From Gemmatimonadaceae bacterium (GTDB taxonomy: Bacteria > Gemmatimonadota > Gemmatimonadetes > Gemmatimonadales > Gemmatimonadaceae): a DNA stretch of 64,000 nucleotides. The DNA is taken from assembly GCA_016742275.1 (NCBI GenBank), contig JACVCD010000018.1, positions 1 to 64,000 of the forward strand, in the 5' to 3' direction. Of this stretch, positions 1 to 64,000 are shown one piece after another (the first letter of the stretch is position 1; the number at the start of each line of letters is the position of its first letter). A program made the position numbers and the translations under genes. A model generated the notes under the pieces. It did no database searches, was not told the origin of the DNA, and was given only the letters and a program-made list of their open reading frames with translations.

Positions 1-8
1 ACGCACGT

Positions 9-590
9 TTAGGTTGGCGGCAGGGTTAGTTTGGTAAAAGGGCCCGCGACCGGTCCATTGGCGCGTGTTTCTGTCAGCAACGCCATCGTGACCGCCGGCG
101 AGTGCACCACGGCCACCGAGGCAAACAGTAGTGAGAACGCCACCAGCTCCGGAGTAGGCGCATTGGCCAGCAGCGGCATCTGACTGCGCAGCAACATCAG
201 CGTGGCAGCAATGGCCGCAAAACTCAAAACGAGTTCACTCGACACCATCTTGAGAATGGCCGCACCACGCTCACGAATTTCCGACACCTGCAATTCCGCG
301 CCAGCCAGAAATGCAATGAGCGCAATGGCCAGATTGCTCACCGGCGTGAGCTCTACCAGCGCCGGTTTGGACACATATCCCAGCCCTGGCGGACCGAAAA
401 TGATACCGGCCACCAGATAGCCAACAATTTTCGGGATGCCGAGTGGTTTGACGAACTCGCCGACACTGTACGCGGCAAGAATCAGGAAGCCGAACAACAT
501 CAGTGTCGGCACACCACTGGTCGGACCGCCCAACACGAACACACCGCGCATCACAACATAGAGAACGAGCAGAATGACCAGACGTCGCAT
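9..590 (-). CDS. Kef/CPA2-type cation:proton antiporter, N-terminal fragment
   Basis: The 193-residue product is hydrophobic and matches the N-terminal half of the CPA2 (Kef-type) Na+/H+ exchanger fold: helices around residues 5-20 and 30-60, a GYLVAGIIFGPPGLG motif typical of the family, and a helix pair ending near VAVVHSPAVTMALL. Family members run to about 380-420 residues, but this one stops after a short non-family tail (GPFTKLTLPPT). Reading the other frames across the last 50 bases does not restore antiporter sequence, so a breakpoint or an assembly edge is likelier than a simple frameshift. Its ATG directly follows the upstream antiporter stop (TGAATG), implying translational coupling. 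Confidence 0.75.
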   Translation of the reverse strand: MRRLVILLVLYVVMRGVFVLGGPTSGVPTLMLFGFLILAAYSVGEFVKPLGIPKIVGYLVAGIIFGPPGLGYVSKPALVELTPVSNLAIALIAFLAGAELQVSEIRERGAAILKMVSSELVLSFAAIAATLMLLRSQMPLLANAPTPELVAFSLLFASVAVVHSPAVTMALLTETRANGPVAGPFTKLTLPPT

Positions 591-1949
591 TCAGCGCTCC
601 TTCTCGGTGGTGTCTACAGTTGAATCAACGGACGTATCGGACCGTGCATCAGTCGACGGGGCCTGTTCTTCCGGCGACTGCTGCAGAAACCCCGGCAGCG
701 CGTGCGTCATGGTCTCCGTCACGCTATCGATCATCGCACCTGTCGTGACAGAGATCTGCTCGAGCGGTGCCAGCAGCGGCGTAGCCACGGCGCGCACAAA
801 CCGCGCCGCAAAGAACTCGGAGAACAGCACCGACACGGCGGCACACGTGAAGATCAAATCTCCATACGGAAGACCGCGCCGCGAATAGTCGAACGCCAGG
901 GCAATGGTAAGACGTCCTTGTCCTATGAGTGCACGCCCCCAGTCGAGCCCTACGCTGGCTTGCGCCCCATTGAACCAGGTCACGATCCCCGTGCCCCACA
1001 GCTTGGCCAGCGTGCGCAGCACCACGTAGTGCATGATCACCAGCCACCACGCGATGTTGTTGTCCGGCTTCCATGACGCACCGGCCAACAGCAGCAGTGC
1101 GTAGTAGAGCGGCCGCTCACCCGTCCGCAGCACCTCCTGCACCGCACCGGGATGGCGCAACGAATTCACCAGGATCACACCCATCGCAAACAGCGCGAGC
1201 GATGGCGACAATCGCAAATACGCCGCCGCACCACTGGCCAGAATGATCGCCCCACCCAGCGAGATGAACAGACGATCGGAGCTTTGTTCACCACCAAGAA
1301 ACAGGTGAAAGAGCGTTCCACCAACGACACCAATCACCAGCGTGACCACCACCCACTCGGTGAGCGTGAGGGCACGCACCATCAGCGGCACCGTGTCGTG
1401 CATCGTGGCCATCAGAATGCCGAACGCCAGCACACTGAACACGGAGTTCAGATGATTCGCGACCTCGATCTGCTGCAGCACCGGCGCTGAGCGTTTGCGC
1501 TCACCAAAGGCCACATCGAGTCCAGCCGACGTGGACGCCACCGCGATCGCACCCAGCACCAGGCCGGGCGCGAGCACTTCACGCCACGGCGTCTGAAAGC
1601 CGTAGGAAATGGCCGACGTGGCGCCGGCACCCACCATCGCAAACGTGGCCAGACTCTCTACGAGCGATGTGCGATACGGCACCGACGGAATGCGCACCAA
1701 TCGCTGCAACCGAAGCGGCATGGCCGCCGAAATGCCCATCCACCCAATGCCAAGGATGATGATGGGTTCGAATGCTTCAATAGCCGTTGCTGAAAAAAGA
1801 CCGGTCACCTGCGGTCCAAGCAGCACGCCGAGCACGAGGTACTCCGCACCCGACACAATGAGCAAGCGCTTCGCGAGCCACTCATACGCCACATGCGTGG
1901 CGAGAAACGCCACCGCGGCAACAAGGATCAACAACAGGGGAGTGGTCAT
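591..1949 (-). CDS. Putative Na+/H+ or K+/H+ antiporter-like integral membrane protein
   Basis: The 452-residue product has about twelve hydrophobic segments over residues 1-400 and a hydrophilic tail rich in Ser, Thr, Glu and Asp (about 415-452). Composition, helix spacing and the coupled downstream Kef-type gene suggest a cation:proton antiporter-like transporter of the inner membrane; no family signature is strong enough to name the ion. The two genes abut (TGAATG), so they are probably made together and may form one transport unit. The ATG at 1949 follows no strong Shine-Dalgarno site. An 8-bp inverted repeat (ACCTGTCC/GGACAGGT, 1975-1998) lies just upstream and might be regulatory. Confidence 0.65.
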   Translation of the reverse strand: MTTPLLLILVAAVAFLATHVAYEWLAKRLLIVSGAEYLVLGVLLGPQVTGLFSATAIEAFEPIIILGIGWMGISAAMPLRLQRLVRIPSVPYRTSLVESLATFAMVGAGATSAISYGFQTPWREVLAPGLVLGAIAVASTSAGLDVAFGERKRSAPVLQQIEVANHLNSVFSVLAFGILMATMHDTVPLMVRALTLTEWVVVTLVIGVVGGTLFHLFLGGEQSSDRLFISLGGAIILASGAAAYLRLSPSLALFAMGVILVNSLRHPGAVQEVLRTGERPLYYALLLLAGASWKPDNNIAWWLVIMHYVVLRTLAKLWGTGIVTWFNGAQASVGLDWGRALIGQGRLTIALAFDYSRRGLPYGDLIFTCAAVSVLFSEFFAARFVRAVATPLLAPLEQISVTTGAMIDSVTETMTHALPGFLQQSPEEQAPSTDARSDTSVDSTVDTTEKER

Positions 1950-2055
1950 GCGATCGTCCGCTGGGGTTCACAGAACCTGTCCGAAATCCAGGACAGGTGT
2001 GAGACCTGCTCCCGCACTATACGGGTCCGACCATGCTCACCACAAGCACGACAAA

Positions 2056-2081
2056 CGATGCAACAACAATCACTTGCATCG
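2056..2081. promoter_or_regulatory. Inverted repeat, possible operator or leader hairpin
   Basis: A perfect 8-bp inverted repeat (CGATGCAA, 10-base spacer, TTGCATCG) lies about 95 bases upstream of the secreted protein gene at 2177, in the divergent region shared with the antiporter genes. The geometry suits a dimeric regulator; no regulator is encoded next to it. Confidence 0.35.
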
Positions 2082-2176
2082 AATCGACGCAAACCTCCGT
2101 GAATGTTCCGCACCGTTCGGAGCTCGTGGCATTGCCGATGCGATACATGGAATCGTCAGCAACCCTAGAGGACACC

Positions 2177-3103
2177 ATGTCACTGCATCGTTCGGCCCTT
2201 CGTGTTCGCGCGCTCCCCGTTCCTTCGTCCACCACCTCTTTGCCGCTCAAGGCGGCTGGCATCATGACGGCGTCCGCGATTGGCGCACTGGCAGTCGGTA
2301 CACTGTTTGCCAACACCGCGCGTGCAGAGACGGTGGATCGCGACAACCGCACGCTCTTCTCGTGGACTGGGCGAGTGGACCGCGAGGTATACATTACCAT
2401 GCGCGGACGCGATGTCCGCACCTCAGGGGAGGATGCGCGCCTCGGCAATCGCACCCGTGTCAACGAATCCTTGCCGCGTGGACGTGGTGAGGTCGTCGTA
2501 CGGCTGCAGAACGGACGTGGCGATGTGGACGTCGTGGAGCAGCCGTCGCAGCGCAACGGCTACACCACCACCATCCGTGTGCGCGACCCGCGCAGTGGTG
2601 CCGACAACTACAGTCTTGTGGCGTACTGGAGTGGCGACGACCGAATCGACGCTCGTCGGGATGATCGACGTGACGACCGCCGCGATGATCGTCGTGACGA
2701 TCGCTGGGAAGACCGTCAGGGCTCCAACGGTCGTGGTGGTGGATGGGGCCCGCCTCCGGGCCGTGGCAACGATCGTGGCGGTTGGGATGACCGCGGTGGT
2801 CGCCAGGACAACGGCTCCCTGCGCTGGAGTGGTCGCGTCGATGACGTCGTGGAAATCCGCATCAGCGGTCGTCGCGTCGAAACCATCACCCGAAGCGGTG
2901 TGCGGGTCAGCAACGTGAACTCCAACGTGCGCGGCGATGGCCTGCCGAATCGCGGAGTGTCGGTGAGCATCGATCGCCACAGCGGTCGCGGCAGTATCCG
3001 CGTCGTCCAGCAGCCCTCGGCGTGGAACAACTACACCGCGGTCATTCGCATCGACGACAGCGCCGGCGGCGCGAGCCAGTACGACTTCACCGCGTATTGG
3101 TAA
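2177..3103 (+). CDS. Secreted protein with two copies of a beta-rich domain joined by an Arg-Asp linker
   Basis: I do not recognise a named family. The 308-residue product opens with a long signal sequence (hydrophobic core about 28-44, cleavage near NTARA). Two homologous domains of about 95 residues follow. Each starts with WTGRVD or WSGRVD, carries a central arginine-rich strand region, then VEQPS or VQQPS, and ends with LVAYW or FTAYW at the C terminus. They are joined by a hydrophilic linker of repeated RRDD units followed by a Gly/Arg/Trp-rich stretch. The start at 2177 is preceded by AGAGG; a longer upstream frame exists but lacks coding character. A strong terminator follows at 3146. 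Confidence 0.8.
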   Translation: MSLHRSALRVRALPVPSSTTSLPLKAAGIMTASAIGALAVGTLFANTARAETVDRDNRTLFSWTGRVDREVYITMRGRDVRTSGEDARLGNRTRVNESLPRGRGEVVVRLQNGRGDVDVVEQPSQRNGYTTTIRVRDPRSGADNYSLVAYWSGDDRIDARRDDRRDDRRDDRRDDRWEDRQGSNGRGGGWGPPPGRGNDRGGWDDRGGRQDNGSLRWSGRVDDVVEIRISGRRVETITRSGVRVSNVNSNVRGDGLPNRGVSVSIDRHSGRGSIRVVQQPSAWNNYTAVIRIDDSAGGASQYDFTAYW

Positions 3104-3145
3104 GCCGTCTCAAGTCTCATATCTCATTACCTCCCGAAATGAAGA

Positions 3146-3179
3146 CGCGGGGCTCGTCCAAAGGACGGCCCCGCGTTTT
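3146..3179 (+). terminator. Rho-independent terminator
   Basis: A GC-rich stem (CGCGGGGC then CGTCC, loop AAA, GGACG then GCCCCGCG, one bulged T) is followed by TTTT. It lies 42 bases after the stop of the secreted duplicated-domain gene and would end that transcript. Confidence 0.85.
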
Positions 3180-3227
3180 CCATATCCCCTCAAAACTCGC
3201 AACTCAAAACTCCAAGCCGCAGTTCAG

Positions 3228-3298
3228 AGGCGCCGGTCGGAATCGAACCGACGGTGGGAGATTTGCAGTCTCCTGCCTTACCACTTGGCGACGGCGCC
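3228..3298 (-). tRNA. tRNA-Cys (GCA)
   Basis: On the minus strand the 71-nt sequence folds as a tRNA. The acceptor stem is GGCGCCG/CGGCGCC, the D-loop contains AAGTGGTAAGGC, the anticodon stem GGAGA/TCTCC encloses CT-GCA-AA, and the T-arm contains GGTTCGATTCC. Anticodon GCA and the U discriminator base identify tRNA-Cys. The 3' CCA is not encoded (CTG follows), so it must be added after transcription. Confidence 0.95.
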
Positions 3299-3429
3299 CA
3301 AACCATGAATGCCGAAGCGTCCACGGGAGCCGCAATGTATGCTGCCTATCTGACTATGGGTACCCACTCGACGTGCAATTCCCAGACACATTCGAGCGAC
3401 AGCCGCCAAACCCAACATCTTACCTCGCC

Positions 3430-3458
3430 TTGACAATAGTTGTTGCAACGGATATTGT
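3430..3458 (+). promoter_or_regulatory. Promoter of the MarR-family gene with probable operator
   Basis: TTGACA at 3430-3435 and TATTGT at 3453-3458 are spaced by 17 bases, eight bases before the ATG at 3466. The spacer contains the inverted element GTTG-TTG-CAAC. The decamer AATAGTTGTT (3435-3444) recurs upstream of the nitroreductase gene (3954-3963), which makes it a candidate MarR-binding half-site. The tiny leader leaves little room for a Shine-Dalgarno site. Confidence 0.6.
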
Positions 3459-3465
3459 TTTCTCC

Positions 3466-3924
3466 ATGTCAAACGTCGCCACCGCCCCACACGAAGAAAC
3501 CGCCCACAACACCACGGTGCACGCCCTCCGGGCAGCCGCGGCGCATGTGGAGCGGACGGTGGCCCGTGCCCTCGAACCCTTTGGTATTACCGCCGCACAG
3601 TTTGAGCTGCTCCAGGTCATCAGCCGCCAGGACAAGTCCGGCTGCTCCGAGCTTGGTCGTCAGGTCGCCGCTCCAGGCCCCGACATCACGCGTATGGTGG
3701 ATAGGCTCGATAGTGCTGGCTTGGTGTCGCGTTTGCGCGATGAAAAAGACCGTCGAGTAGTGCATGTCATGCTCACCGACAAAGGGCGAGCCATGCTCGC
3801 TGAAGTCCGCCCGGTGGTATGTAGTGCCGAACGCGGCGTATTTGCCGATGTGTCCCCGGAAGATCAGGAAACGCTGACTCGCGTGCTGGCTCATCTGCGC
3901 CGGCAATGTCCGGGCGGAATCTGA
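3466..3924 (+). CDS. MarR-family transcriptional regulator
   Basis: The 152-residue product is a winged-helix repressor of MarR size. An N-terminal dimerisation helix is followed by the recognition region (CSELGRQVAAPGPDITRMV, about residues 62-80) and a wing with the family hallmark DEKDRRVVHVMLTDKG (about 92-107). MarR proteins bind palindromes as dimers and release them on binding phenolics or oxidants; here the likely target is the nitroreductase gene 76 bases downstream, which shares a decamer motif with this gene's own promoter. The single Cys residues might sense oxidants, but this is inference. The ATG at 3466 is chosen because the upstream extension reads through the promoter and the tRNA-Cys region. 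Confidence 0.88.
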   Translation: MSNVATAPHEETAHNTTVHALRAAAAHVERTVARALEPFGITAAQFELLQVISRQDKSGCSELGRQVAAPGPDITRMVDRLDSAGLVSRLRDEKDRRVVHVMLTDKGRAMLAEVRPVVCSAERGVFADVSPEDQETLTRVLAHLRRQCPGGI

Positions 3925-3953
3925 CCACTGAAAAGAACCAGTTTTTTTGAACT

Positions 3954-3963
3954 AATAGTTGTT
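3954..3963 (+). promoter_or_regulatory. Second copy of the putative MarR half-site
   Basis: AATAGTTGTT repeats exactly the decamer in the marR-like promoter, 37 bases before the nitroreductase start codon. Its position between repressor and target suits co-regulation by the MarR protein. Confidence 0.45.
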
Positions 3964-4000
3964 TTCACAGATAGCTCCCAAGCAACAGGAAAAAACTAAG

Positions 4001-4678
4001 ATGCTCCGCTCCGATACCGCTTCCGCTTTCATCACCACCGAACACGAGATCCCAGGCGCGCACTCCGGCCCCTCACATCGCCTGTCCGCCGCCGAAGCCG
4101 CACTGGCTCGCCACTCAGTCCGTGTCTATCGCGATGAGCCCGTCACCGATGACGAGATTCGCACGCTGATCTCGCTCACAGGCCGTGCGCCCTCGGCGTT
4201 CAATCTCCAGCCGTGGCGATTCGTGGTCGTCCGCGATCAGACCACCAAGAACCAGCTCATGGCCGCCGCCCACGGACAGAAGCAGGTCGGCCAGGCGCCG
4301 GTAGTCATCGCCATGTACGCCGACATGGAAGACACGATGGCGCATCTCGACGAGGTCGTGCACCCAGACCTCGACGCTGACAAGAAGGCATCCACCATCG
4401 CCATGCTCAATCGGAATTTCGGTGGCATGACCCCCGAGGCGCGTGCGGCCTGGGCCAACAATCAGTCCAACATCGCGCTCGGCTACCTCCTGCTCATCGC
4501 CAAGTCGGAAGGCTTCGACACTTCCCCGATGCTCGGCTTCCAGGCTGACCTCGTGAAGCAGACACTTGGCATCCCCGCGCACGCGACCATGACCGCCATG
4601 GTGGCGCTGGGGCGAGGAGCGGACCACGGATTTCGGTCGCATAGACACACAGTCGAGCGCACGACCAGCTTTCGCTGA
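4001..4678 (+). CDS. Nitroreductase-family FMN oxidoreductase
   Basis: The 225-residue product belongs to the nitroreductase fold. RHSVRVY-DEPV near residue 40 and GRAPSAFNLQPWRFVVV (about 66-82) form the usual FMN-binding start, and a C-terminal MVALGRG segment follows. Such enzymes reduce nitro compounds or quinones with NAD(P)H. The marR-like gene just upstream suggests induction by an aromatic or quinone compound, as in quinone-stress systems. ATG at 4001 is used; alternative starts further up (3959) read through the promoter and the shared decamer. Confidence 0.85.
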   Translation: MLRSDTASAFITTEHEIPGAHSGPSHRLSAAEAALARHSVRVYRDEPVTDDEIRTLISLTGRAPSAFNLQPWRFVVVRDQTTKNQLMAAAHGQKQVGQAPVVIAMYADMEDTMAHLDEVVHPDLDADKKASTIAMLNRNFGGMTPEARAAWANNQSNIALGYLLLIAKSEGFDTSPMLGFQADLVKQTLGIPAHATMTAMVALGRGADHGFRSHRHTVERTTSFR

Positions 4679-4683
4679 GAGTT

Positions 4684-4756
4684 GAGAGGGTCGGAGTAAC
4701 GAGAATTCAGAAGCGCGATGGACATAGACATCAGAGTTCAGACTTCCGACCCTCTC
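4684..4756. repeat. Intergenic inverted repeat, possible terminator of the nitroreductase gene
   Basis: Arms GAGAGGGTCGGA (4684-4695) and TCCGACCCTCTC (4745-4756) pair perfectly over 12 bp around a 49-base loop. It starts six bases after the nitroreductase stop. There is no T-tract, so it may be a Rho-independent-like stabiliser or a dispersed repeat rather than a classical terminator. Confidence 0.5.
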
Positions 4757-4793
4757 ACCTCCCAGAATCGTGGTGGGATGATTAGGTCAGAGT

Positions 4794-5429
4794 ATGTCCC
4801 GCGAGACTCTCCCATTGTTTCCGTTGGGTGTGGTGCTGTTCCCAGGCACCGCGCTTCCATTGCACATATTCGAGCCGCGCTATCGGCAGATGCTGGCTGA
4901 TATTCGTGCAGGCAATTCGCGTTTCGGTCTGCTCACCAGCATCGAGGGTGTGGAAGAACGCGACCTGCCAGCTGGTCGCGTGGGCTGCGTGGCCGAAGTG
5001 ACCGATGTTGAAATGCTCCCCGATGGGCGCGCCAACATCGTAGTGCGCGGACGCGAACGCATTGCGCTCGATCAATTCGTCGAAGCTCGCGCGCCGTACC
5101 ATGTCGGCGACGTCGACGTGGTGCCAGACATTCCCGACACCAATGCGGTTGCGCTCACCGTGCAAGCCGGTGAGCTCGCCGCACATTTCCGTCGAGTCGT
5201 GGCCGCAGTGCAGCGTCTCAATAAGCAGACCAACGAACCGCCCACACTGCCTGATGCCGCTGCGCAGTTGCCGTGGGCGATTGCTGCCATGATTGATCTC
5301 GATGTCGGACAGCGCTACGAGTTGCTTGCAGAACGCAATCCCGCCAAACGCCTCGCGCAGATCGATGCCGTCATTCGGCGTGTACTGCCCGATCTCGAAC
5401 TGCGCGCCGCCATCGAGACTGAGAGCTGA
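4794..5429 (+). CDS. Lon N-terminal (substrate-binding) domain protein
   Basis: The 211-residue product consists of the LON-N (PUA-like) domain alone: LPLFPLGVVLFPGTALPLHIFEPRYRQML is the family signature at residues 6-34, and the C-terminal half is the usual helical bundle ending in a DLELRA segment. Stand-alone proteins of this kind lack the ATPase and protease domains of Lon. Their role is unclear, with substrate recognition or RNA/protein quality control proposed. No partner gene is adjacent. The start at 4794 precedes MSRETLPLFPL directly. Confidence 0.9.
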   Translation: MSRETLPLFPLGVVLFPGTALPLHIFEPRYRQMLADIRAGNSRFGLLTSIEGVEERDLPAGRVGCVAEVTDVEMLPDGRANIVVRGRERIALDQFVEARAPYHVGDVDVVPDIPDTNAVALTVQAGELAAHFRRVVAAVQRLNKQTNEPPTLPDAAAQLPWAIAAMIDLDVGQRYELLAERNPAKRLAQIDAVIRRVLPDLELRAAIETES

Positions 5430-5532
5430 GGAAAGGTACCCTACAGTTGACAATGTTGTGTGATGGCCGAACCTTTTCAGCTGCGTTCGGCAAGTAGCAG
5501 TGACCCATGTTGAACTTGTGGTACATGAAATC

Positions 5533-7692
5533 ATGACATCCCACAGACACCGCGTTCGGGCTCTCGTAGCGAGAGTCGCCATCGTGCTTGCAGCTTCCGC
5601 GGGCTGCGGCGATGGTGGAAAAGCGCCTGTTGATCCCACACCATCGGTAGCGACAACGATTGTCGCTTCCGTCTCTCGACTGACACTCACGGCCCTTGGC
5701 GCGACACAGACCGTGACGGCCTCAGCAAAGGACCAGCGGAACAACACCGTGTCCAATGCCGCGCTTTCCTGGTCTTCCGCAAATTCCGAAGTGGCGTCTG
5801 TCGACGCATCCGGACGGGTTACGGCCGTTGCGAACGGCACAACTGTCGTAACCGTCAGCACCGGTTCGGTTTCGACAACCGTCGATGTCATTGTTGCGCA
5901 AACGGCGACTACGCTCACAATAAGTCATGACAGTATTCGATTCAGCGCGCTGGGCGACACTGCTCGCCTGATCGCAACTGCACGTGACGCCAATGCTCGA
6001 CCAGTAGCCAATGCCGTGGTCCAGTGGGCAACCAGTGACAGCACTATCGCACGCAGTACTTCCAGCGGGCTTATAAGCGCTACCGGGAACGGCATGGCGC
6101 TCATCACGGCCACTACAGGTTCGACAACAGCCTCAACAACGGTTCGAGTATCTCAGACCGGCGTTTCGATAGCGATTTCACCAAGCGCGACGCAACTGAA
6201 TGCCGTCAACGACACCGTAACACTCCATGCAGTCGTTCGCGATGCGCTCGGACAAGCTGTTGTTGGAGCCGCAATCCAATGGAGCTCCAGCGACACAGCG
6301 GTTGCGACCATGAAGGCAGGTCTGATCAGGGCCGTAGGCAACGGAGAGGCGACGATAACTGCGGCTGTGGGAGCTATCCATCAAACCGCCCGGGTCCTAG
6401 TGACACAAACAGCAAAGTCAATTGCCGTTGGCGGAAGCGCCACCCGATCGTTGCCAGTCGGTGATGCGATCCACCTCTCCGCCGTCGTACGGGATGCAAA
6501 TGGCTGGCCGATTTCCAAAGCACCGCTAGCCTGGTCTTCCAGCGACAACGCCATAGCGCAAGTCAATGATGCCGGAGTCGTCACAGCAAATCGCCCCGGA
6601 GCCGCGACCATCATGGTTCGACCATTAACGGTCAGCGGAGTCACGGCCAACGTGGCAGTAACCGTACTGGCAACTCCACCACCTACCGTGCAGTTCACGT
6701 ATGTCAGTCCTTCCCGACGTAGCAACGCTGCAGATCAAGCGCGTTACCAAGCCATCCTGGACAGTCTGGCCAATGACGCCAGGTTCTCCTGGATTCCTGC
6801 GGTGGACAGACAAGCCTATGCTAGCGAGCTGGCGCTCTACCAAACCGGCATGCGCACCCAGGCGTATTTCGAACCGCAGGATGGAACGCCGTATCCCGGT
6901 AACAGTCAAAGCGCCATCGACGAGCGTGCGTCACAGGTCCGTGAACTTGTTGCACGCGTGGGAGAGTTCTACAGCTATCACACGCAGCGATCGATCTATC
7001 TCGCTCCACTTCAAGTCGTGCGACTCGAACAGAGCGCGCTTCACTATTGGACTCCGATGATCTGGTCGCCGACCAATGTCGACCGAAATCCGATCGTCAA
7101 CAGCATCACTACAGAATTGCGGCGTCGAGGTTACAAGAGCCCGAATCCAAACCCCACGCGGAGCGACACCATCCATGTCTACATCATGGATGGCGGCGGC
7201 GGATGGGCCGGTGCATGGATGTGGGAAAACTTTGGTGGACAAGCTGCCATCGGCGACGTGTCTGCATGCCTGTCACGTCCCGACATTCCAGGCGTGGAAC
7301 CTGCTGGGGCACGCGCGCGATGGCCCGGGCACATACAAACCAGTTGGGTCACCTGTACCTACAACCTTGCCCTCGGGACGGTAGTGCACGAGCTGGGGCA
7401 CAGCTTCGGTCTTCCGCATCCGGTGGACTTCCAGTGCGCTGGCCTTGGTGAGGCATTGGTCATGCAATCGCACTGGAATGCAGACATCCAGAGTCCCGGC
7501 TTCTTCAAGCCGATAGCCGGCGTTGGAACCAACATTGGGATCATGAAGCAGTGGGATGCTGGACTCTGCAAGCCAACAGACCTGACCAAGGGGTATCCTG
7601 TTGGTATCGGAACACCATCTCGGCCGAACGCGAGATACCGCTCGGAACTCGAGATTTTGCTCGACAATCCACACTTCAGAAGGAATCCCTGA
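5533..7692 (+). CDS. Surface lipoprotein: four Big_2 Ig-like repeats and a C-terminal metzincin domain
   Basis: The 719-residue product has a lipoprotein signal (hydrophobic run ending ASAGC near residue 30). Four Big_2-type Ig repeats of about 85 residues follow (roughly 38-395), each with an A-WSSS or WATS core and a V-A-V/I-G-G-T-A-T pattern. The C-terminal 300 residues carry a zinc-binding HELGHSFGLPH motif (residues 619-629, HExxHxxGxxH) and a later Met (644) in the position of the metzincin Met-turn, so a secreted protease is likely. Repeats probably present the enzyme outside the cell. The start is the ATG at 5533; a longer upstream GTG frame would push the signal sequence inward. Confidence 0.85.
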   Translation: MTSHRHRVRALVARVAIVLAASAGCGDGGKAPVDPTPSVATTIVASVSRLTLTALGATQTVTASAKDQRNNTVSNAALSWSSANSEVASVDASGRVTAVANGTTVVTVSTGSVSTTVDVIVAQTATTLTISHDSIRFSALGDTARLIATARDANARPVANAVVQWATSDSTIARSTSSGLISATGNGMALITATTGSTTASTTVRVSQTGVSIAISPSATQLNAVNDTVTLHAVVRDALGQAVVGAAIQWSSSDTAVATMKAGLIRAVGNGEATITAAVGAIHQTARVLVTQTAKSIAVGGSATRSLPVGDAIHLSAVVRDANGWPISKAPLAWSSSDNAIAQVNDAGVVTANRPGAATIMVRPLTVSGVTANVAVTVLATPPPTVQFTYVSPSRRSNAADQARYQAILDSLANDARFSWIPAVDRQAYASELALYQTGMRTQAYFEPQDGTPYPGNSQSAIDERASQVRELVARVGEFYSYHTQRSIYLAPLQVVRLEQSALHYWTPMIWSPTNVDRNPIVNSITTELRRRGYKSPNPNPTRSDTIHVYIMDGGGGWAGAWMWENFGGQAAIGDVSACLSRPDIPGVEPAGARARWPGHIQTSWVTCTYNLALGTVVHELGHSFGLPHPVDFQCAGLGEALVMQSHWNADIQSPGFFKPIAGVGTNIGIMKQWDAGLCKPTDLTKGYPVGIGTPSRPNARYRSELEILLDNPHFRRNP

Positions 7693-7702
7693 GGAGGAAG
7701 AA

Positions 7703-7733
7703 ATCGGGGAGTTTATCCTTTCAGCTTCCCGAT
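7703..7733. terminator. Convergent-gene hairpin
   Basis: ATCGGGGAG (7703-7711) pairs with CTTCCCGAT (7725-7733), nine pairs including one G-T, around a 13-base loop. It lies between the convergent metzincin and amidohydrolase genes and overlaps the stop of the latter (7713-7715). No clear T-tract is present. Confidence 0.4.
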
Positions 7734-9140
7734 CATCTCGGTGCGCTGCTCCGGACCAATCCATGTGCCACGTACCATGGTGCCGTTGACCTTCATGGTG
7801 TTCCGGATATCCGACATCGGATCGGCATCGAGCAGCACGATGTCCGCGTCGTAGCCCGTCTTGATGAAACCACTCTGCGCCGCGCGGCCAAAATATTCGG
7901 CCGGTGTGCGCGTAGCCGTGAGCAATGCCTGATATGGCGTGAGCCCCGCCTGCACCATGGCCTCGAGTTCGCGATGCAATCCGAAGCCCGCCGTCATGAA
8001 CAGCTGCGGACTATCGGACCCGGCGAGCATCGGCACACCGGCCGCTGCAAACCGGCGCACAATGAGATCTCGCAGCGCCATGTACTGCGCACGCCCACCG
8101 TCCGGCGCCGGCTGCTGCAACAGATTGCGCAACTGCAGCGTCCACTGATTCACCGCCGCCTGCGGTGTGTACGCCAGATCAGGACGTGTCAGCAGCGAGT
8201 CCACCGAAATTCCACCACCCACCAGGCGAAACAGTGCCAGCGTGGGGCCATGATACACGCGGCGACGTGCGTGATCGCGCGCGAGTGAATCAACGCGCAC
8301 ACTGTCCACACTCGCGAGCGCCGCGAGATCAAACACGAACTGCCCTGGTGGCACCGCAACACCCGGCGCCGCCAGCGCCGCAATCACACCATCCAGGTGT
8401 TCGATCTGCTGCCCCGCATTCACCGCCGCAGCGAGACCAAACTCCGGTGTGACATGACCCGCAAGCGGCAAACCAGCGCGCTTGGACGCCGCCACGAGTG
8501 AGTCATACGGCGCGCGCTCCTTCCACATGCCGTGGGTCTTGATGTGGTCTGCACCATTCTTCGCATTGGTCTCCACCAGCTTCACCACCGCTTCAGCGGT
8601 TGGCGCCGACTGCCCATTAATGGACTGCCCCGTCACCCACAAACGCGGCGCGACAATCGCACCACTCGCCACCTTCTGTTTCACCGCAAATCCACTGGGC
8701 GGTGCAGCGAGTGCGCGCACGCTCGTGATGCCAAGTGTGAGATATGTGGCCAGCTGGCGGCCCGCACCATCGGTGAATCCATCGGCCGGACCCTGCACGA
8801 GATGTGCATGCATATCCACCAGCCCCGGCATAAGAAATTTGCCGCGCGCATCTACCTGCGTGGCATTGGCCGGCACCTTGGTTGACGCACGTGGACCCAC
8901 CGCCACGATCTTGCCGTCCTGCACAATCACGGTGTGATCACGCAGTGGCGCCGTACGATCCATCGGCAGCACCGTGGCACCGACAAAGGCGATGGGCTGC
9001 GCCACCTGCTGCGCCACCTGCTGCGCCACCTGCTGCGCCACTGGCTGCGCCACTGGCTGCGCAGCAAGCGGAGCAACACGCAACGGGAGAGCGGCAAGCG
9101 CCGCCAGAAGAAACGGGGCGCGAAAGGCCGACGAGCGCAT
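7713..9140 (-). CDS. Secreted amidohydrolase-family metal-dependent hydrolase
   Basis: The 475-residue product has a signal peptide (residues 1-25) and then a run of six AQ(P/Q)V tetrapeptide repeats. The catalytic domain shows HAHL (the HxH metal pair) after GLVDM, then GHVTPE, EHLD and GSDSPQ, all standard for imidazolonepropionase-like amidohydrolases. A C-terminal NTMKVNGTMVRG segment closes the composite beta domain. Substrates of such proteins include peptides, urethanes and N-acyl compounds; none can be chosen here. ATG at 9140 starts the signal peptide; the upstream frame to 9272 lacks coding character. Confidence 0.88.
   Translation of the reverse strand: MRSSAFRAPFLLAALAALPLRVAPLAAQPVAQPVAQQVAQQVAQQVAQPIAFVGATVLPMDRTAPLRDHTVIVQDGKIVAVGPRASTKVPANATQVDARGKFLMPGLVDMHAHLVQGPADGFTDGAGRQLATYLTLGITSVRALAAPPSGFAVKQKVASGAIVAPRLWVTGQSINGQSAPTAEAVVKLVETNAKNGADHIKTHGMWKERAPYDSLVAASKRAGLPLAGHVTPEFGLAAAVNAGQQIEHLDGVIAALAAPGVAVPPGQFVFDLAALASVDSVRVDSLARDHARRRVYHGPTLALFRLVGGGISVDSLLTRPDLAYTPQAAVNQWTLQLRNLLQQPAPDGGRAQYMALRDLIVRRFAAAGVPMLAGSDSPQLFMTAGFGLHRELEAMVQAGLTPYQALLTATRTPAEYFGRAAQSGFIKTGYDADIVLLDADPMSDIRNTMKVNGTMVRGTWIGPEQRTEMIGKLKG
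8995..9066. repeat. 12-bp tandem repeat inside the amidohydrolase gene
   Basis: Six copies of a 12-base unit (consensus on the plus strand TGCTGCGCCACC, with variants) encode the Ala-Gln-Pro/Gln-Val repeats just after the signal peptide. The period is in frame, so copy-number change would lengthen or shorten the linker without breaking the reading frame. Confidence 0.85.
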
Positions 9141-9311
9141 GGAGAGGAGAGCGGAGGGAAGTACGCCGAATGGTCTGGTGAGACCCTGTGGAGAGGCAGT
9201 GACGATGCGCCACTCGTCCTTTTCGCGACAATTTCTCGTGCTCAAATCACCCTGCAGCACCACCAAGGGCATTCGTCAGGGACGACCAGTGCCAACCAAG
9301 AGCACCAGACC

Positions 9312-9436
9312 GACTTCAACAGACTATCACGGACTACGCGGACAAAAATGACAACCACAAGAATTCAGCAATTTTCCCCGCCAATCCTGTGGTTTCCGTC
9401 TGTTTCCGTGTTAATCCGCGATAGTCTGTTGAAGTC
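9312..9436. repeat. MITE-like element with 22-bp inverted terminal arms
   Basis: The arms (9312-9333 and 9415-9436) are complementary over 22 bases with a single mismatch. The left arm begins GACTTCAACAGACTATC. The 81-base interior has no reading frame of note. The element sits in the 345-base gap between the amidohydrolase and ABC permease genes. The rest of that gap (9141-9311) shows no gene. Confidence 0.6.
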
Positions 9437-9488
9437 GCACAAGCCAAAACTCAGGATTATCTGTTAAGGTCGCACAAACCAAAACTCA
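9425..9488. repeat. Pair of 29-bp direct repeats
   Basis: Copies at 9425-9453 and 9460-9488 differ at three of 29 positions (period 35). Both share GTCGCACAA and CCAAAACTCA. The first overlaps the right arm of the neighbouring inverted repeat; the second contains the stop codon of the ABC permease gene (9486-9488). Confidence 0.7.
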
Positions 9489-10241
9489 CGTCCCGATCCG
9501 CCCAATCCGCGGCTGATGCAGCTTCCGCCCGCCGGCGTACACCGTGATCAACACCAACACCGCGCTCGCGCTCAATGCATATGCCACGGACGGACCCTGA
9601 AAGTCGGTCCCGGCGGTAGTGAGCGGCGCCGCAATCGACTTCATCCACTGACGCACGCTCAGGAACTGCAGCGCCGGGAACATGTCGCTCAGCGCGCCCT
9701 CCCAGAACAGCACGTACACAAGACCGCTCACCAGCGCCCGACGCGTGAAGAGCGCCATGGCCGTGAACAGTGACGCGTACGTGAAGCCACCGTAGAACAC
9801 GGACACGGTGTACGCCGTCGTCACGCCCTCGGGGTCACTCATGCCCGCCGCCAACGCACCAGTGCCCCACACCGTCATCGCCGACAACGCGCCCGTCAGC
9901 ACCGCAGCAAACAACACACGCACCGCCACAATCCACCATCGCGGCGTGGTCGTGGTCACGAGGTAGAGCAGCGTACCATCATCTGATTCGGCGCTGAACG
10001 CACTCGTGCCGAGCAGCAGTGCGATCAGCGGTGTCGCGAGACCGCCCACCAGACCATCGTAGCGATCGATGAGGAAATCCACCGGATCGCCACTCAGACT
10101 GCCGCGCGACGCAAACACGATCGCGAACAACATCGGCAACAGCATCAGCGCAATCAATCCGGCGACGAGCACGCCGCTCCCCGTGCGGGCCCACGCCAGA
10201 CGCATCAGCACGCGCGCACTGCCCCACCAGGCAACTCTCAT
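9486..10241 (-). CDS. ABC-2 type exporter permease (second transporter)
   Basis: The 251-residue product has about six hydrophobic segments (roughly 20-45, 70-90, 105-130, 140-165, 168-188 and 222-242) and fits the ABC-2 permease class used in export. Its ATG overlaps the stop of the ABC ATPase upstream (ATGA), as expected for a permease-ATPase pair. It is the last gene of a four-gene operon of two ATPase-permease pairs. Cargo is unknown. The stop codon lies in a 29-bp direct repeat. Confidence 0.85.
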   Translation of the reverse strand: MRVAWWGSARVLMRLAWARTGSGVLVAGLIALMLLPMLFAIVFASRGSLSGDPVDFLIDRYDGLVGGLATPLIALLLGTSAFSAESDDGTLLYLVTTTTPRWWIVAVRVLFAAVLTGALSAMTVWGTGALAAGMSDPEGVTTAYTVSVFYGGFTYASLFTAMALFTRRALVSGLVYVLFWEGALSDMFPALQFLSVRQWMKSIAAPLTTAGTDFQGPSVAYALSASAVLVLITVYAGGRKLHQPRIGRIGT

Positions 10242-11179
10242 CGTTCCACCAGATAGGCAAACACGTGTTCCAGCGATTCATCGGTGGGCTGCACACCAAA
10301 CAGTGTGATGGCCTCACCAGCCTGTGTGCCCGTGGCCGCGCGCAACAGCAACCGCGAGAACGCAGCGTAGTCGCTTATGCGCACTACCAGATCATCGGCC
10401 ACCATCTCCACGCCAATCACGATCGGATCACGCATGAGACGGGAGGCCAACGTTCGCACATCACTGGCCTGCACTCGCATCGTATGCGGACGATCGGTCA
10501 TCAATCGACGAAGCGCGCGGTGATCACCACTTGCCGCGAGTCGCCCCGATAGCACCACCAGAATGCGCGCCGCCACGCCCTCGATCTCCTCGAGAATGTG
10601 GCTCGACAACAGCACGGCCACACCATCATCGGCACGTCGCTCCAGAAGTTGCATCATCTGCAATCGCTGACGCGGATCAAGCCCATTGAATGGCTCGTCG
10701 AGCAGCACCAACGAGGGTTCGTGCACCAGAGCCGCAGCCAGCTTGGTCCGCTGACGCATGCCCTTGGAAAACTCCTGCACGGGTCGATCGGCCGCCGCAC
10801 CCATCTCCACCACATCGAGCGCACGCGCCGCCGCACCACGCACATCGGGCATGCCAAGCAACGTCGCACGTGCTTCGACAAACGCCCGTGCCGTCAGCAT
10901 GCCGGGCAAGGCCTCACGCTCCGGCACCAACGCCACACGCGCGAAGATGCTCGGCCGTTCTGCGGGCCGTTCACCGAATACCCGCACACTGCCACTCGCC
11001 GGTGACAACAACCCTGCCGCCAACTGCAGCAACGTGCTCTTCCCAGCACCGTTCGGACCAAGCAATCCGGTGATACCACTTTCCACCGTGGCGCTGATGT
11101 CATTCACCGCCACCACATCGCCATACCAGTGCGAGACGTGGTCGAATACCAGAGGTGCCGCCGTCATCGATGCGCTCAT
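10238..11179 (-). CDS. ABC transporter ATPase (second pair)
   Basis: The 313-residue ATP-binding protein has Walker A GPNGAGKST (near residue 40), signature FSKGMRQR, Walker B LVLLDEP followed by NGLDP, and the switch histidine in SSHILEE. A C-terminal domain of about 90 residues follows the cassette, as in CcmA/NatA-type exporters. Start and stop overlap with both neighbours (ATGA at each end). The start at 11179 was chosen because it creates the overlap and begins the conserved fold; the upstream extension to 11260 lies inside the preceding gene. Confidence 0.9.
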   Translation of the reverse strand: MSASMTAAPLVFDHVSHWYGDVVAVNDISATVESGITGLLGPNGAGKSTLLQLAAGLLSPASGSVRVFGERPAERPSIFARVALVPEREALPGMLTARAFVEARATLLGMPDVRGAAARALDVVEMGAAADRPVQEFSKGMRQRTKLAAALVHEPSLVLLDEPFNGLDPRQRLQMMQLLERRADDGVAVLLSSHILEEIEGVAARILVVLSGRLAASGDHRALRRLMTDRPHTMRVQASDVRTLASRLMRDPIVIGVEMVADDLVVRISDYAAFSRLLLRAATGTQAGEAITLFGVQPTDESLEHVFAYLVER

Positions 11180-12072
11180 ACGGACATCCGCCGTATGCGC
11201 CAGACCAGCGCCGCCGTCGCCGCGACACCAACGCCGAAATAGCTCACCAGAAACACCCACACATCAGGCGGTGGCGTGAGTTCCATGGCACGTGTGGTTT
11301 CACCAAACAGCATCAACGACAGTGTGCGATGTCCCTGCAACGGATTGGCTACCGTGGTAATGGCTTCAGGCACGCCAGCCACGTCATGCAATCCCGACAC
11401 CACACCCGACGTCACCAGAAACGCGGCAATGATGGCCGCCGTGGCATACGCGCGGCGCGATGTGAGACTCGCCAGCAGCGCACTCACCGTGGCAATCACC
11501 CACGCCGTTGCCGTTGCCAGCGCCAACACCGGACCAATCTTCCCTCGCATCTCGGCGAACGTCTTGGCCGGCTCCTTTGCAATGCCGATCTCACCGATAT
11601 AGAGCAACAGCAGCGGCGCCAGACAGATCGCAAACATCACCGTAAAGAGCGCCAGCAACCGCGCCGCACTGTACTGATTCCGCGTGATATCGCGCGTGAA
11701 GTACAGCGGAAGCACCCGATGTTGTTGATCGCGTGAAAACAACTCCGGTGCCTGCGCCGCTCCAAGCAGAATGAACATGATGAGCTGGGGTCCCAGCGTC
11801 GCGCCGTAGCGTATCGGGATCTGTCCACCACTGGCACCTGCGGCTGCCACTGCCGCGAGTCCGGGGAGCATGGACACCACCGTCACGAAGATCGGCACGA
11901 CCTTGGCCTTGAGCGGACGCCCGATACCGAGCAGGGCGCGAACGCCTTGCCACGTGAGCGCATGGAATGCGCCCCGCGCCCCTTCACGTGGACCGTCATA
12001 GCGACGATAGCCGAGATCGTGAATAACCGACGATTCGGCAATCGATGATGCAGACACGGTCGGCTCAGCCAT
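11176..12072 (-). CDS. ABC-2 type exporter permease (first transporter)
   Basis: The 298-residue product has six predicted membrane segments: about 53-75, 90-108, 135-158, 180-205, 210-232 and 270-290. The first 50 residues contain a cytoplasmic YRRYDGPR motif typical of ABC-2 permeases linked to NatA-like ATPases. It overlaps the ATPase genes on both sides (8 bases upstream, ATGA downstream), indicating a coupled four-gene exporter operon. Cargo is not evident. Confidence 0.85.
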   Translation of the reverse strand: MAEPTVSASSIAESSVIHDLGYRRYDGPREGARGAFHALTWQGVRALLGIGRPLKAKVVPIFVTVVSMLPGLAAVAAAGASGGQIPIRYGATLGPQLIMFILLGAAQAPELFSRDQQHRVLPLYFTRDITRNQYSAARLLALFTVMFAICLAPLLLLYIGEIGIAKEPAKTFAEMRGKIGPVLALATATAWVIATVSALLASLTSRRAYATAAIIAAFLVTSGVVSGLHDVAGVPEAITTVANPLQGHRTLSLMLFGETTRAMELTPPPDVWVFLVSYFGVGVAATAALVWRIRRMSV

Positions 12073-12994
12073 CGTGAAAAAGCTCCGCGAGCTGCGACCG
12101 TCGCCGTTCAAGCCTCAGAACACCCGTATCGAGCATGAGCGCCGTATCCCGCACCGCGTCGTAGACAGCGTGCACATCCACAGCGCTGGCCGTTGCCGGA
12201 ATCTCCACCAGCACGCGATGTCGATCGCGTTGCGCAATAACGCCGCGTTGGGCAAGTGCAGTTACAAACGCCGCATGTACCGCATCACCATCGAGCTCCA
12301 CAACCAGCGTGCCGGTTTCTTCGGTCAGTGCTCCAACGGCCGCCGCCCGACGTAAGCGCCCCTGTTCGATCAGCACAATGCGCTCGCACACACGCTCGAG
12401 TTCTCCGAGCAAATGTGATGACACCAGCACGGAAATCCCGAAATCACGCCCCGTGCGCGCAATCAGCGCCAGCATTTCATCGCGGCCCGCCGGATCGAGT
12501 CCATTGGTGGGCTCATCGAGAATCAGCACGCGCGGATCGTGCACCAATGCCTGTGCAAGTTTGACACGCTGCGCCATGCCAGTGGAGTAACCACCCATCG
12601 GGCGGTACCGCTCTTCGAACAATCCAACATGTCGCAGCACTTCAGCTGCGCGTTCGCGAGCCGCCGTCGTGGGTAATCCACTGCATCGGCCCATGAGTGC
12701 CACGAACTCGGTGCCACTCATGTCGGGCGGCAGACAGTCATGCTCGGGCATATAGCCCACCAGTGCACGGATCTGCGCGCGATCGCGCACCACATCGTAG
12801 CCCATCACGGCGGCTTCACCGCTCGATGGCGACACGAGACCAAGCAGGATCTTGGCGAAGGTGCTCTTGCCAGCACCATTGGATCCCACGAGGCCTGTAA
12901 TACCAGGCTCGATGCTCACCGTGAGCGCATCGAGTGCGGTGACCGCGCCATAGCGACGGGTCAGGTCACGAGCCGTAATGAGAGGGGCAATCAT
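12065..12994 (-). CDS. ABC transporter ATPase (first pair)
   Basis: The 309-residue product has Walker A GSNGAGKST, Q-loop MPEHD, signature YSTGMAQRV, Walker B VLILDEP with NGLDPAG, and the H-loop SSHLLGE. The C-terminal 80 residues form the accessory domain of drug- or polymer-exporting NatA-type ATPases. It is the first gene of the operon and pairs with the permease at 11176. ATG at 12994 is chosen because the motif spacing fits the family; a longer frame to 13054 lacks conserved sequence. Confidence 0.9.
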   Translation of the reverse strand: MIAPLITARDLTRRYGAVTALDALTVSIEPGITGLVGSNGAGKSTFAKILLGLVSPSSGEAAVMGYDVVRDRAQIRALVGYMPEHDCLPPDMSGTEFVALMGRCSGLPTTAARERAAEVLRHVGLFEERYRPMGGYSTGMAQRVKLAQALVHDPRVLILDEPTNGLDPAGRDEMLALIARTGRDFGISVLVSSHLLGELERVCERIVLIEQGRLRRAAAVGALTEETGTLVVELDGDAVHAAFVTALAQRGVIAQRDRHRVLVEIPATASAVDVHAVYDAVRDTALMLDTGVLRLERRRSQLAELFHDG

Positions 12995-13101
12995 GGATAG
13001 GGAGAAAGTGCACGCGAGTCTCTCCCAACGACAGCCACCCAATGCGGGTTTCAACAGAGCGGACTATGGCAGCCCAACCACGACCGCGTCCGATTCTTGA
13101 C

Positions 13102-15255
13102 CTAGGCGACTTTGAGCTTCGGCACCTGCGGTGCAGGCCGTGCCACGAGACGCGGATACGCCACGGCCGGTGATACCCGGAGGTCGGGACGCACACCAAT
13201 CGTGCGCACCAACTCCGGCTTGGCCGGCAACTGCGCCCATCCGGGCACCTCACGCTTGCGCGGCGCCCCCGCCAGTCGGCGCCATACGCCAAGTCGGTCA
13301 GCCGTGCCGCTGACCACCTTGCCGAGATTTTCGTAGGCATGCGTGAAGATCTTGGCCACGAGAATCCGCGTGGTCACATCATCAAGCCCCTCGAACTGCA
13401 CACCCAAACCTACGGCACCGATGTGTCGACTCACCACAGCGGGTAGTGCGCCCACGTCCGACATGTGCAGCACGATGTGGCTGCCCACTTCCGGCCGCTC
13501 AATGCCCCAGGCCATGGCCGCGCCAGTCGTACTCACATCAATCACTTCGACACGATGATGCACGACGCCGCGCTCCGTTTCGTGCGACGCCTCGTGCATC
13601 TCGCGAATCTCAAATCGCTCTTCACCGCGTCGGCGATCGAACTCGAAGCTCATGAGCAGACAGGCAAACATCACCAGCACCGTCATGCTGCCCCAGAACA
13701 GCGATGGCGTAAGAAAGGCATCCGGCGGCACACGCTCGAAGCTTGGCAGGTGATTGAGCACCATGCCACTCACCATGCCAATAATGACCGTGAGCGAAAT
13801 GACCACCGCACGCACATCAACCTGCATACCCTGCGCGAGTTTGCCCTTGGGCGTCACCTTGAAGCCCACGGCAAACGGCCGGAAGAGGCTGTGCAATACG
13901 GCCGGCGCCAGTCGGAATGTCGCGAATACTGAACTTGAGAGCGAAATGATGGTGTTGCGATGCACGGTAGCCAACGTACGTGTCGCCCCCCACATCGCAA
14001 TCAACATCGGCACCTGAAACTGAAACAGATCGCTGCCGATGGCCGACGGTACAGCAATGAGGCCAAGCCAGAGAAACAGCAGCGGCCCGAGAATCATGAG
14101 CGGCAAACACAGATTCGTCGCAATCCACGACAACGGCAGAAAGAACAACCGCTGCATGAATGTGAGACCCGGCGCGAATAGTGGACCATTGGGCAGGAAC
14201 AACAGCTGAATACCGCCACGAGCCCAGCGCGCGCGCTGCGTGTACATCGCAGCAAGACCTTCCGGCGCCAACCCGCGGGCCAGTCGTTCATTGAGAAACA
14301 CCGTCTTCCAGCCGCGCTGCAGCAGCACGATGCTCGTCAGAATGTCTTCGGTGATGGAATCCGTGGGAATGCCGCCAATGAGCTCAAGTGCCGGTCGACG
14401 CGCCAGACTGTTGCTACCACACGAAAACGCCACACCCCATCCATCACGGCATGCCATGATGTCAGTGAAGAAGAACTCCTGGTCGTCAGCATGCTTCTGA
14501 AACACACCCAGATTGGCCTGCACTGGGTCGGTGTTGAAGAAGTGGTGCGGTACCTGCACCAGACCGACTTTCTCGTCGCGGAAGAAGCCCACCGTGCGCT
14601 GTAGAAAGTCGCGCTGCGCCACAAAGTCTGCATCGAACACCAGCACCAGATCACTGTGGGTGATGCCGAGTGCGTGATTGATGTTGCCGGCCTTGGCGTG
14701 CGCACGATCAGGACGGCGAATGTAGTTCACGCCGACGGCGGCGCATTCGTCAGCCAGCCAATCACGTGCACCATCATCCAGCACGTGCACGGTGATATTC
14801 GGATAGTCGAGCGCGAGCGCTCCAACCACCGTCTTCTGCAGCACATCCCACCCTTCATTGTAGGTGGGAATGAGTACGTCTACCGACGGCAGCTGTTCGG
14901 GCGTTTGTGTGGCGTACCAGCGCTGATTGTCGTCGGCTTCCGCATGGCGATCACGGCGACGTGCCACCATCAGCAGGTACACCAACCCTTCCAGCAACAG
15001 CATCATTTCGGCGGCCCAGAACACCCACACCCACGTGTTCTGCAGTGTACCGTCGAGCGGGACTGGCCACACCGTGGCCACCGTACGCCAAATGCCGTAT
15101 CGCACGGCAAACAGAATGGCGATACCGGCCACCGAGGCGCGCAACACGGCATTTTTCATGGATGCCAGCGGCGCCAGACACAGAAACACCAGCACGGCAA
15201 GTGCGGTGGGAATCCATGTCGGCAACGGCGCCGAATCAGGCATCAGCTCGAACAT
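13102..15255 (-). CDS. Family 2 polysaccharide synthase with C-terminal PilZ domain (cellulose-synthase-like)
   Basis: The 717-residue product is an inner-membrane processive glycosyltransferase. Three N-terminal helices (about 15-100) precede the catalytic core with all family landmarks: DDG (160-162), DAD (208-210), TED (302-304) and QRARW (340-344). Further helices follow (about 367-535). A PilZ domain follows, with RRRGEER (541-547, RxxxR) and DVSTTG (573-578, DxSxxG), so polymer synthesis should respond to cyclic-di-GMP. The gene lies 28 bases downstream of an HlyD-type adaptor gene; no BcsB, BcsC or BcsZ homologue is nearby. The product could be cellulose, a mixed-linkage beta-glucan or another glucan. 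Confidence 0.92.
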   Translation of the reverse strand: MFELMPDSAPLPTWIPTALAVLVFLCLAPLASMKNAVLRASVAGIAILFAVRYGIWRTVATVWPVPLDGTLQNTWVWVFWAAEMMLLLEGLVYLLMVARRRDRHAEADDNQRWYATQTPEQLPSVDVLIPTYNEGWDVLQKTVVGALALDYPNITVHVLDDGARDWLADECAAVGVNYIRRPDRAHAKAGNINHALGITHSDLVLVFDADFVAQRDFLQRTVGFFRDEKVGLVQVPHHFFNTDPVQANLGVFQKHADDQEFFFTDIMACRDGWGVAFSCGSNSLARRPALELIGGIPTDSITEDILTSIVLLQRGWKTVFLNERLARGLAPEGLAAMYTQRARWARGGIQLLFLPNGPLFAPGLTFMQRLFFLPLSWIATNLCLPLMILGPLLFLWLGLIAVPSAIGSDLFQFQVPMLIAMWGATRTLATVHRNTIISLSSSVFATFRLAPAVLHSLFRPFAVGFKVTPKGKLAQGMQVDVRAVVISLTVIIGMVSGMVLNHLPSFERVPPDAFLTPSLFWGSMTVLVMFACLLMSFEFDRRRGEERFEIREMHEASHETERGVVHHRVEVIDVSTTGAAMAWGIERPEVGSHIVLHMSDVGALPAVVSRHIGAVGLGVQFEGLDDVTTRILVAKIFTHAYENLGKVVSGTADRLGVWRRLAGAPRKREVPGWAQLPAKPELVRTIGVRPDLRVSPAVAYPRLVARPAPQVPKLKVA

Positions 15256-15283
15256 CAGTCGATACGCAGCGGAAGCCGCACGA

Positions 15284-16480
15284 CTATTGGAAGATGCGGC
15301 TTACCTGACGGCTGGCAAACTGCAGCGGCCGCAAGGGGGCGCGATCATCGAAGAACACTTTGGCGTGCCGCCCGACCTGACAGAAATTGGCTGACGACTG
15401 ATGGATCGTGGACACATCCACATCGATCAGCACACGGCTGTCACCACGGCGATCCTGCTGACGGAGTTCAGCCGCCGACGCACTCTCGATGCGAAGCCCA
15501 CCGCCACGCACCGCACGCACACGACCGCGCGCTTCATCCGTGGTGCCCGCCAGACGGACAATCACTTCCTTCGTGAGATCGATCTTGTCGGCATCGCGTG
15601 GTGTAACCGTCGCTTCGAGGTACACCCGTGAGCAATCCACCACGGTCGCCAGCGGTGCGCCGCGCAACACACGCTCACCCGGTACCGCCGTGATCTGCCA
15701 GATCGCGCCGGAGGTCGGCGCGGACAACTGCACCGCCCCAGTGCTGTCCGTCTGCGTTTCAACTGCCCCTGCAGCGATCGTCAACGCTTCGTTCTTGAGC
15801 GCATCCCGTTCGGCGCGCAAACGCGCGATATCCACCGTGAGTTGATCGATGCGCTGACGCGAGTACGGTACATCCTGACCGCTCTGATCACTCATGATGT
15901 TGGCCTTGGCGGCACGCAGTGTGGTGCGCAGACGGGTCACATCCGACTGGGCTTCTACCAGCGCGGTGCGGGCACGCGTGACATCGAGCTTGCTGCTGCC
16001 ATTCACGCCGACGAGTGCATTCGTCTGCTCGTCTACCAGACGACGCTCGGTCAACCGACTTTCAGCAGCGGCCAGATCGGCTTCCAGCCGCTCGATGAGC
16101 GTCTGGCGAAAACGTGATTCCCGTGTTTCCAACGACTCCTGCAACTCAATCAACGTCGTCAGTTCGCGCGCAATGATATCCGCCTTGCCATTGAGAAGAG
16201 CCGAGCGCGTGTTGAGCGTCTGCGCGCCATCAGCGGAGAATCCATCGCGACGCAAACGCACGAGCATCGTGCCGCGCGCCACTTGCTGGCCCAACTCCGC
16301 GCCAACGGAATCCACCATGCCTTCAATGGGGGCAACCATCTCGATGCGCGGTGCATTCACCACCGCTTCAATCGAGGTCGAATAGACCGCGCGCTCCATG
16401 ACGACTGAAGCCACGGCCACGATGATGGCCGCCGCTAACAGCAGGCGAGGCGCGCGTGTGTCGAGACGTTTCAGGAACAT
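15284..16480 (-). CDS. HlyD-type membrane fusion (periplasmic adaptor) protein
   Basis: The 398-residue product has one N-terminal anchor (about 12-30), a biotinyl-lipoyl half motif near residue 45-75, a long coiled-coil hairpin (about 80-220), the second half motif (APTSGAIW, about 255-275), and a C-terminal beta barrel. It would span the periplasm. It precedes the glycosyltransferase gene by 28 bases and probably replaces the BcsB/C system in moving the glucan outward, comparable to Alg44 or BgsB. ATG at 16480 is chosen; the upstream extension crosses the divergent promoter region. Confidence 0.88.
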   Translation of the reverse strand: MFLKRLDTRAPRLLLAAAIIVAVASVVMERAVYSTSIEAVVNAPRIEMVAPIEGMVDSVGAELGQQVARGTMLVRLRRDGFSADGAQTLNTRSALLNGKADIIARELTTLIELQESLETRESRFRQTLIERLEADLAAAESRLTERRLVDEQTNALVGVNGSSKLDVTRARTALVEAQSDVTRLRTTLRAAKANIMSDQSGQDVPYSRQRIDQLTVDIARLRAERDALKNEALTIAAGAVETQTDSTGAVQLSAPTSGAIWQITAVPGERVLRGAPLATVVDCSRVYLEATVTPRDADKIDLTKEVIVRLAGTTDEARGRVRAVRGGGLRIESASAAELRQQDRRGDSRVLIDVDVSTIHQSSANFCQVGRHAKVFFDDRAPLRPLQFASRQVSRIFQ

Positions 16481-16548
16481 GGTGAGGCGAAGATGAAGGT
16501 GACCACACCGTAAGCGTCGGCCCGTCCCTGCCTCGACTTTAATTCTCA

Positions 16549-16576
16549 CCCAAAACTGTTCGTTTCCAGTTTTGGG
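16549..16576. promoter_or_regulatory. Perfect 10-bp inverted repeat in the divergent region
   Basis: CCCAAAACTG (16549-16558) and CAGTTTTGGG (16567-16576) flank an 8-base spacer, between the adaptor gene and the Tat protein gene. A TTGACA (16582-16587) follows on the plus strand, with TAATTG 18 bases on. An operator for one or both divergent units is plausible. Confidence 0.45.
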
Positions 16577-16694
16577 ATAGGTTGACACACCCCTTCGACA
16601 GGAGGTAATTGAGTGGAATCGAGGGACCAATTCTCCTCGGAATAGATCTGAACAGTGCCAATAGGCACACCAATCACCCTTGGAGGAGACGCCC

Positions 16695-17378
16695 GTGTTG
16701 CCTACACGCCGTGAATTCCTGGGCCAGCTCACGGCCTCCGCCGGAATGCTTGGCATGGCTCCCCTGTCTCTCGATCACGCTGCAGCAGCGTTCGAGGCCG
16801 ACACGCAGCCCGCATTAAATGAGAAGTGGGACCTCTCCTGGACCAAGAAACTCACCACCAGGTACCGGGTGGTGTTCGATGTGCCGGAGATCGAAAACGG
16901 ATACGGCGTGTGGCGCGCCACGCTGTGGAGAAACGAGTACCAGCAGACACTCGGCGTGCAGCCCAAGGACACCTCCACAGTGCTCGTGCTGCGACACAAC
17001 GCCATCGTACTCGCCATGAATCAGGCGTTCTGGGACAAGTACAAGATCGGCAAACTGCGCGATGTGAAACATCCGTGGACCGAACAACCCACCGATCGCA
17101 ACGTGGCCCTGCTGTCCTCCAAACGGAAAGAACAGCCTGCCGAATTCGACTCCTTCGCGCTCGATCAGTTCATGGCGCGCGGCGGTATCGCGCTCGCGTG
17201 CAATCGTGCGTTCGGCGATCTCGTGGCCATGGTGGCCAGTCAGGACAAGGTCAACGACACTGAAGCACGCAAGCGCGCCACATCCATGATTGTACCGGGT
17301 GTCATCATGCAGCCGTCAGGTGTGTTTGCCGCGCTGCATGCGCAGGACTTTGGCTGCAAGTATTTCCGCGCGACCTGA
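16695..17378 (+). CDS. Tat-exported DsrE/F-like protein
   Basis: The 227-residue product begins LPTRREFLGQL, a twin-arginine signal followed by a hydrophobic run and AAAA near residue 35. The mature part resembles the DsrE/F alpha/beta fold: VVFDVPEIENG near the start, VLVLRHNAIVLAM in the middle and GVFAALHAQDFGCKYFRA at the end. Such proteins handle sulfur or act in the periplasm, but there is no sulfur gene nearby, so the role is unknown. GTG at 16695 follows a strong GGAGGAG (16682-16688), 6 bases upstream, which fixes the start. Confidence 0.6.
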   Translation: MLPTRREFLGQLTASAGMLGMAPLSLDHAAAAFEADTQPALNEKWDLSWTKKLTTRYRVVFDVPEIENGYGVWRATLWRNEYQQTLGVQPKDTSTVLVLRHNAIVLAMNQAFWDKYKIGKLRDVKHPWTEQPTDRNVALLSSKRKEQPAEFDSFALDQFMARGGIALACNRAFGDLVAMVASQDKVNDTEARKRATSMIVPGVIMQPSGVFAALHAQDFGCKYFRAT

Positions 17379-17383
17379 TCGAA

Positions 17384-18259
17384 CTAGAGATGCCGCGAGC
17401 AGAAGGACGCGATCTGGGCGTTCATCTGCTCGTGGTACGACACACGATCAAAGCCCGGTGGATCCTGCGACGGAGGAAACGCCGGATTCACCATGGCCGG
17501 CGGAAATGGCGACTGAAATGAGAAGTGACCCGCGCCATGTACATCCACGCGCGTGAGTGGCGTGGCACCGGGCCAGCTACCTGCAACGATGTCCGCATGG
17601 AAGCCTGGTGTGATCATGTCCGCCTCACCACGCAGCAACAACGTAGGCGCCTGCACATCGGCCAGCGATCCCGGAGGAGCGAACCATCCGGCGGCAGGTG
17701 CCATCAGCACGAGCGCACGAATGAAGTCCAGCGTCTCTACTGGAACGGGTTCTCCCTTTCCCGTGGGGATGTCATACTGCGTCGTCACCGGCCGACCACC
17801 TGCGGCAGCCAGCGCCGTGTATGCACCAATGGAATGCCCCACAATACCAACGCGCGTGAAATCGGCGTGTGTGTCGTAGGCTCCATGATCGCGCACGAAC
17901 TGCAGCACTTCGCGCAGATGACGCGGTCTATGGGTCAGTATGTCCACCGTGCCGGCAAGCGAACCATCACTGCGGCTGTTGCCGATGTGCTCCATCATCA
18001 CCACCACGTGTCCAGCACGCGCGAGATGCATGGCCGTTCCACGATGCGTCCACGGCGAACCATTGTTGCCGTGACTGATCAGCACCACGGGCAGCCCCAG
18101 TCCTGCCACCGGCGCGTCCATTGCAACGTCGAGCGTATACGGACCAAATGTCTGTGCCGCCGCGGTCGCTTCGGTCGGATACAACACCCAGACCGGGAGC
18201 TGCACATTCTGTACGACAACATGTACAGAATGCGCGCGACACCCAACCGCTGAAGACAT
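17384..18259 (-). CDS. Alpha/beta hydrolase of the dienelactone-hydrolase/PAF-acetylhydrolase type
   Basis: The 291-residue product has an oxyanion segment VVLISHGNNG (near residue 60), a nucleophile elbow GHSIGAY (about 140-146), an Asp in LLLRGEADMITPG (about 218-230), and a His in DVHGAGHFSF (about 248). Family members act as esterases, lipases or amidases; substrate is not evident. No export signal is clear. Start at 18259 (ATG) is used; 18271 is a possible GTG alternative. Confidence 0.82.
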   Translation of the reverse strand: MSSAVGCRAHSVHVVVQNVQLPVWVLYPTEATAAAQTFGPYTLDVAMDAPVAGLGLPVVLISHGNNGSPWTHRGTAMHLARAGHVVVMMEHIGNSRSDGSLAGTVDILTHRPRHLREVLQFVRDHGAYDTHADFTRVGIVGHSIGAYTALAAAGGRPVTTQYDIPTGKGEPVPVETLDFIRALVLMAPAAGWFAPPGSLADVQAPTLLLRGEADMITPGFHADIVAGSWPGATPLTRVDVHGAGHFSFQSPFPPAMVNPAFPPSQDPPGFDRVSYHEQMNAQIASFCSRHL

Positions 18260-18279
18260 GCGTCGCCTCACGTGTCAAC

Positions 18280-19035
18280 TCACTCGCGAACCGCGAATTC
18301 CCGGAACGCAGTGATGGCATCCCGTTTTGCCCACAATCCCACGCGCCCCTCGGGCGCCACATCCAGCGTGTGCGTAAACGTCAGCGATGCGTCCTCAGCC
18401 AACGCGACCGTCACCGCCTTTCCGCGCACCGTCACCACCAGCGTGTGCCACTTGTTGAGCGGCAACTGCGCATGCACGGTGCCGCGTCCAATGACACGCC
18501 GTTCGCCATTGGAGAATGCCCAAATCGCGAGATTGCCGTCCTTGGTGTTGTAACGCGCCGCGTGATACTCCCCGCGCGCATTGAGCCCGAACATCACACC
18601 GGCAAACTGATCCGACTTGCCACCCAACAAGTTGAACGACACCCGCAACTCACCCGATTGAAACACCTTGGTCGATTCATGCACGGCAAACGGGAAGGCG
18701 CCGGCCGCCATCCCATTCGTCACGAACGCCGGATCCGCCGTTCCGAACAAGCGGGTGCCAGCACGCTCGAGAGCATCCGTGCTCGTTTTGCCATCCCAGC
18801 GTTCGCCGTTTACCACCAACCCCGGCGTGCCGATGGTCGTGTCGGTCCAATGACCAACCACACCAACCAATGGACCCGCAGCCGCAACGCGCCGTGTGCG
18901 CTTCTCGTCTTCCTCGAGTGCTGGAAGCACCGGTACGGCAATGAGGGCGGCGGCAAACAGAGCCAGGGCCTGACTGCGGGACCGGCGGCGCTTGCCGCCG
19001 ACGGGAGAGATAGGCGAAGCTGAATAGGTGCTCAT
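18280..19035 (-). CDS. Secreted LamG/3-keto-disaccharide-hydrolase-like beta-sandwich protein
   Basis: The 251-residue product has an N-terminal membrane-spanning segment (about 20-42) after a basic stretch. The rest shows the pattern of concanavalin-like folds: FAGVMFGLNARGEYHAARYN, ALSNGERRVIG-like strand, LPLNKWHTLVVTVRG and VAPEGRVGLWAKRDAI. Similar modules (DUF1080) bind or cut sugars. No catalytic residue can be named. A much longer frame reaches 19596 but the added part lies under the gene at 19075, so the ATG at 19035 is preferred. Confidence 0.65.
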   Translation of the reverse strand: MSTYSASPISPVGGKRRRSRSQALALFAAALIAVPVLPALEEDEKRTRRVAAAGPLVGVVGHWTDTTIGTPGLVVNGERWDGKTSTDALERAGTRLFGTADPAFVTNGMAAGAFPFAVHESTKVFQSGELRVSFNLLGGKSDQFAGVMFGLNARGEYHAARYNTKDGNLAIWAFSNGERRVIGRGTVHAQLPLNKWHTLVVTVRGKAVTVALAEDASLTFTHTLDVAPEGRVGLWAKRDAITAFREFAVRE

Positions 19036-19074
19036 ATAGCAGAATATGGTGCCTGCCATCGTCCGCCGCCTCCC

Positions 19075-19518
19075 ATGCGAAATACCCTGCCCACGCTGAG
19101 TGTCCTGCTTTCCATCTGCACGCAGCCGGTCACGGCCGCGGCACAACTGGGCACCTCCGGCAAAATTCCGGACCAACTGCTCGGCGCTTTCACTGACGAC
19201 TATCGCATCAAGTATCAGATCACCGACACGCTGTTTGTGCAGGGATCCCGCCTCAAGTACCGCGTACTGTCGTGGAACCCAGCGGAGCAGTACCTCATCG
19301 CGCAGAACGATCAGAGCAATCCTGCCGACGGCGGCCTCTTCACGCGCATCGACTGGGTCTTGCTCACCGATATGGCGCCATGGACATGGGCATACTGCCT
19401 CACCGCATATCGGGCACCCACCGCCGATTCGGCACGCGCCACGCCGCCGGCAAAACGCGACACACCGCGCACCGGCTGCAACGGATTCCCGTTCTCTCGC
19501 ATGCAGCGCGTAGAGTGA
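19075..19518 (+). CDS. Small secreted hypothetical protein
   Basis: The 147-residue product has a signal peptide of about 23 residues (cleavage near TAAAQ) and then a compact domain with two tyrosines near YRIKYQITD and two tryptophans in PWTWAY. The sequence has two cysteines (in YCLTAY and TGCNGFPF). I do not recognise the family. It lies divergent from the LamG-like gene (19035) and convergent with the S9 peptidase, so it seems to be a stand-alone transcription unit. ATG at 19075 begins the signal peptide. Confidence 0.6.
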   Translation: MRNTLPTLSVLLSICTQPVTAAAQLGTSGKIPDQLLGAFTDDYRIKYQITDTLFVQGSRLKYRVLSWNPAEQYLIAQNDQSNPADGGLFTRIDWVLLTDMAPWTWAYCLTAYRAPTADSARATPPAKRDTPRTGCNGFPFSRMQRVE

Positions 19519-19526
19519 GTATCGCG

Positions 19527-21602
19527 TTACGGCGTATTGGACTTTCCGCCGTGCTGATCGAACCATCCCTGGATGTACGCCATCTTCTGCAGCCAATGAC
19601 TGGGTGATTCGCGAATGCCATGCGGTTCACCAGGCACCTTGACCAGTACCGATTCCACACCGCGAAAGCGCAGTGCGCTGTACCACTGCTCCGATTCACT
19701 CATCGGTGTGCGGAAATCCATCTCACCGGTAATCACCAGCGATGGCGTTCGTACGTGTTGCACACGAGACAGCGGTGAACGATTGGCGTACTGCGCCGTG
19801 TGATCCCATGGTGCGCCGGGAAACCATGTCGTCGCACCACGTGGCATGTCCGCCGTGAAAAGCCAGGACGTCCAATTGATGACGGGATACTCCACTACGG
19901 CCGCGCGATAGCGATTGGTGTACGACGTGATCCACGCCGTGAGCACACCGCCGCCGCTGCCGCCTGCCACATAGAGCTGCGTGGTATCAACAATGCCCTT
20001 GCCGATCACCGCATCCACCACACTCTCGAGATCGAGACGATCGAAGTTCGGATAGTCGTGGTGAATACCATTCGCGAACTTTTCGCCATAGCTCGTGCTT
20101 CCACGGGGATTGGCGTACACCACCAGATATCCCGCACCGGCCAAGGCCTGCTTTTCGAGATCGAATCGGTCACCATAGCCCAGGAATGGGCCACCGTGAA
20201 TCTCGAGTACCAGCGGGTAGCGCTTGCGTGCATCGAAATTGGGCGGCTTGATCAGCCACGCCTGAATACGCGTGCCATCGTGTGATGACGGTGTCCACAG
20301 CATCTCCACCTCGCCAAACGCGGCGCGTTCGCGAAGTGTGCTATTCAACGCCACTCGCACGGTTGGCATACTGTCGCCCTGCGCACTCGTCGCCACGCCA
20401 CCGGGCGCATTGCCGCGTGACGTCACATACGCCACGCGCCCGCCGCGCGAGACACTGAACCCCGCGCCTTCATAGGCCGTCTGACCATTGCCAAGATGCC
20501 GAGCGACTGTGCGTATGCTGTTGCCGGTCAGTGGCACATAGCGCACCTGCGTTTCGCCTTCGGTGTTGATCTCCACATAGATGCCACGCGAATCCTCGGC
20601 CCATACCGGACTTCCAACCGATCGATCAAGCGACGCGGTGAGTGAACGCCGATTCGACCCATCCGCGCGCATCACATAGAGCTCGTGATTCTGATATCCC
20701 AGCCGGCGATCATCATAGCCGGTGAATGCAATCCATTGCCCGTCGGGTGACATCACGGGGCGATTGTCAGGCCCAAAGCGTTCCGTAAGCGCGCGCACGG
20801 CACCGGTTCCCGCATCCACCGCCAACACTTCAGTGTCGGTGTTTTCGATTTCAAAGTCCGCGCGGCGATTGACGCTGATAAGAATCGTGCGACCATCGGG
20901 CGACCACGCCGGAACACCAGGTCCGCGTCCGCCGCCGCCACCCACATGATACGCACCACGCGTCAGCTGCTTCGTCTGCCCTGTGGCCACATCAACCACG
21001 AACAGCTGCGACCAACCGCGCTCCATTTCACCTACACCGTCGAAGCGATAGATGAGTTTGTCGAAGGCGCGCGCGGGCGCAGTCCATGTGGCGCCGGTTG
21101 GTGGTGCGATGTTGTTGGCAATGGCGGGCAATGCGTCGGGCACCAGTGCCGTGTACGCCACCTGCCTTCCATCGGGCGACCACACACCGCCAGATGGCGC
21201 GCGCGTGGCGGTCGTGATTTTGGCCGTCTGCCCCGTCGCCACCGTGAGAGTCCAAAGCTGCGTCTGCCCATCGCGCACCGAGCGATACAACACACGCGCA
21301 CCATCAGGCGACCAGCGCGGTGCCGTCTCCGCCGTGCCTTCAATCAACTGGCGATGCTGCGACCCGTCGGTATTGGCAATCCAGATGCTGCGCAGGCGTT
21401 TGTCGCGCAACGAGTCCACCTGCTGCCGCACATAAAGCAGCTGCTGGCCGTCTGGTGAGATCTGCACATCCGCGGCGGTCTCGAGCAGCAATGCGTCGCG
21501 AGGTTGGATGCCTCGGGTGGGTTGTGTGCTGGCAGAATTTGCTGAGAGCGACACAGCAACGAGCGCAGCACAATGAAATCCGAACGCGCGCTTGGCAGAC
21601 AT
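19527..21602 (-). CDS. Secreted S9-family dipeptidyl/acylaminoacyl peptidase
   Basis: The 691-residue product has a signal peptide (about 1-27), a beta-propeller of TolB-like SPDG repeats (about 40-430), and a C-terminal alpha/beta hydrolase domain. The nucleophile lies in GGSGGGVLTA, the Asp in GEMDFRTP and the His in GEPHGI, an intact triad. Substrates are small peptides reaching the active site through the propeller. The last residues reach within 9 bases of the convergent gene end at 19518. ATG at 21602 is chosen over a GTG two codons upstream. Confidence 0.93.
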   Translation of the reverse strand: MSAKRAFGFHCAALVAVSLSANSASTQPTRGIQPRDALLLETAADVQISPDGQQLLYVRQQVDSLRDKRLRSIWIANTDGSQHRQLIEGTAETAPRWSPDGARVLYRSVRDGQTQLWTLTVATGQTAKITTATRAPSGGVWSPDGRQVAYTALVPDALPAIANNIAPPTGATWTAPARAFDKLIYRFDGVGEMERGWSQLFVVDVATGQTKQLTRGAYHVGGGGGRGPGVPAWSPDGRTILISVNRRADFEIENTDTEVLAVDAGTGAVRALTERFGPDNRPVMSPDGQWIAFTGYDDRRLGYQNHELYVMRADGSNRRSLTASLDRSVGSPVWAEDSRGIYVEINTEGETQVRYVPLTGNSIRTVARHLGNGQTAYEGAGFSVSRGGRVAYVTSRGNAPGGVATSAQGDSMPTVRVALNSTLRERAAFGEVEMLWTPSSHDGTRIQAWLIKPPNFDARKRYPLVLEIHGGPFLGYGDRFDLEKQALAGAGYLVVYANPRGSTSYGEKFANGIHHDYPNFDRLDLESVVDAVIGKGIVDTTQLYVAGGSGGGVLTAWITSYTNRYRAAVVEYPVINWTSWLFTADMPRGATTWFPGAPWDHTAQYANRSPLSRVQHVRTPSLVITGEMDFRTPMSESEQWYSALRFRGVESVLVKVPGEPHGIRESPSHWLQKMAYIQGWFDQHGGKSNTP

Positions 21603-21658
21603 CAACACGCATACTCCTGTGCGGGGAACCTGGGCATGATCCCCATATTACGCACAGT

Positions 21659-22180
21659 CTACAGATACCGCGCCACCGCCATCCCCGCAGCACTCAAGGT
21701 GAGTAACACCACAGCAGCGAATGACGCCTGGCCGCCACGGCGCCGCAGTATTGCCACGCGACGAGTGAGACTGTCGCGCTCACTGGCCGACAGCATTGCC
21801 CCCACTTCGCCGAGTCGTGCGCCGATCTGCGCCGCTTGCACCTGCGAGGGACGTCCTACCAGCATGGCCAGGGCAAATCCCAGCAGCGCGGCCGCGCCCG
21901 ACCATGCGAGTGTGCGCCCCATCGGCGACGCGAGATACACCGCCGGCTGACCGGCCGCCATCACCCACCATAACCGGCTGCCGGTCACCAACGTCAGAAT
22001 GGCTGCAATCGGCATCCAGGTCATCAACCCCCGCGTGCGCAGACCCTGCAGCACCGCACCACCAGACGGGCCTGCAGCCGCCAGGGTAGGCATGAGAAAG
22101 AGTGACGACAGGAGACCTGCGCCCAGCCAGAAGGTCGCGGAAAGAATGTGCACGAGACGCAACAACAGAATTTCGGTCAT
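21659..22180 (-). CDS. Small membrane protein, likely SoxR-regulated (CopD-like)
   Basis: The 173-residue product has four or five hydrophobic segments: about 5-33, 52-72, 83-108 and 150-170. The first carries RLVHILSATFWLGAG, where the His/Trp spacing resembles CopD-type heme or copper membrane domains. A 19-bp spacer promoter with a SoxR box (22252-22282) faces this gene, so it should be induced by redox-active compounds or superoxide. Function is not known; roles such as electron-transfer or export are guesses. Confidence 0.7.
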   Translation of the reverse strand: MTEILLLRLVHILSATFWLGAGLLSSLFLMPTLAAAGPSGGAVLQGLRTRGLMTWMPIAAILTLVTGSRLWWVMAAGQPAVYLASPMGRTLAWSGAAALLGFALAMLVGRPSQVQAAQIGARLGEVGAMLSASERDSLTRRVAILRRRGGQASFAAVVLLTLSAAGMAVARYL

Positions 22181-22251
22181 GGCGAGTTGAGGAGTGATAC
22201 GCAGATCGGGGACAGGCGCGACTTCACGACCACTCGCGCCACAGCACGTCA

Positions 22252-22282
22252 AGCGTAAGACTTCAAGTGCACTTGAAGTCAA
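22252..22282 (-). promoter_or_regulatory. SoxR box within a 19-bp-spacer promoter
   Basis: The core TCAAGTGCACTTGA sits in a perfect 22-bp palindrome (22259-22280). On the minus strand TTGACT and TACGCT are separated by exactly 19 bases, the MerR-family arrangement in which activated protein distorts the DNA. The box matches the TCAAGTnnACTTGA core of enteric SoxR sites and lies between soxR and the membrane gene on the other strand. Confidence 0.88.
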
Positions 22283-22301
22283 GACTCTCTCCGTGGACAC
22301 C

Positions 22302-22787
22302 ATGTCTTCCTCGCCCGCCAGACGGCTGACCCTCCTCACCATCGGCCAACTGGCTGCACGCACCGGTGTCGCCACTTCGGCGCTCCGCTACTACGAGTCG
22401 CTGCAACTCATAGGTGCCATCCGTACCGAGAGCGGACATCGACGCTACCCGCGTGCCACCACGCGACGTGTGGCGTTCATCCTGTTCGCGCAGCAACTCG
22501 GACTCACCCTCGATGAAATCGGTGCAGAACTCGCCTCGCTCCCAGACAACCGGGCGCCCGATCCCGCACATTGGCAGCGTCTCTCTCGCAGCTGGAATCG
22601 TCGGATCGACCAGCGCATTGCAGAGCTCGAGCGACTGCGCGGCAGTCTCGCCGATTGCATTGGTTGCGGCTGCCTCTCACTCGCACGTTGTCACATTCTC
22701 AATCCCGGTGACCGCGCGGCATCACTCGGACCCGGTCCACGCTGGTGGATGGGTGACACTCCCGATGCTCCGCGTCGCGGGACGTGA
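22302..22787 (+). CDS. soxR: Redox-sensitive transcriptional activator SoxR
   Basis: The 161-residue product is a MerR-family regulator. LTIGQLAARTGVATSALRYYESLQLI (about 11-36) is the DNA-binding motif, followed by the dimerisation helix. The iron-sulfur cysteines appear as C119-x2-C122-x-C124-x5-C130, the spacing of the [2Fe-2S] cluster in SoxR. Oxidation of that cluster by redox-cycling drugs turns the protein into an activator. The divergent membrane gene has a SoxR box, so it is the likely target; soxS is not present. ATG at 22302 places the cysteines at the same numbers as in the E. coli protein. Confidence 0.95.
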   Translation: MSSSPARRLTLLTIGQLAARTGVATSALRYYESLQLIGAIRTESGHRRYPRATTRRVAFILFAQQLGLTLDEIGAELASLPDNRAPDPAHWQRLSRSWNRRIDQRIAELERLRGSLADCIGCGCLSLARCHILNPGDRAASLGPGPRWWMGDTPDAPRRGT

Positions 22788-22832
22788 GGGTGAGCACAAC
22801 GCTCTCCTCACACCGCACTCAATCGACAGGCT

Positions 22833-23249
22833 TCACTCCCAGGTCACCGTCTGTTCGGCAAAGAAGCAGGTCGGGCCACAACGCGCGCCATTGGGTTCTT
22901 GCTTCTGGTACAGCGGGCGCAACGTAAAGTGTCGTGTTTCGGTGGGTGTGCTGATGGTGAGATCGACAGGCGACGTATCGACACCCTCCAACATGACCCA
23001 ATCTCCGCAGCCCTGACCTCCGGGACAGGTCACACGGATCTCGCGCAGATTGCTGCCACTACCGGCACGAGCAAAGGCCACATATCCGCCCGGTGGTGCG
23101 TTTATCACTGTCACCTGGATACCCGTCGCACAGCCAACGAGCTGGCAACCACATCCACCCACGCCTAGCAACAGCAGCAGCGCGGCCATGTGGCGCGACC
23201 ACCAACCAGAACGGCCGGCGAGGATAGATCCTACGTGCTTCATTGGCAT
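22833..23249 (-). CDS. Cysteine-rich secreted lipoprotein
   Basis: The 138-residue product has an N-terminal hydrophobic stretch (MAALLLLLGVGGCGC; residue 34 region) with a lipobox-like VGGC, then several further cysteines (LVGCATG, VTCPGGQGC, ARCGPTCFF). The body has beta-strand character and a C-terminal VTWE. No family is recognised. It lies seven bases downstream of the small HTH gene on the same strand and may be in its operon. Start is uncertain: 23249 or 23243 (MPMKHVG or MKHVG). Confidence 0.55.
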   Translation of the reverse strand: MPMKHVGSILAGRSGWWSRHMAALLLLLGVGGCGCQLVGCATGIQVTVINAPPGGYVAFARAGSGSNLREIRVTCPGGQGCGDWVMLEGVDTSPVDLTISTPTETRHFTLRPLYQKQEPNGARCGPTCFFAEQTVTWE

Positions 23250-23256
23250 GTTGGTC

Positions 23257-23472
23257 TTATTCAGTATGGGGCGAGACGCTGATGTCCGGCATGAATATCT
23301 CCTCGATCCGACATTCAAACACTCGCGCAAATGCAAACGCCACTTCGATCGACGGTGAGTACTTACCCGTCTCGATCGCGTTGATCGTTTGACGGGAAAC
23401 CCCCACATGCTGCGCCAGATCGGCCTGCGACCAATCACGCTCGGCACGCAACACCTTGAGCCGATTCTTCAC
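23257..23472 (-). CDS. Cro/C1-type (Xre) HTH regulator
   Basis: The 71-residue product is almost entirely an HTH domain: NRLKVLRAERDWSQADLAQHVGVSRQTINAIETGKYSPSIEVAFAFARVF, with C-terminal EEIFMPD. Its GTG start overlaps the stop of the upstream membrane gene (GTGA), so the two are coupled. Such small regulators usually bind operators near their own promoter; the candidate is the GACA/TGTC palindrome upstream of the membrane gene. The pair architecture (membrane protein plus YvaO-like HTH) is common in bacteria but poorly understood. Confidence 0.85.
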   Translation of the reverse strand: MKNRLKVLRAERDWSQADLAQHVGVSRQTINAIETGKYSPSIEVAFAFARVFECRIEEIFMPDISVSPHTE

Positions 23473-23879
23473 GCATACCGCCGACGCGCGAATGTGAGCC
23501 CAATGATGTAGAACAGTGCGAACATCGGCCACACGTGATTGTAGCTCCAGTCCTCGAACGACAGCGTGATAGCACGTTGCGCGAGACCCAGTGTGGAGAG
23601 CAGCAACACCCCCAATGGAAATGCCACGGCCAACGCCTCGAGCTGAATGCGGCGCTCGAGTTCATCCTCGCCGCGCACGGCTCGCACGATACGCCACACG
23701 AACAATCCAAAGAATGGCGCCGGCACGAAGGCCAGGAGCAATCGCGCCTGATCGGATGCGATGCCTCCCGATTCGATGGCAAAGCGCGCTGCGAAGTACG
23801 ACACCAGCCAGCCCATCAACGCCACGAAAACCGAGCGACCACCTGACCGTTCAGTTGCTGCCGTTCCTTGAGAAGTCAT
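23469..23879 (-). CDS. Membrane protein coupled to an HTH regulator
   Basis: The 136-residue product has four hydrophobic helices: about 18-36, 43-66, 80-98 and 110-128. Between the second and third is a charged loop with RGEDELERRIQLEALA. Similar membrane proteins occur beside small Cro/C1 HTH genes, where they may sense a membrane signal and control the regulator's activity or its release; that role is inference. Start at 23879 (ATG) follows AGGTGGAG at the right distance. Stop and start overlap with the regulator. Confidence 0.75.
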   Translation of the reverse strand: MTSQGTAATERSGGRSVFVALMGWLVSYFAARFAIESGGIASDQARLLLAFVPAPFFGLFVWRIVRAVRGEDELERRIQLEALAVAFPLGVLLLSTLGLAQRAITLSFEDWSYNHVWPMFALFYIIGLTFARRRYA

Positions 23880-23934
23880 GGAGAACTCCACCTTGAGGTG
23901 AATACCAGCCATGATAGATATGTCTTACATAAAC

Positions 23935-23947
23935 GACATTTTGTCAA
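23935..23947 (-). promoter_or_regulatory. Probable operator/-35 of the membrane/HTH operon
   Basis: On the minus strand TTGACA (23942-23947) overlaps the 11-bp palindrome GACAAAATGTC (23935-23945), about 56 bases upstream of the ATG at 23879. A dimeric HTH protein bound here would block the -35. Confidence 0.45.
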
Positions 23948-24039
23948 GCATTCTTTACATTCGTCGATTCAAGATCACCCGCAGTCGATCCATACCTGCG
24001 CGCAATTCGCCGATCACCGCGTGTTAGATTCTTCACATA

Positions 24040-24117
24040 CGACAGGGGCGTCCCGTACCAACGGGACTGAGAAGCACCCTTTGAACCTGACCCAGATCAT
24101 GCTGGCGTAGGGAGTCG
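24040..24117 (+). promoter_or_regulatory. TPP (thi-box) riboswitch
   Basis: The element has the conserved segments CTGAGAAG then ACCCTTTGAACCTGACCC and GATCATGCTGGCGTAGGGA, the hallmark of TPP riboswitches. The outer stem CGAC/GTCG closes it (24040-24117). It precedes thiM-thiE-thiD. The tail 24118-24176 can fold so that the Shine-Dalgarno is hidden, so translation control is likely. Confidence 0.97.
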
Positions 24118-24150
24118 CTGCCGCCATACGGCCCCAGCCGAAGGTGTGCG

Positions 24151-24177
24151 CCTCCGTGTCGTCAGCCGGAGGACACG
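24151..24177 (+). promoter_or_regulatory. Expression platform: anti-Shine-Dalgarno hairpin
   Basis: CCTCC (24151-24155) can pair with GGAGG (24168-24172), which is the ribosome site of thiM. CGTGTC (24154-24159) can alternatively pair with GACACG (24172-24177), covering the first base of the GTG start. Either pairing masks translation initiation when TPP is bound. Confidence 0.55.
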
Positions 24178-24992
24178 TGACCCCACCAGCATCATCTCCG
24201 GCGAGCCTTTCGCCTGCAGCCGCGCTTGCAGCACTGCGTGCAGCCGCGCCTCTCACGCAATGCATCACCAACTACGTGGCCATGAACATCGCCGCGAATA
24301 CCTTGCTCGCCGCAGGTGCCGCGCCAGCCATGGTGCACACGGCCGAGGAGAGTGGGGCGTTCGCCCGTATCGCACGGGCAGTCACGATCAACATCGGCAC
24401 GCTCTCTCCCGCGTGGGTGGAAGGCATGACGGGGGCCATTGCAGCAGCCACCGAAGTGGGCACACCCTGGGTTCTCGATCCGGTCGCTCACTTCGCGTCG
24501 CCCTATCGCGCCGGTGTGGCACGTGACCTGCTCTCCAGAAGACCCACAATCCTGCGAGGCAATGCGTCGGAGATTCTCGCGCTCGCTGGCGGAGACACCA
24601 CCGCGAAAGGCGTGGACACCACCGACCCCGTAGTCGCAGCAGGACCAGCCGCTCAGGTACTGGCCAGAGAATTCGGTAGCATCGTGGCCGTCACCGGTCC
24701 GGTGGATCTCGTGACCGACGGCACGCGCATCGCCACGATCACCGGTGGTTCACCGTGGATGCCGCGTATCACCGCCCTTGGCTGTTCACTCACCTGCCTC
24801 ATGGGCTCATTCGCCGCTGTGGCCGCGCCACTCGACGCAGCGGTTGCAGCACTGACGTTATTCGCCGAAGCCGGAGAACGAGCCGACCGCCTGGCCGAAG
24901 GCCCCGGCACATTCAGTTGGCGCTTCCTCGATGCACTGGCTGCCGTCTCCCCCAATGATCTGATGAATACGACACGCGTGACATGGGCCTGA
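24177..24992 (+). CDS. thiM: Hydroxyethylthiazole kinase
   Basis: The 271-residue product phosphorylates 4-methyl-5-(hydroxyethyl)thiazole in thiamine salvage. Family marks are TQCITNYVAMNIAANTLLAAGAAPAM (about 26-51), GTLSPAW (about 75-81), PWVLDPVAH (about 98), NASEILAL and the active-site GCSLTCLMGSF (about 198-208, with C in GCS). It lies behind the TPP riboswitch and overlaps thiE by 10 bases. GTG at 24177 is chosen because GGAGGA lies 4-9 bases upstream; the GTG at 24144 has no such site. Confidence 0.95.
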   Translation: MTPPASSPASLSPAAALAALRAAAPLTQCITNYVAMNIAANTLLAAGAAPAMVHTAEESGAFARIARAVTINIGTLSPAWVEGMTGAIAAATEVGTPWVLDPVAHFASPYRAGVARDLLSRRPTILRGNASEILALAGGDTTAKGVDTTDPVVAAGPAAQVLAREFGSIVAVTGPVDLVTDGTRIATITGGSPWMPRITALGCSLTCLMGSFAAVAAPLDAAVAALTLFAEAGERADRLAEGPGTFSWRFLDALAAVSPNDLMNTTRVTWA

Positions 24993-25636
24993 TCTCAGCG
25001 GATCAGATTCGCACGCAGCTGCGTCTCTATCTCGTCACCGATGCAGAACTCTGTGGGGCACGAGGCGTGGCGGACACGGTGCGTGCGGCAGTCGCAGGTG
25101 GTGTGAGCATGGTGCAACTGCGTGACAAGACGGCCACCACACACGAACGCATCGCGATGGGTCAGGTGCTCATGCAGATCCTCGCCGGAACCGATGTCCC
25201 GCTCATCATCAACGATGACATCGACGCCGCGATCGCCATCGGCGCACACGGAATTCATGTCGGGCAATCCGATATCACATCGCAGATCGCGCGTGAAGGA
25301 CTGGGGCCTGCAGCCATCGTCGGACTGTCGTGTGAAACCGTAGCACACGCCAGCGCTGCCGACCCGCTCATCGTGGACTATGTGGGCATCGGACCGATCT
25401 TTGCCACGTCCACCAAACCGGATCATGCAGCAGCACTCGGGCTCACGGGTCTCGAGACCGCACGCGCTGCCACTCACTTGCCGGCCGTCGCCATTGGCGG
25501 ACTGCACCTTGAGCATGTGGCACAGATCATGGCCAGTGGAGTCGATGGCATCGCGGTGGTCTCGGCCATCTGTGGACAATCAGATCCCCGTGCGGCTGCA
25601 GCCGCGCTGACCAATGCACTCGCCCGTGCACTATGA
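24983..25636 (+). CDS. thiE: Thiamine-phosphate synthase
   Basis: The 217-residue TIM-barrel enzyme joins HMP-PP and thiazole phosphate to thiamine phosphate. It shows LYLVTD near the N terminus, GVSMVQLRDK (about 40-49), LIINDDIDAAIAIGAHGIHVGQSD (about 74-97), DYVGIGPIFATSTKPDH (about 132-148) and GGLHLEHV. It overlaps thiM by 10 bases and thiD by four (ATGA), and sits in the thi operon behind the riboswitch. The start ATG at 24983 is inside the thiM end. Confidence 0.95.
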   Translation: MGLISADQIRTQLRLYLVTDAELCGARGVADTVRAAVAGGVSMVQLRDKTATTHERIAMGQVLMQILAGTDVPLIINDDIDAAIAIGAHGIHVGQSDITSQIAREGLGPAAIVGLSCETVAHASAADPLIVDYVGIGPIFATSTKPDHAAALGLTGLETARAATHLPAVAIGGLHLEHVAQIMASGVDGIAVVSAICGQSDPRAAAAALTNALARAL

Positions 25637-26460
25637 AACTGCCGATGACCTCCTCACGCATTCCTCACGCGCTCTCCATTGCCGGATCCGATCCATCCGG
25701 CGGCGCCGGCATTCAAGCCGACCTCAAAACGTTTTCAGCGCTTCAGGTCTACGGAATGGCCGCACTCACGGCGCTTACCGCGCAGAACACCCGTGGTGTG
25801 TCCGCCGTGCATTTGGCGCCACCCGCATTCGTGCGCGAGCAACTCGATGCACTCTTCAGCGACATCCGCATCGATGCCGTGAAGATCGGCATGATTGCCA
25901 CGGCAGAAATCGCTGAAACGATCGCCGATGTTCTCGCAACACAGACTCACGTCCCGGTGGTGCTCGACCCGGTGATGATCGCCAAGGGCGGAGCATCCCT
26001 GCTGCAGACCGATGCCGTGGATGCTATCCGCTTGCGCTTGCTTCCTTTGGCCACGGTGATCACGCCTAATCTGCCGGAAGCAGCCCGTCTGCTTGATACA
26101 GCGGTTGCCACCACACGCGCGGAGATGGAAACACAGGCCTCGGCACTTCGCGATATGGGTCCACAGGCCGTGCTGCTCAAGGGTGGGCATCTGGAAGGCG
26201 ATCGCAGTCCCGACTGCTTGGTGACAGCGCAAGCGATGCATTGGCTCGACGCCCCGCGTGTTTTTACCACGCACACACACGGCACAGGATGCACGCTGTC
26301 TGCGGCCATTGCGGCCGGTCTCGCCAGCGGTGTCGATCTGCTCTCGGGTGTACGCGCGGCCAAGCAGTACGTCACTGACGCCATCACTGCTGCTCACCTA
26401 CTCGATGTGGGCCACGGCCACGGTCCCACTCACCATTTCCATGCCCTCTGGCATTCCTGA
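25633..26460 (+). CDS. thiD: Hydroxymethylpyrimidine kinase / HMP-phosphate kinase
   Basis: The 275-residue ribokinase-fold enzyme makes HMP-PP. The start ALSIAGSDPSGGAGIQADLKTFSAL (about 13-37), VVLDPVMIAKGG (about 107-118), LLKGGH and THTHGTGCTLSAAIAA (about 213-228, with the catalytic region) are typical. It overlaps thiE by ATGA and leaves one base before the SDR gene. With thiM and thiE it forms a salvage and coupling set; thiC and thiG are not in the window. Confidence 0.95.
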   Translation: MKLPMTSSRIPHALSIAGSDPSGGAGIQADLKTFSALQVYGMAALTALTAQNTRGVSAVHLAPPAFVREQLDALFSDIRIDAVKIGMIATAEIAETIADVLATQTHVPVVLDPVMIAKGGASLLQTDAVDAIRLRLLPLATVITPNLPEAARLLDTAVATTRAEMETQASALRDMGPQAVLLKGGHLEGDRSPDCLVTAQAMHWLDAPRVFTTHTHGTGCTLSAAIAAGLASGVDLLSGVRAAKQYVTDAITAAHLLDVGHGHGPTHHFHALWHS

Positions 26461-26461
26461 C

Positions 26462-27226
26462 ATGTCACACACAATTCGTGAGCAAGTGGTTCTCGTTTCC
26501 GGCGCCGGTCGCGGTCTTGGTGCGGCCATTGTTACTGCCTTTGCGCAGGAAGGCGCCCACGTCATCATCAACTATCGATCAAGTCGTGAACGCGCCGAGG
26601 CGCTGGCAGCTGAACTCGGTCCACGCGCGCACGCCATTCAGGCCGATGTGCGCGACGACACGCAGGTGCGCGCAATGTTCGATCAGTTGCGCCGCACCGT
26701 GGGTCCCGTCACCACACTCGTGCACAATGCCATTGCCGACTACCGCTTCAATGGCGACGCGCGGGATACCATCACCACACTCACCGCCGACAAGTTGCTG
26801 GGCCAGGCGGAAACGGCATGCGTCGGCGCCCTTACGCTTCTGCAGCATGCCGTGCCGGACATGACCACCGCCGGCTTTGGCCGAGTGATCACGATCGGCA
26901 GCAATCTCGTTCAGCATCCTGTGGTACCCTACCATGACTACACAGCGGCCAAGGCGGCATTGCTCGCGCTGACACGAACTGCCGCCGCAGAACTCGGCCC
27001 GCGTGGCATCACGGTCAACATGGTTTCTGGTGGACTCCTGCGGACCACCGACGCGAGTGCCGCCACGCCCGAAGCGGTCTTCGATCTGATCGCGGCCAAT
27101 ACACCGCTGCGCCGTGTCACGACACCGGCAGAACTGGCCGATGTCATTCTGTTCTTTGCCAGCCCATGGGCGCGCGCAGTCACAGGTCAAAATCTGATTG
27201 TCGACGGCGGATTGGTGTTCGGCTAG
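26462..27226 (+). CDS. Short-chain dehydrogenase/reductase in the thi operon
   Basis: The 254-residue product has the Rossmann motif SGAGRGLG (near residue 14-21), a VHNAI segment replacing the usual NNAG, a serine in ITIGSN (about 143-148), and the catalytic YTAAK (about 159-163). The C terminus resembles 3-oxoacyl-ACP reductases (FabG-like). It starts one base after thiD, so it would be under the TPP riboswitch. A link to thiamine is not established; it may recycle a thiamine-pathway aldehyde or simply be co-transcribed. Confidence 0.88.
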   Translation: MSHTIREQVVLVSGAGRGLGAAIVTAFAQEGAHVIINYRSSRERAEALAAELGPRAHAIQADVRDDTQVRAMFDQLRRTVGPVTTLVHNAIADYRFNGDARDTITTLTADKLLGQAETACVGALTLLQHAVPDMTTAGFGRVITIGSNLVQHPVVPYHDYTAAKAALLALTRTAAAELGPRGITVNMVSGGLLRTTDASAATPEAVFDLIAANTPLRRVTTPAELADVILFFASPWARAVTGQNLIVDGGLVFG

Positions 27227-27308
27227 AAACCCGGCAGGAGAACGCAGTTGTGCGGCGCGATGATGATCGGCAATGTAGAGGCTCTCATCATCCGCCCCGC
27301 CAATTGCC

Positions 27309-29258
27309 ATGCGTCATTCCGCCACGCGCTATTCCATAGCCGCACTACTCACTCTCGCCTGTGCCCAGGGCGCCTACGCCCAGCCGGGCATCCCCCGCAC
27401 CAACACGCCGTCGCCCGACGCCGAGATCTATCTCGTACCACTCACGTTCCGTGGCGACACGGTGCGTGCCGGTGTGCCCGCCAACCTCACGCGGCGCGCA
27501 GGCTACGACAATCAACCCATGTTCGCGCGTGACAGCCGCTCGCTGTTCTACACGGCCAATCTGGGTGACGGACACACGGATATCTGGCGTCTCGATTTGA
27601 GCACCGGTCTCTCGCGTCCGGTGCAAAACACCAAACCCGAGAGCGAGTACTCCGCCGCCCCCATACTCGGCGATACCACATCGATCGCCGTGATTCGTGT
27701 GGAGGCCGACTCCACGCAGCGTCTGTGGCGTCTGCCAATGAACGGCAGCGCACCGAGTGTGCTGATCCCCGATCTCAAGCCGGTCGGCTACTTCGCGCAG
27801 CCCGATGATTCTACCTGGGTGACGTTCGTACTTGGCTCTCCGGCCACGCTGCATGTGTCACGCACGGGACGCACGGGCAGCACCACGATGGCACGCGATA
27901 TTGGACGTTCGCTGCACCGCATTCCCGGCACACGCTTCGTGAGTTTTGTGCAGAAGGGCGCACAGCCGTGGCATGTCATGCGTCTCGATGTGAACACCAA
28001 TCGCATTGATACGCTGGTGGCACTCCCCGAAGGCACGGAAGACGTGACCTGGGTGGACAGCACCACCATGCTCACCGGCAGCAACACCAAACTCCTGCAG
28101 TGGACACGCGGTAGCGGCTCAGCGCGTACTGCCTGGCGCGAAGTTGGTGATTTTGGATTTGCCCATCTCGCGCGCATTTCGCGCATGACCGTAAGTCCCT
28201 CGCGTGCGTGGCTCGCCATCGTGGCGGAAGCGCAGCCGCGCAGCGCCGCCGCTGCCAGCACGTCACCCGCTGCCAAGTGGGTGGATCGTATCGACACCAC
28301 CCGTGTGCGCCGCGCCATCAGCATTCTGGCGGCTGACAGCATGGAAGGTCGCCTCACCGGTTCGCCGGGCATGGAGCGTGCAGCGAAGTGGATCGAGCAG
28401 CAGTACAAGGCGGTCGGTCTTGCGCCCGCCGGGGACTCCGGAACGTATCGTCAGCACATTCCTCTGCGTACGGCGCAGGGTCCGAATAGCACGGGCCGCG
28501 CGCGTCCGGCGCCTGTGGAATCATGGGCTGCATGGAACGCATTGCCGGCCGATCAGCGCCTCCGCACACAGAACATTGCCGGCGTCCTGCGCGGCAGCGA
28601 TCCATCGCTGCGTGATGAAGTCGTGCTGGTAACCGCACACTACGATCACATCGGCATCGGTCGCGCGGTGGACGGAGATTCCATCAACAATGGCGCCGAC
28701 GATGATGCCTCGGGCAATGTCGCATTGATCGAGATTGCCCGTGCGCTGCAGAATGGCCCGCGCCCCAAGCGCACCATTCTGTTCATGGCGATCACCGGTG
28801 AAGAAGTGGGTGGCATCGGTACGCGCTGGTACCTGCAGCATCCGCTGTTGCCGCTCGAGAAGACCGTAGTCGATCTCAATGTCGAGATGATCGCCCACGC
28901 CGATTCCATTGCCGGCGGCTTCGGTCGCGCGTGGCTCACGGGCTATGAGCGTTCCACCCTGGGGGATCTGCTCGCAGACAACGGCATTCCCCTCATGCCC
29001 GACCCGCGTCCCGGTCAGAGCTTCTTCACCCGCAGTGACAATGCAGCATTTGCTCGCATCGGGATTCCCGCGCATTCGCTGTCGTCCTTCAATCTCGCCA
29101 CGCCCTATCATCACCCGAAGGACGAAGCGGGCATCGTCAATGTGGCGCACATGTCGCAGGTCATCAGCGCCACTGCCAAGGCGGTGCGACTGCTGGCCGA
29201 TGGCGACAAACCGACGTGGCATCCGGGCGGGAAGCCGGAGCCGCGTCCGGCGCGCTAG
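27309..29258 (+). CDS. Secreted M28 aminopeptidase with N-terminal TolB-like propeller
   Basis: The 649-residue product has a signal peptide (residues 1-24, cleavage AYAQ) and TolB/WD-like repeats (about 60-310) with FARDSRSLFY and GDGHTDIWRLDL segments. An M28 zinc domain follows (about 330-640). Ligand motifs are visible: TAHYDHIG, NNGADDDASGNVALIE, GEEVGG, then VEMIAHADS and a histidine in ATPYHHPKDE. Two-zinc aminopeptidases of this type cut N-terminal residues of peptides outside the cytoplasm. The propeller fused to M28 is less usual than in S9 peptidases. Confidence 0.92.
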   Translation: MRHSATRYSIAALLTLACAQGAYAQPGIPRTNTPSPDAEIYLVPLTFRGDTVRAGVPANLTRRAGYDNQPMFARDSRSLFYTANLGDGHTDIWRLDLSTGLSRPVQNTKPESEYSAAPILGDTTSIAVIRVEADSTQRLWRLPMNGSAPSVLIPDLKPVGYFAQPDDSTWVTFVLGSPATLHVSRTGRTGSTTMARDIGRSLHRIPGTRFVSFVQKGAQPWHVMRLDVNTNRIDTLVALPEGTEDVTWVDSTTMLTGSNTKLLQWTRGSGSARTAWREVGDFGFAHLARISRMTVSPSRAWLAIVAEAQPRSAAAASTSPAAKWVDRIDTTRVRRAISILAADSMEGRLTGSPGMERAAKWIEQQYKAVGLAPAGDSGTYRQHIPLRTAQGPNSTGRARPAPVESWAAWNALPADQRLRTQNIAGVLRGSDPSLRDEVVLVTAHYDHIGIGRAVDGDSINNGADDDASGNVALIEIARALQNGPRPKRTILFMAITGEEVGGIGTRWYLQHPLLPLEKTVVDLNVEMIAHADSIAGGFGRAWLTGYERSTLGDLLADNGIPLMPDPRPGQSFFTRSDNAAFARIGIPAHSLSSFNLATPYHHPKDEAGIVNVAHMSQVISATAKAVRLLADGDKPTWHPGGKPEPRPAR

Positions 29259-29271
29259 TCAGAACAATGCA

Positions 29272-29305
29272 GCGGCCGTAGCCCAATACATCGGGTTACG
29301 GCCGC
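29272..29305. terminator. Bidirectional hairpin between convergent genes
   Basis: GCGGCCGTAGCCC (29272-29284) pairs with GGGTTACGGCCGC (29293-29305), 13 pairs with one G-T, around an 8-base loop. It lies 13 bases after the M28 stop and encloses the stop of the CocE-type gene (29296-29298). No T-tract follows on either strand. Confidence 0.6.
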
Positions 29306-31563
29306 CGAATGGGAATATTGATCGTGCTTCCCGGAAGCACCCGCAGCACGAGCGGTTCGGTACCGTCGGCGGCTGTTTCGTCGCTGACATCGCGCCCCGT
29401 GCCGTGATTCACCTGATGAAATCCATCCTTGTTCACATCCAGCACCACCAGCAGGCGACTGCCTGGCGCGAGACGCTTGCTCGTCATGCGGGTGCGTGCG
29501 AATGGAATACGTGACACGGCACCGGGTGTGAGCAGATTGCGCGTGGTCATGTCCTCCGCATAGCTGGCGCGGCCCAAATAGTAGCTCAGGTGAAAGAGAC
29601 GCCCGTCGGGCATTACCTCGTACAGCACCACATTGAAGTCAAAATCTTTCTTGTTGATGACGGCCTCCAGCACACCGGAGAACGTACCACTGACTTCAAC
29701 GGTGTCTGTGAATGGTGCGCTGATATAGGTGATCGCATCACCAAAGTCCGTATCAGAGCGCACCATTTCGGCGGGGTAATAGCTGTTTCCCTGCGTTGAG
29801 CGATCATTCATCTGCACGGCGCGCTCCGCAAACACTCCGGACGACGAAGCTGTTGCACCTAAACGATGATGCGCACCCTCGCGCTCAGGCGAGAGATAGA
29901 GCGTGAGTTCACTGCGACTCAGCGTTTCGAAATCAGGCGCATGTCGCCAACTGTTGGTGCCCATGACCTGATGATTGACTCGATCTTTCAATAGCTCCGG
30001 CCGCGGAGCGCCACGCAGCACATGGTCAAACCATGCGAAGGTAAGTGCTGAGCTGTTGAACTGCGCCACAGGATCGAGTGTGTATCCGCGAAATGCGGCG
30101 GGCTTCCGTCGTGCGGGTGCACTGAAGTGATCATAGGGCCCGATCACGAAGTAGTGTTCGGCCGACGGCCTGTGATGCAGATGTTGCTTGGCGTATTCAA
30201 TCGCCGAGATCTGACCATCATCGAAATAACCGGTCACGGAAAGAACCGGGATATCGATGTTTGCGTATTCCGAGCCGAATGGCACCATGTTCTGCCAATA
30301 CGCATCGAACGCTGGGTGCGCGAGCCAGCGCTGCATCATCGGATTCGGCGTGCCGTCCACCTGATCGATCTCACGAAACGGACGCCCGCTGGCATACCAG
30401 GCACCGGACAGTTTCTGCCAACGCTCACGATCATTGTTGACGGCATGGTCCAGGGTGCGGTTGTTTCCGACATAGAATGGCCACGCGTAGTTCGCAAACA
30501 AATACACATTGTTTTCCATCGGCATGCCGAACCCGGGCATCGCCGCGACATAGGCCGCAATGGTTTTGAGCGCCGGGTGTTTGTGTTTGCTGGCAGCCCA
30601 TCCGGCAAATGCGCCATAACTCGAGCCGTACATGCCGACACGCCCGTCACTCCACGGCTGGGCCGCAATCCAATCGAGCACCGCATGGGTATCGCCAACC
30701 TCGGTCTCGAACGGACGAATACTGTCGCGGCTCAGTCGCTTGCCACGGGCGTCGGCCACCACACCGATGTACCCATGTGAGGCCGCATAGCGCGCGTCTT
30801 CGAGATGCAGCGCCATATCGGCATAGATATCGAACTCGAGCGCAGTGGGTTGCGGCGTTTGCGCCTTGCGAGGACGTACAACGAGGGCGGAGAGCGTGGC
30901 GCCGTCGCGCGTGCGGATGCGCACCGCGGTGTCGATGGCATAGCGGCGCGCGACGTCGGCGGCCAGGAGTGTTGGCAGAGTGTGCTGCAGTGCCTGCAGC
31001 GATCGCTGACGAGTATGTAGCCGCACCAGTGCAGCCGCTTCGTCTACGCTTAGAGAATCGGCGGCCCCAGCGCGTCGCACGGCGTCCTGAAGACCACGGT
31101 CTACGGCAAAGAATGGTGTCTCGAGTGCCCAGGCGACTTCGTATGCCTGACGATCGGTCAGACCACCCATGTATGCGCGAAAGGCATCGGCGTAGGCGCG
31201 CGCATAGGAAACACCGCGCGCTCGTCTTGCATTGGCCGCCTCGGCCTGCACCACCAATGTGGCAAACGAGGCATCACGTTCAGGGGATGGCGCGTCGCTC
31301 CGAAGACGAATGGCGCGCACGGTGGTAGCCGCATCCCCGGAAAGTCCGGCACCCAATTGCAGATGCGCTCGATCGACCAGTCCACGCAATGTGGTGTCGG
31401 ATCCGCGTCGAGTCAGCAGGACGCGGGCGAGCGGCGGAATCTCCGCGTCGAGTCGCGAAGCACTCGTGACGGCGTCTGGTGAGAGGCGCAGTGGCTGCGC
31501 ATCAACCGTAGACCATGCGATGCACGAAACAAGCAGAGAGACACTGAATGAGCAGCGGGCCAC
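29296..31563 (-). CDS. CocE/NonD-family secreted serine hydrolase (S15 type)
   Basis: The 755-residue product has a signal peptide (about 1-22) and an N-terminal extension of about 200 residues before the hydrolase. The catalytic part has VVADARGKRLS, the nucleophile elbow GMYGSSYGAFAGWAA (about 325-339), a VTGYFDDGQIS Asp region and a YDHFSAPARR His region. The C-terminal beta-sandwich (about 560-755) is that of CocE/X-Pro dipeptidyl peptidase. Substrates may be acyl compounds or X-Pro peptides. The start is a GTG at 31563; no ATG or Shine-Dalgarno improves on it. Confidence 0.88.
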   Translation of the reverse strand: MARCSFSVSLLVSCIAWSTVDAQPLRLSPDAVTSASRLDAEIPPLARVLLTRRGSDTTLRGLVDRAHLQLGAGLSGDAATTVRAIRLRSDAPSPERDASFATLVVQAEAANARRARGVSYARAYADAFRAYMGGLTDRQAYEVAWALETPFFAVDRGLQDAVRRAGAADSLSVDEAAALVRLHTRQRSLQALQHTLPTLLAADVARRYAIDTAVRIRTRDGATLSALVVRPRKAQTPQPTALEFDIYADMALHLEDARYAASHGYIGVVADARGKRLSRDSIRPFETEVGDTHAVLDWIAAQPWSDGRVGMYGSSYGAFAGWAASKHKHPALKTIAAYVAAMPGFGMPMENNVYLFANYAWPFYVGNNRTLDHAVNNDRERWQKLSGAWYASGRPFREIDQVDGTPNPMMQRWLAHPAFDAYWQNMVPFGSEYANIDIPVLSVTGYFDDGQISAIEYAKQHLHHRPSAEHYFVIGPYDHFSAPARRKPAAFRGYTLDPVAQFNSSALTFAWFDHVLRGAPRPELLKDRVNHQVMGTNSWRHAPDFETLSRSELTLYLSPEREGAHHRLGATASSSGVFAERAVQMNDRSTQGNSYYPAEMVRSDTDFGDAITYISAPFTDTVEVSGTFSGVLEAVINKKDFDFNVVLYEVMPDGRLFHLSYYLGRASYAEDMTTRNLLTPGAVSRIPFARTRMTSKRLAPGSRLLVVLDVNKDGFHQVNHGTGRDVSDETAADGTEPLVLRVLPGSTINIPIRRP

Positions 31564-31655
31564 AATGCGTCGGGCGAAGGGAACATCGACGGGCGGTGTC
31601 CCTTCGCATACGATGTGTCACACTGTCAGGTTTCGCTCGACGGTGGTCTGCGCAG

Positions 31656-32132
31656 CTACCGAATGTCGTATCGGACCGAGGTGGTCTTCCCACCCTCACC
31701 TGGTGCTTTCACCTGCAGGACGAGCACCCCGGTAGGCCCATAGGATTTCTGATACGTGCGTTTGAGAGCCGTCAGATTGAAACGTTCGACGGATCGGATT
31801 GCCATTCGGCAACTCTCACCTTTGCCGTCGTGTGTCAACAGCGCTGGAACCTGCACAGGGTACGACTCCAGGAAGATACCCGATGTCAACAACTCAAAAG
31901 TGTGCGGGGTACATCCTCCGTAGGTCATATAGAGGAGCAAAATGTCTCCTCCAATCGATGCACTGTCGATAGTGGCCTGATCGAAACGATAGCGAGATGT
32001 ATTGCCAGCGACTTGAACCGCCTTTACGTCATCCTCAGCTGTCGCGTCAGTTGCGGATGCACTGCATGCAGTCAACACGACCGGCACGATCACGGCAGCA
32101 AGAGCGAGACGCAGAAATCGAGTAGCAGGCAT
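31656..32132 (-). CDS. Secreted lipoprotein of unknown function
   Basis: The 158-residue product has a signal (hydrophobic run about 8-20) ending LTACSAS, a lipobox at residue 22. The mature part has ILLLYMTYGGCTPHTFELLTSG and a later GESCRMA, so two conserved-looking cysteines and beta-strand segments. I do not recognise a named family. It lies divergent from the sigma factor gene at 32256 and may not be linked to it. A longer frame up to 32540 is a shadow of the sigma gene. Confidence 0.6.
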   Translation of the reverse strand: MPATRFLRLALAAVIVPVVLTACSASATDATAEDDVKAVQVAGNTSRYRFDQATIDSASIGGDILLLYMTYGGCTPHTFELLTSGIFLESYPVQVPALLTHDGKGESCRMAIRSVERFNLTALKRTYQKSYGPTGVLVLQVKAPGEGGKTTSVRYDIR

Positions 32133-32255
32133 TGCTCGATAGGCTTGGGTGCTCGGTAAGCGGTGGGCATTTGGCCTTACCTTCACACGGAGACTGCCTG
32201 TCACGTCGCCCCGGGGCAAGAGGAAGGGACGAACCGAATATCGGCGTGAACCTTT

Positions 32256-32903
32256 TTGACTCCGCCACGACTCCCGTTGTACGCCACCTTGGCGCCCGGC
32301 TCTATCGAACCGCCATTGCCCTCGGATAACGCGCCCAACCAGAACGCCACACGACTCCAGCTTGCTGATGAGTTGCTCGTTGTTCGCTGCCAGCTTGGTG
32401 AGCCGGCCGCATTCGACGAACTCGTCGAGCAGTGGAGCGGGCCGATTCTGCGCTACGCCGGTCATGTGCTGGGTCAGGATGACCGGCTGGCCGACGTGGT
32501 ACAGGACATCTGGTTGCGCGTCCTGCGTGGGTTGCCGCACCTGCGAGAACCCGCACGCTTTCGCGCGTGGATTTTCGGTGTTGCCAGACGAAGCCTCATG
32601 GACGTCATGCGACAGCGATACGCCGAGCCTGTCTCGGTTGATATCGATGAGGCGAACGAGAGTTCAACCATCGCTGGCAGTGACTCTCCATTTGATGCGG
32701 ACCTCGTGATACAGATGCAGCATCACCTGCAGTTGCTGCCCGTGCACGAGCGCGAGGCATTGGACCTGTTCTACATCCAGGAGCTCGATCAGGCACAGAT
32801 CGCTGAAATCCTCGGCGTACCTGTTGGCACTGTGAAGTCACGCTTGTTTCGGGCGCGAAAGCTGCTGCGTCGTGCGCTCGCCGATAGTGGAGAAGCACCA
32901 TGA
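32256..32903 (+). CDS. ECF-type sigma-70 factor
   Basis: The 215-residue product has region 2 with FDELVEQWSGPILRYAGHVLGQDDRLADVVQDIWLRVLRGLP, then ARFRAWIFGVARRSLMDVMRQR. Region 4 has LPVHEREALDLFYIQELDQAQIAEILGVPVGTVKSRLFRARKLLRRAL. It directs polymerase to a small regulon. The next gene overlaps it (ATGA) and encodes a membrane protein, a typical place for an anti-sigma factor. The start is uncertain: TTG at 32256 is the frame's limit; the conserved region begins about 40 residues in. Confidence 0.88.
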   Translation: MTPPRLPLYATLAPGSIEPPLPSDNAPNQNATRLQLADELLVVRCQLGEPAAFDELVEQWSGPILRYAGHVLGQDDRLADVVQDIWLRVLRGLPHLREPARFRAWIFGVARRSLMDVMRQRYAEPVSVDIDEANESSTIAGSDSPFDADLVIQMQHHLQLLPVHEREALDLFYIQELDQAQIAEILGVPVGTVKSRLFRARKLLRRALADSGEAP

Positions 32904-33451
32904 CAAACGACGAGACGAATGACACGGCGAACAAGAAAGGTGCGCCATCGGCACTGCCAAGCACGGCGACAATCCGTTCCCTCGTGAATACCGAGCTGGG
33001 ACTTCCGTCGCGATTGGGGCATGTGCTGCTGCTCTTGGTGGCAATGCTCGCCACCATGGTCTTTGGAGTTCTGCTCTTTACGGAGGCCGACCTTCCACTG
33101 CGCACACGCGTAGCCTTTGTCATCGGCATCGGCATCGGTCTCGCGTGGAGTGTGTTCGCATCGTGGGTCCTCTCCAGGAAGCGTGTGCTGTATCTGCGTC
33201 ATCACGTCATCGCGGCTCGATTGGCTATCGGAGTCTCGTGTGTCGCCCTGATAGGCGCGGTGGTCCTCGCACAGACAGTTCACGGCGCACCGTTCGGCCA
33301 GGCTGCCGTATGGTCTGCTGTCATCATGCTGCTGATCGCCATGGCCATGCACCGGCGAGCGAAACGTCGTATCAGCGATCTGGAGTCACGCCGCGCTGCA
33401 TTGACGATCGCTCTTCAGCAATCCACTACTCCATCCGATCTCTCCGCATGA
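32900..33451 (+). CDS. Membrane protein, possible anti-sigma factor
   Basis: The 183-residue product has a hydrophilic N terminus (about 1-40), then four membrane segments: about 41-61, 70-92, 103-127 and 133-150, and a basic coiled tail. It overlaps the sigma factor by ATGA and the downstream hydrolase by ATGA, so the three are one unit. Its position suggests membrane-bound control of the sigma factor, but it has no zinc-binding HxxxCxxC motif of the ZAS class, so this is inference from context. Confidence 0.6.
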   Translation: MTNDETNDTANKKGAPSALPSTATIRSLVNTELGLPSRLGHVLLLLVAMLATMVFGVLLFTEADLPLRTRVAFVIGIGIGLAWSVFASWVLSRKRVLYLRHHVIAARLAIGVSCVALIGAVVLAQTVHGAPFGQAAVWSAVIMLLIAMAMHRRAKRRISDLESRRAALTIALQQSTTPSDLSA

Positions 33452-34836
33452 ACCACTGGCGCTCGTTTCTGCTTCTCACGTTGGGGCTGGCTCTGAAAGA
33501 CCAGCCGCTTCATGCACAGACCGCCGCGTCTATCACCGACACGGTTGGTTCCCTACGGATAACGCCCGCGCAGTTCACCGTGCGCGGCGCAGCAGTGGAA
33601 GTGGAGGAAGGGTTGTTCGTCGTTCCCGCCGATCGTCACGCCTTCGCCGCGAAGCGTGACACATCGAAACTCCGATTGGCCTTTGTCCGTTTTCGGTCCA
33701 CCGCAGCCACGCCTGGTGCACCCATCGTCTTTCTTGCTGGCGGTCCGGGTGATGCAGCCACCCGCGCACTCGCCGGCATGCCGCAGGCACTACTCGATCA
33801 ATTGCGTGCCATCGGCGATGTGATTGCCTTCGATCAGCGCGGCACAGGGCGCTCGGAACCGCGTGGCGTGCAATGCCCACCGGGCGGAGTGCTTCCGCGT
33901 GATCGCGCCACGACACCTGCGCACATGCTCGAAGCCTACACGACCAGCATCCAGGAATGCCTCGCAAAGGCATTGGCCACCGGTGTTGTTGTCAGTGGTC
34001 TGACGACCGAGGAGAACGCAGACGACATCGACGCTCTCCGTCGAGCACTCGGCGCCACACGCGTATCATTGCTAGCCGGCAGCTATGGAACGCACCTCGC
34101 GTTGGCCGCAGCGCGGCGTCATGCCGCACATATCGATCGTGCCGTGCTGCTTGGTGTTGAAGGTCCAGACGACACCTTCAAACTACCTTCGCGTGTCGAT
34201 TCTGTTCTCGGAGTCATTGCTGCAAGCAAGCGTCCCACACTGGCTCAGGACATCCGCACACTGCGCGCACGCCTTGCGGCTGCGCCCGCGACGCATACAG
34301 CTCCAACCGGTCAGTTCATTGTTGTTGGCGAATGGGACCTGCAACGTTGGATCGCCGAGTCGCTGGATACGGTGCGCGAGATTGACGCGATGATTTCGGC
34401 GATTCCTGATTTGCTCGATGCGAAATACTCCGTGCTTGCACAGTGGGCCATTCGCTCGCGCATGCCGCGCTCCTTCAATCTCATGAATCTCGCCATGAAC
34501 TGCGCGTCCTATGCGAGCGCCCCTCGACTTGCTCGTATTTCGCGCGAAGCATCAACATCATTGCTTGGTGCTACCATCGATTTCCCGTTGCCCGAGCTGT
34601 GCGCAATCAAGGGGTGGCCACGCCTGCCTGACAGTTTTCGCACACCGATCACCGGCAACCAGCGCATCCTCATGATCAGTGGCACATTCGACGGTCGTAC
34701 GCCGCCATCCAATGCGGCTGACATCGTCCGCACATTGCCCAACAGTCGTGCGCTCGTACTGGATGGCGTCTCACATGATCTGTTCGGCGACCCGCGCTCT
34801 ACGGAGGCGATGCTCACCTACTTCAGGGGCAACTGA
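33448..34836 (+). CDS. Exported alpha/beta hydrolase of the tripeptidyl aminopeptidase type
   Basis: The 462-residue product has an N-terminal signal (about 1-23). The core has IVFLAGGPGD (oxyanion; about 90-99), DQRGTGRSEPRG, nucleophile LLAGSYGTHLAL (about 206-217), Asp in SGTFDGRTPPS, and His in GVSHDLF. This matches proline iminopeptidase/tripeptidyl aminopeptidase families acting on peptides at the cell surface. It is the third gene of the sigma/membrane protein operon, which suggests a role in a stress response affecting the envelope. Confidence 0.88.
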   Translation: MNHWRSFLLLTLGLALKDQPLHAQTAASITDTVGSLRITPAQFTVRGAAVEVEEGLFVVPADRHAFAAKRDTSKLRLAFVRFRSTAATPGAPIVFLAGGPGDAATRALAGMPQALLDQLRAIGDVIAFDQRGTGRSEPRGVQCPPGGVLPRDRATTPAHMLEAYTTSIQECLAKALATGVVVSGLTTEENADDIDALRRALGATRVSLLAGSYGTHLALAAARRHAAHIDRAVLLGVEGPDDTFKLPSRVDSVLGVIAASKRPTLAQDIRTLRARLAAAPATHTAPTGQFIVVGEWDLQRWIAESLDTVREIDAMISAIPDLLDAKYSVLAQWAIRSRMPRSFNLMNLAMNCASYASAPRLARISREASTSLLGATIDFPLPELCAIKGWPRLPDSFRTPITGNQRILMISGTFDGRTPPSNAADIVRTLPNSRALVLDGVSHDLFGDPRSTEAMLTYFRGN

Positions 34837-34882
34837 AGACGGTGAGCACCGCGCTCCAAGAGCATCGCGCATCAACGTGTAC

Positions 34883-37855
34883 TTATGGCCGAATGACAGG
34901 CGCCGCTGCCGCCGGCCGATCCTTGAGAATGAACGGCACGCCATCCGTCATCCATTTGGGAGCCGGCGTGCCCTTGAGGTGGTGATCGAAAAACTCGAAG
35001 TAGCGCACCGTCAAATCCTTGCGATTGGCTAGACCACGAAGCCCATGCCCTTCGCCGGGATACGCCAGCATCGTCGCATCTTTCTTGTTGTAGCGGAGCG
35101 CGTTGTAGAAATTCATGCCTTCGGTGAAGCTCACCGTCGGATCAGCCGTGCCATGCATGATCAGGAATGGCGCCGACACATTGGGCACGTGCGTGAGCGC
35201 CGATTCGTAGTGATACACCTCGGGCTTCTCCCACGGCGAGAAGCCCCAGCGACCCTGACCACTCAGGTAGTAGCTGTTGCCATTCTCACCGCTGCCGCCT
35301 TGCACCTGATAGGTCCAGCCCCAGCTCTGGCTGAAGTCAGAGAAGAGATCGGTCACACCGGCACCCATGCCGACGGCAGCGAACATCTTGGACCGCGTGC
35401 CAATAAATGCCGCACCTTCACCGCCATAGCTGTGGCCATGCACACCGATGCGTTTGGGATCCGCATAACCCAATGCAATCATCTTCTTCGTTGCGGCTTC
35501 CACGGCGTCGAGCATATCGCTGTGTGACGAACCCGTATGGAACGCCACATCGGGTACCATCGTCACATAGCCACGCGACGTCGCTTCAGCCGGAATGCCG
35601 CCCATGCCGGTGATGTAGCTCGGCATCGGATAGCGATTGAGCCCCTGCGAATTCTTCTCATAGAACGTCACCAGGGTGGGGCGCCGTTCGCCGGTCTTGT
35701 AGTCCTCCGGCAGCGTGATCATGCCCTGCAGCTTGTCGCCGCGCTTCGTGACATAGTCAAACAACACGCGCCGCCCCCACTGATACTGTGCCTGCTGCGG
35801 ATTCACATCCGACAGTTTACGGGGATTCGCCAGTGACGCGTCGGCAATCAACAAATCGGGGAACTCGCTGTAGCTCTGGCGCGTGAACAGATAGCTGTCG
35901 GCGTTGGTGGCTCGCATGGGCGTATTGAACGACGCATCGGCATACACCAACTGGGTGATGCTGCCATTCGCGAGCCGGGCGAATCCCGCCTTCTTGGTGA
36001 ATTCGCCGAACAGCGAGAACATCACCGGCTTCGACAGGTCGACTTCACGCGCCACTCGCGCACCGCGCAGCGCACTCGAGTCCAGCGGTGTCATGCGCAC
36101 CCAACGATACACCACCTGATCGCGGCTTCCCTGTCCATTCGTCAGATTGCGCGCCACTCCACCATCGAGCGGCAGCACCCACTGATCGAAGCGGTGATTT
36201 ACGATCACGGCGGCAGAGTCACTACTGAAACCCGCGATACCATACGGCGGACGCGGCCCCGGATGATCTTCCTGCATGTCCACGAAACTCGGCGCATTCG
36301 CGCCTATTGCGCGTGAGGAACCAGCGGCAATATCCCACGCCTGCCACTGCGCATTCTTCCAGTACAGATAGTAGCGACCGTCAGGTGTGAGGCCTGCTAC
36401 ATGCCGGCCAGTGAACTGCTTCCGCATCATCGGTGTGCGCTGACCCGTGCGCGTGTCCACACGATAGAAATCGGCTGCCGGCGTTTCGTAGTCTGAACGA
36501 TACGCGCGGCCGTCCCGACCAACCGCCCACGGCCCATTGATGGCAACTTCGAGGTCACGCATGGTACTGTCGGACAGAGCCACGAAGCGCGACGCCGCTA
36601 CATCAAACGCCTGACGGAACGTGCGATTGCGATCCTGTTCTATCTGAATCATCTGCGCCGACTGAATGCGTTCATCAGCAGTGCGCCAGATGTCTACGTC
36701 GGCAATGGAGTCGGTGCTGCGACGACGCGCTGTATCTGGCGCCGGCGATTGTGGAATGAGACCAAAGAAGACACGCGCCCCATCATCGCTGAATGAAAGC
36801 GGCGCCCGCTCGCTGATCATGAAGCCCGGAGTCACTGCCTTGCTGTCGAGCATCGCCGAACGAGTCTGCGACAGGTCGGGCACGACCAGCAGGCGATTGT
36901 CACGCTCCCGCATACGTTCCACTTCGCGGCCCTTGAGCACGGCGAGACCGGTACCACGATCATTCCACGCCAATCGGCTGTAACGCAGCGAATCATTGTC
37001 CACCACCCGCGTGGCGTTGGTCGCGAGATCGATCACGAAGAGCCCGTTGCCATCACGCACCGTCGCATCGACGGTGTAGGCGAGCATCGCACCCGTCTTG
37101 TTGAACGCCGCATCGGCAACCGAACCAAGAAATGTTGTGCGTCCGTTCGCGAGTTCATGCAGCAGGGCGTCGGTGGCACGCGCTGCATTCGCTGCACCAG
37201 CAGCCCCGCCCGCACCTGGTGCACCACCAGTCGCGCCTCCCGCCGGCGTCGGCCCCGCTGCACGCCGGCGCAGCAGCAAATGCGAAGAGGTTGGCGAGAA
37301 CGTAACCGACTGAATGTCCTGCCAGCTGCGCACTGTACCAGTCGCCAACTCACGCAGTTCCCATCGCCGCGGCGGTGTGCCTCGCGCCGGGGTCTGAGGC
37401 TGGCTTGGTGCAGTGCCCGGTGGTGTCGCTCCCGATGGCGATGCTGCCGCAGGTGCCGCTCCCGCTCCACCAGCTCCCGCTGTTCCTGCCGTTCCGGTGC
37501 TATCCGCTCTCGCCCCTCTCGCCGGCGCCGGCGGCTCAACGAGATATGCCACCCACTTCCCATCCGGTGAAAACGTGGGCTGCGACGCATGCAGAATCTC
37601 CACGTCCTTCCCATTCTCCACATCACGCAAACGCAGCACCGGCTTACTCTCGACTGGCAGCGTATTCGTCAGACGTGTGTTGTACGCCACCCAGCGACCA
37701 TCCGCCGAGATCGACGCACCTTCGATGGTGCGCCACAGCGCGTAGTCACCGACAGTGAGTGGCTTCTTGCTGGAAGTCGCCGCCGATTGCGCCACCACAA
37801 ATGACGGCGCCGAGCACAATGCCAATACCGTAAGAGAACCGGACAGGAGACGCAT
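34883..37855 (-). CDS. Secreted S9-family prolyl oligopeptidase-like serine peptidase, long form
   Basis: The 990-residue product has a signal peptide (1-22) and a propeller with SPDG and related repeats. A low-complexity insert rich in Ala, Gly, Pro and Thr lies at about residues 112-162 (37370-37520); a second, shorter Gly/Ala/Pro stretch sits near 198-222. The hydrolase domain carries GVHGHSYGGEGAAF (nucleophile), HGTADPTVSF (Asp) and GEGHGL (His). Family members cut small peptides. The inserts are unusual and may be flexible linkers. ATG at 37855 is used. Confidence 0.9.
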   Translation of the reverse strand: MRLLSGSLTVLALCSAPSFVVAQSAATSSKKPLTVGDYALWRTIEGASISADGRWVAYNTRLTNTLPVESKPVLRLRDVENGKDVEILHASQPTFSPDGKWVAYLVEPPAPARGARADSTGTAGTAGAGGAGAAPAAASPSGATPPGTAPSQPQTPARGTPPRRWELRELATGTVRSWQDIQSVTFSPTSSHLLLRRRAAGPTPAGGATGGAPGAGGAAGAANAARATDALLHELANGRTTFLGSVADAAFNKTGAMLAYTVDATVRDGNGLFVIDLATNATRVVDNDSLRYSRLAWNDRGTGLAVLKGREVERMRERDNRLLVVPDLSQTRSAMLDSKAVTPGFMISERAPLSFSDDGARVFFGLIPQSPAPDTARRRSTDSIADVDIWRTADERIQSAQMIQIEQDRNRTFRQAFDVAASRFVALSDSTMRDLEVAINGPWAVGRDGRAYRSDYETPAADFYRVDTRTGQRTPMMRKQFTGRHVAGLTPDGRYYLYWKNAQWQAWDIAAGSSRAIGANAPSFVDMQEDHPGPRPPYGIAGFSSDSAAVIVNHRFDQWVLPLDGGVARNLTNGQGSRDQVVYRWVRMTPLDSSALRGARVAREVDLSKPVMFSLFGEFTKKAGFARLANGSITQLVYADASFNTPMRATNADSYLFTRQSYSEFPDLLIADASLANPRKLSDVNPQQAQYQWGRRVLFDYVTKRGDKLQGMITLPEDYKTGERRPTLVTFYEKNSQGLNRYPMPSYITGMGGIPAEATSRGYVTMVPDVAFHTGSSHSDMLDAVEAATKKMIALGYADPKRIGVHGHSYGGEGAAFIGTRSKMFAAVGMGAGVTDLFSDFSQSWGWTYQVQGGSGENGNSYYLSGQGRWGFSPWEKPEVYHYESALTHVPNVSAPFLIMHGTADPTVSFTEGMNFYNALRYNKKDATMLAYPGEGHGLRGLANRKDLTVRYFEFFDHHLKGTPAPKWMTDGVPFILKDRPAAAAPVIRP

Positions 37856-37937
37856 GCAACACCCTCAGGCGAACATCGGGACGTAAACACACACCGGGCC
37901 TCGACTCTGAACCCGGAAGGACGCCCCAAATTACCGC

Positions 37938-38093
37938 TTGAGGATTCGAGGAACAGATGGCGCGAGGATTTGAGGATCCGAGGATATGAGGTGCGGGCCC
38001 CGAGGGCACCCGATCATGCAGGGTGTCCTCGGGGCCCGCTCTCTTATCCTCAGATCCTCCCATCCTCACGCCATCTGTTCCTCATATCCTCAA
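37938..38093. repeat. Large inverted repeat/hairpin with GAGGAT repeats
   Basis: Arms at 37938-38011 and 38021-38093 are complementary with few mismatches over about 73 bases and enclose a 9-base loop. The GC-rich apex is GCGGGCCCCGAGG and its complement; the outer part repeats TTGAGGAT or CGAGGAT. The bestrophin stop codon (38090-38092) lies in the right arm. It separates the bestrophin and S9 genes on the minus strand. Confidence 0.85.
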
Positions 38094-39103
38094 ATCTGGA
38101 TGTTGTGCTGAGCCGCAATCGGCGCCGGTATATCCTCTTCCCCCAGCATCTCCCGCAGATCGATTTCGATCGTGCGACTGAGCGTGGTAATGGGCGTGTC
38201 GTTGGCATTGCCTTCGAAGGGATTCTCCGTCGCCTGCCCCACACGTTCCATGGCGTTGAAAACCCAACCGATCAGAAAGCCGGTGGGAATGGTCAGCCAG
38301 ATCCGCCAGTCACTGGTCTTGGAAAATTCGTTGAGCAGCCCGAGTGGCGTGAGACCGATGAACAGGTGCACGAAGAACTTGCTGATCGACACGTACTGCC
38401 TGGGATACGGATAATTCTTGATCCGTTCAGCGCGCCCCTGCTGATCCAGCAGCTCCGCGAGTTGCCTTTCCATGGCCACATGGTGATACGCGTCGATCAC
38501 GCCAGCAGCATGCAATGCGGCTAGCTGCCGCCCTTGCAGTGAAATCGCTCGTGTCGCGCGATTGGATCCGCTCAACACATGGGTGCGATCGTCCTCCGAC
38601 AATAGCGGGCGCAGCACATCGCCAAGATCTTCCGTCCGCTCAGGGATCGTGAAGTTGCGCGCCTGATACTCGGCGTTCGATGTGAACTGCATCGACTCCC
38701 ACGGCCTTGGTTGGCGCAACTGAAAACGCAGAACCGTCAGCCAAGCCACATGTCGATGAATGAGCTGCGTGCGGGTGGCGGCGGCTTCCGCTTCGCTGAG
38801 CGAACCGCCGGCACGTACAAAGTCCATCACCTGCAGTCCCCAGGTGCGACTCGCATTCACAATGGCACCGTAGATCTGCCGCGATTCCCACGCGCGTGCA
38901 TACGTCGCATTGTTGCGAAAGCCGGCAATAAAAGCAGCCGCCGTACCGATGAGGGCAATCGGAACCCACGGCAGCGCCAGCCAGGTGAATCCCAAAAACA
39001 CATACGCGAGCGTCGGAACCGCAACGACGGCCAGCAATCGGTAGCTGTCGAAGCGAGACCAGACAACAAACTCACGAAGCGTGTACTGGCGCCCTACATG
39101 CAT
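38090..39103 (-). CDS. Bestrophin-like anion channel
   Basis: The 337-residue product matches bacterial bestrophins (RFP-TM): a start like YTLREFVVWSRFDSY, membrane segments (about 22-62 and 230-285), and the conserved ending NPFEGNANDTPITTLSRTIEIDLREMLGE. Such proteins form pentameric channels for chloride or other ions. It lies 7 bases downstream of the secreted EEP-family gene and may be in the same transcript. Its stop is inside the long hairpin. Confidence 0.92.
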   Translation of the reverse strand: MHVGRQYTLREFVVWSRFDSYRLLAVVAVPTLAYVFLGFTWLALPWVPIALIGTAAAFIAGFRNNATYARAWESRQIYGAIVNASRTWGLQVMDFVRAGGSLSEAEAAATRTQLIHRHVAWLTVLRFQLRQPRPWESMQFTSNAEYQARNFTIPERTEDLGDVLRPLLSEDDRTHVLSGSNRATRAISLQGRQLAALHAAGVIDAYHHVAMERQLAELLDQQGRAERIKNYPYPRQYVSISKFFVHLFIGLTPLGLLNEFSKTSDWRIWLTIPTGFLIGWVFNAMERVGQATENPFEGNANDTPITTLSRTIEIDLREMLGEEDIPAPIAAQHNIQI

Positions 39104-39110
39104 GATGTGC

Positions 39111-39902
39111 CTACCGTGCCCGAAGTTGAACGCGCGCGACCACCGGCCGATGATCGGAAGTCAACGTATCTGTCATGACTCGCGCCGTGGTCGCACCCCA
39201 TGCAGCGACCGGCGCCAACAGGATGTGATCAATCTCCTGTTTGGGTTCCGTGGATGAGAAGGTGAATCGATCACTCGCCGGCTTCTCCACCGTGCGGAAG
39301 CGTTGCTGCCAGCGGGTGAGTGTGCGTGAGTCAGGTTGATCGTTGAAATCGCCCAGCAGAACGATGGGAATACTCACCGTATCCAGCACAGCGCCCAGTG
39401 CTGCCACCTGTGCGTAGCGCAACGTGTCGTTCGCCACCCAGTCGAAATGCACATTCACCACCAGCACACGCCGGGCGTTTGGCAGTTCCACTTCCACCAT
39501 CAGCGCCACACGCGGCTCATTGCCGTCGGGCAACCGTAGGGCATGCATACGCCGAATGGGGAATCGCGACAACATCCCCATGCCATACTCCCCTCCCTGA
39601 TACGGCATGAACGCACCAAACGCGTACTCCATTCGGAGCTGCGAGCCAAGCACCTGCGGTTCATCCACACGACCGGAGCGTTCGACATTCTTGTCCACTT
39701 CCTGCAGCGCCACGATATCGGCACCCAGACGCGCAATCGCTTCACCGGTGCGCTGCAGATTGACCACCCCATCCATGCCTCGACCATGGCGGATGTTGTA
39801 GCTGGCCACTGTAAAGACCGTATCCTGCGAAACAACACGCGTGGCGCCCACCAATGAACACCACGCGATAGCGACCAATACAAGCGTCCGGGCAGCGGGC
39901 AT
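39111..39902 (-). CDS. Secreted endonuclease/exonuclease/phosphatase-family enzyme
   Basis: The 263-residue product has a signal (1-25, cleavage near VVSQ) and the EEP fold: VASYNIRHGRG (N), IVALQEVDKN (E), VNVHFDW (D), VLLGDFNDQP and SDHRPVVAR. Metal-dependent phosphodiester or phosphoester cleavage is expected, perhaps of nucleic acids or phospholipids outside the cytoplasm. It lies 38 bases after the uvrA-like gene and 7 before the bestrophin gene. Confidence 0.9.
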   Translation of the reverse strand: MPAARTLVLVAIAWCSLVGATRVVSQDTVFTVASYNIRHGRGMDGVVNLQRTGEAIARLGADIVALQEVDKNVERSGRVDEPQVLGSQLRMEYAFGAFMPYQGGEYGMGMLSRFPIRRMHALRLPDGNEPRVALMVEVELPNARRVLVVNVHFDWVANDTLRYAQVAALGAVLDTVSIPIVLLGDFNDQPDSRTLTRWQQRFRTVEKPASDRFTFSSTEPKQEIDHILLAPVAAWGATTARVMTDTLTSDHRPVVARVQLRAR

Positions 39903-39940
39903 GAAACAGGAAGCGGGGGTGACTGAGCCTGAGGCGAACC

Positions 39941-42328
39941 TCAGCGAACGTACGCCGCCAAATGCTTTCCCGTCAGAGTCGATTTCTTCTTCACCAGATC
40001 GGCCGGCGTCCCCTCAAACACCACCTTGCCACCATCGTGACCGGCACCGGGTCCAAGATCGATGATCCAGTCCGCGTGCGACATCACCGCCTGGTGATGT
40101 TCGATCACGATCACCGACTTGCCTGAGTCGACCAGACGATCGAGCATCGCCAGCATCTGCTCCACATCGGCCAGATGCAGACCCGTGGTGGGTTCGTCCA
40201 GCACATAGACTCCACCGTCTTCACCCATGTTGGTGGCCAGTTTGATACGCTGACGTTCGCCACCGGACAATGTGGTGAGCGGCTGCCCAAGACGCAGATA
40301 GCCAAGTCCCACATCGGACATGCGCTGCAGGATCACGTGAGCGGCCGGTGTCTTTGCATCACCGGTATCGAAGAACGTCACCGCATCCTTCACCGGAAGG
40401 TCCAGCACTTCCGCAATATTGAGCCCGCCCAGCTCGTATTCGAGCACGGAGGCCTGGAAGCGTTTGCCTTCGCACTCTTCGCACATCGTGGTCACACCCG
40501 CCATCATGCCGAGGTCGGTGTAGATCACGCCGGCGCCATTGCAGGTCTGGCAGGCACCTTCGGAGTTTGCGCTGAACAGCGCGGGCTTGACGCCATTGGC
40601 TTTCGCGAATGCCTTGCGAATGGGTTCGAGCAAACCGGTATACGTGGCCGGATTGCTTCGGCGTGATCCGCGAATGGCCGACTGGTCCACCGTGACCACG
40701 CCGTCCTTGCCGCTCACCGAACCATGAATGAGTGAGCTCTTGCCGGAACCCGCCACACCAGTGACCACCACTAGCACACCAAGCGGAATATCGACGTTGA
40801 CCTTCTGCAGATTGTGCGTGCTGGCACCACGCACCTTGATGGTGCCGGTCGGCTTGCGCACGGTCTTCTTGAGCGACGCCCGATCATCGAGATGGCGTCC
40901 CGTCAGCGTGCCGCTCTTACGGAGCGCATCAACGGTTCCCTCGAACACGATCTCTCCACCGGCCGTGCCAGCACCGGGGCCCAAGTCCACCACATGATCT
41001 GCAATGGCAATAGCCTCCGGCTTGTGCTCCACGACCAGCACCGTATTGCCCTTATCCCGCAAACGACGCAGCAGGTCATTCATGCGCTGAATGTCGTGCG
41101 GATGCAAACCAATGGTAGGCTCATCGAACACGTAGGTCACATCGGTGAGCGATGAACCAAGGTGACGTACCATCTTGATTCGCTGCGCCTCGCCACCCGA
41201 GAGCGTGCCGGACGGACGATCAAGACTCAAATAGCCAAGCCCGATTTCAACAAACGAATCCAGCAGCTCCTGCAGCGTGGTGAGCAGCGGCGCCACCGCC
41301 GGATCCTTGATACCACGCAGCCAGTCGGCGAGATCGTTGATCTGCATGCCGCACACGTCGGCAATATTGACACCCTTGATCTTGGATGAGCGCGCGGCCG
41401 CATTGAGGCGTGTACCATCACACTCGGGGCAGGTCGTGAACGTGACTGCGCGCTCCACGAACGCCTGAATATGCGGCTGCAGCGAATCCACATCCTTTGA
41501 TAAGAACGATTTCTGGATGCGCGGAATCAGTCCTTCATAGGTCAGGTTGATGCTGTCGACCTTAACCTTGATGGGCTCCTTATAAAGAAAGTCTTCGCGT
41601 TCCTTCTTCGTGTACTTCTTGATCGGCTTGTCGGGATCAATGAGACCGGACGCCGAAAAGATGCGCACCATCCAGCCATCGGCCGTGTAGCCGGGAATGG
41701 TCAGCGCACCCTCATTGAGTGACTTGTTCTCGTCGAAGAGTTGCGTGAGGTCGATGTCGTTGACATGCCCCATGCCCTCACAGCGTGGGCACATGCCTCC
41801 GGTCACCGAGTAGGTCTTCTTCTCCGTCTTGCCGCCCGCCTTCTCCACCGTCACCGCACCGACTGCGCGGAGCGACGGCACATTGAAGGAGTAGGCATTG
41901 GAACTGCCGATGTGTGGTTTAGCCAGACGACTGAACAACACCCGCAGCATGGCATTGGCATCGGTGGCCGTTCCCACCGTCGAGCGCGAGTTCGCACCCA
42001 TGCGCTCCTGATCCACGATGATGGCCGTGGTCAGTCCTTCGAGCACATCGACTTCTGGTCGCCCAAGCGACGGCATAAAGTTCTGCACAAAACTGCTGTA
42101 CGTCTCGTTGATCAGTCGCTGCGATTCTGCGGCAATTGTACCGAACACCAGCGATGACTTGCCCGAACCTGACACACCGGTAAAAACCGTGAGTCGACGC
42201 TTCGGCAATTCGATGCTGACATCCTTGAGATTGTTTTCACGTGCCCCCTGCACACGAATCCGATCGTGCTGATCGGCCGCGTGGTTACCATTTGCACCAG
42301 CCCCAGCGCTGGTCTTCTTGACACTCAT
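39941..42328 (-). CDS. Short UvrA-like ABC ATPase
   Basis: The 795-residue product has two UvrA cassettes: Walker A GVSGSGKSS (about 47-55) and GVAGSGKSS (about 525-533), signatures TLSGGEAQRI and TLSGGERQRI, and Walker B VFDEPTIGL and VLDEPTTGL. Zinc-type CxxC pairs occur at CPRCEGMG, CPECDGTR, CQTCNGAG and CEECEG. It is shorter than canonical UvrA (about 940), as in UvrA2/DrrC-type proteins that act without UvrB, often in drug resistance. The gene overlaps the SRPBCC gene by ATGA and is controlled with it by an ArsR regulator. Start at 42328 begins the conserved part. Confidence 0.9.
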   Translation of the reverse strand: MSVKKTSAGAGANGNHAADQHDRIRVQGARENNLKDVSIELPKRRLTVFTGVSGSGKSSLVFGTIAAESQRLINETYSSFVQNFMPSLGRPEVDVLEGLTTAIIVDQERMGANSRSTVGTATDANAMLRVLFSRLAKPHIGSSNAYSFNVPSLRAVGAVTVEKAGGKTEKKTYSVTGGMCPRCEGMGHVNDIDLTQLFDENKSLNEGALTIPGYTADGWMVRIFSASGLIDPDKPIKKYTKKEREDFLYKEPIKVKVDSINLTYEGLIPRIQKSFLSKDVDSLQPHIQAFVERAVTFTTCPECDGTRLNAAARSSKIKGVNIADVCGMQINDLADWLRGIKDPAVAPLLTTLQELLDSFVEIGLGYLSLDRPSGTLSGGEAQRIKMVRHLGSSLTDVTYVFDEPTIGLHPHDIQRMNDLLRRLRDKGNTVLVVEHKPEAIAIADHVVDLGPGAGTAGGEIVFEGTVDALRKSGTLTGRHLDDRASLKKTVRKPTGTIKVRGASTHNLQKVNVDIPLGVLVVVTGVAGSGKSSLIHGSVSGKDGVVTVDQSAIRGSRRSNPATYTGLLEPIRKAFAKANGVKPALFSANSEGACQTCNGAGVIYTDLGMMAGVTTMCEECEGKRFQASVLEYELGGLNIAEVLDLPVKDAVTFFDTGDAKTPAAHVILQRMSDVGLGYLRLGQPLTTLSGGERQRIKLATNMGEDGGVYVLDEPTTGLHLADVEQMLAMLDRLVDSGKSVIVIEHHQAVMSHADWIIDLGPGAGHDGGKVVFEGTPADLVKKKSTLTGKHLAAYVR

Positions 42329-42765
42329 GCGAGCGCCTCCAGCACCTGCAGCAGCTTGCCGCCCATCATGTTCCAACCATAACGCGCGCCACCGAAGTTG
42401 CGCTTCTGGTCTGACTTGAAGCCCGACTGCACCAGCATCACACGCGTTCCTGTCTCGGTCGGCGAAAGATCGAAGCGAACCACCGTATCGATATCCCCGA
42501 CCACCCATGTCCAGCTCAATGCCTTCTCATGTTCGATCGCAATGAACTGACAGTTCACGATGCCGTCCCATCCTGGCTGCGGCGGCGCCGTGAATGTGAA
42601 CTGCGCGCCCGCTTCCAGCTTGTGATTGATCACCGGCAACAGCCACTCGCTCAAGAGCGCAGGCTCAGTGAGGGCACGCCACACCTTGGCTGGTGCATGC
42701 GGCAAATCAAACTCAAAGGCCAGTGCTTCGGATTGCGATGAATCGGTGCGGTCGGTGATCGACAT
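42325..42765 (-). CDS. SRPBCC/AHSA1-family protein
   Basis: The 146-residue product has the AHSA1 pattern: FEFDLPHAPAKVWRALTEPALLSEWLLPV near the start, then EWTWVVGDIDTVVRFDLSPTETGTRVMLVQSGF, and a C-terminal GGARYGWNMMGGKLLQVLEAL helix. The fold forms a hydrophobic pocket for ligands such as polyketides or drugs. It overlaps the ArsR gene by one base (TGATG) and the uvrA-like gene by ATGA, a tight trio. Confidence 0.88.
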   Translation of the reverse strand: MSITDRTDSSQSEALAFEFDLPHAPAKVWRALTEPALLSEWLLPVINHKLEAGAQFTFTAPPQPGWDGIVNCQFIAIEHEKALSWTWVVGDIDTVVRFDLSPTETGTRVMLVQSGFKSDQKRNFGGARYGWNMMGGKLLQVLEALA

Positions 42766-43091
42766 CAGTCCATCTTCTCCAGAAGGCGTTCGAGGCGGTC
42801 GATATGATCGACCCAGAATGCACGGTAGTGCGCGATCCAATCGATGAGTGGCTTCATCCCACGGGGCTCCACGCGATAGTAGACCATCCGTCCCTCGCGA
42901 CGACCGCTCACCAATCCAGCATCCTTGAGCGTCGCCAGATGCTGGGAAATGGCGGGCTGTGAGATGTCGAAGCGCGTCGTGAGATCCTTCACCGCCGCTT
43001 CACCACGGGTAAGGGATTCAAAGATGGCGCGGCGACTCGGATCGGCGAGCGCATGAAAAATTGCGTCCTGGGCGAGGGCGGAAGTTCGCAT
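42765..43091 (-). CDS. ArsR-family transcriptional repressor
   Basis: The 108-residue product has FHALADPSRRAIFESLTRGEAAVKDLTTRFDISQPAISQHLATLKDAGLVSGRREGRMVYYRVEP, the winged-helix of ArsR/SmtB. It has no cysteine, so it is not a metal sensor of the ArsR type; it resembles the regulators that sit beside AHSA1 genes. It is first in an operon with an SRPBCC protein and a UvrA-like ATPase. Its own promoter carries a perfect 16-bp palindrome, and its ATG lies at the predicted transcription start, so the message is probably leaderless. Confidence 0.93.
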   Translation of the reverse strand: MRTSALAQDAIFHALADPSRRAIFESLTRGEAAVKDLTTRFDISQPAISQHLATLKDAGLVSGRREGRMVYYRVEPRGMKPLIDWIAHYRAFWVDHIDRLERLLEKMD

Positions 43092-43096
43092 GCCAT

Positions 43097-43125
43097 ACCA
43101 TAAGTGTTCACTTATTGATTGTCAA
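43097..43125 (-). promoter_or_regulatory. Promoter and ArsR operator of the arsR-SRPBCC-uvrA operon
   Basis: On the minus strand TTGACA (43120-43125) and TATGGT (43097-43102) are 17 bases apart. The perfect palindrome ATAAGTGTTCACTTAT (43100-43115) lies between and over the -10, so the bound repressor would exclude polymerase. The predicted start (about 43090) coincides with the arsR ATG. Confidence 0.85.
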
Positions 43126-43143
43126 ACACAGCCATTGGAACGG

Positions 43144-43815
43144 CTAGCTGTTCCGTCGCACGATTTCATTGATCCAGATTGGGGCAAACGGAGATGTGCA
43201 CCCCTTGGAGACCGGATAATCGCGGTACACGCCCAACTGCTCGCCGATCGCCAGTGCACGCGCCCGAAGTGTCGGATGCTTGATACCGATGTTGGCCAGG
43301 CACGAATTCATGGTCCACTGCGTGGCCGTATGGGCACTACCCATTTCACGTTCTATACGATCGAGCAGCGCCGGCATATCGATACCATCGGGTTCTCTCG
43401 ATACACGCCCCGACGTGAGCTGCCAGCCAGCACGCGCCGCCCACGGATGATCATCGGCCATCCACTGGACCCGCAGCGCTTCTTTGTCTGGATGCTCTTT
43501 CACGATGTACGAATTGAGCCACTCAGCGACCTGCGCCACATCTGCTGAACGCACCAACCTGTCGAGTTCTGTGCTCGCAAGCCGCTGTGGCTTCATGAGC
43601 AGAATCGCCAACAACCGCGCATCGAGATTGCCGGTGTCCCAGAGCTCGAGCGCCAAGACATGACCATCCTTGATCTTCGCCGCGATCTTGCGAATGTCGC
43701 CCAGTTTGACACCGAACTGATTGCTGTTCGCGCCCAGGCGGATATTCTGGGCGCGAACCTTCTCATTGCCGAGTGCTTCGAGTTCTGAAAGCAACGCATC
43801 GCGCGTTGTGGCCAT
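43144..43815 (-). CDS. AlkD-like DNA alkylation repair protein
   Basis: The 223-residue product has the HEAT-like repeats of the AlkD/AlkC superfamily: GVKLGDIRKIAAKIK near residue 35, LALELWDTGNLDARLLAILLM, then VAEWLNSYIVKEHPDKEALRVQWM and WTMNSCLANIGIKHPTLRARAL. Such proteins bind alkylated DNA and release bases such as 3- or 7-methyl purines. It lies 25 bases after a DUF2007 gene in a five-gene run starting with a dipeptidase. No operator is visible. ATG at 43815 is used. Confidence 0.9.
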   Translation of the reverse strand: MATTRDALLSELEALGNEKVRAQNIRLGANSNQFGVKLGDIRKIAAKIKDGHVLALELWDTGNLDARLLAILLMKPQRLASTELDRLVRSADVAQVAEWLNSYIVKEHPDKEALRVQWMADDHPWAARAGWQLTSGRVSREPDGIDMPALLDRIEREMGSAHTATQWTMNSCLANIGIKHPTLRARALAIGEQLGVYRDYPVSKGCTSPFAPIWINEIVRRNS

Positions 43816-43840
43816 GCATCACCTTTCGTCAGAGACAGCG

Positions 43841-44089
43841 TCAGTCTTCGGATTCAAGATCGGATTCAAGAATCGACACAGCTTCGCGCGCTTCGTCCAG
43901 TGCCTCCGTCGGCACATGCACTGTGACACCCTTGGCTGTGGCTCCCTGATATCCAGGGCCGAAGATGCCCACGCTATCGTTGTTGTCGCGCACGGCGGGA
44001 ATCTCGGCGGCTTCCAACTGCGCAATCGCAAGATCCGCTTCGAATCCCGATGGGTAGGTGGCGAGTACGCTCCATCCACTGGCGTTCAT
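43841..44089 (-). CDS. DUF2007-type small protein
   Basis: The 82-residue product starts WSVLATYPSGFEADLAIAQLEAAEIPAVRDN and ends in EALDEAREAVSILESDLESED. This is the short putative signal-transducing domain called DUF2007, with a ferredoxin-like fold. It overlaps the membrane protein gene upstream by ATGA and precedes alkD by 25 bases. No ligand or partner is known. Confidence 0.82.
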   Translation of the reverse strand: MNASGWSVLATYPSGFEADLAIAQLEAAEIPAVRDNNDSVGIFGPGYQGATAKGVTVHVPTEALDEAREAVSILESDLESED

Positions 44090-44589
44090 GATCCGCTCCT
44101 GTCGAGTCGTTCAAGCATGCGTCGCGCCGTAAACACCAGCGGCAGCGTCACAAAAGGTATGTGTGCTACAATCTGCACCCACCACCGCGCACCACCAATG
44201 CGCGGTGGACGACCGGTGGCGAGCGGAATCACAACCAGCGACATAGCCAGCCAGATGAGTGGCCCATATGCGGTGGCAATAGCCAGTGCACCACCAGATG
44301 TTCGAACTGCATTTCGCAGCCTGGGAACAAATACGAGAGCCATCACGAAAACCGCAGACCATGTGAGTGCAACCGCCACATGGAGCGCCAAACCAACAAC
44401 CACACCGGTATTTCCTTCGAATGTCGCACCACCCGGGAGCGCTGAAGCCACACCTCGCCAAAGCGCACTGAATGATGTGCCGTAAGCCAGAATGCTGAGC
44501 AGTGACGCACAGATCCCATCCCACACAGCGGTCACAATCCACACGGGAACCAGTACCCGCCGGATGTCGACAGTTGCATCCGCGCTCAT
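44086..44589 (-). CDS. Small integral membrane protein
   Basis: The 167-residue product has four hydrophobic segments: about 10-34, 56-82, 90-118 and 128-150, and short basic ends. No family is recognised. ATGA overlaps on both sides (44086-44089 and 44586-44589) place it tightly inside the operon from the M19 dipeptidase to the DUF2007 gene. The ATG at 44589 is chosen because it creates the upstream overlap; a GTG at 44601 is possible. Confidence 0.7.
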   Translation of the reverse strand: MSADATVDIRRVLVPVWIVTAVWDGICASLLSILAYGTSFSALWRGVASALPGGATFEGNTGVVVGLALHVAVALTWSAVFVMALVFVPRLRNAVRTSGGALAIATAYGPLIWLAMSLVVIPLATGRPPRIGGARWWVQIVAHIPFVTLPLVFTARRMLERLDRSGS

Positions 44590-44951
44590 GCGGTTAACCA
44601 CGCCACGGCGTCCTCCCGCGTTTCGAACATGCGAAACGCACCATCCCGTCGCTCGGCGGCCATCAACTCACTGTAACGCTGACTCCCAGTCGCTCCAGCC
44701 CCAGTGTCCACCACCGCCACCTGAATGTCGTAGTTGCGAAGCTTCTGCAGAAACTCGCCGGCCTGCTTCGAGCTCACATCGAAGAACGCAGAGGGCAGAT
44801 TCTCCGCATACAACAGCACCGCGTGCGTAGGTACGGCGAAGCATTCCTCCAGCACCATGATGACATCATTGCCGGTATGCAGCAGCGTCTCGCCAGGTGG
44901 TCCTTCGATAAAAGGGTTCTCTCCGACTGTTCCGACGGTAAAGGCGCTCAT
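44586..44951 (-). CDS. DUF4180-family protein
   Basis: The 121-residue product has a DUF4180-like layout: TGNDVIMVLEECFAVPTHAVLLYAENLPSAFFDVSSKQAGEFLQKLRNYDIQVAVVDTGAGATGSQRYSELMAAERRDGAFRMFETREDAVAWL. The fold is STAS-like. Its start overlaps the M19 gene stop (ATGA), and its own stop overlaps the membrane gene start. Function is unknown. Confidence 0.8.
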   Translation of the reverse strand: MSAFTVGTVGENPFIEGPPGETLLHTGNDVIMVLEECFAVPTHAVLLYAENLPSAFFDVSSKQAGEFLQKLRNYDIQVAVVDTGAGATGSQRYSELMAAERRDGAFRMFETREDAVAWLTA

Positions 44952-46132
44952 TTCCACACCTCTGACAGGACGCGCGAAAAACTCCCGCCGAGCAACAGGC
45001 GGATATTGGCGTCGGAGTGTTTGCGCTGCACCATAGCTTCCACAAGATCGAAGACGCGCTTGGGATGATTCAATCCGTCTACGTGCGCCATACCATCAGC
45101 GGCAAAGTACGCGCCGTAGCGATCGAAGTTTGGCTGTGCCGTGAGATTGGGCTGACCGGTAGCCGGCATGCCGTTGGACAGACCGATCATGTCCAGATCT
45201 GATCCGATGCCCACGTGATCGGCTCCAATGAGCTTGTAGAGATACTCCACATGATCGACCACATGCTGCACCGTGACCGGTGGCGCCGGACGGATCATGA
45301 ACCGGATCATGGCAATGCCCACCACACCGCCTTTGGCTGCCAGTTTGGTCAGCGCTTCGTCGGTCTTGCATCGCGTGCAACTGGGCAATAGCGCACGACT
45401 CGACGCATGCGAAAAAATGGGCGGACGTGTCGCGGCCGCGAGCGCATCGAGTGTGGTTTGATCCGCGCAATGCGACAGATCCACCACCATACCCACCTGC
45501 TCCATACGCGCCACGATCTCGTGCCCAAACGCCGACAGTCCACCATCGCGGTGTTCGAGAAATCCGGCGCCGATACGACTCTGCGAATTGTACGTAAGCT
45601 GAGAGACGCGCTGCCCGAGACTATAGAACGTGTTTACATCAGCCGCAGTGCGAAAATGGTCCGAGATCTGCGCCGTCAGCATGACACCGACCTTGCCGGA
45701 CGCTTTAACTGTCCTGAGATCGCTCGCGTCATCAATGCGCGTAAACCACTGACTGTTGGACGCGATGAATCCGTTCCACTGCGCATAGAACCGCATGGCA
45801 TCATCGTAGTTGCCAGGCCCGCTACCGAGTGCGAGCCCATTGACACCCGAATCCCGGAACATCGCAAAGTCTTCGGCCGTGAAGGTCCGCGGATCGCGCA
45901 GCCATTTCTGCCCGAGCGGACCAGTGGGTCTCCGGAAGTCATCGAACGCAAACTGGCACAGCATGTCGATGACCGTCGACTCTCGCATCAGCGCAATCGT
46001 GCGCGCCGAGTACTCGGTGCGAGACTGCGCAAACAGCCGGTAGCGGCCACGCAATACAGCAGGCGCCGCAACCACTCCTGCCGCTGCGGCAGCGGCACCG
46101 GTGAGGGTGCGAAGGGCGGTCCGACGATCCAT
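44948..46132 (-). CDS. Peptidase M19 (membrane dipeptidase)-like protein with Tat-type signal
   Basis: The 394-residue product starts with a twin-arginine-like DRRTALRTL and a hydrophobic run (about 8-28). M19 features are VVDLSHCADQ (about 217-226), FSHASSR (about 241-247) and IGSDLDMIG (about 313-321). The N-terminal metal pair normally found as HxD (GHND) is missing: here VIDMLCQFAFD replaces it, so the first site may be altered. The gene starts an operon of five. It might be a variant dipeptidase or non-enzymic. Confidence 0.82.
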   Translation of the reverse strand: MDRRTALRTLTGAAAAAAGVVAAPAVLRGRYRLFAQSRTEYSARTIALMRESTVIDMLCQFAFDDFRRPTGPLGQKWLRDPRTFTAEDFAMFRDSGVNGLALGSGPGNYDDAMRFYAQWNGFIASNSQWFTRIDDASDLRTVKASGKVGVMLTAQISDHFRTAADVNTFYSLGQRVSQLTYNSQSRIGAGFLEHRDGGLSAFGHEIVARMEQVGMVVDLSHCADQTTLDALAAATRPPIFSHASSRALLPSCTRCKTDEALTKLAAKGGVVGIAMIRFMIRPAPPVTVQHVVDHVEYLYKLIGADHVGIGSDLDMIGLSNGMPATGQPNLTAQPNFDRYGAYFAADGMAHVDGLNHPKRVFDLVEAMVQRKHSDANIRLLLGGSFSRVLSEVWK

Positions 46133-46269
46133 CGTGTTTGTCCCGGGTCGAGGAGAATCTCAACGGCTACACGGAGAGTTTGCTCGCCGCCCCATCACTT
46201 CGCCAGCACGTATGGCGATAGCCTGAGCAGAACGTAGGATTGTGGAATCCCCTCCTCCACAGAGGCACC

Positions 46270-46776
46270 ATGCTTGCCCCGCCATTTCGCGCTGCCCTGC
46301 TGCCGTCGCTTGTCCTCAGCGCCTCTTTCTTCTCTGCGCCTCTGCGTGCGCAGTTGAACCAGCCGGCCGCCCAAACTCAAAGCAGCAATCCGCGCTACGG
46401 CCGATGGCTCCTCAAGTCCGACGCACCCGCACCCCAAAGCAACATCATGACCTACGAGCCATGGGGCGCGAATGGAATGAAAGTGAGCATTCAGGCTGTG
46501 AATGCACGAGGAGATACAACACGCTGGTGGTATACCACGAACTTCGATGGCCAGGACATGCCCGTGACGGGAAATGCCTCTCAGTCACATGCGGCCGTTC
46601 GGCAAATTTCGCCATTCGTAAACGAGATCGTAAACAAGCAGAATGGCCGGGTGACTCAACGTCTTACCAATGTGCTGTCGCCAGATCACAGTACGATTGC
46701 CGTGATCTACATGCGGGAGGACGCGGGCGGGAAAACGACCGGCGTGACATTTGCGACATACGTTCGCATGCCGTAG
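46270..46776 (+). CDS. Secreted hypothetical protein
   Basis: The 168-residue product has a signal (about 1-29, ending PLRAQ) and a domain with YGRWLLKSDAPAPQSNIMTYEPWGANGMKVSIQAVNARGDTTRWWYTTNFDGQ, later QNGRVTQRLTNVLSPDHSTIAVIY. The strand pattern recalls a lipocalin-like beta barrel with a common GNASQS loop. I recognise no named family. The ATG at 46270 follows AGAGG, which supports this start. Confidence 0.7.
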   Translation: MLAPPFRAALLPSLVLSASFFSAPLRAQLNQPAAQTQSSNPRYGRWLLKSDAPAPQSNIMTYEPWGANGMKVSIQAVNARGDTTRWWYTTNFDGQDMPVTGNASQSHAAVRQISPFVNEIVNKQNGRVTQRLTNVLSPDHSTIAVIYMREDAGGKTTGVTFATYVRMP

Positions 46777-46900
46777 TCATTTTGCCCCTCTACCAATTCC
46801 GGCATAGAAAAAGACTCCCCAGCATGTGAATGTCCGGCAGCCCTCGCGATTCGTACCGTGATATCTCACCCGAGAACTCACGCCTTGCGACGGAGCAGCC

Positions 46901-47746
46901 ATGACACACACCGATCAGCACACCTCGAGTAGCATCATCACCATGCGTGACGGTACCCAGATCTACTACAAGGATTGGGGCGCTGGTCAGCCGGTTGTGT
47001 TCTGCCATGGATGGCCGCTCAACTCGGACAGTTGGGAAGCGCAAATGCTGTACGTTGCCAGCAACGGCTTCCGCGCCATTGCGCATGATCGCCGCGGCCA
47101 CGGGCGTTCGTCGCAGCCATGGGATGGCAATGAGATGGATACCTACGCCGATGATCTGGCCCAGGTACTCGAAACACTTGATGTCCAGAATGCCGTACTG
47201 GTCGGCTTTTCCACTGGCGGCGGTGAAGTCGCACGCTACATCGGCCGGCATGGCACATCACGTGTGGCCAAAGCCGTGCTCGTCGGCGCCGTTCCGCCGC
47301 TCATGCTTCAGACGCCGGAAAATCCAGGTGGTCTGCCGCGCTCCGTATTCGATGGCATTCGTCAGGGAGTCATCGCCGATCGCTCGCAGTTCTATCAGGA
47401 TGTAAGCGCCGCATTTTATGGCGCGAATCGTGCAGAGTCTCGCGCTACCCAGGGCATGCGCGACGCGTTCTGGCTGCAGGGTATGCAATCCGGCCACAAG
47501 GCACAGCTCGATTGCATCAAGGCGTTTTCGGAAACCGATTTCACCGAAGACCTCAAGCGTTTCGACATCCCGACGCTGATCATTCACGGCGACGATGATC
47601 AGATCGTTCCCATTGGTGCGGCCGCGCGTCGTTCGGTCGAACTGGTGAAGAACGCGACGCTCAAGGTGTATCCTGGCGCACCGCATGGCATCACCGACAC
47701 GCACAAGGAGGAACTGTGCAAGGATCTTCTCGCATTCCTGCGCTGA
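46901..47746 (+). CDS. Alpha/beta hydrolase, cofactor-free haloperoxidase/perhydrolase type
   Basis: The 281-residue product follows the chloroperoxidase-like pattern: [38 protein letters not shown], nucleophile [18 protein letters not shown] (Ser near residue 100), GDDDQIVPI and [12 protein letters not shown]. Enzymes of this type make peracids from acids and peroxide or hydrolyse esters. It stands 10 bases before a peroxiredoxin-DsbA fusion gene. GGAG lies 5 bases before the ATG at 46901. Confidence 0.9.
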
Positions 47747-47756
47747 GCCCCGTTCG

Positions 47757-48788
47757 ATGAAAGCGCTTACGATAGGCACTCTGGCGCCGGCATTTACACT
47801 GCCGGCGTCGGGAGACCCCGACACACGTTCCTTTACATCGTTATCAAAGTTCCGGGGACGTCCGGTGGTCCTGGCGTTCTATCCCGCAGATTGGAGTCCT
47901 GTGTGCGGAGATCAGGTCGCGCTCTACAATCAGATTCTTCCAGAGTTCGAACGCCATGGAGCAACACTGCTCGGCATCTCCGTCGACGGTCCATTCTGTC
48001 ATCAGGCGTTCGCCAACGATCGGAATCTGCGCTACCCGTTGCTTGCTGATTTCGAGCCCAAGGGTCGAGTGGCGCGCGACTACGGCGTCTATCGCGAAGA
48101 AGACGGCACTACTGAGCGTGCGCTGTTCGTGATCGATGCCGATGGCATCATTCGGTGGAGCTATGTCTCGCCGATCGATGTAAACCCTGGAGCGGACGGC
48201 ATCTTGCGCGCACTGGAAGATCTTCGCGGATCCACTCGCGCCGACCACTCGCACAGCGCGTACGAACGGTCGTCCACGGCAGCCGTTTCTCTCATCGAGT
48301 ACGGCGACTACGAGTGCCCCCATTGCCGACGCGCATTCCCGGTTGTGCAGCGCCTTCGCTCACACTTTGGTCGCCGGCTGCAGTTCGAGTTTCGTAACTT
48401 CCCGTTGTCTGAAATTCATCCGCATGCCTTACATGCCGCGGAAGCTGCCGTCAGCGTACTGTCTCATGCAGGACCTGAGGAATTCGAAGCCATGCAACGC
48501 GCCATCTTTTCACACCAGCGTGATGGTGCCAATGCGCTCGACGATATCCATCTCGCGCGCTACGCGGCCGAGAGCGGTGCCGACGCAGCGCAGGTGACAA
48601 CAGATCTGCTGGCCGGAACATTCTCTCTGGCCGTCCAGGAAGACTTCCTCGAAGGTGTGCGCATGGGCGTCAACGGCACACCAACATTCTTTATCGACGG
48701 TGTACGCTTTGATGGTGACTGGCGCGATCTCGACGCATTCATCGCGGCAATTGAGCAGGCTGAAGCAAGCAGACAGACCGCAGACTGA
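47757..48788 (+). CDS. Peroxiredoxin (AhpC/TSA)-DsbA fusion protein
   Basis: The 343-residue product joins two thioredoxin folds. Residues 1-160 are an AhpC/TSA peroxiredoxin with the peroxidatic Cys50 in DWSPVC, PFCHQAF (Cys81) and LFVIDADGIIRW. A short linker of about 15 residues leads into a DsbA-like domain (about 175-340) with the CPHC motif (187-190) and cis-Pro segment NGTPTFFIDG. There is no signal peptide, so it is probably cytosolic. The fusion suggests that the DsbA part reduces or recycles the peroxiredoxin. The upstream gene is a perhydrolase-like enzyme in the same transcript. Confidence 0.92.
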   Translation: MKALTIGTLAPAFTLPASGDPDTRSFTSLSKFRGRPVVLAFYPADWSPVCGDQVALYNQILPEFERHGATLLGISVDGPFCHQAFANDRNLRYPLLADFEPKGRVARDYGVYREEDGTTERALFVIDADGIIRWSYVSPIDVNPGADGILRALEDLRGSTRADHSHSAYERSSTAAVSLIEYGDYECPHCRRAFPVVQRLRSHFGRRLQFEFRNFPLSEIHPHALHAAEAAVSVLSHAGPEEFEAMQRAIFSHQRDGANALDDIHLARYAAESGADAAQVTTDLLAGTFSLAVQEDFLEGVRMGVNGTPTFFIDGVRFDGDWRDLDAFIAAIEQAEASRQTAD

Positions 48789-48827
48789 GAAACATGCGAT
48801 TGACCCATTAGGTGGTTCTCAGTCTGC
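48780..48827. terminator. Hairpin between convergent genes
   Basis: GCAGACTGAGAA (48780-48791) pairs perfectly with TTCTCAGTCTGC (48816-48827) around a 24-base loop. It encloses the stop of the peroxiredoxin-DsbA gene (48786-48788) and ends 4 bases before the stop of the sensor kinase gene on the other strand (48831). No T-tract is seen. Confidence 0.55.
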
Positions 48828-48830
48828 CGG

Positions 48831-51812
48831 TCACCCGTCTGCAGGCAGACTGAGTCTGATTCGCGTGCCCTCGCCTGGTGCGCTACAAATTTCGAAGGTG
48901 CCCCCAAGTCGTTGCGCACGTCCGCGTGCGCCTTCAATGCCCCAATGCCCCTCACGCGATGCAGCGAGTGCTTCATTCGGGTCCAGTCCTCGTCCATCAT
49001 CGCGCACTTCGAATTTCACAAGATTCGTTTCGAACTGCAGCGTGATGGCAACCGTCGTTGCCTGTGCGTGACGCACCACGTTCATAACCGCCTCGCGGGC
49101 AATGCGCAGTACCGCTGTCTCACGCGCCAGGGGTAGCCGACGCCGCTGGCCGTGCACCAAGTACTCCAGGCGAAGCTCAGTGGAGCCAATGGCAGCCCGA
49201 GCAGCCGCTTCGACGGCGTCCACAAGATCCGTTTCGTCGAGCTCCGGCGCGCGCATGTCCCACACCATGTGGCGGGCATCGCGAAGTGCACGATCCGCGA
49301 TCGTAAGAACGCGCGACAAGGTATCCATGGCCACCTGCGGCCTGTCCGGCAAAACACGCTGCACGCTCTGCAGCTGCAGGGTGATACCGGTGAACCCTTG
49401 CAGCAACGTATCGTGCAATTCCTGCGCAATACGCGTACGCTCTTCGAGCTTGGCATCATAGCGGGCGCGGATGGCGCGAGCCACTTGCCGCAGTCGCAGC
49501 ATATTTATGAACCACAGCAGCGTCAGCGTGCTCGCCACAAGCAACACCACAAACCAGCGCGTCTCCACGAACTGCGGCTCAATGGAGAACACGCGTGTTG
49601 CCCCCACGGTATTCCACACGCCGTCATTGTTGGATGCAATGACCTGAAACCGGTATGCGCCAGGACTGAGATTCGTGAAGAATGCCGTGCGACGCGTTCC
49701 CACATCCTGCCACGTCGAATCGCTTCCCAGCAATCGATAGCGGAAGCGCACCCGCTCCGGAATCGTCAGACTGGGTGCCGTGTAGGTCAACTGCAGTGAC
49801 CTGGTCCCCTTTGGCAGATGTACACTATCGGATTCCACGTAGGCGCGATCGCCAACCTGCAGTGCGGTAATGAGCACCGGTGGCGGAATCGTATTCCGCA
49901 CGATGGGTGTGGTATCAATCCACACCAGACGCGATGTGGTCCAGAACCAGAGACGGCCATCGGTCCCCTCAGCGGCGGTTGGAAGTGGCCTGAGCTGCGC
50001 CACCACTCCTTCCAGACCATCACGGTGATCCATCAGTTCGAACGGTGCGTCAAATGTGCTATCACGAAGAGCGCGCTCCACATCGGCGGCGGCGATATGC
50101 GCGATGCCCACTGCCGTATGTAGCCAGAGATCACCTCGGGCCGTTTCAATGATGCCCGATGTACCGCGAAAGCGTCTCCAGCCGCGTGGTGTGACAAATC
50201 GATCGGCAGCGTAAAGCGATACGCCGCGTTCACCGCCAATCCAGTGATGTTCCTTGCGATGCGCAACGACCATCACCGTGCCAATGTCGAGCCCATGCTG
50301 ATCATCGAGTATGCGAAGCTTGCCTTTCTCGAGTATGCCAATGCGATTGTCCTGGAATCCGAACCACATGCGCGCACTGGCATCCGGATTCATGATCAAC
50401 GGGATATCGCCACGCTGGCCCGGTAATGGGTAGCGCTGCCACGTGCCACGCCGGTTGCGCCACAGTCCATCACGCACCACACCAATCCAGAGACCCCCGG
50501 ATCTATCGCGCGCGATCGACTGGATGGGACTCTCTCCGATCTCGGGCGGCAACTCGAGCGGCTCGAGCAAATCACCATCACCACGCCAGAGACTCTGCGG
50601 CCCGGCAAACCACGCCACACCCTGATGATCGGTGAATGCAGCTTCGATATAGACCGGGTTGCCACCAAGATCTTTCACATGATCACGCACCTTCACGATG
50701 GCGCGCGAACCACTGGCCACCCACATCTCCCCCTGTCGACCGCGTGTCACGCCGAGCCAGTTCATGCCTGGGGGCAGCGTGACCGTGTTCAACGGGTTTC
50801 GTCGGAATCGATCGATTCCTCCTGCTGTCGCTGCCCACACATTGCCTTCGCGATCCTCAAACAGCGCGAGTGGCGTAGGGCCGCTCAATCCCTGCTGCGG
50901 TCCGACACGCTGATCTTCACTCGGCGGTCCATCAAACAATGACGGCGGTGTCATCGACGTGTAGCGAATCAACCCTTGCTGGTCCGTCACCCAGAGGGAC
51001 CCCTCGCTGTCAAACAGAATGGACCCTGTGGATGATGCGCCGATACCGGCGGCGCGCATCACGATGGTGCCTGACGAATCTGTGAGCTTCTGGAGTCCCT
51101 TGGTATTGGATGTTGCCCACATCACACCATCCGGTGCCATGCGGAACGTATTGGTGCCGTTGGAATTGATATCTTCGACGACTCGGCGGAATCGCTTGCG
51201 CCCTTTCCTGCGCAGGTAGATGCCGCTGCGGCTGTGTACCCACAGCGATCCGCGTTTGTCGTGCGCGATGGCAAGACCAAATGCCGCATTGATACCATGG
51301 CTCGCACCAAGCTGATTCCAGTTTCGACCGTCGAATTGTGCCAGACCACCACTACCTATGGTCCACACCGTGTCCGCCCCAAAGGCAAACCCGAAGATCG
51401 TGCCGGCGGTAAGGCCTTCCTTCTCCGTATATGTGGTGAGCGTATCGCCTCGCAGCACACTGGCACCGCCAAAACGATAGCCAATCCAAAGCGCATCACC
51501 GGGACCTACAGCTAAGGCGGTGATGTCACTCGAACGCAGACGCGAACCACGCGGCTCATACCGCTCAAATGTCACCCCATCAAATCGAAACAACCCTGTG
51601 GCCGTACCAAGCCATAGATATCCATTGGCTGTCTGCGCCAGCGCCTGCACTTCACCTGGTGCGCCATCACTCACCGTCCATGCGGTGTGATGGTATTGCG
51701 ACAGAGTACGCGGTGTTCCCTGCGCTGGCAGAGAAGTCACTGCGGACAACAGTGCCGAGAGGAGTAGCATCGCAAGACTTGCGATGAACGAAGTCAATGA
51801 CGTGATACGCAC
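48831..51812 (-). CDS. Periplasmic two-component propeller sensor histidine kinase
   Basis: The 993-residue product has a signal (about 1-30), then repeated propeller blades with the Reg_prop pattern (for example GYLWLGTATGLFRFDG, GDALWIGYRFGGASVLRGD, GNVWAATAGGIDRFR) up to about residue 690, a Y_Y_Y-like Ig domain (about 690-755), a membrane helix (about 762-783), then HisKA_3 (RIAQELHDTLLQGFTGI) and HATPase_c (NVVRHAQ, DDGRGLDP). The architecture is that of carbohydrate-sensing kinases of Bacteroidetes and Acidobacteria. No response regulator is next to it, so its partner is elsewhere. The convergent start is ATG at 51812. Confidence 0.92.
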   Translation of the reverse strand: MRITSLTSFIASLAMLLLSALLSAVTSLPAQGTPRTLSQYHHTAWTVSDGAPGEVQALAQTANGYLWLGTATGLFRFDGVTFERYEPRGSRLRSSDITALAVGPGDALWIGYRFGGASVLRGDTLTTYTEKEGLTAGTIFGFAFGADTVWTIGSGGLAQFDGRNWNQLGASHGINAAFGLAIAHDKRGSLWVHSRSGIYLRRKGRKRFRRVVEDINSNGTNTFRMAPDGVMWATSNTKGLQKLTDSSGTIVMRAAGIGASSTGSILFDSEGSLWVTDQQGLIRYTSMTPPSLFDGPPSEDQRVGPQQGLSGPTPLALFEDREGNVWAATAGGIDRFRRNPLNTVTLPPGMNWLGVTRGRQGEMWVASGSRAIVKVRDHVKDLGGNPVYIEAAFTDHQGVAWFAGPQSLWRGDGDLLEPLELPPEIGESPIQSIARDRSGGLWIGVVRDGLWRNRRGTWQRYPLPGQRGDIPLIMNPDASARMWFGFQDNRIGILEKGKLRILDDQHGLDIGTVMVVAHRKEHHWIGGERGVSLYAADRFVTPRGWRRFRGTSGIIETARGDLWLHTAVGIAHIAAADVERALRDSTFDAPFELMDHRDGLEGVVAQLRPLPTAAEGTDGRLWFWTTSRLVWIDTTPIVRNTIPPPVLITALQVGDRAYVESDSVHLPKGTRSLQLTYTAPSLTIPERVRFRYRLLGSDSTWQDVGTRRTAFFTNLSPGAYRFQVIASNNDGVWNTVGATRVFSIEPQFVETRWFVVLLVASTLTLLWFINMLRLRQVARAIRARYDAKLEERTRIAQELHDTLLQGFTGITLQLQSVQRVLPDRPQVAMDTLSRVLTIADRALRDARHMVWDMRAPELDETDLVDAVEAAARAAIGSTELRLEYLVHGQRRRLPLARETAVLRIAREAVMNVVRHAQATTVAITLQFETNLVKFEVRDDGRGLDPNEALAASREGHWGIEGARGRAQRLGGTFEICSAPGEGTRIRLSLPADG

Positions 51813-51950
51813 GGTCTAATTCTGTCGCCGTGATGTGCGCCAGTGCTAGCACACACTCGACATACCAACGGCTACCCTGTTCGGGGTATTTCCCGGCAAC
51901 GACACATGCCACTAATTCATGGGTTGCACCGAACAGTCATTCACCATGCC

Positions 51951-53432
51951 ATGACGACACGACGCCAATTCGTGACCGCACTGGGATCCGCCGCCGTAAC
52001 CGCTGCGGTGTGGCCGAATCGCAAACTGCTCGCGAATTCCGTTCGCAACGTGTCCCCCAGTCTGCCGTTCACGCCAATTCCCACGCCAATGCCTACGCTG
52101 CTGGAGCAGCAGCAGGTCTTTGTCGATTTGCGGTTTGGCATGCTGTCGTATTTCAACATGTCAACGTTTCAGGACCGGGAGTGGGCCGATCCATCCGCTG
52201 TCGCCACCACCTTTGCCCCCAAGCATCTCGATGTCGCGCAGTGGGCCACAGTGGCCAAGTCTGCCAACATGACCTGGGGATGCCTCACCGTGAAGCATCA
52301 CGATGGTTTTTGTCTGTGGCCCACAGCGACCGACAGCATGAGCGTGCGCCAGGCGGGAGTGCCTGATGTCGTGCGCAGCTATGTCGACGAGTTCCGTGCA
52401 CAGGGCCTCAAGGTCGGCTTTCAGTTTTCCATGCTCGACCAGCGACAACACATCGAGCGATACTCGCTGACTCCCGGAAAGATTGAACTGATCAAGGAGC
52501 AGCTGCGTGAGTTGCTCACGAACTACGGTGATGTAGCGGTGTTGGTGTTTGAAGGATGGAACGTGCCGTGGGCCCGACTCTCCTATGACGGTCTGCCATT
52601 TCAGGAGATCTATCAGCATATCAAGACGTTGCAGCCCAACTGTCTCGTCTGTGAACTGAATGGCATTCGCTATCCGGGATACGGGCTCCATTACACCGAC
52701 CTCAAGCCGTTCAAGGCAAACTCAGGACAGGTGTATCCCGTAGTCAGCGGGACACCGGGGTGTGCCCTGATGAACCTCAACCATCAGCGATGGTTCTGGC
52801 AACAGCGTGATCTCAACACCGATCCGGTTGCGGTGAAGACGGTGGTTGATCAATGGCTCACGCCATTCAATGATCGTCGCTACACAGTCCTTCTCAATGT
52901 GCCACCAAATCGTGATGGGAAACTTTCATCCAACTACGTGCGACGCCTTGCTGAAATCGGTTCCGTATGGAAGCATCCCGGACCGGCGGCGCGACTGCTT
53001 CCACATCCCGTTGTCACGACACTGAGCTTGCTGCGCGGAAAGACCATCCGCGCAAGTCCAACCGTCGATGCGTATGGGCCAGACCTGCTCAACGATGGAG
53101 ATGATCAGCTGCTGTGGGTCGCTATGTTCAATCAACAGCCTGGGTGGGCCGAGGTTGATCTTGGAGAAACACGATCCTTCAACATGGTCTCCTTCGCTGA
53201 AGGTGTTGGACGGAGAGCCGACTATCCCGTATCACGCGTGAAAAACTTCGCGTTCAAACGATGGGATGGTTCAAACTGGGTGACGTTTGCGTCGGGCACT
53301 ACAGTGAAGGCGGGCACTATTCTTCGCGTGCCGCGCGTTTCCGCTCAGCGTATTCGATTTGAGGTCGACACGGGAGGCGTTTCCGGGTGGATCTCGGAGA
53401 TCAGCGTGTACGACGAACCGGATGAGCTGTGA
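51951..53432 (+). CDS. GH29 (alpha-L-fucosidase)-like protein with altered nucleophile
   Basis: The 493-residue product has a Tat-type start (TTRRQFVTALGSA). The GH29 barrel is clear: KHHDGFCLWP (about 115-124), ELLTNYGDVAVLVFEGW (about 187-203) and LLNVPPNRDG (about 315-324). In known fucosidases the catalytic nucleophile is the Asp of WFDG; here it is Glu201 (VFEG). The C-terminal 110 residues form a discoidin-like domain. The enzyme may act on another sugar or be inactive. It faces a big sensor kinase on the other strand. Start at 51951 puts the Arg-Arg motif at the N terminus. Confidence 0.85.
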   Translation: MTTRRQFVTALGSAAVTAAVWPNRKLLANSVRNVSPSLPFTPIPTPMPTLLEQQQVFVDLRFGMLSYFNMSTFQDREWADPSAVATTFAPKHLDVAQWATVAKSANMTWGCLTVKHHDGFCLWPTATDSMSVRQAGVPDVVRSYVDEFRAQGLKVGFQFSMLDQRQHIERYSLTPGKIELIKEQLRELLTNYGDVAVLVFEGWNVPWARLSYDGLPFQEIYQHIKTLQPNCLVCELNGIRYPGYGLHYTDLKPFKANSGQVYPVVSGTPGCALMNLNHQRWFWQQRDLNTDPVAVKTVVDQWLTPFNDRRYTVLLNVPPNRDGKLSSNYVRRLAEIGSVWKHPGPAARLLPHPVVTTLSLLRGKTIRASPTVDAYGPDLLNDGDDQLLWVAMFNQQPGWAEVDLGETRSFNMVSFAEGVGRRADYPVSRVKNFAFKRWDGSNWVTFASGTTVKAGTILRVPRVSAQRIRFEVDTGGVSGWISEISVYDEPDEL

Positions 53433-53823
53433 CATGGCGCGACTGGAGCGTCATGTCCAGCAATGCGGCGAGTGATACGCCCACCGCATAGCACACCAGA
53501 TCACTCCACAAGAAGCCATAGCCCAGTGCCAGCGCACCGATTCGCGTCGCTCGCACTGCGTCGATCCAGAGCGCGTGGTACAGCTGGCTTACTTCCACAG
53601 CGCACGACACGGCCAACGCCACGATCGCGATCAGGCGCGTCGTCGCAGTTCTCCGCCACAAGGAAACAATCCAGAACACCATTGCCGCCCAAAGCGTGTC
53701 GCCGCCGTATTCTGCCACGATGGCCGGGAATGCCGTTGGAAATCGCCTGGTGGCCAAACCAACCGCGATCGTACCAAGCAGCAAGATGGTATAGAGAGCA
53801 GCAGATCTTCGCGGATGCGTCAT
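53401..53823 (-). CDS. DUF2809-family membrane protein
   Basis: The 140-residue product has four hydrophobic segments: about 10-28, 38-60, 63-82 and 98-125. Family-like features are FPAIVAEYGGDTLWAAMVFW, AVEVSQLYHALWIDAVRATRIGALALGYGFLWSDLVCYAVG. This matches DUF2809, whose role is unknown. Its tail overlaps the fucosidase-like gene on the opposite strand by 32 bases. ATG at 53823 is used because the extension beyond has no membrane pattern. Confidence 0.85.
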   Translation of the reverse strand: MTHPRRSAALYTILLLGTIAVGLATRRFPTAFPAIVAEYGGDTLWAAMVFWIVSLWRRTATTRLIAIVALAVSCAVEVSQLYHALWIDAVRATRIGALALGYGFLWSDLVCYAVGVSLAALLDMTLQSRHVTAHPVRRTR

Positions 53824-53850
53824 ATCGACTGACAATGTACTGCCGAATGC

Positions 53851-53882
53851 AAAACGCCCCTCCGAATCTTCGGTGGGGCGTT
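53851..53882 (-). terminator. Rho-independent terminator of the cytochrome b562 gene
   Basis: On the minus strand AACGCCCC and GGGGCGTT form a stem with inner CGAA/TTCG pairing, followed by TTTT in the sense direction. It sits 22 bases downstream of the stop at 53905 and ends the b562 transcript before the DUF2809 gene. Confidence 0.8.
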
Positions 53883-53904
53883 GTAGCATGCAGTAACCAG
53901 GAAG

Positions 53905-54366
53905 TTACTTGGCCGGCGGTGGCGGTGGGCGACGGATACGGAATTCCGCATGCGAGGCGCGCTGCAGTCCGCGCATCTCTTCCACGATCGCCGCAGCCTC
54001 GGCGTTCTTGCCGGCGTGAATCGCCATATGCACTTTGCCCGCCGCATCGATCAGCTTCTGAATGCCAGCCTTGTAGTCGGCCATGAACTTTTCCTGCTCA
54101 GCAGCCGGAACCTGCGCCTTCTTCTCCGGCTCCAGCGCCAACGCTTCCTTGGCGTTGGTCTCGATGGTTGAGAGCAGTTCCATCGTGCTGGCGTTCTTGG
54201 TCGAATCCGTGATCTGCTGACCGATCGTCCGGAACGCCACGTTGATCGCCGTCATCTTCTTGCCGAGCGGAGTCTTGTCCTCCGTTTGCTGCGCGCGAAG
54301 CGAACTGGTCGTCAGTGCGAGCGCCAGTACGGAAAGTGTGCCGAGGTGCCGGAAACGCAGGGACAT
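53905..54366 (-). CDS. Periplasmic cytochrome b562-like protein
   Basis: The 153-residue product has a signal peptide (about 1-26) and a four-helix bundle resembling soluble cytochrome b562. The ligand pair is conserved in position: Met38 in TPLGKKMTAI near the first helix and His139 in LQRASHAEFR in the last helix. A proline-rich tail (PPPPPAK) follows. Electron carrier or heme-binding role is likely but unproven; the neighbouring genes give no partner. ATG at 54366 begins the signal peptide. Confidence 0.8.
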   Translation of the reverse strand: MSLRFRHLGTLSVLALALTTSSLRAQQTEDKTPLGKKMTAINVAFRTIGQQITDSTKNASTMELLSTIETNAKEALALEPEKKAQVPAAEQEKFMADYKAGIQKLIDAAGKVHMAIHAGKNAEAAAIVEEMRGLQRASHAEFRIRRPPPPPAK

Positions 54367-54646
54367 GGCGGGTGGGAATAAACGGTGATCGGGGCACGTC
54401 GGCGGTCGCCTCTTTGCGACGCCACGTGAAACTCCGCGTACGATGATCCTACCTACGGATGCTACTTCAGGTTCGCTGGGACGGAAGATCAATATGACAA
54501 CAATTCATCCACAATGAGCCCGTTCCAGGATCGTTTGGGGGGATTCTGAGAGTCATGTCACATGCATGCAATCCATCTCGTCATTCCATCATGAGGCACA
54601 CTTTGAGATACACTTACACCATGACCCAATCCTGGGAGCTTGTGAG

Positions 54647-55405
54647 GTGAAAATCGCTGTTGCCGGAGGAACCGGTACTGTAGGTCGGCATGTCGTAGCC
54701 GCCGCCGAGCATCGGGGACACGTGGTTTCCGTCCTTTCGAGACCGCGCGGAGTCGACGTTTCAACCGGTCAGGGACTGAAGGAGGCGCTCACTGGCATTG
54801 ATGTCGTCATCGACGTGACGAACACCATGACACTCTTCGCATCTACGGCTCGGCGTTTCTTCGAAACGTCCACCCGGCACTTGCTGGAGGCCGAGCGTAA
54901 CGCCGGCGTACGGCATCATGTAGCCCTGTCCATCGTGGGAATCGATGGTATGGATGCTTCGTACTACGCGGGGAAACTGGCACAGGAACGCGCGATCGCG
55001 GACGGCAGCGTCCCCTACACCATTGCCCGGGCGGCGCAGTTCCACGAGTTCGCCGGGCAAATGCTCGCTGACGCAAAAGGGCCGATCGCCATCATTCCCA
55101 GAATGCTCATGCGCCCGGTCGCAGCGCGTGACGTGGGCGCACACCTGGTTCACGTGGCCGAAGGCTCACCTTCAATACGCGCGATGGATCTGGTTGGCCC
55201 ACGCGATGAAGTGCTCGCTGATCTCGCGCGTCGTCAGCTGACCCACGAAGGAAGGCGACAACGTGTATTCGAGCTTCGCCTTCCCGGCGCATATGGACGC
55301 GGGCTCGCGTCTGGAAAGTTGCGCGGGAGCGGTGAATTCAGGCAGGCATCCATGACCTTCGACGAATGGCTGACAGCGGACGACCACCGACCGCTTCGTC
55401 GCTAG
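54647..55405 (+). CDS. NmrA/SDR-like NAD(P)-binding protein
   Basis: The 252-residue product has KIAVAGGTGTVGRHVVAAAEHRGHVVSVLSRPRG (Rossmann GxxGxxG at about 8-14), VVIDVTNTMT, HVALSIVGIDGMDASYYAGKLAQE and IARAAQFHEFAGQML, which is typical of atypical SDRs (NmrA/YwnB) that act as redox sensors or reductases. It lacks YxxxK in the classical position but has YYAGK. GTG at 54647 is chosen, with GGGAG about 12 bases upstream; no ATG lies nearer. Confidence 0.85.
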   Translation: MKIAVAGGTGTVGRHVVAAAEHRGHVVSVLSRPRGVDVSTGQGLKEALTGIDVVIDVTNTMTLFASTARRFFETSTRHLLEAERNAGVRHHVALSIVGIDGMDASYYAGKLAQERAIADGSVPYTIARAAQFHEFAGQMLADAKGPIAIIPRMLMRPVAARDVGAHLVHVAEGSPSIRAMDLVGPRDEVLADLARRQLTHEGRRQRVFELRLPGAYGRGLASGKLRGSGEFRQASMTFDEWLTADDHRPLRR

Positions 55406-55423
55406 CACGCTATGCGTGCCCTG

Positions 55424-55870
55424 TCATCGCACCATAATCGTACGTGTGAGTTCAACACTGGAGTTTGGCGTGCTCCCTCCAGCTAAAGACTGCTCTCCAA
55501 TCACACGTATCGTTGCTATGCCTGCGGTGGGTATCTGCACAGAAACTGCGTGCTCGAGGTAGGCCAAGTCTGCGGTACACACTTGCGATTTGAATCGCTC
55601 ATTGAACGGTCGAATCTCGATGACGTTCGCTGATGTTCGGACATCTGCCCGCACAGTCTTCCTGGTGCAACCACCACCGAATGTCCGTACACGAACCGTG
55701 AATGGTGTATCACGCGCCACGGTGTCTGGTACAGTGATCCGCGCCGTATCCCGGACAAAAATGATAATCGCGGGCTCCACGAACGTATCGGGGTTCAAAG
55801 CATCGGCGCACGCAGAAGCTGTTACGGCCACAACGAGCGCCAGCAGTGAAGAAAAACGCCGCGAGATCAC
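55424..55870 (-). CDS. Secreted lipoprotein, beta-rich
   Basis: The 148-residue product has a signal starting [20 protein letters not shown] with a lipobox near residue 21. The body looks like an Ig-like fold: [54 protein letters not shown]. Two cysteines remain (GGGCT and KSQVCT). No family is recognised. GTG at 55870 overlaps the stop of the YbjQ gene (GTGA), so it is second in a coupled pair. Confidence 0.7.
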
Positions 55871-56232
55871 TCGATCTCTTGAACCCGCACCGCTGTCCCG
55901 TAGCACAACACCTCCGTCACTCCGCTCATGATTTCGGTTGCGTCGTAGCGAATGCCAATCACCGCATCGGCGTTCGCCATTTCCGCCTGCACAAGCATGG
56001 TGTCGAACGCCTGCTGGCGAGTGCGTTCGGCAAGTGATGTGAACAGCGAAATATTTCCGCCGAAGATCGTCTGAACACCGGCCCCAATGGTCCCGACAAG
56101 AGAGCGCGAACGGACCACCACACCACGTACCACGCCAAGCGACGCCACGATCCTGTATCCCGGCAACTCGAAAGCCGTGGTGGTCATGTGGTAGGGAAAG
56201 TCGGCAGCCTGGGAGTGGACGATGTCGTTCAT
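55867..56232 (-). CDS. YbjQ/UPF0145-family protein
   Basis: The 121-residue product contains [84 protein letters not shown], the YbjQ pattern with a C-terminal GTAVRV. These proteins form pentamers of unknown role. The start could be 56232 (MNDIV) or 56187 (MTTTAF, which fits the family N terminus better). It is coupled to the lipoprotein gene downstream. Confidence 0.8.
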
Positions 56233-56282
56233 GGAGTCTCGAGAAAGAGCGTGCGCCTCATGTCGGAACGGTAGCACTAGCT

Positions 56283-56696
56283 CTACCGCTCCGGCTGCAG
56301 CGTGTTCTGACAGCCAACGATCGTACCCGCGACCTGCCCCTTGTATTCACGCGCCATGACCGGCATCGGCGTAAAGTCAGCAGTGTCCCGTTTGAAAACA
56401 GGCATCGGGCACGCGGCAGGAAGTGGCGGCTGGACCACAGCGGGCTTCACAAATGTCGTATCACTGGGAAACAGCGCCTTGAGCCGCAACTGGCGCGAGT
56501 CTGCGAGCTGACGCCCGTTGCCGACGAGAGTCATCTCATCCAATGACCGTGCGTAGCGGTCGAGCGACAACGGTTGCACACCGAAGAGGTCCGCATTGGT
56601 ACGCACGTCGTTCGAGCGCGTCTCGGCACCCTGAGCCCGTACGGCTGATGCACCAATGACCGAAACGGCAATGAGGACGAATGAGTTGAAACGCAC
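56283..56696 (-). CDS. Small secreted hypothetical protein
   Basis: The 137-residue product has a signal ([21 protein letters not shown]) and a body with [49 protein letters not shown] and a proline-rich [11 protein letters not shown]. Two cysteines (CPMP and VGCQNT) may form a disulfide. No family is recognised. GTG at 56696 has AGGAG six bases upstream, which fixes the start; the longer frame to 56843 lacks coding character. Confidence 0.65.
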
Positions 56697-56885
56697 GAAA
56701 TCTCCTGCGAACGGTCTGCCTGATTCCAACACCACTGGGCGGAAGATGCGGCCCGGGGACCTATCGAGCCAGCCATTTGTCCGACCGAATTTCTTTCTCA
56801 ATGGTTTCCAGGGACGAAGCGGCAGGCCTAGTCGCGCAAGCATGCCTACGTCGGATCTCCCGCCTACGGATTAAAAGTCCGCTGC

Positions 56886-57164
56886 TCATTCCGTGAGCAA
56901 CGGGATCATCTGCCCACCTACCACGAGCAAGACGGATAGCAATACACAATACTCCACTCCACGGCTTGTGGACCCAGGCGATGTACCTCGGGCGTGGCGA
57001 GTTGCCACAGCCACGAGCAGAGCCATGAGGCTGATGAGTGCGATCAGATCGCGCCAGCGCGGCGCACTACCGGTGACATACCAACCCACCAAGTGGGCGA
57101 CGAGTGCCAGGATCAGCAGCACAAGCGCAACACGGCCGGGAGTCTTCAGTTGAGGCAATGCCAT
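56886..57164 (-). CDS. Small membrane protein
   Basis: The 92-residue product has three hydrophobic segments: about 11-28, 36-54 and 70-87, and a basic loop between the second and third. No family is recognised. It is separated from the neighbours by promoter-like gaps and looks like a single-gene unit. The frame and composition match the surrounding genes. Confidence 0.6.
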   Translation of the reverse strand: MALPQLKTPGRVALVLLILALVAHLVGWYVTGSAPRWRDLIALISLMALLVAVATRHARGTSPGSTSRGVEYCVLLSVLLVVGGQMIPLLTE

Positions 57165-57274
57165 ACGCAGATAAGGGAGCAGAACAGTGGAGAATGACCC
57201 ACCAATGACGGGGTTTACTGAACTTCTGCGTAATGCGGAGTGCCCGCTACCCCGTCCCTCCCACTCCGCCTGTC

Positions 57275-57811
57275 ATGACCCTCCGATCCGCCTTCACCAG
57301 CGCCGCTGTGCTCGCCGCGCTGATCTTCACTCGGCCCGCCGACGCGCAGGGCTTCACCACCGGCGCCATCTACGCCGGCCCCCGCATCTGGACCGGCAAT
57401 CTCAATGGAGCCACCGCCATCGGTGTCCAGGCCGAAAAGGGACTTACCGCTCCAGGCAAATACGGTCAGGGCATCATTTCCGCCGGTCTTGGCGTCGACT
57501 GGTATTCCTGGGACTTCGCCTATCCCGGCGGCAAATACGAATACTCCGTCGTACCCATCCAGGCGTTCTCCAACTACCACTTTGTCGTGAAGTCCCAGCC
57601 CAAGCTCGATCCCTATGCTGGACTCGCCCTCGTCTATTCGGTAGTGAACGCCACCGTTACCGGTATCGGATCAACAAGTGCCAACGCCAGTGGCACCGAC
57701 ATCGCCGGACAGGTTGGCGCGCGCTGGTTCTTCAGCGAGAAGTTTGCAGCGCAGGCACAGGCCGGCTTCGGCTACGGCACACTCTCCGTGGGGGCCACGT
57801 GGAAATTCTGA
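57275..57811 (+). CDS. Outer-membrane beta-barrel-like protein
   Basis: The 178-residue product has a signal (1-25, cleavage ADAQ). The mature part alternates small and aromatic residues in eight or so short strands (YAGPRIWTG, GIISAGLGVDWYSWDFAY, DPYAGLALVYSVVNATVTG, VGARWFFSEKFAAQAQAGFGYGTLSVGATWKF) and ends with a terminal phenylalanine, as in outer-membrane barrels. Its stop overlaps the next gene's start by 13 bases, suggesting coupling. ATG at 57275 starts the signal. Confidence 0.8.
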   Translation: MTLRSAFTSAAVLAALIFTRPADAQGFTTGAIYAGPRIWTGNLNGATAIGVQAEKGLTAPGKYGQGIISAGLGVDWYSWDFAYPGGKYEYSVVPIQAFSNYHFVVKSQPKLDPYAGLALVYSVVNATVTGIGSTSANASGTDIAGQVGARWFFSEKFAAQAQAGFGYGTLSVGATWKF

Positions 57812-58398
57812 AGCGCCGCACGCGCGGCACCCTGGGTATCGGCTCACTACTCGTCACCGCACTTCTCGCCGCCTGCGGTGGGAACGACAGTGGTCCGACT
57901 GGCCCGAGTGGCAACTGTGCGCCAACACCACCCACCGGCACGATGACGGCGCAAGTCAACGGCGCCGCGTTCACCGCCAATTTCAGCACGCAGGCCACCA
58001 TCCAGAACAGCACGGCGATGGGACCCAACATCGTGCAGATCTCCGGTGTGGGTTGTGTTGACGGAACAGCTACCCGCGTTCAGCAGATTCTCATCACGCT
58101 GGGACGCCTCACCCCGATCACCGTCGGTACGTATCGCCTCGATCCCGCAGCACAGGCACAACCAGCCGGTTCGGGCTATTCAGGCATTGGCCAGTTCGTG
58201 TCAGCGCCGAATCTCTGGTACTCCAATCGCAGCGATGAAACGGGACCGGGCGTCGGATCCATCACGTTCACGACGATCACCGCCAATCGTCTCGCTGGCA
58301 CGTTCTCACTCGTACTCGTATCGACACCGGGCAACACGTCAGGCAATACGGGTCGTGTTACAGTCGCTAACGGGGCGTTCGACATTCCCACCCCGTGA
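57799..58398 (+). CDS. Lipoprotein, beta-sandwich
   Basis: The 199-residue product has a signal (LKRRTRGTLGIGSLLVTALLAACGG, lipobox near 24). The mature part has TGTMTAQVNGAAFTANFSTQATIQN, later TPITVGTYRLDPAAQAQP, SITFTTITANRLAGTFSLVL and a C-terminal VTVANGAFDIP. The pattern resembles DUF6252-type lipoproteins that carry an Ig-like sandwich. GTG at 57799 overlaps the barrel gene; it is chosen because it creates the signal and the overlap, but an ATG is missing. Confidence 0.7.
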   Translation: MEILKRRTRGTLGIGSLLVTALLAACGGNDSGPTGPSGNCAPTPPTGTMTAQVNGAAFTANFSTQATIQNSTAMGPNIVQISGVGCVDGTATRVQQILITLGRLTPITVGTYRLDPAAQAQPAGSGYSGIGQFVSAPNLWYSNRSDETGPGVGSITFTTITANRLAGTFSLVLVSTPGNTSGNTGRVTVANGAFDIPTP

Positions 58399-58502
58399 AC
58401 GTTTCTCCGAATCTTCTCTTTCACATGCACTCGGCTCGCATCTGGGCCTGATGTGACGCATGTTGACGGGAACGCAGTGCTGCCCCGGCTCTCGCTCCCG
58501 CC

Positions 58503-59048
58503 ATGCACGACTCGTCCATCGGCACCGACGCACCGGATCGCACGGAGCTCGATCACCTGTTCAGTGTCACGTACGAAGAACTGCGGCGCCTCGCTTCGGC
58601 GGTGCGTCGCAGTGACCCGGGTGCGTCCATCTCTCCCACCGCGCTCGTGAACGAGGCGTGGCTCAAGCTCGCCCGCACGCCCGATGTGGCGCACACATCG
58701 CCATTGCACTTTAGGCGCATTGCTGCGCGCGCCATGCGACAGGTGCTCATCGAAGCGGCCAGACGGCGCATTGCGGGCAAACGCGATAGTTCAGCGTGGC
58801 ATATTACGTTCGATGCCGAAGCGGCCAATGCGGCTGTCGATGCCGACGAATTGCTCGCGCTCGATTCGGCCATGCAGCGCCTGGCCGCACTTTCACCGAG
58901 GCAAGCCCAACTCGTGGAAGCGCGATTCTTCGGAGGACTCAGTGTTCCCGACACAGCGCAGGCCCTCGGCATCAGTGAATCCACCGTGCTGCGCGACTGG
59001 CGCCTTGCACGTGCGTGGCTGGCACGCGAACTCGCCATGAGCCGTTGA
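58503..59048 (+). CDS. ECF sigma factor of the TIGR02999 type
   Basis: The 181-residue product shows DHLFSVTYEELRRLASAVRRSDPGASISPTALVNEAWLKLAR (region 2 variant) and LSPRQAQLVEARFFGGLSVPDTAQALGISESTVLRDWRLARAWLARELA (region 4). This subgroup is expanded in Planctomycetes, Acidobacteria and Gemmatimonadota and often sits beside Ser/Thr kinases. It is 2 bases before the kinase gene, so the pair is one operon. Confidence 0.9.
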   Translation: MHDSSIGTDAPDRTELDHLFSVTYEELRRLASAVRRSDPGASISPTALVNEAWLKLARTPDVAHTSPLHFRRIAARAMRQVLIEAARRRIAGKRDSSAWHITFDAEAANAAVDADELLALDSAMQRLAALSPRQAQLVEARFFGGLSVPDTAQALGISESTVLRDWRLARAWLARELAMSR

Positions 59049-59050
59049 CG

Positions 59051-61726
59051 ATGTCACACACACCAGATCCCTTTGCTGATCCGATGTGGGCGCGCGTACA
59101 GGCTGCATTCGACGCGGCAGTGGAAGCACCGCCGGAGGAGCGTGATGCGCTGGTACGCGCTGCATGTGAAGGCGACGAAAATCTCATGCGCGAAGTGCAC
59201 GCACTGCTCGAGGCGCATGAAGCAGAATTGCCACTGCTCGATCGCTCGCAGTCTGATTTGGCATCAGCCCTACTCGAACCTACAGCCCGCCTGACGGCTG
59301 CACCCACACACATCGGCCCCTATCGCCTGTTGCATGTGATTGGCGAAGGGGGCATGGGTGTGGTGTATGGCGCCGAACGGGAAGATGTCGGCAGGCGCGT
59401 CGCCATCAAGCTGCTGCGTGATGCCTGGCTGTCTCCAGCACGGCGTGCGCGGTTCATCACCGAGCAACGTGCGCTCGCGCAGCTCGATCACCCGCACATC
59501 GCGCGATTGCATGATGCGGGCACACTCCCGGACGGAACCCCGTGGTTCGTGATGGAGTGGGTGGATGGCGTGCCGATCATCGAGTGGGCCGACCAGAACA
59601 CGTCATCACTCGACGAACGTCTCGCGCTACTTCGCTCGGTTGCTTCAGCGGTTCAGCACGCGCACGACCAGGCCATCGTACATCGCGATCTCAAACCGTC
59701 CAACATTCTCGTCACGACTGACGGCAACGCAAAACTATTGGACTTCGGCATCGCCAAGCGATTGGTGCACGACCAGCGTTCGGCGCAGCCAGCGCCCGAT
59801 GTCACGCGCACCGGCCTGCGCTTTATGACACCGGCCTACGCTGCACCGGAGCAGCTACGCGGCGAGCGTGTGGGTGTCTTCACCGATGTTTACGCGCTTG
59901 GCACGCTGCTCTTCGAGCTCATTGCTTCGCGTCCGCCGTTTGATCCGACACACCTCACACCCAGCGACCTCGAACGGCACATCATCGAGGTGCCGCCACC
60001 AGCACTGTCAACAGTAACAGCCGCCCGCGTGCCCGAGCGTGCGCATTGGCTGTCGACCAGTCGGTGGCGCGAACTCGATCTGATCTGCGCGACTGCGCTA
60101 CACAAAGATCCCGCGCGTCGATATCGCTCCGTGGATGCCATGTTGCGCGATATCGCGCACTTTGAAGCTCATGAACCACTAGAAGCACATCCGGACTCGG
60201 CATCCTATCGGATCCGTCGGTTCATCGAGCGCCGCTGGCGCAGCGTACTTGTGGCAGCAGTTGTTGTAGTTGCCGCACTGGGCGCGGCGGTGAGTTACAC
60301 CGTGCGCATTCAGCGGGCGCGTGACGCGGCACTGCACGAAGCTGAACGACGAGCGCGACTGCAGCGTTTCCTGCTCGCACTCTTTGACGGCGGCGACGAA
60401 GCAGGACCAGCCGATAGTCTGCGTGTTGCCACACTGGTAGATCGCGGCGTAGAAGAAGCACGTCAGCTCGTGGGCGACCCCGAAGGTCAGGCCGATCTGC
60501 TCGCCTCACTTGCCAGTGTGAATCAGAAACTGGGTCGCTTTGATCGAGCCGACTCCCTCCTCACGGAGGCAGAACAGGCATACCAGCGTGCGCCGAACGG
60601 CGGCGATGCCATGGCGCGCGCGTCCATGTTCCTCACGCGGGGCGACCTGCGCATCGATCAGGCACAGTATGCCGGCGCCGATTCCGCGTTGCAGGACGCC
60701 CTGCGTCTGGTGGCACGACCTGAAGCACCGGCTATTCTTCGCGCGCGTGTACAATGGGGAGTAGGTCGTCGGCTCGAAGAAGAAGGCAAATACGACTCGG
60801 CAACCACTCAGCTGGAGCAGGCCCTTCGTACCTATCCCTCGTCCGATCCCGAACCAGAAACCCGAGCCGCAATCCTCGGCGAGTTGGCCAATGTGCACTT
60901 CTATGCCGGACGCTATGACGCGAGCGATTCACTCAATCGCATAGCGCTCGCGCTTCGCGAATCACGCGGAGAGCGTCGGCACCCGGCAGTCGCCGAGATT
61001 TATGTCAATCTTGGCGCGTCGGAGTTCGAACGCGGGCGATATGGCAGTGCCGAATCGTGGTTTCGGCGCGCCTATTCCATCGACTCCGCCTTCTATGGTG
61101 CTGATCACTTCCGTTCGGCGGCCAACCTGGTGATGGTAGGGCGTGCGTTGCTGCGTCTCGATCAGTATGACGCCGCCGAAGCAGCATTACGGGAGGCTCT
61201 TGTCATTCAGCGCGCAACATTTGGCGATGGCCATCCGCGCGTCGCGAGCATCCTCAATGAACTGGGCAACGGCGCCATCAAGCGGCAGGCGTACGACAGC
61301 GCCGACGCCTACTTCACGCGCATGGCCGATATGTACCGCGCCGCGAATGGCGATGCACACTTCACCGTGGCCGTTGCCCTATCCAATCGGGCCACGGTTT
61401 ACAACGAGCAGAAGCAGTTCGCGCGCGCTGAGGCTATCTATCGCGATGTGGTCCAGCGTTTCACGCGCGCGCAGGGTGCCGAACACCTGAATACCGGGAT
61501 CGCGCGCATCAAGCTTGGCCGCTCGATGATCAGACAGGCTCGCTGGCAAGATGGTGCGAGGGAAAGCGAAGCCGGCTACGTCATCGTTGCGCGCCAGTCA
61601 GAGCCTGGAGTGAGTTTTCTGCAGGCGGCGCGCAAGGATTTGGCAGAGGCTTACGCCGCGATGAAACAGCCGAATGTTGCCGCCAAGTGGCAACGTGAGT
61701 GGGATGCCAACGTGGCAAAACCGTAA
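59051..61726 (+). CDS. Transmembrane Ser/Thr protein kinase with TPR sensor domain
   Basis: The 891-residue product has a Hanks kinase domain (about 90-370) with GEGGMGVVY (98-106), VAIK120, HRDLKPSN (211-218), DFGIAK (231-236) and YAAPEQ. A membrane helix follows (about 397-418). About 450 residues outside carry TPR motifs (for example YQRAPNGGDAMARASMFLTRG; ARAEAIYRDVVQRFTRAQGAEHL). The N terminus has a short kinase-linked domain with the LLEAHEAE segment. It probably controls the sigma factor upstream by phosphorylation. Operon spacing is two bases. Confidence 0.92.
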   Translation: MSHTPDPFADPMWARVQAAFDAAVEAPPEERDALVRAACEGDENLMREVHALLEAHEAELPLLDRSQSDLASALLEPTARLTAAPTHIGPYRLLHVIGEGGMGVVYGAEREDVGRRVAIKLLRDAWLSPARRARFITEQRALAQLDHPHIARLHDAGTLPDGTPWFVMEWVDGVPIIEWADQNTSSLDERLALLRSVASAVQHAHDQAIVHRDLKPSNILVTTDGNAKLLDFGIAKRLVHDQRSAQPAPDVTRTGLRFMTPAYAAPEQLRGERVGVFTDVYALGTLLFELIASRPPFDPTHLTPSDLERHIIEVPPPALSTVTAARVPERAHWLSTSRWRELDLICATALHKDPARRYRSVDAMLRDIAHFEAHEPLEAHPDSASYRIRRFIERRWRSVLVAAVVVVAALGAAVSYTVRIQRARDAALHEAERRARLQRFLLALFDGGDEAGPADSLRVATLVDRGVEEARQLVGDPEGQADLLASLASVNQKLGRFDRADSLLTEAEQAYQRAPNGGDAMARASMFLTRGDLRIDQAQYAGADSALQDALRLVARPEAPAILRARVQWGVGRRLEEEGKYDSATTQLEQALRTYPSSDPEPETRAAILGELANVHFYAGRYDASDSLNRIALALRESRGERRHPAVAEIYVNLGASEFERGRYGSAESWFRRAYSIDSAFYGADHFRSAANLVMVGRALLRLDQYDAAEAALREALVIQRATFGDGHPRVASILNELGNGAIKRQAYDSADAYFTRMADMYRAANGDAHFTVAVALSNRATVYNEQKQFARAEAIYRDVVQRFTRAQGAEHLNTGIARIKLGRSMIRQARWQDGARESEAGYVIVARQSEPGVSFLQAARKDLAEAYAAMKQPNVAAKWQREWDANVAKP

Positions 61727-61748
61727 CGCGCGCTTCGTCGCTTTCCTG

Positions 61749-62138
61749 CTACGGCATATCGGCCGTAAACATCTTCATCGAGCCATCAAGGCGAGTGAGG
61801 GACATACAATCGAGAAACACCGTATCGCGTGTACTGGACGTTCCAGATACGGTGCCAGGAAAGTATGCCGCCTTGGCCGAAGTCACCTGCATCGACCCAC
61901 CAGATTCAGTTGACTGACGATCGACCTGGCTCTTGAAGAGAACGAACTCTTGCTGTGTCTTGGTGCTTCGGACTCTCTGAGGGCAAATCCTTTGATAAGG
62001 TTCTTTCGTCACTTCAATAGGAACTGATGCGATAGCGACGAATTCTTTCTTCAGAGGGTCGTCAGCATTTTTCGGCGGAATGCAGCCGCTGACAGACGCG
62101 AGAACTGCAGCCACAATGAAATGCGACACGGCTTTCAT
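61749..62138 (-). CDS. Small secreted lipoprotein
   Basis: The 129-residue product has a signal with lipobox VSGCIPP (Cys at about 19). The rest has KEFVAIASVPIEVTKEPYQRICPQRV, QQEFVLFKSQVDRQ and a C-terminal RLDGSMKMFTADMP. Two further cysteines (RICPQ and FLDCMS) may bond. No family is recognised. It lies in the same direction as the HEAT protein and 47 bases from its stop. Confidence 0.6.
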   Translation of the reverse strand: MKAVSHFIVAAVLASVSGCIPPKNADDPLKKEFVAIASVPIEVTKEPYQRICPQRVRSTKTQQEFVLFKSQVDRQSTESGGSMQVTSAKAAYFPGTVSGTSSTRDTVFLDCMSLTRLDGSMKMFTADMP

Positions 62139-62185
62139 GCATTGCTCCGCTTTCGGATTGAAGTTTGGGTTTATGCGCTTGTCTG

Positions 62186-63175
62186 CTATTGCAGATCAGC
62201 GATCCAGCGCCGCCACACGGCAGGATCAGTCCCCAAATCCTCTCCTCGTAACTTCACGAGCAGTGCGTGCGCAGGTCGCGAACGCACCGGCTGTGCGCTC
62301 GCCAGATAGTTGAGGAGCATTTCTCCGCCACCTGCCAGGAATGATGCGGCCAATTGTGGTTCCACATCGGATCGCCGTGCAAGAAGCTGAATCATGTCGG
62401 GAAGCAGAAACAGTGACGTGCCATCCAGTACGCTGTGAACCGTAGTTGCCGCAGCCCGCCAGTCCGGTGTCACTACAGGGTTTTTGGTGACACGTTCTAC
62501 AGTCTCCATCGCAAACCCTCTCACCACGCCATCAGTCTCAAGCATCGCATCGAACAGTGCCTTCCAGACTTCCGGATCGCTGGGGTAGTTGCCAAGTACG
62601 ACAGCGGCAACCCCTCGATCGCGATAGTTCGCCGAAGTTCGCAGAACAGAAAGCGCGGCCGAACGATTCGCCGGTGATCGCTGGGCCGCAAGAAACGTCA
62701 CCACCTCCTTGGCCAAGGTATCTGTCGGACTGAGTACATGCTCACCAAAGTGTGCCATGACACCCTTCCGAAATTGTCCAGGACGGCGCGCCATAATCGT
62801 CGTAACCGACTGCCACTCCGGTTTCGGCGACGTCGTATCCAGCGGTACGTCCCGATAGCGTACCCGTGACGAGTCCTGCGGCTCCCGAACATCCACAAAG
62901 ATGATGTCTGGTCGATGCGGTGCCATCATCAAGGTGATAGCCGATGCATCAGCGAAATGGAGCTTGTAGCGAAGCGCTGCAGCACAGGCGTGCGACTGCA
63001 GTGAATCCGCAGGAGAATACTTGCCAAGCGAATCCTGAATCATCGCCACCGTCCAGCGCCGAAGCCCCGAGACATGTATTTCACGTCCATCGACCAGCTT
63101 CACAACTTGTGGTGCCTGCTGCGCCCGTGCCGTCGTTGCCAAGCCAAACAACAATGCCAATGCGATGCGTTTCAC
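62186..63175 (-). CDS. Exported HEAT-repeat-like protein
   Basis: The 329-residue product has a signal (about 1-18, cleavage TARAQ). After an N-terminal beta region (residues 22-120), helical HEAT-like units follow: RSAALSVLRTSANYRDRGVAAVVLGNYPSDPEVWKALFDAMLETDGVVRGFAMETVERV. They may bind other proteins. No enzyme motif is seen. GTG at 63175 follows GGGGA, which is used as start; the longer frame to 63337 lies in an AT-rich gap and lacks coding character. Confidence 0.7.
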   Translation of the reverse strand: MKRIALALLFGLATTARAQQAPQVVKLVDGREIHVSGLRRWTVAMIQDSLGKYSPADSLQSHACAAALRYKLHFADASAITLMMAPHRPDIIFVDVREPQDSSRVRYRDVPLDTTSPKPEWQSVTTIMARRPGQFRKGVMAHFGEHVLSPTDTLAKEVVTFLAAQRSPANRSAALSVLRTSANYRDRGVAAVVLGNYPSDPEVWKALFDAMLETDGVVRGFAMETVERVTKNPVVTPDWRAAATTVHSVLDGTSLFLLPDMIQLLARRSDVEPQLAASFLAGGGEMLLNYLASAQPVRSRPAHALLVKLRGEDLGTDPAVWRRWIADLQ

Positions 63176-63373
63176 GGATTCCCCAGAGAGTGACGTTTCA
63201 TATCGATACCTTTTTAATATGTCCTCCGAGCGCAATCGCCGCTGCGAGACGCGCAGCCACCTGCTCGCGTGCCACGGATACATCGATGTGCAGGCATGCC
63301 GAACGGGCACGCGATCATCAGCAATGGTAAACAACACACCGTTTCCTTCAGCGCCAGACTTGTTCGCTCATAG

Positions 63374-63676
63374 CTACCGTCTTAACCGTGAGGCACGCAG
63401 CTTCCGTTCTGAACGCATAACATGGAGGACAAAGACGCGCAGCCCGTCATACCGATAGAAAATACGACAGGGCGGCTCGATCAATTGGCGATAACGCGTG
63501 CCGCGAGCAAACTCCTGAGGCCGACTGCCACTCTCGGGATGAGCAGCCAACTGCTCGACATGCGCAATAACACGCTGAACCAACGCCGAGGCAGCCCTCG
63601 GACTTTCTACGGCGATATAGTCGGCAATAGCATCCAGATCGGCCATGGCGGGCTCGGTCCAGACTATTTCAGCCAT
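63374..63676 (-). CDS. RelE/ParE-family toxin
   Basis: The 100-residue product has the ParE/RelE layout: MAEIVWTEPAMADLDAIADYIAVESPRAASALVQRVIAHVEQLAAHPESGSRPQEF, then YRQLIEPPCRIFYRYDGLRVFVLHVMRSERKL. Whether it acts on gyrase (ParE) or the ribosome (RelE) cannot be told. It overlaps the antitoxin gene by 13 bases, which couples their translation. Confidence 0.9.
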   Translation of the reverse strand: MAEIVWTEPAMADLDAIADYIAVESPRAASALVQRVIAHVEQLAAHPESGSRPQEFARGTRYRQLIEPPCRIFYRYDGLRVFVLHVMRSERKLRASRLRR

Positions 63677-63921
63677 CGCTCAAGTCGCGCCTTCGCTTCT
63701 TCGTGGGACACGACTCGCTCATCAGCAACGGCCATTTCACCGCGAGCGATGCCTTCCAGAATGGCCATGCGCTCCTGCTGACGCTGATACGATTCGACAT
63801 CGATCAGGTAAGCACTCGGCAGTCCATGCTGAGTGATAAGAATGGGTTCCTTGTCCCGCTCGAGCTCCGCCAAAAGCTCGGTCGCCTGACGCTTCAACGT
63901 CGTGACCAATTCTGTGCGCAT
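63664..63921 (-). CDS. Phd/YefM-type antitoxin
   Basis: The 85-residue product has the Phd fold: LVTTLKRQATELLAELERDKEPILITQHGLPSAYLIDVESYQRQQERMAILEGIARGEMAVADERVVSHEEAKARLERWL. It binds DNA at the N terminus and covers the toxin with the C terminus. It is first in the operon and its promoter carries a perfect 24-bp palindrome ending two bases before the first codon's position, so autoregulation is expected. The message would be almost leaderless. Confidence 0.92.
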   Translation of the reverse strand: MRTELVTTLKRQATELLAELERDKEPILITQHGLPSAYLIDVESYQRQQERMAILEGIARGEMAVADERVVSHEEAKARLERWLK

Positions 63922-63945
63922 AGAGTGATACTATAGTATCACTCT
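63922..63945. promoter_or_regulatory. Operator of the toxin-antitoxin operon
   Basis: A perfect 24-bp palindrome with half-site AGAGTGATACTA directly precedes the antitoxin ATG (63919-63921). On the minus strand it includes TATAGT (63930-63935) as a -10. The remaining bases to the window end show no gene. Confidence 0.85.
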
Positions 63946-64000
63946 AATTCCAGCAAGGGACTACGACGCCTTCCGTCGCTCCGTCCCATCATATGACGCA

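Follow-up and report, generated by a model that had tools for sequence, protein, structure and literature searches.

The window, which here denotes the whole 64-kb stretch of DNA that was analysed, contains a soxR gene standing head to head with the gene of a small membrane protein. The soxR gene (22302-22787, plus strand) was identified from its translation, a MerR-family protein of 161 aa that scores 167.8 bits against TIGR01950, where the curated cut-off is 116.9, and that aligns without gaps with the E. coli SoxR structure 2zhg (E 1e-33, residues 7-148 to 7-148). The cysteines have the CX2CXCX5C arrangement of the [2Fe-2S] cluster as C119-X2-C122-X-C124-X5-C130, numbered from the ATG at 22302, and the ungapped alignment bears out the observation in an earlier note on this DNA that these positions (C119, C122, C124, and C130) equal those of E. 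coli SoxR.

The gene divergent from soxR (21659-22180, minus strand) encodes a helical membrane protein of 173 aa, and a SoxR-type promoter at 22252-22282, also on the minus strand, reads towards it. In this direction the -35 hexamer TTGACT (22277-22282) is followed by a 19-bp spacer, TCAAGTGCACTTGAAGTCT, and then by the -10 hexamer TACGCT (22252-22257), which matches three of the six consensus positions and is weak by sigma-70 standards; a plain sigma-70 scan missed the promoter because it allows spacers of 16-18 bp only. The SoxR box lies within the promoter spacer as a perfect 22-bp palindrome, GACTTCAAGTGCACTTGAAGTC (22259-22280), so that the site has the layout of SoxR-activated promoters, in which a dyad (TCAAGT..ACTTGA) falls within a 19-20-bp spacer between the -35 and -10 elements. 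On re-reading of the minus strand the box and the 19-bp-spacer promoter facing 21659-22180 were as previously described, except in the length of the palindrome: the 14-bp core is present, and the perfect symmetry extends over 22 bp. A palindrome scan ranks it second in length among the perfect palindromes of the window, with the next at 16 bp. The membrane protein ORF starts at 22180, which would give a leader of about 65 nt from this promoter, and on the other side the soxR start codon is about 22 bp from the palindrome, placing the box also within the upstream region of soxR. Because of this proximity soxR is probably autoregulated, with SoxR limiting its own expression.

On the same strand as the membrane protein gene and 50 bp downstream of it is a gene for an S9 prolyl-oligopeptidase/DPP-IV-like peptidase of 693 aa (19527-21608, minus strand; Pfam PF00326, 147.5 bits), and no terminator-like site was found between the two. 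This gene had been overlooked when the membrane protein was called the only visible target, and from its position it is probably the second gene of the same transcript. The spacing, the shared strand, and the lack of a terminator-like site in the scan, together with retention of the membrane protein and S9 genes as a pair in a relative without soxR or a box (G020), would also fit a scheme in which the SoxR target that matters physiologically is the peptidase rather than the membrane protein, perhaps as a degrader of damaged or toxic peptides. We regard that scheme as quite improbable, since the partner that recurs beside soxR is the membrane protein, and a search around two of the five other soxR/membrane protein pairs (L200 and L202) found no S9 homologue.

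Two further features of the window were noted. A perfect palindrome of 26 bp, TAGAGTGATACTATAGTATCACTCTA, at 63921-63946 immediately precedes, on the minus strand, a small gene that by eye resembles Phd/YefM-type antitoxin genes, and this palindrome is probably a toxin-antitoxin autoregulatory operator. At 24144-26460 the ORF list contains three consecutive plus-strand frames resembling, by eye, thiM, thiE, and thiD of thiamine salvage.

The SoxR box in the genome and in relatives

Pattern searches over the 4.57-Mb genome, with the reversed pattern as control, found the exact 14-mer core TCAAGTNNACTTGA once, at the window site. One further site had one mismatch and about 40 had two, the latter mostly inside open frames, and none of these inexact sites in the whole genome had a SoxR-type promoter in register; per strand the pattern gave 42 sites versus 62 for the control, which is at chance level. 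A composite -35/box/-10 pattern applied genome-wide recovered the window site with two mismatches, and the remaining matches were the same box on the plus strand and three 3-mismatch sites lacking a box, compared with six matches per strand for the control. The genome scan that the earlier note had proposed therefore returned no second SoxR box with exact, mismatch, or composite patterns; the box in the window is real and non-random, and it is alone in the genome as far as pattern scans show. As these scans show no further target for SoxR, the membrane protein is likely to be its main effector.

Intact SoxR, defined by E < 1e-50, is present in 12 of 179 genomes of the family. In half of these 12 loci soxR is arranged head to head with a membrane protein homologue, and in the other six with a short-chain dehydrogenase (SDR). 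The six membrane protein pairs are spread over four genera, comprising the window, G119 with G107, G402 with G403, and G427 (relatives' loci L200, L202, L242, L243, and L244, all head to head). Their promoters all carry TTGACT at -35 and TAnnnT at -10, separated by 19 bp, together with a TCAA...TTGA dyad, and have TTGACTTCAA and the second half-site TTGAAG in common, while the flanking DNA is unrelated: across the 31 promoter columns the commonest base is found on average in 5.1 of the six sequences, versus 3.2 upstream and 3.0 downstream. In G107 both half-sites have changed and the dyad is intact (TCAACC..GGTTGA), as would be expected of a bound site. When the 300 bp upstream were searched for some 44 membrane protein homologues outside these loci, no box was found within two mismatches, so that among the family members examined the box occurs only where soxR adjoins.

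It is the comparison with relatives that makes the pairing convincing, and the recurrence of the same head-to-head pair in the same register, in six intact cases from four genera, gives good support to the earlier proposal that what the box controls is a small membrane protein and not soxS. A different reading of the palindrome is that it serves soxR autoregulation only, the membrane protein gene being a chance neighbour with a promoter of its own. The closeness of the palindrome to the start of soxR (about 22 bp) is compatible with this, as is the G020 membrane protein/S9 pair, which is presumably expressed without soxR or a box. However, a chance neighbour would not be expected to recur as partner in four genera with the -35 element, the 19-bp spacing, and the -10 element all conserved towards it in six loci, and the region yielded no further promoter-like site, which together make this reading unlikely.

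Where soxR faces other partners the box is much the same and the promoter register is identical. In eight genomes of the phylum (G347, G272, G167, G267, G298, G396, G088, and G393; loci L198, L199, L201, L203, L205, L207, L208, and L209) soxR faces an SDR gene, which is thus a second recurrent SoxR partner in the phylum. One genome (G148) has two soxR copies (L206 and L210); both have a SoxR box, and both face a gene resembling those of NADPH-dependent FMN reductases. At L212 (G089:C33) a perfect SoxR box precedes the gene of a MerR-family protein that scores only 78 bits against the window SoxR and is, by its sequence, a divergent SoxR-like regulator that has retained this operator. The closest named SoxR, at 69% identity, is that of a Thermomicrobiales MAG (CADCWG010000068.1, at about 3945; L118), where the 14-bp core of the box, TCAAGTGCACTTGA, is identical and soxR faces a gene with the Pfam "Luciferase domain".

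The membrane protein family

The membrane protein falls below all Pfam cut-offs, with DUF2269 (PF10027) as its sole match at 9.6 bits versus a cut-off of 28. Among 21 homologues, DUF2269 is matched weakly by 11 (best E 0.00045) and UPF0093/HemJ (PF03653) weakly by five (best E 0.002), whereas CopD (PF05425) is matched by a single homologue at E 0.37 and by the window protein not at all; the label "CopD-like" that it had been given is therefore not supported. The likeness of the protein to DUF2269 and UPF0093/HemJ is distant. Twelve columns are invariant in the 21 homologues (M1, R8, H11, W18, G20, P31, G67, L70, G88, M167, R171, and Y172). An AlphaFold2 model built with these homologues is all-helical, with four long hydrophobic helices and a mean pLDDT of 94.9. 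A Foldseek search of the PDB with this model gave no significant match (best E 0.63), a profile search of solved structures gave no credible match, and the structural alignment list from VIA-align consists mostly of unrelated and designed helical bundles; cytochrome b561 (4o6y) aligns with the model at Z 9.5 (rmsd 2.9, 135 aligned), and unrelated bundles also reach Z 9-13. A search of open-access papers yielded none naming both SoxR and DUF2269, and a literature search combining Gemmatimonas-type names with SoxR yielded none with SoxR in the title or abstract.

The weak UPF0093/HemJ matches raise the question of whether the protein is a HemJ-type protoporphyrinogen/coproporphyrinogen oxidase through which SoxR tunes haem synthesis, and a profile comparison with the HemJ of the same genome does place the conserved His and Trp in register. 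Against this, the window protein itself has no UPF0093/HemJ match in the Pfam search, the hhalign probability versus HemJ is 4.5%, and the genome has a separate, clear HemJ (G000:C17:37952; 166.2 bits versus a cut-off of 34.2), so that a HemJ identity is very improbable. The presence of this separate HemJ also led us to reject the idea that the membrane protein fills a missing HemJ step.

History of the pair

Homologues of the membrane protein (E <= 1e-15) are present in 54 of 395 genomes of the phylum, mostly away from soxR, and because most are unlinked to it, the core function of the protein does not depend on SoxR. In the SoxR tree, the six soxR genes paired with the membrane protein group together (support 93/72), apart from those paired with an SDR; this grouping by partner requires one change in 100% of bootstrap trees, and for three partner labels two changes suffice, the least possible. 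The soxR genes facing SDR or FMN-reductase genes form separate groups, and the Thermomicrobiales SoxR (L118), which is not paired with a membrane protein, falls inside the membrane protein-paired clade. The membrane protein tree differs in that the six paired proteins lie within a supported clade of 16 (97/94), where they are mixed with unpaired ones. Monophyly of the six was rejected by the AU test (p 2.9e-05), and with the G020 protein added to them the test gave p 0.09. As the six soxR-linked membrane proteins do not form one clade, the linkage was gained or lost more than once.

Two relatives bear on the direction of these changes. In G025 (G025:C5:672440-672772; L098, about 4438-4790), a seventh species with traces of the pair, the 3' parts of soxR and of the membrane protein gene are joined head to head, and the promoter and the 5' parts of both genes are gone, which we infer could be accounted for by a single deletion. 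The protein of G020 is a close homologue of the window membrane protein (53% identity) with neither soxR nor a box beside its gene. In 29 further genomes from the genus no sequence passed the SoxR cut-off. The simplest reading of these sequences would be that the pair is old and that soxR has been lost repeatedly, with G025 as a remnant and G020 perhaps as a completed case; gain of the soxR linkage is a possible alternative.

A predicted SoxR circuit and its relation to known systems

In non-enteric bacteria SoxR directly controls a few transporters and small-molecule-modifying enzymes, soxS being confined to enterics, and the targets in Pseudomonas aeruginosa and Streptomyces coelicolor include transporters, monooxygenases, oxidoreductases, and an epimerase (PMC4146615). 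The system described here resembles these regulons in its CX2CXCX5C SoxR, in having the box in the promoter of the direct target, in its very small extent, and in not having soxS as a target, and it departs from them in its predicted target, a helical membrane protein that is uncharacterised and is encoded divergently from soxR. A divergent arrangement is shared with soxR-soxS of E. coli, where, however, the divergent gene is the AraC-type soxS, so that this is not an enteric SoxRS system. The register of the window promoter is that of the E. coli soxS promoter, with a -35 element, a 19-bp spacer containing the dyad, and a -10 element. With the soxR genes of the phylum that lie next to SDR or FMN-reductase genes the window gene has the box, the register, and the divergent arrangement in common, though the partner in those cases is a short-chain dehydrogenase or an NADPH-dependent FMN reductase. 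A precedent is MexG of the P. aeruginosa mexGHI-opmD operon, a small integral membrane protein that SoxR controls. MexG is of the DoxX type and its operon also encodes an RND pump; the membrane protein here, in contrast, has no DoxX match, and no pump was seen in the adjoining genes.

MerR-family activators work by distorting promoters with over-long spacers. By analogy, a SoxR dimer carrying [2Fe-2S] clusters would occupy the palindrome in the divergent promoter, whose 19-bp spacer is over-long, and oxidation of the clusters by redox-cycling small molecules would cause SoxR to distort the DNA such that RNA polymerase could use the promoter. The membrane protein gene would then be transcribed, with read-through into the S9 gene 50 bp on, while the position of the box just before soxR would allow SoxR to limit its own expression. 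We consider it quite likely, from the arrangement of the locus and its conservation, that this is a one-component redox switch in which the SoxR box drives the membrane protein gene, and probably the S9 gene with it.

What the membrane protein does is a matter for more tentative proposals. Because non-enteric SoxR targets are transporters and small-molecule-modifying enzymes, the leading guess, and one we hold only loosely, is a role in handling redox-cycling metabolites at the inner membrane, where by analogy the protein might bind them, expel them, or re-reduce them. A more far-reaching idea, which appears doubtful, is that soxR and the membrane protein gene make up a self-contained redox circuit, with the protein as a haem- or quinone-linked carrier of electrons that re-reduces the redox-cycler, or SoxR itself in place of Rsx. 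The pointers in that direction are the one invariant His, the distant HemJ/DUF2269 likeness, and a difference from E. coli, in which RnfC/RsxC is part of the SoxR-reducing system: a search of the present genome gave no RnfC/RsxC over cut-off.

The circuit is of an ordinary type for SoxR in non-enteric bacteria, and what is new is a recurrent, conserved, and uncharacterised family of membrane proteins as its predicted target, the window protein being a credible new SoxR target. The family thereby gains a predicted regulator in SoxR and a candidate inducer in redox-cycling compounds, and direct SoxR regulons are extended to a phylum that has been little studied, where sensor and promoter are constant and the effector gene varies by lineage. 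Should the membrane protein turn out to have a redox function, or to act on compounds resembling phenazines or quinones, it would represent a new kind of SoxR effector.
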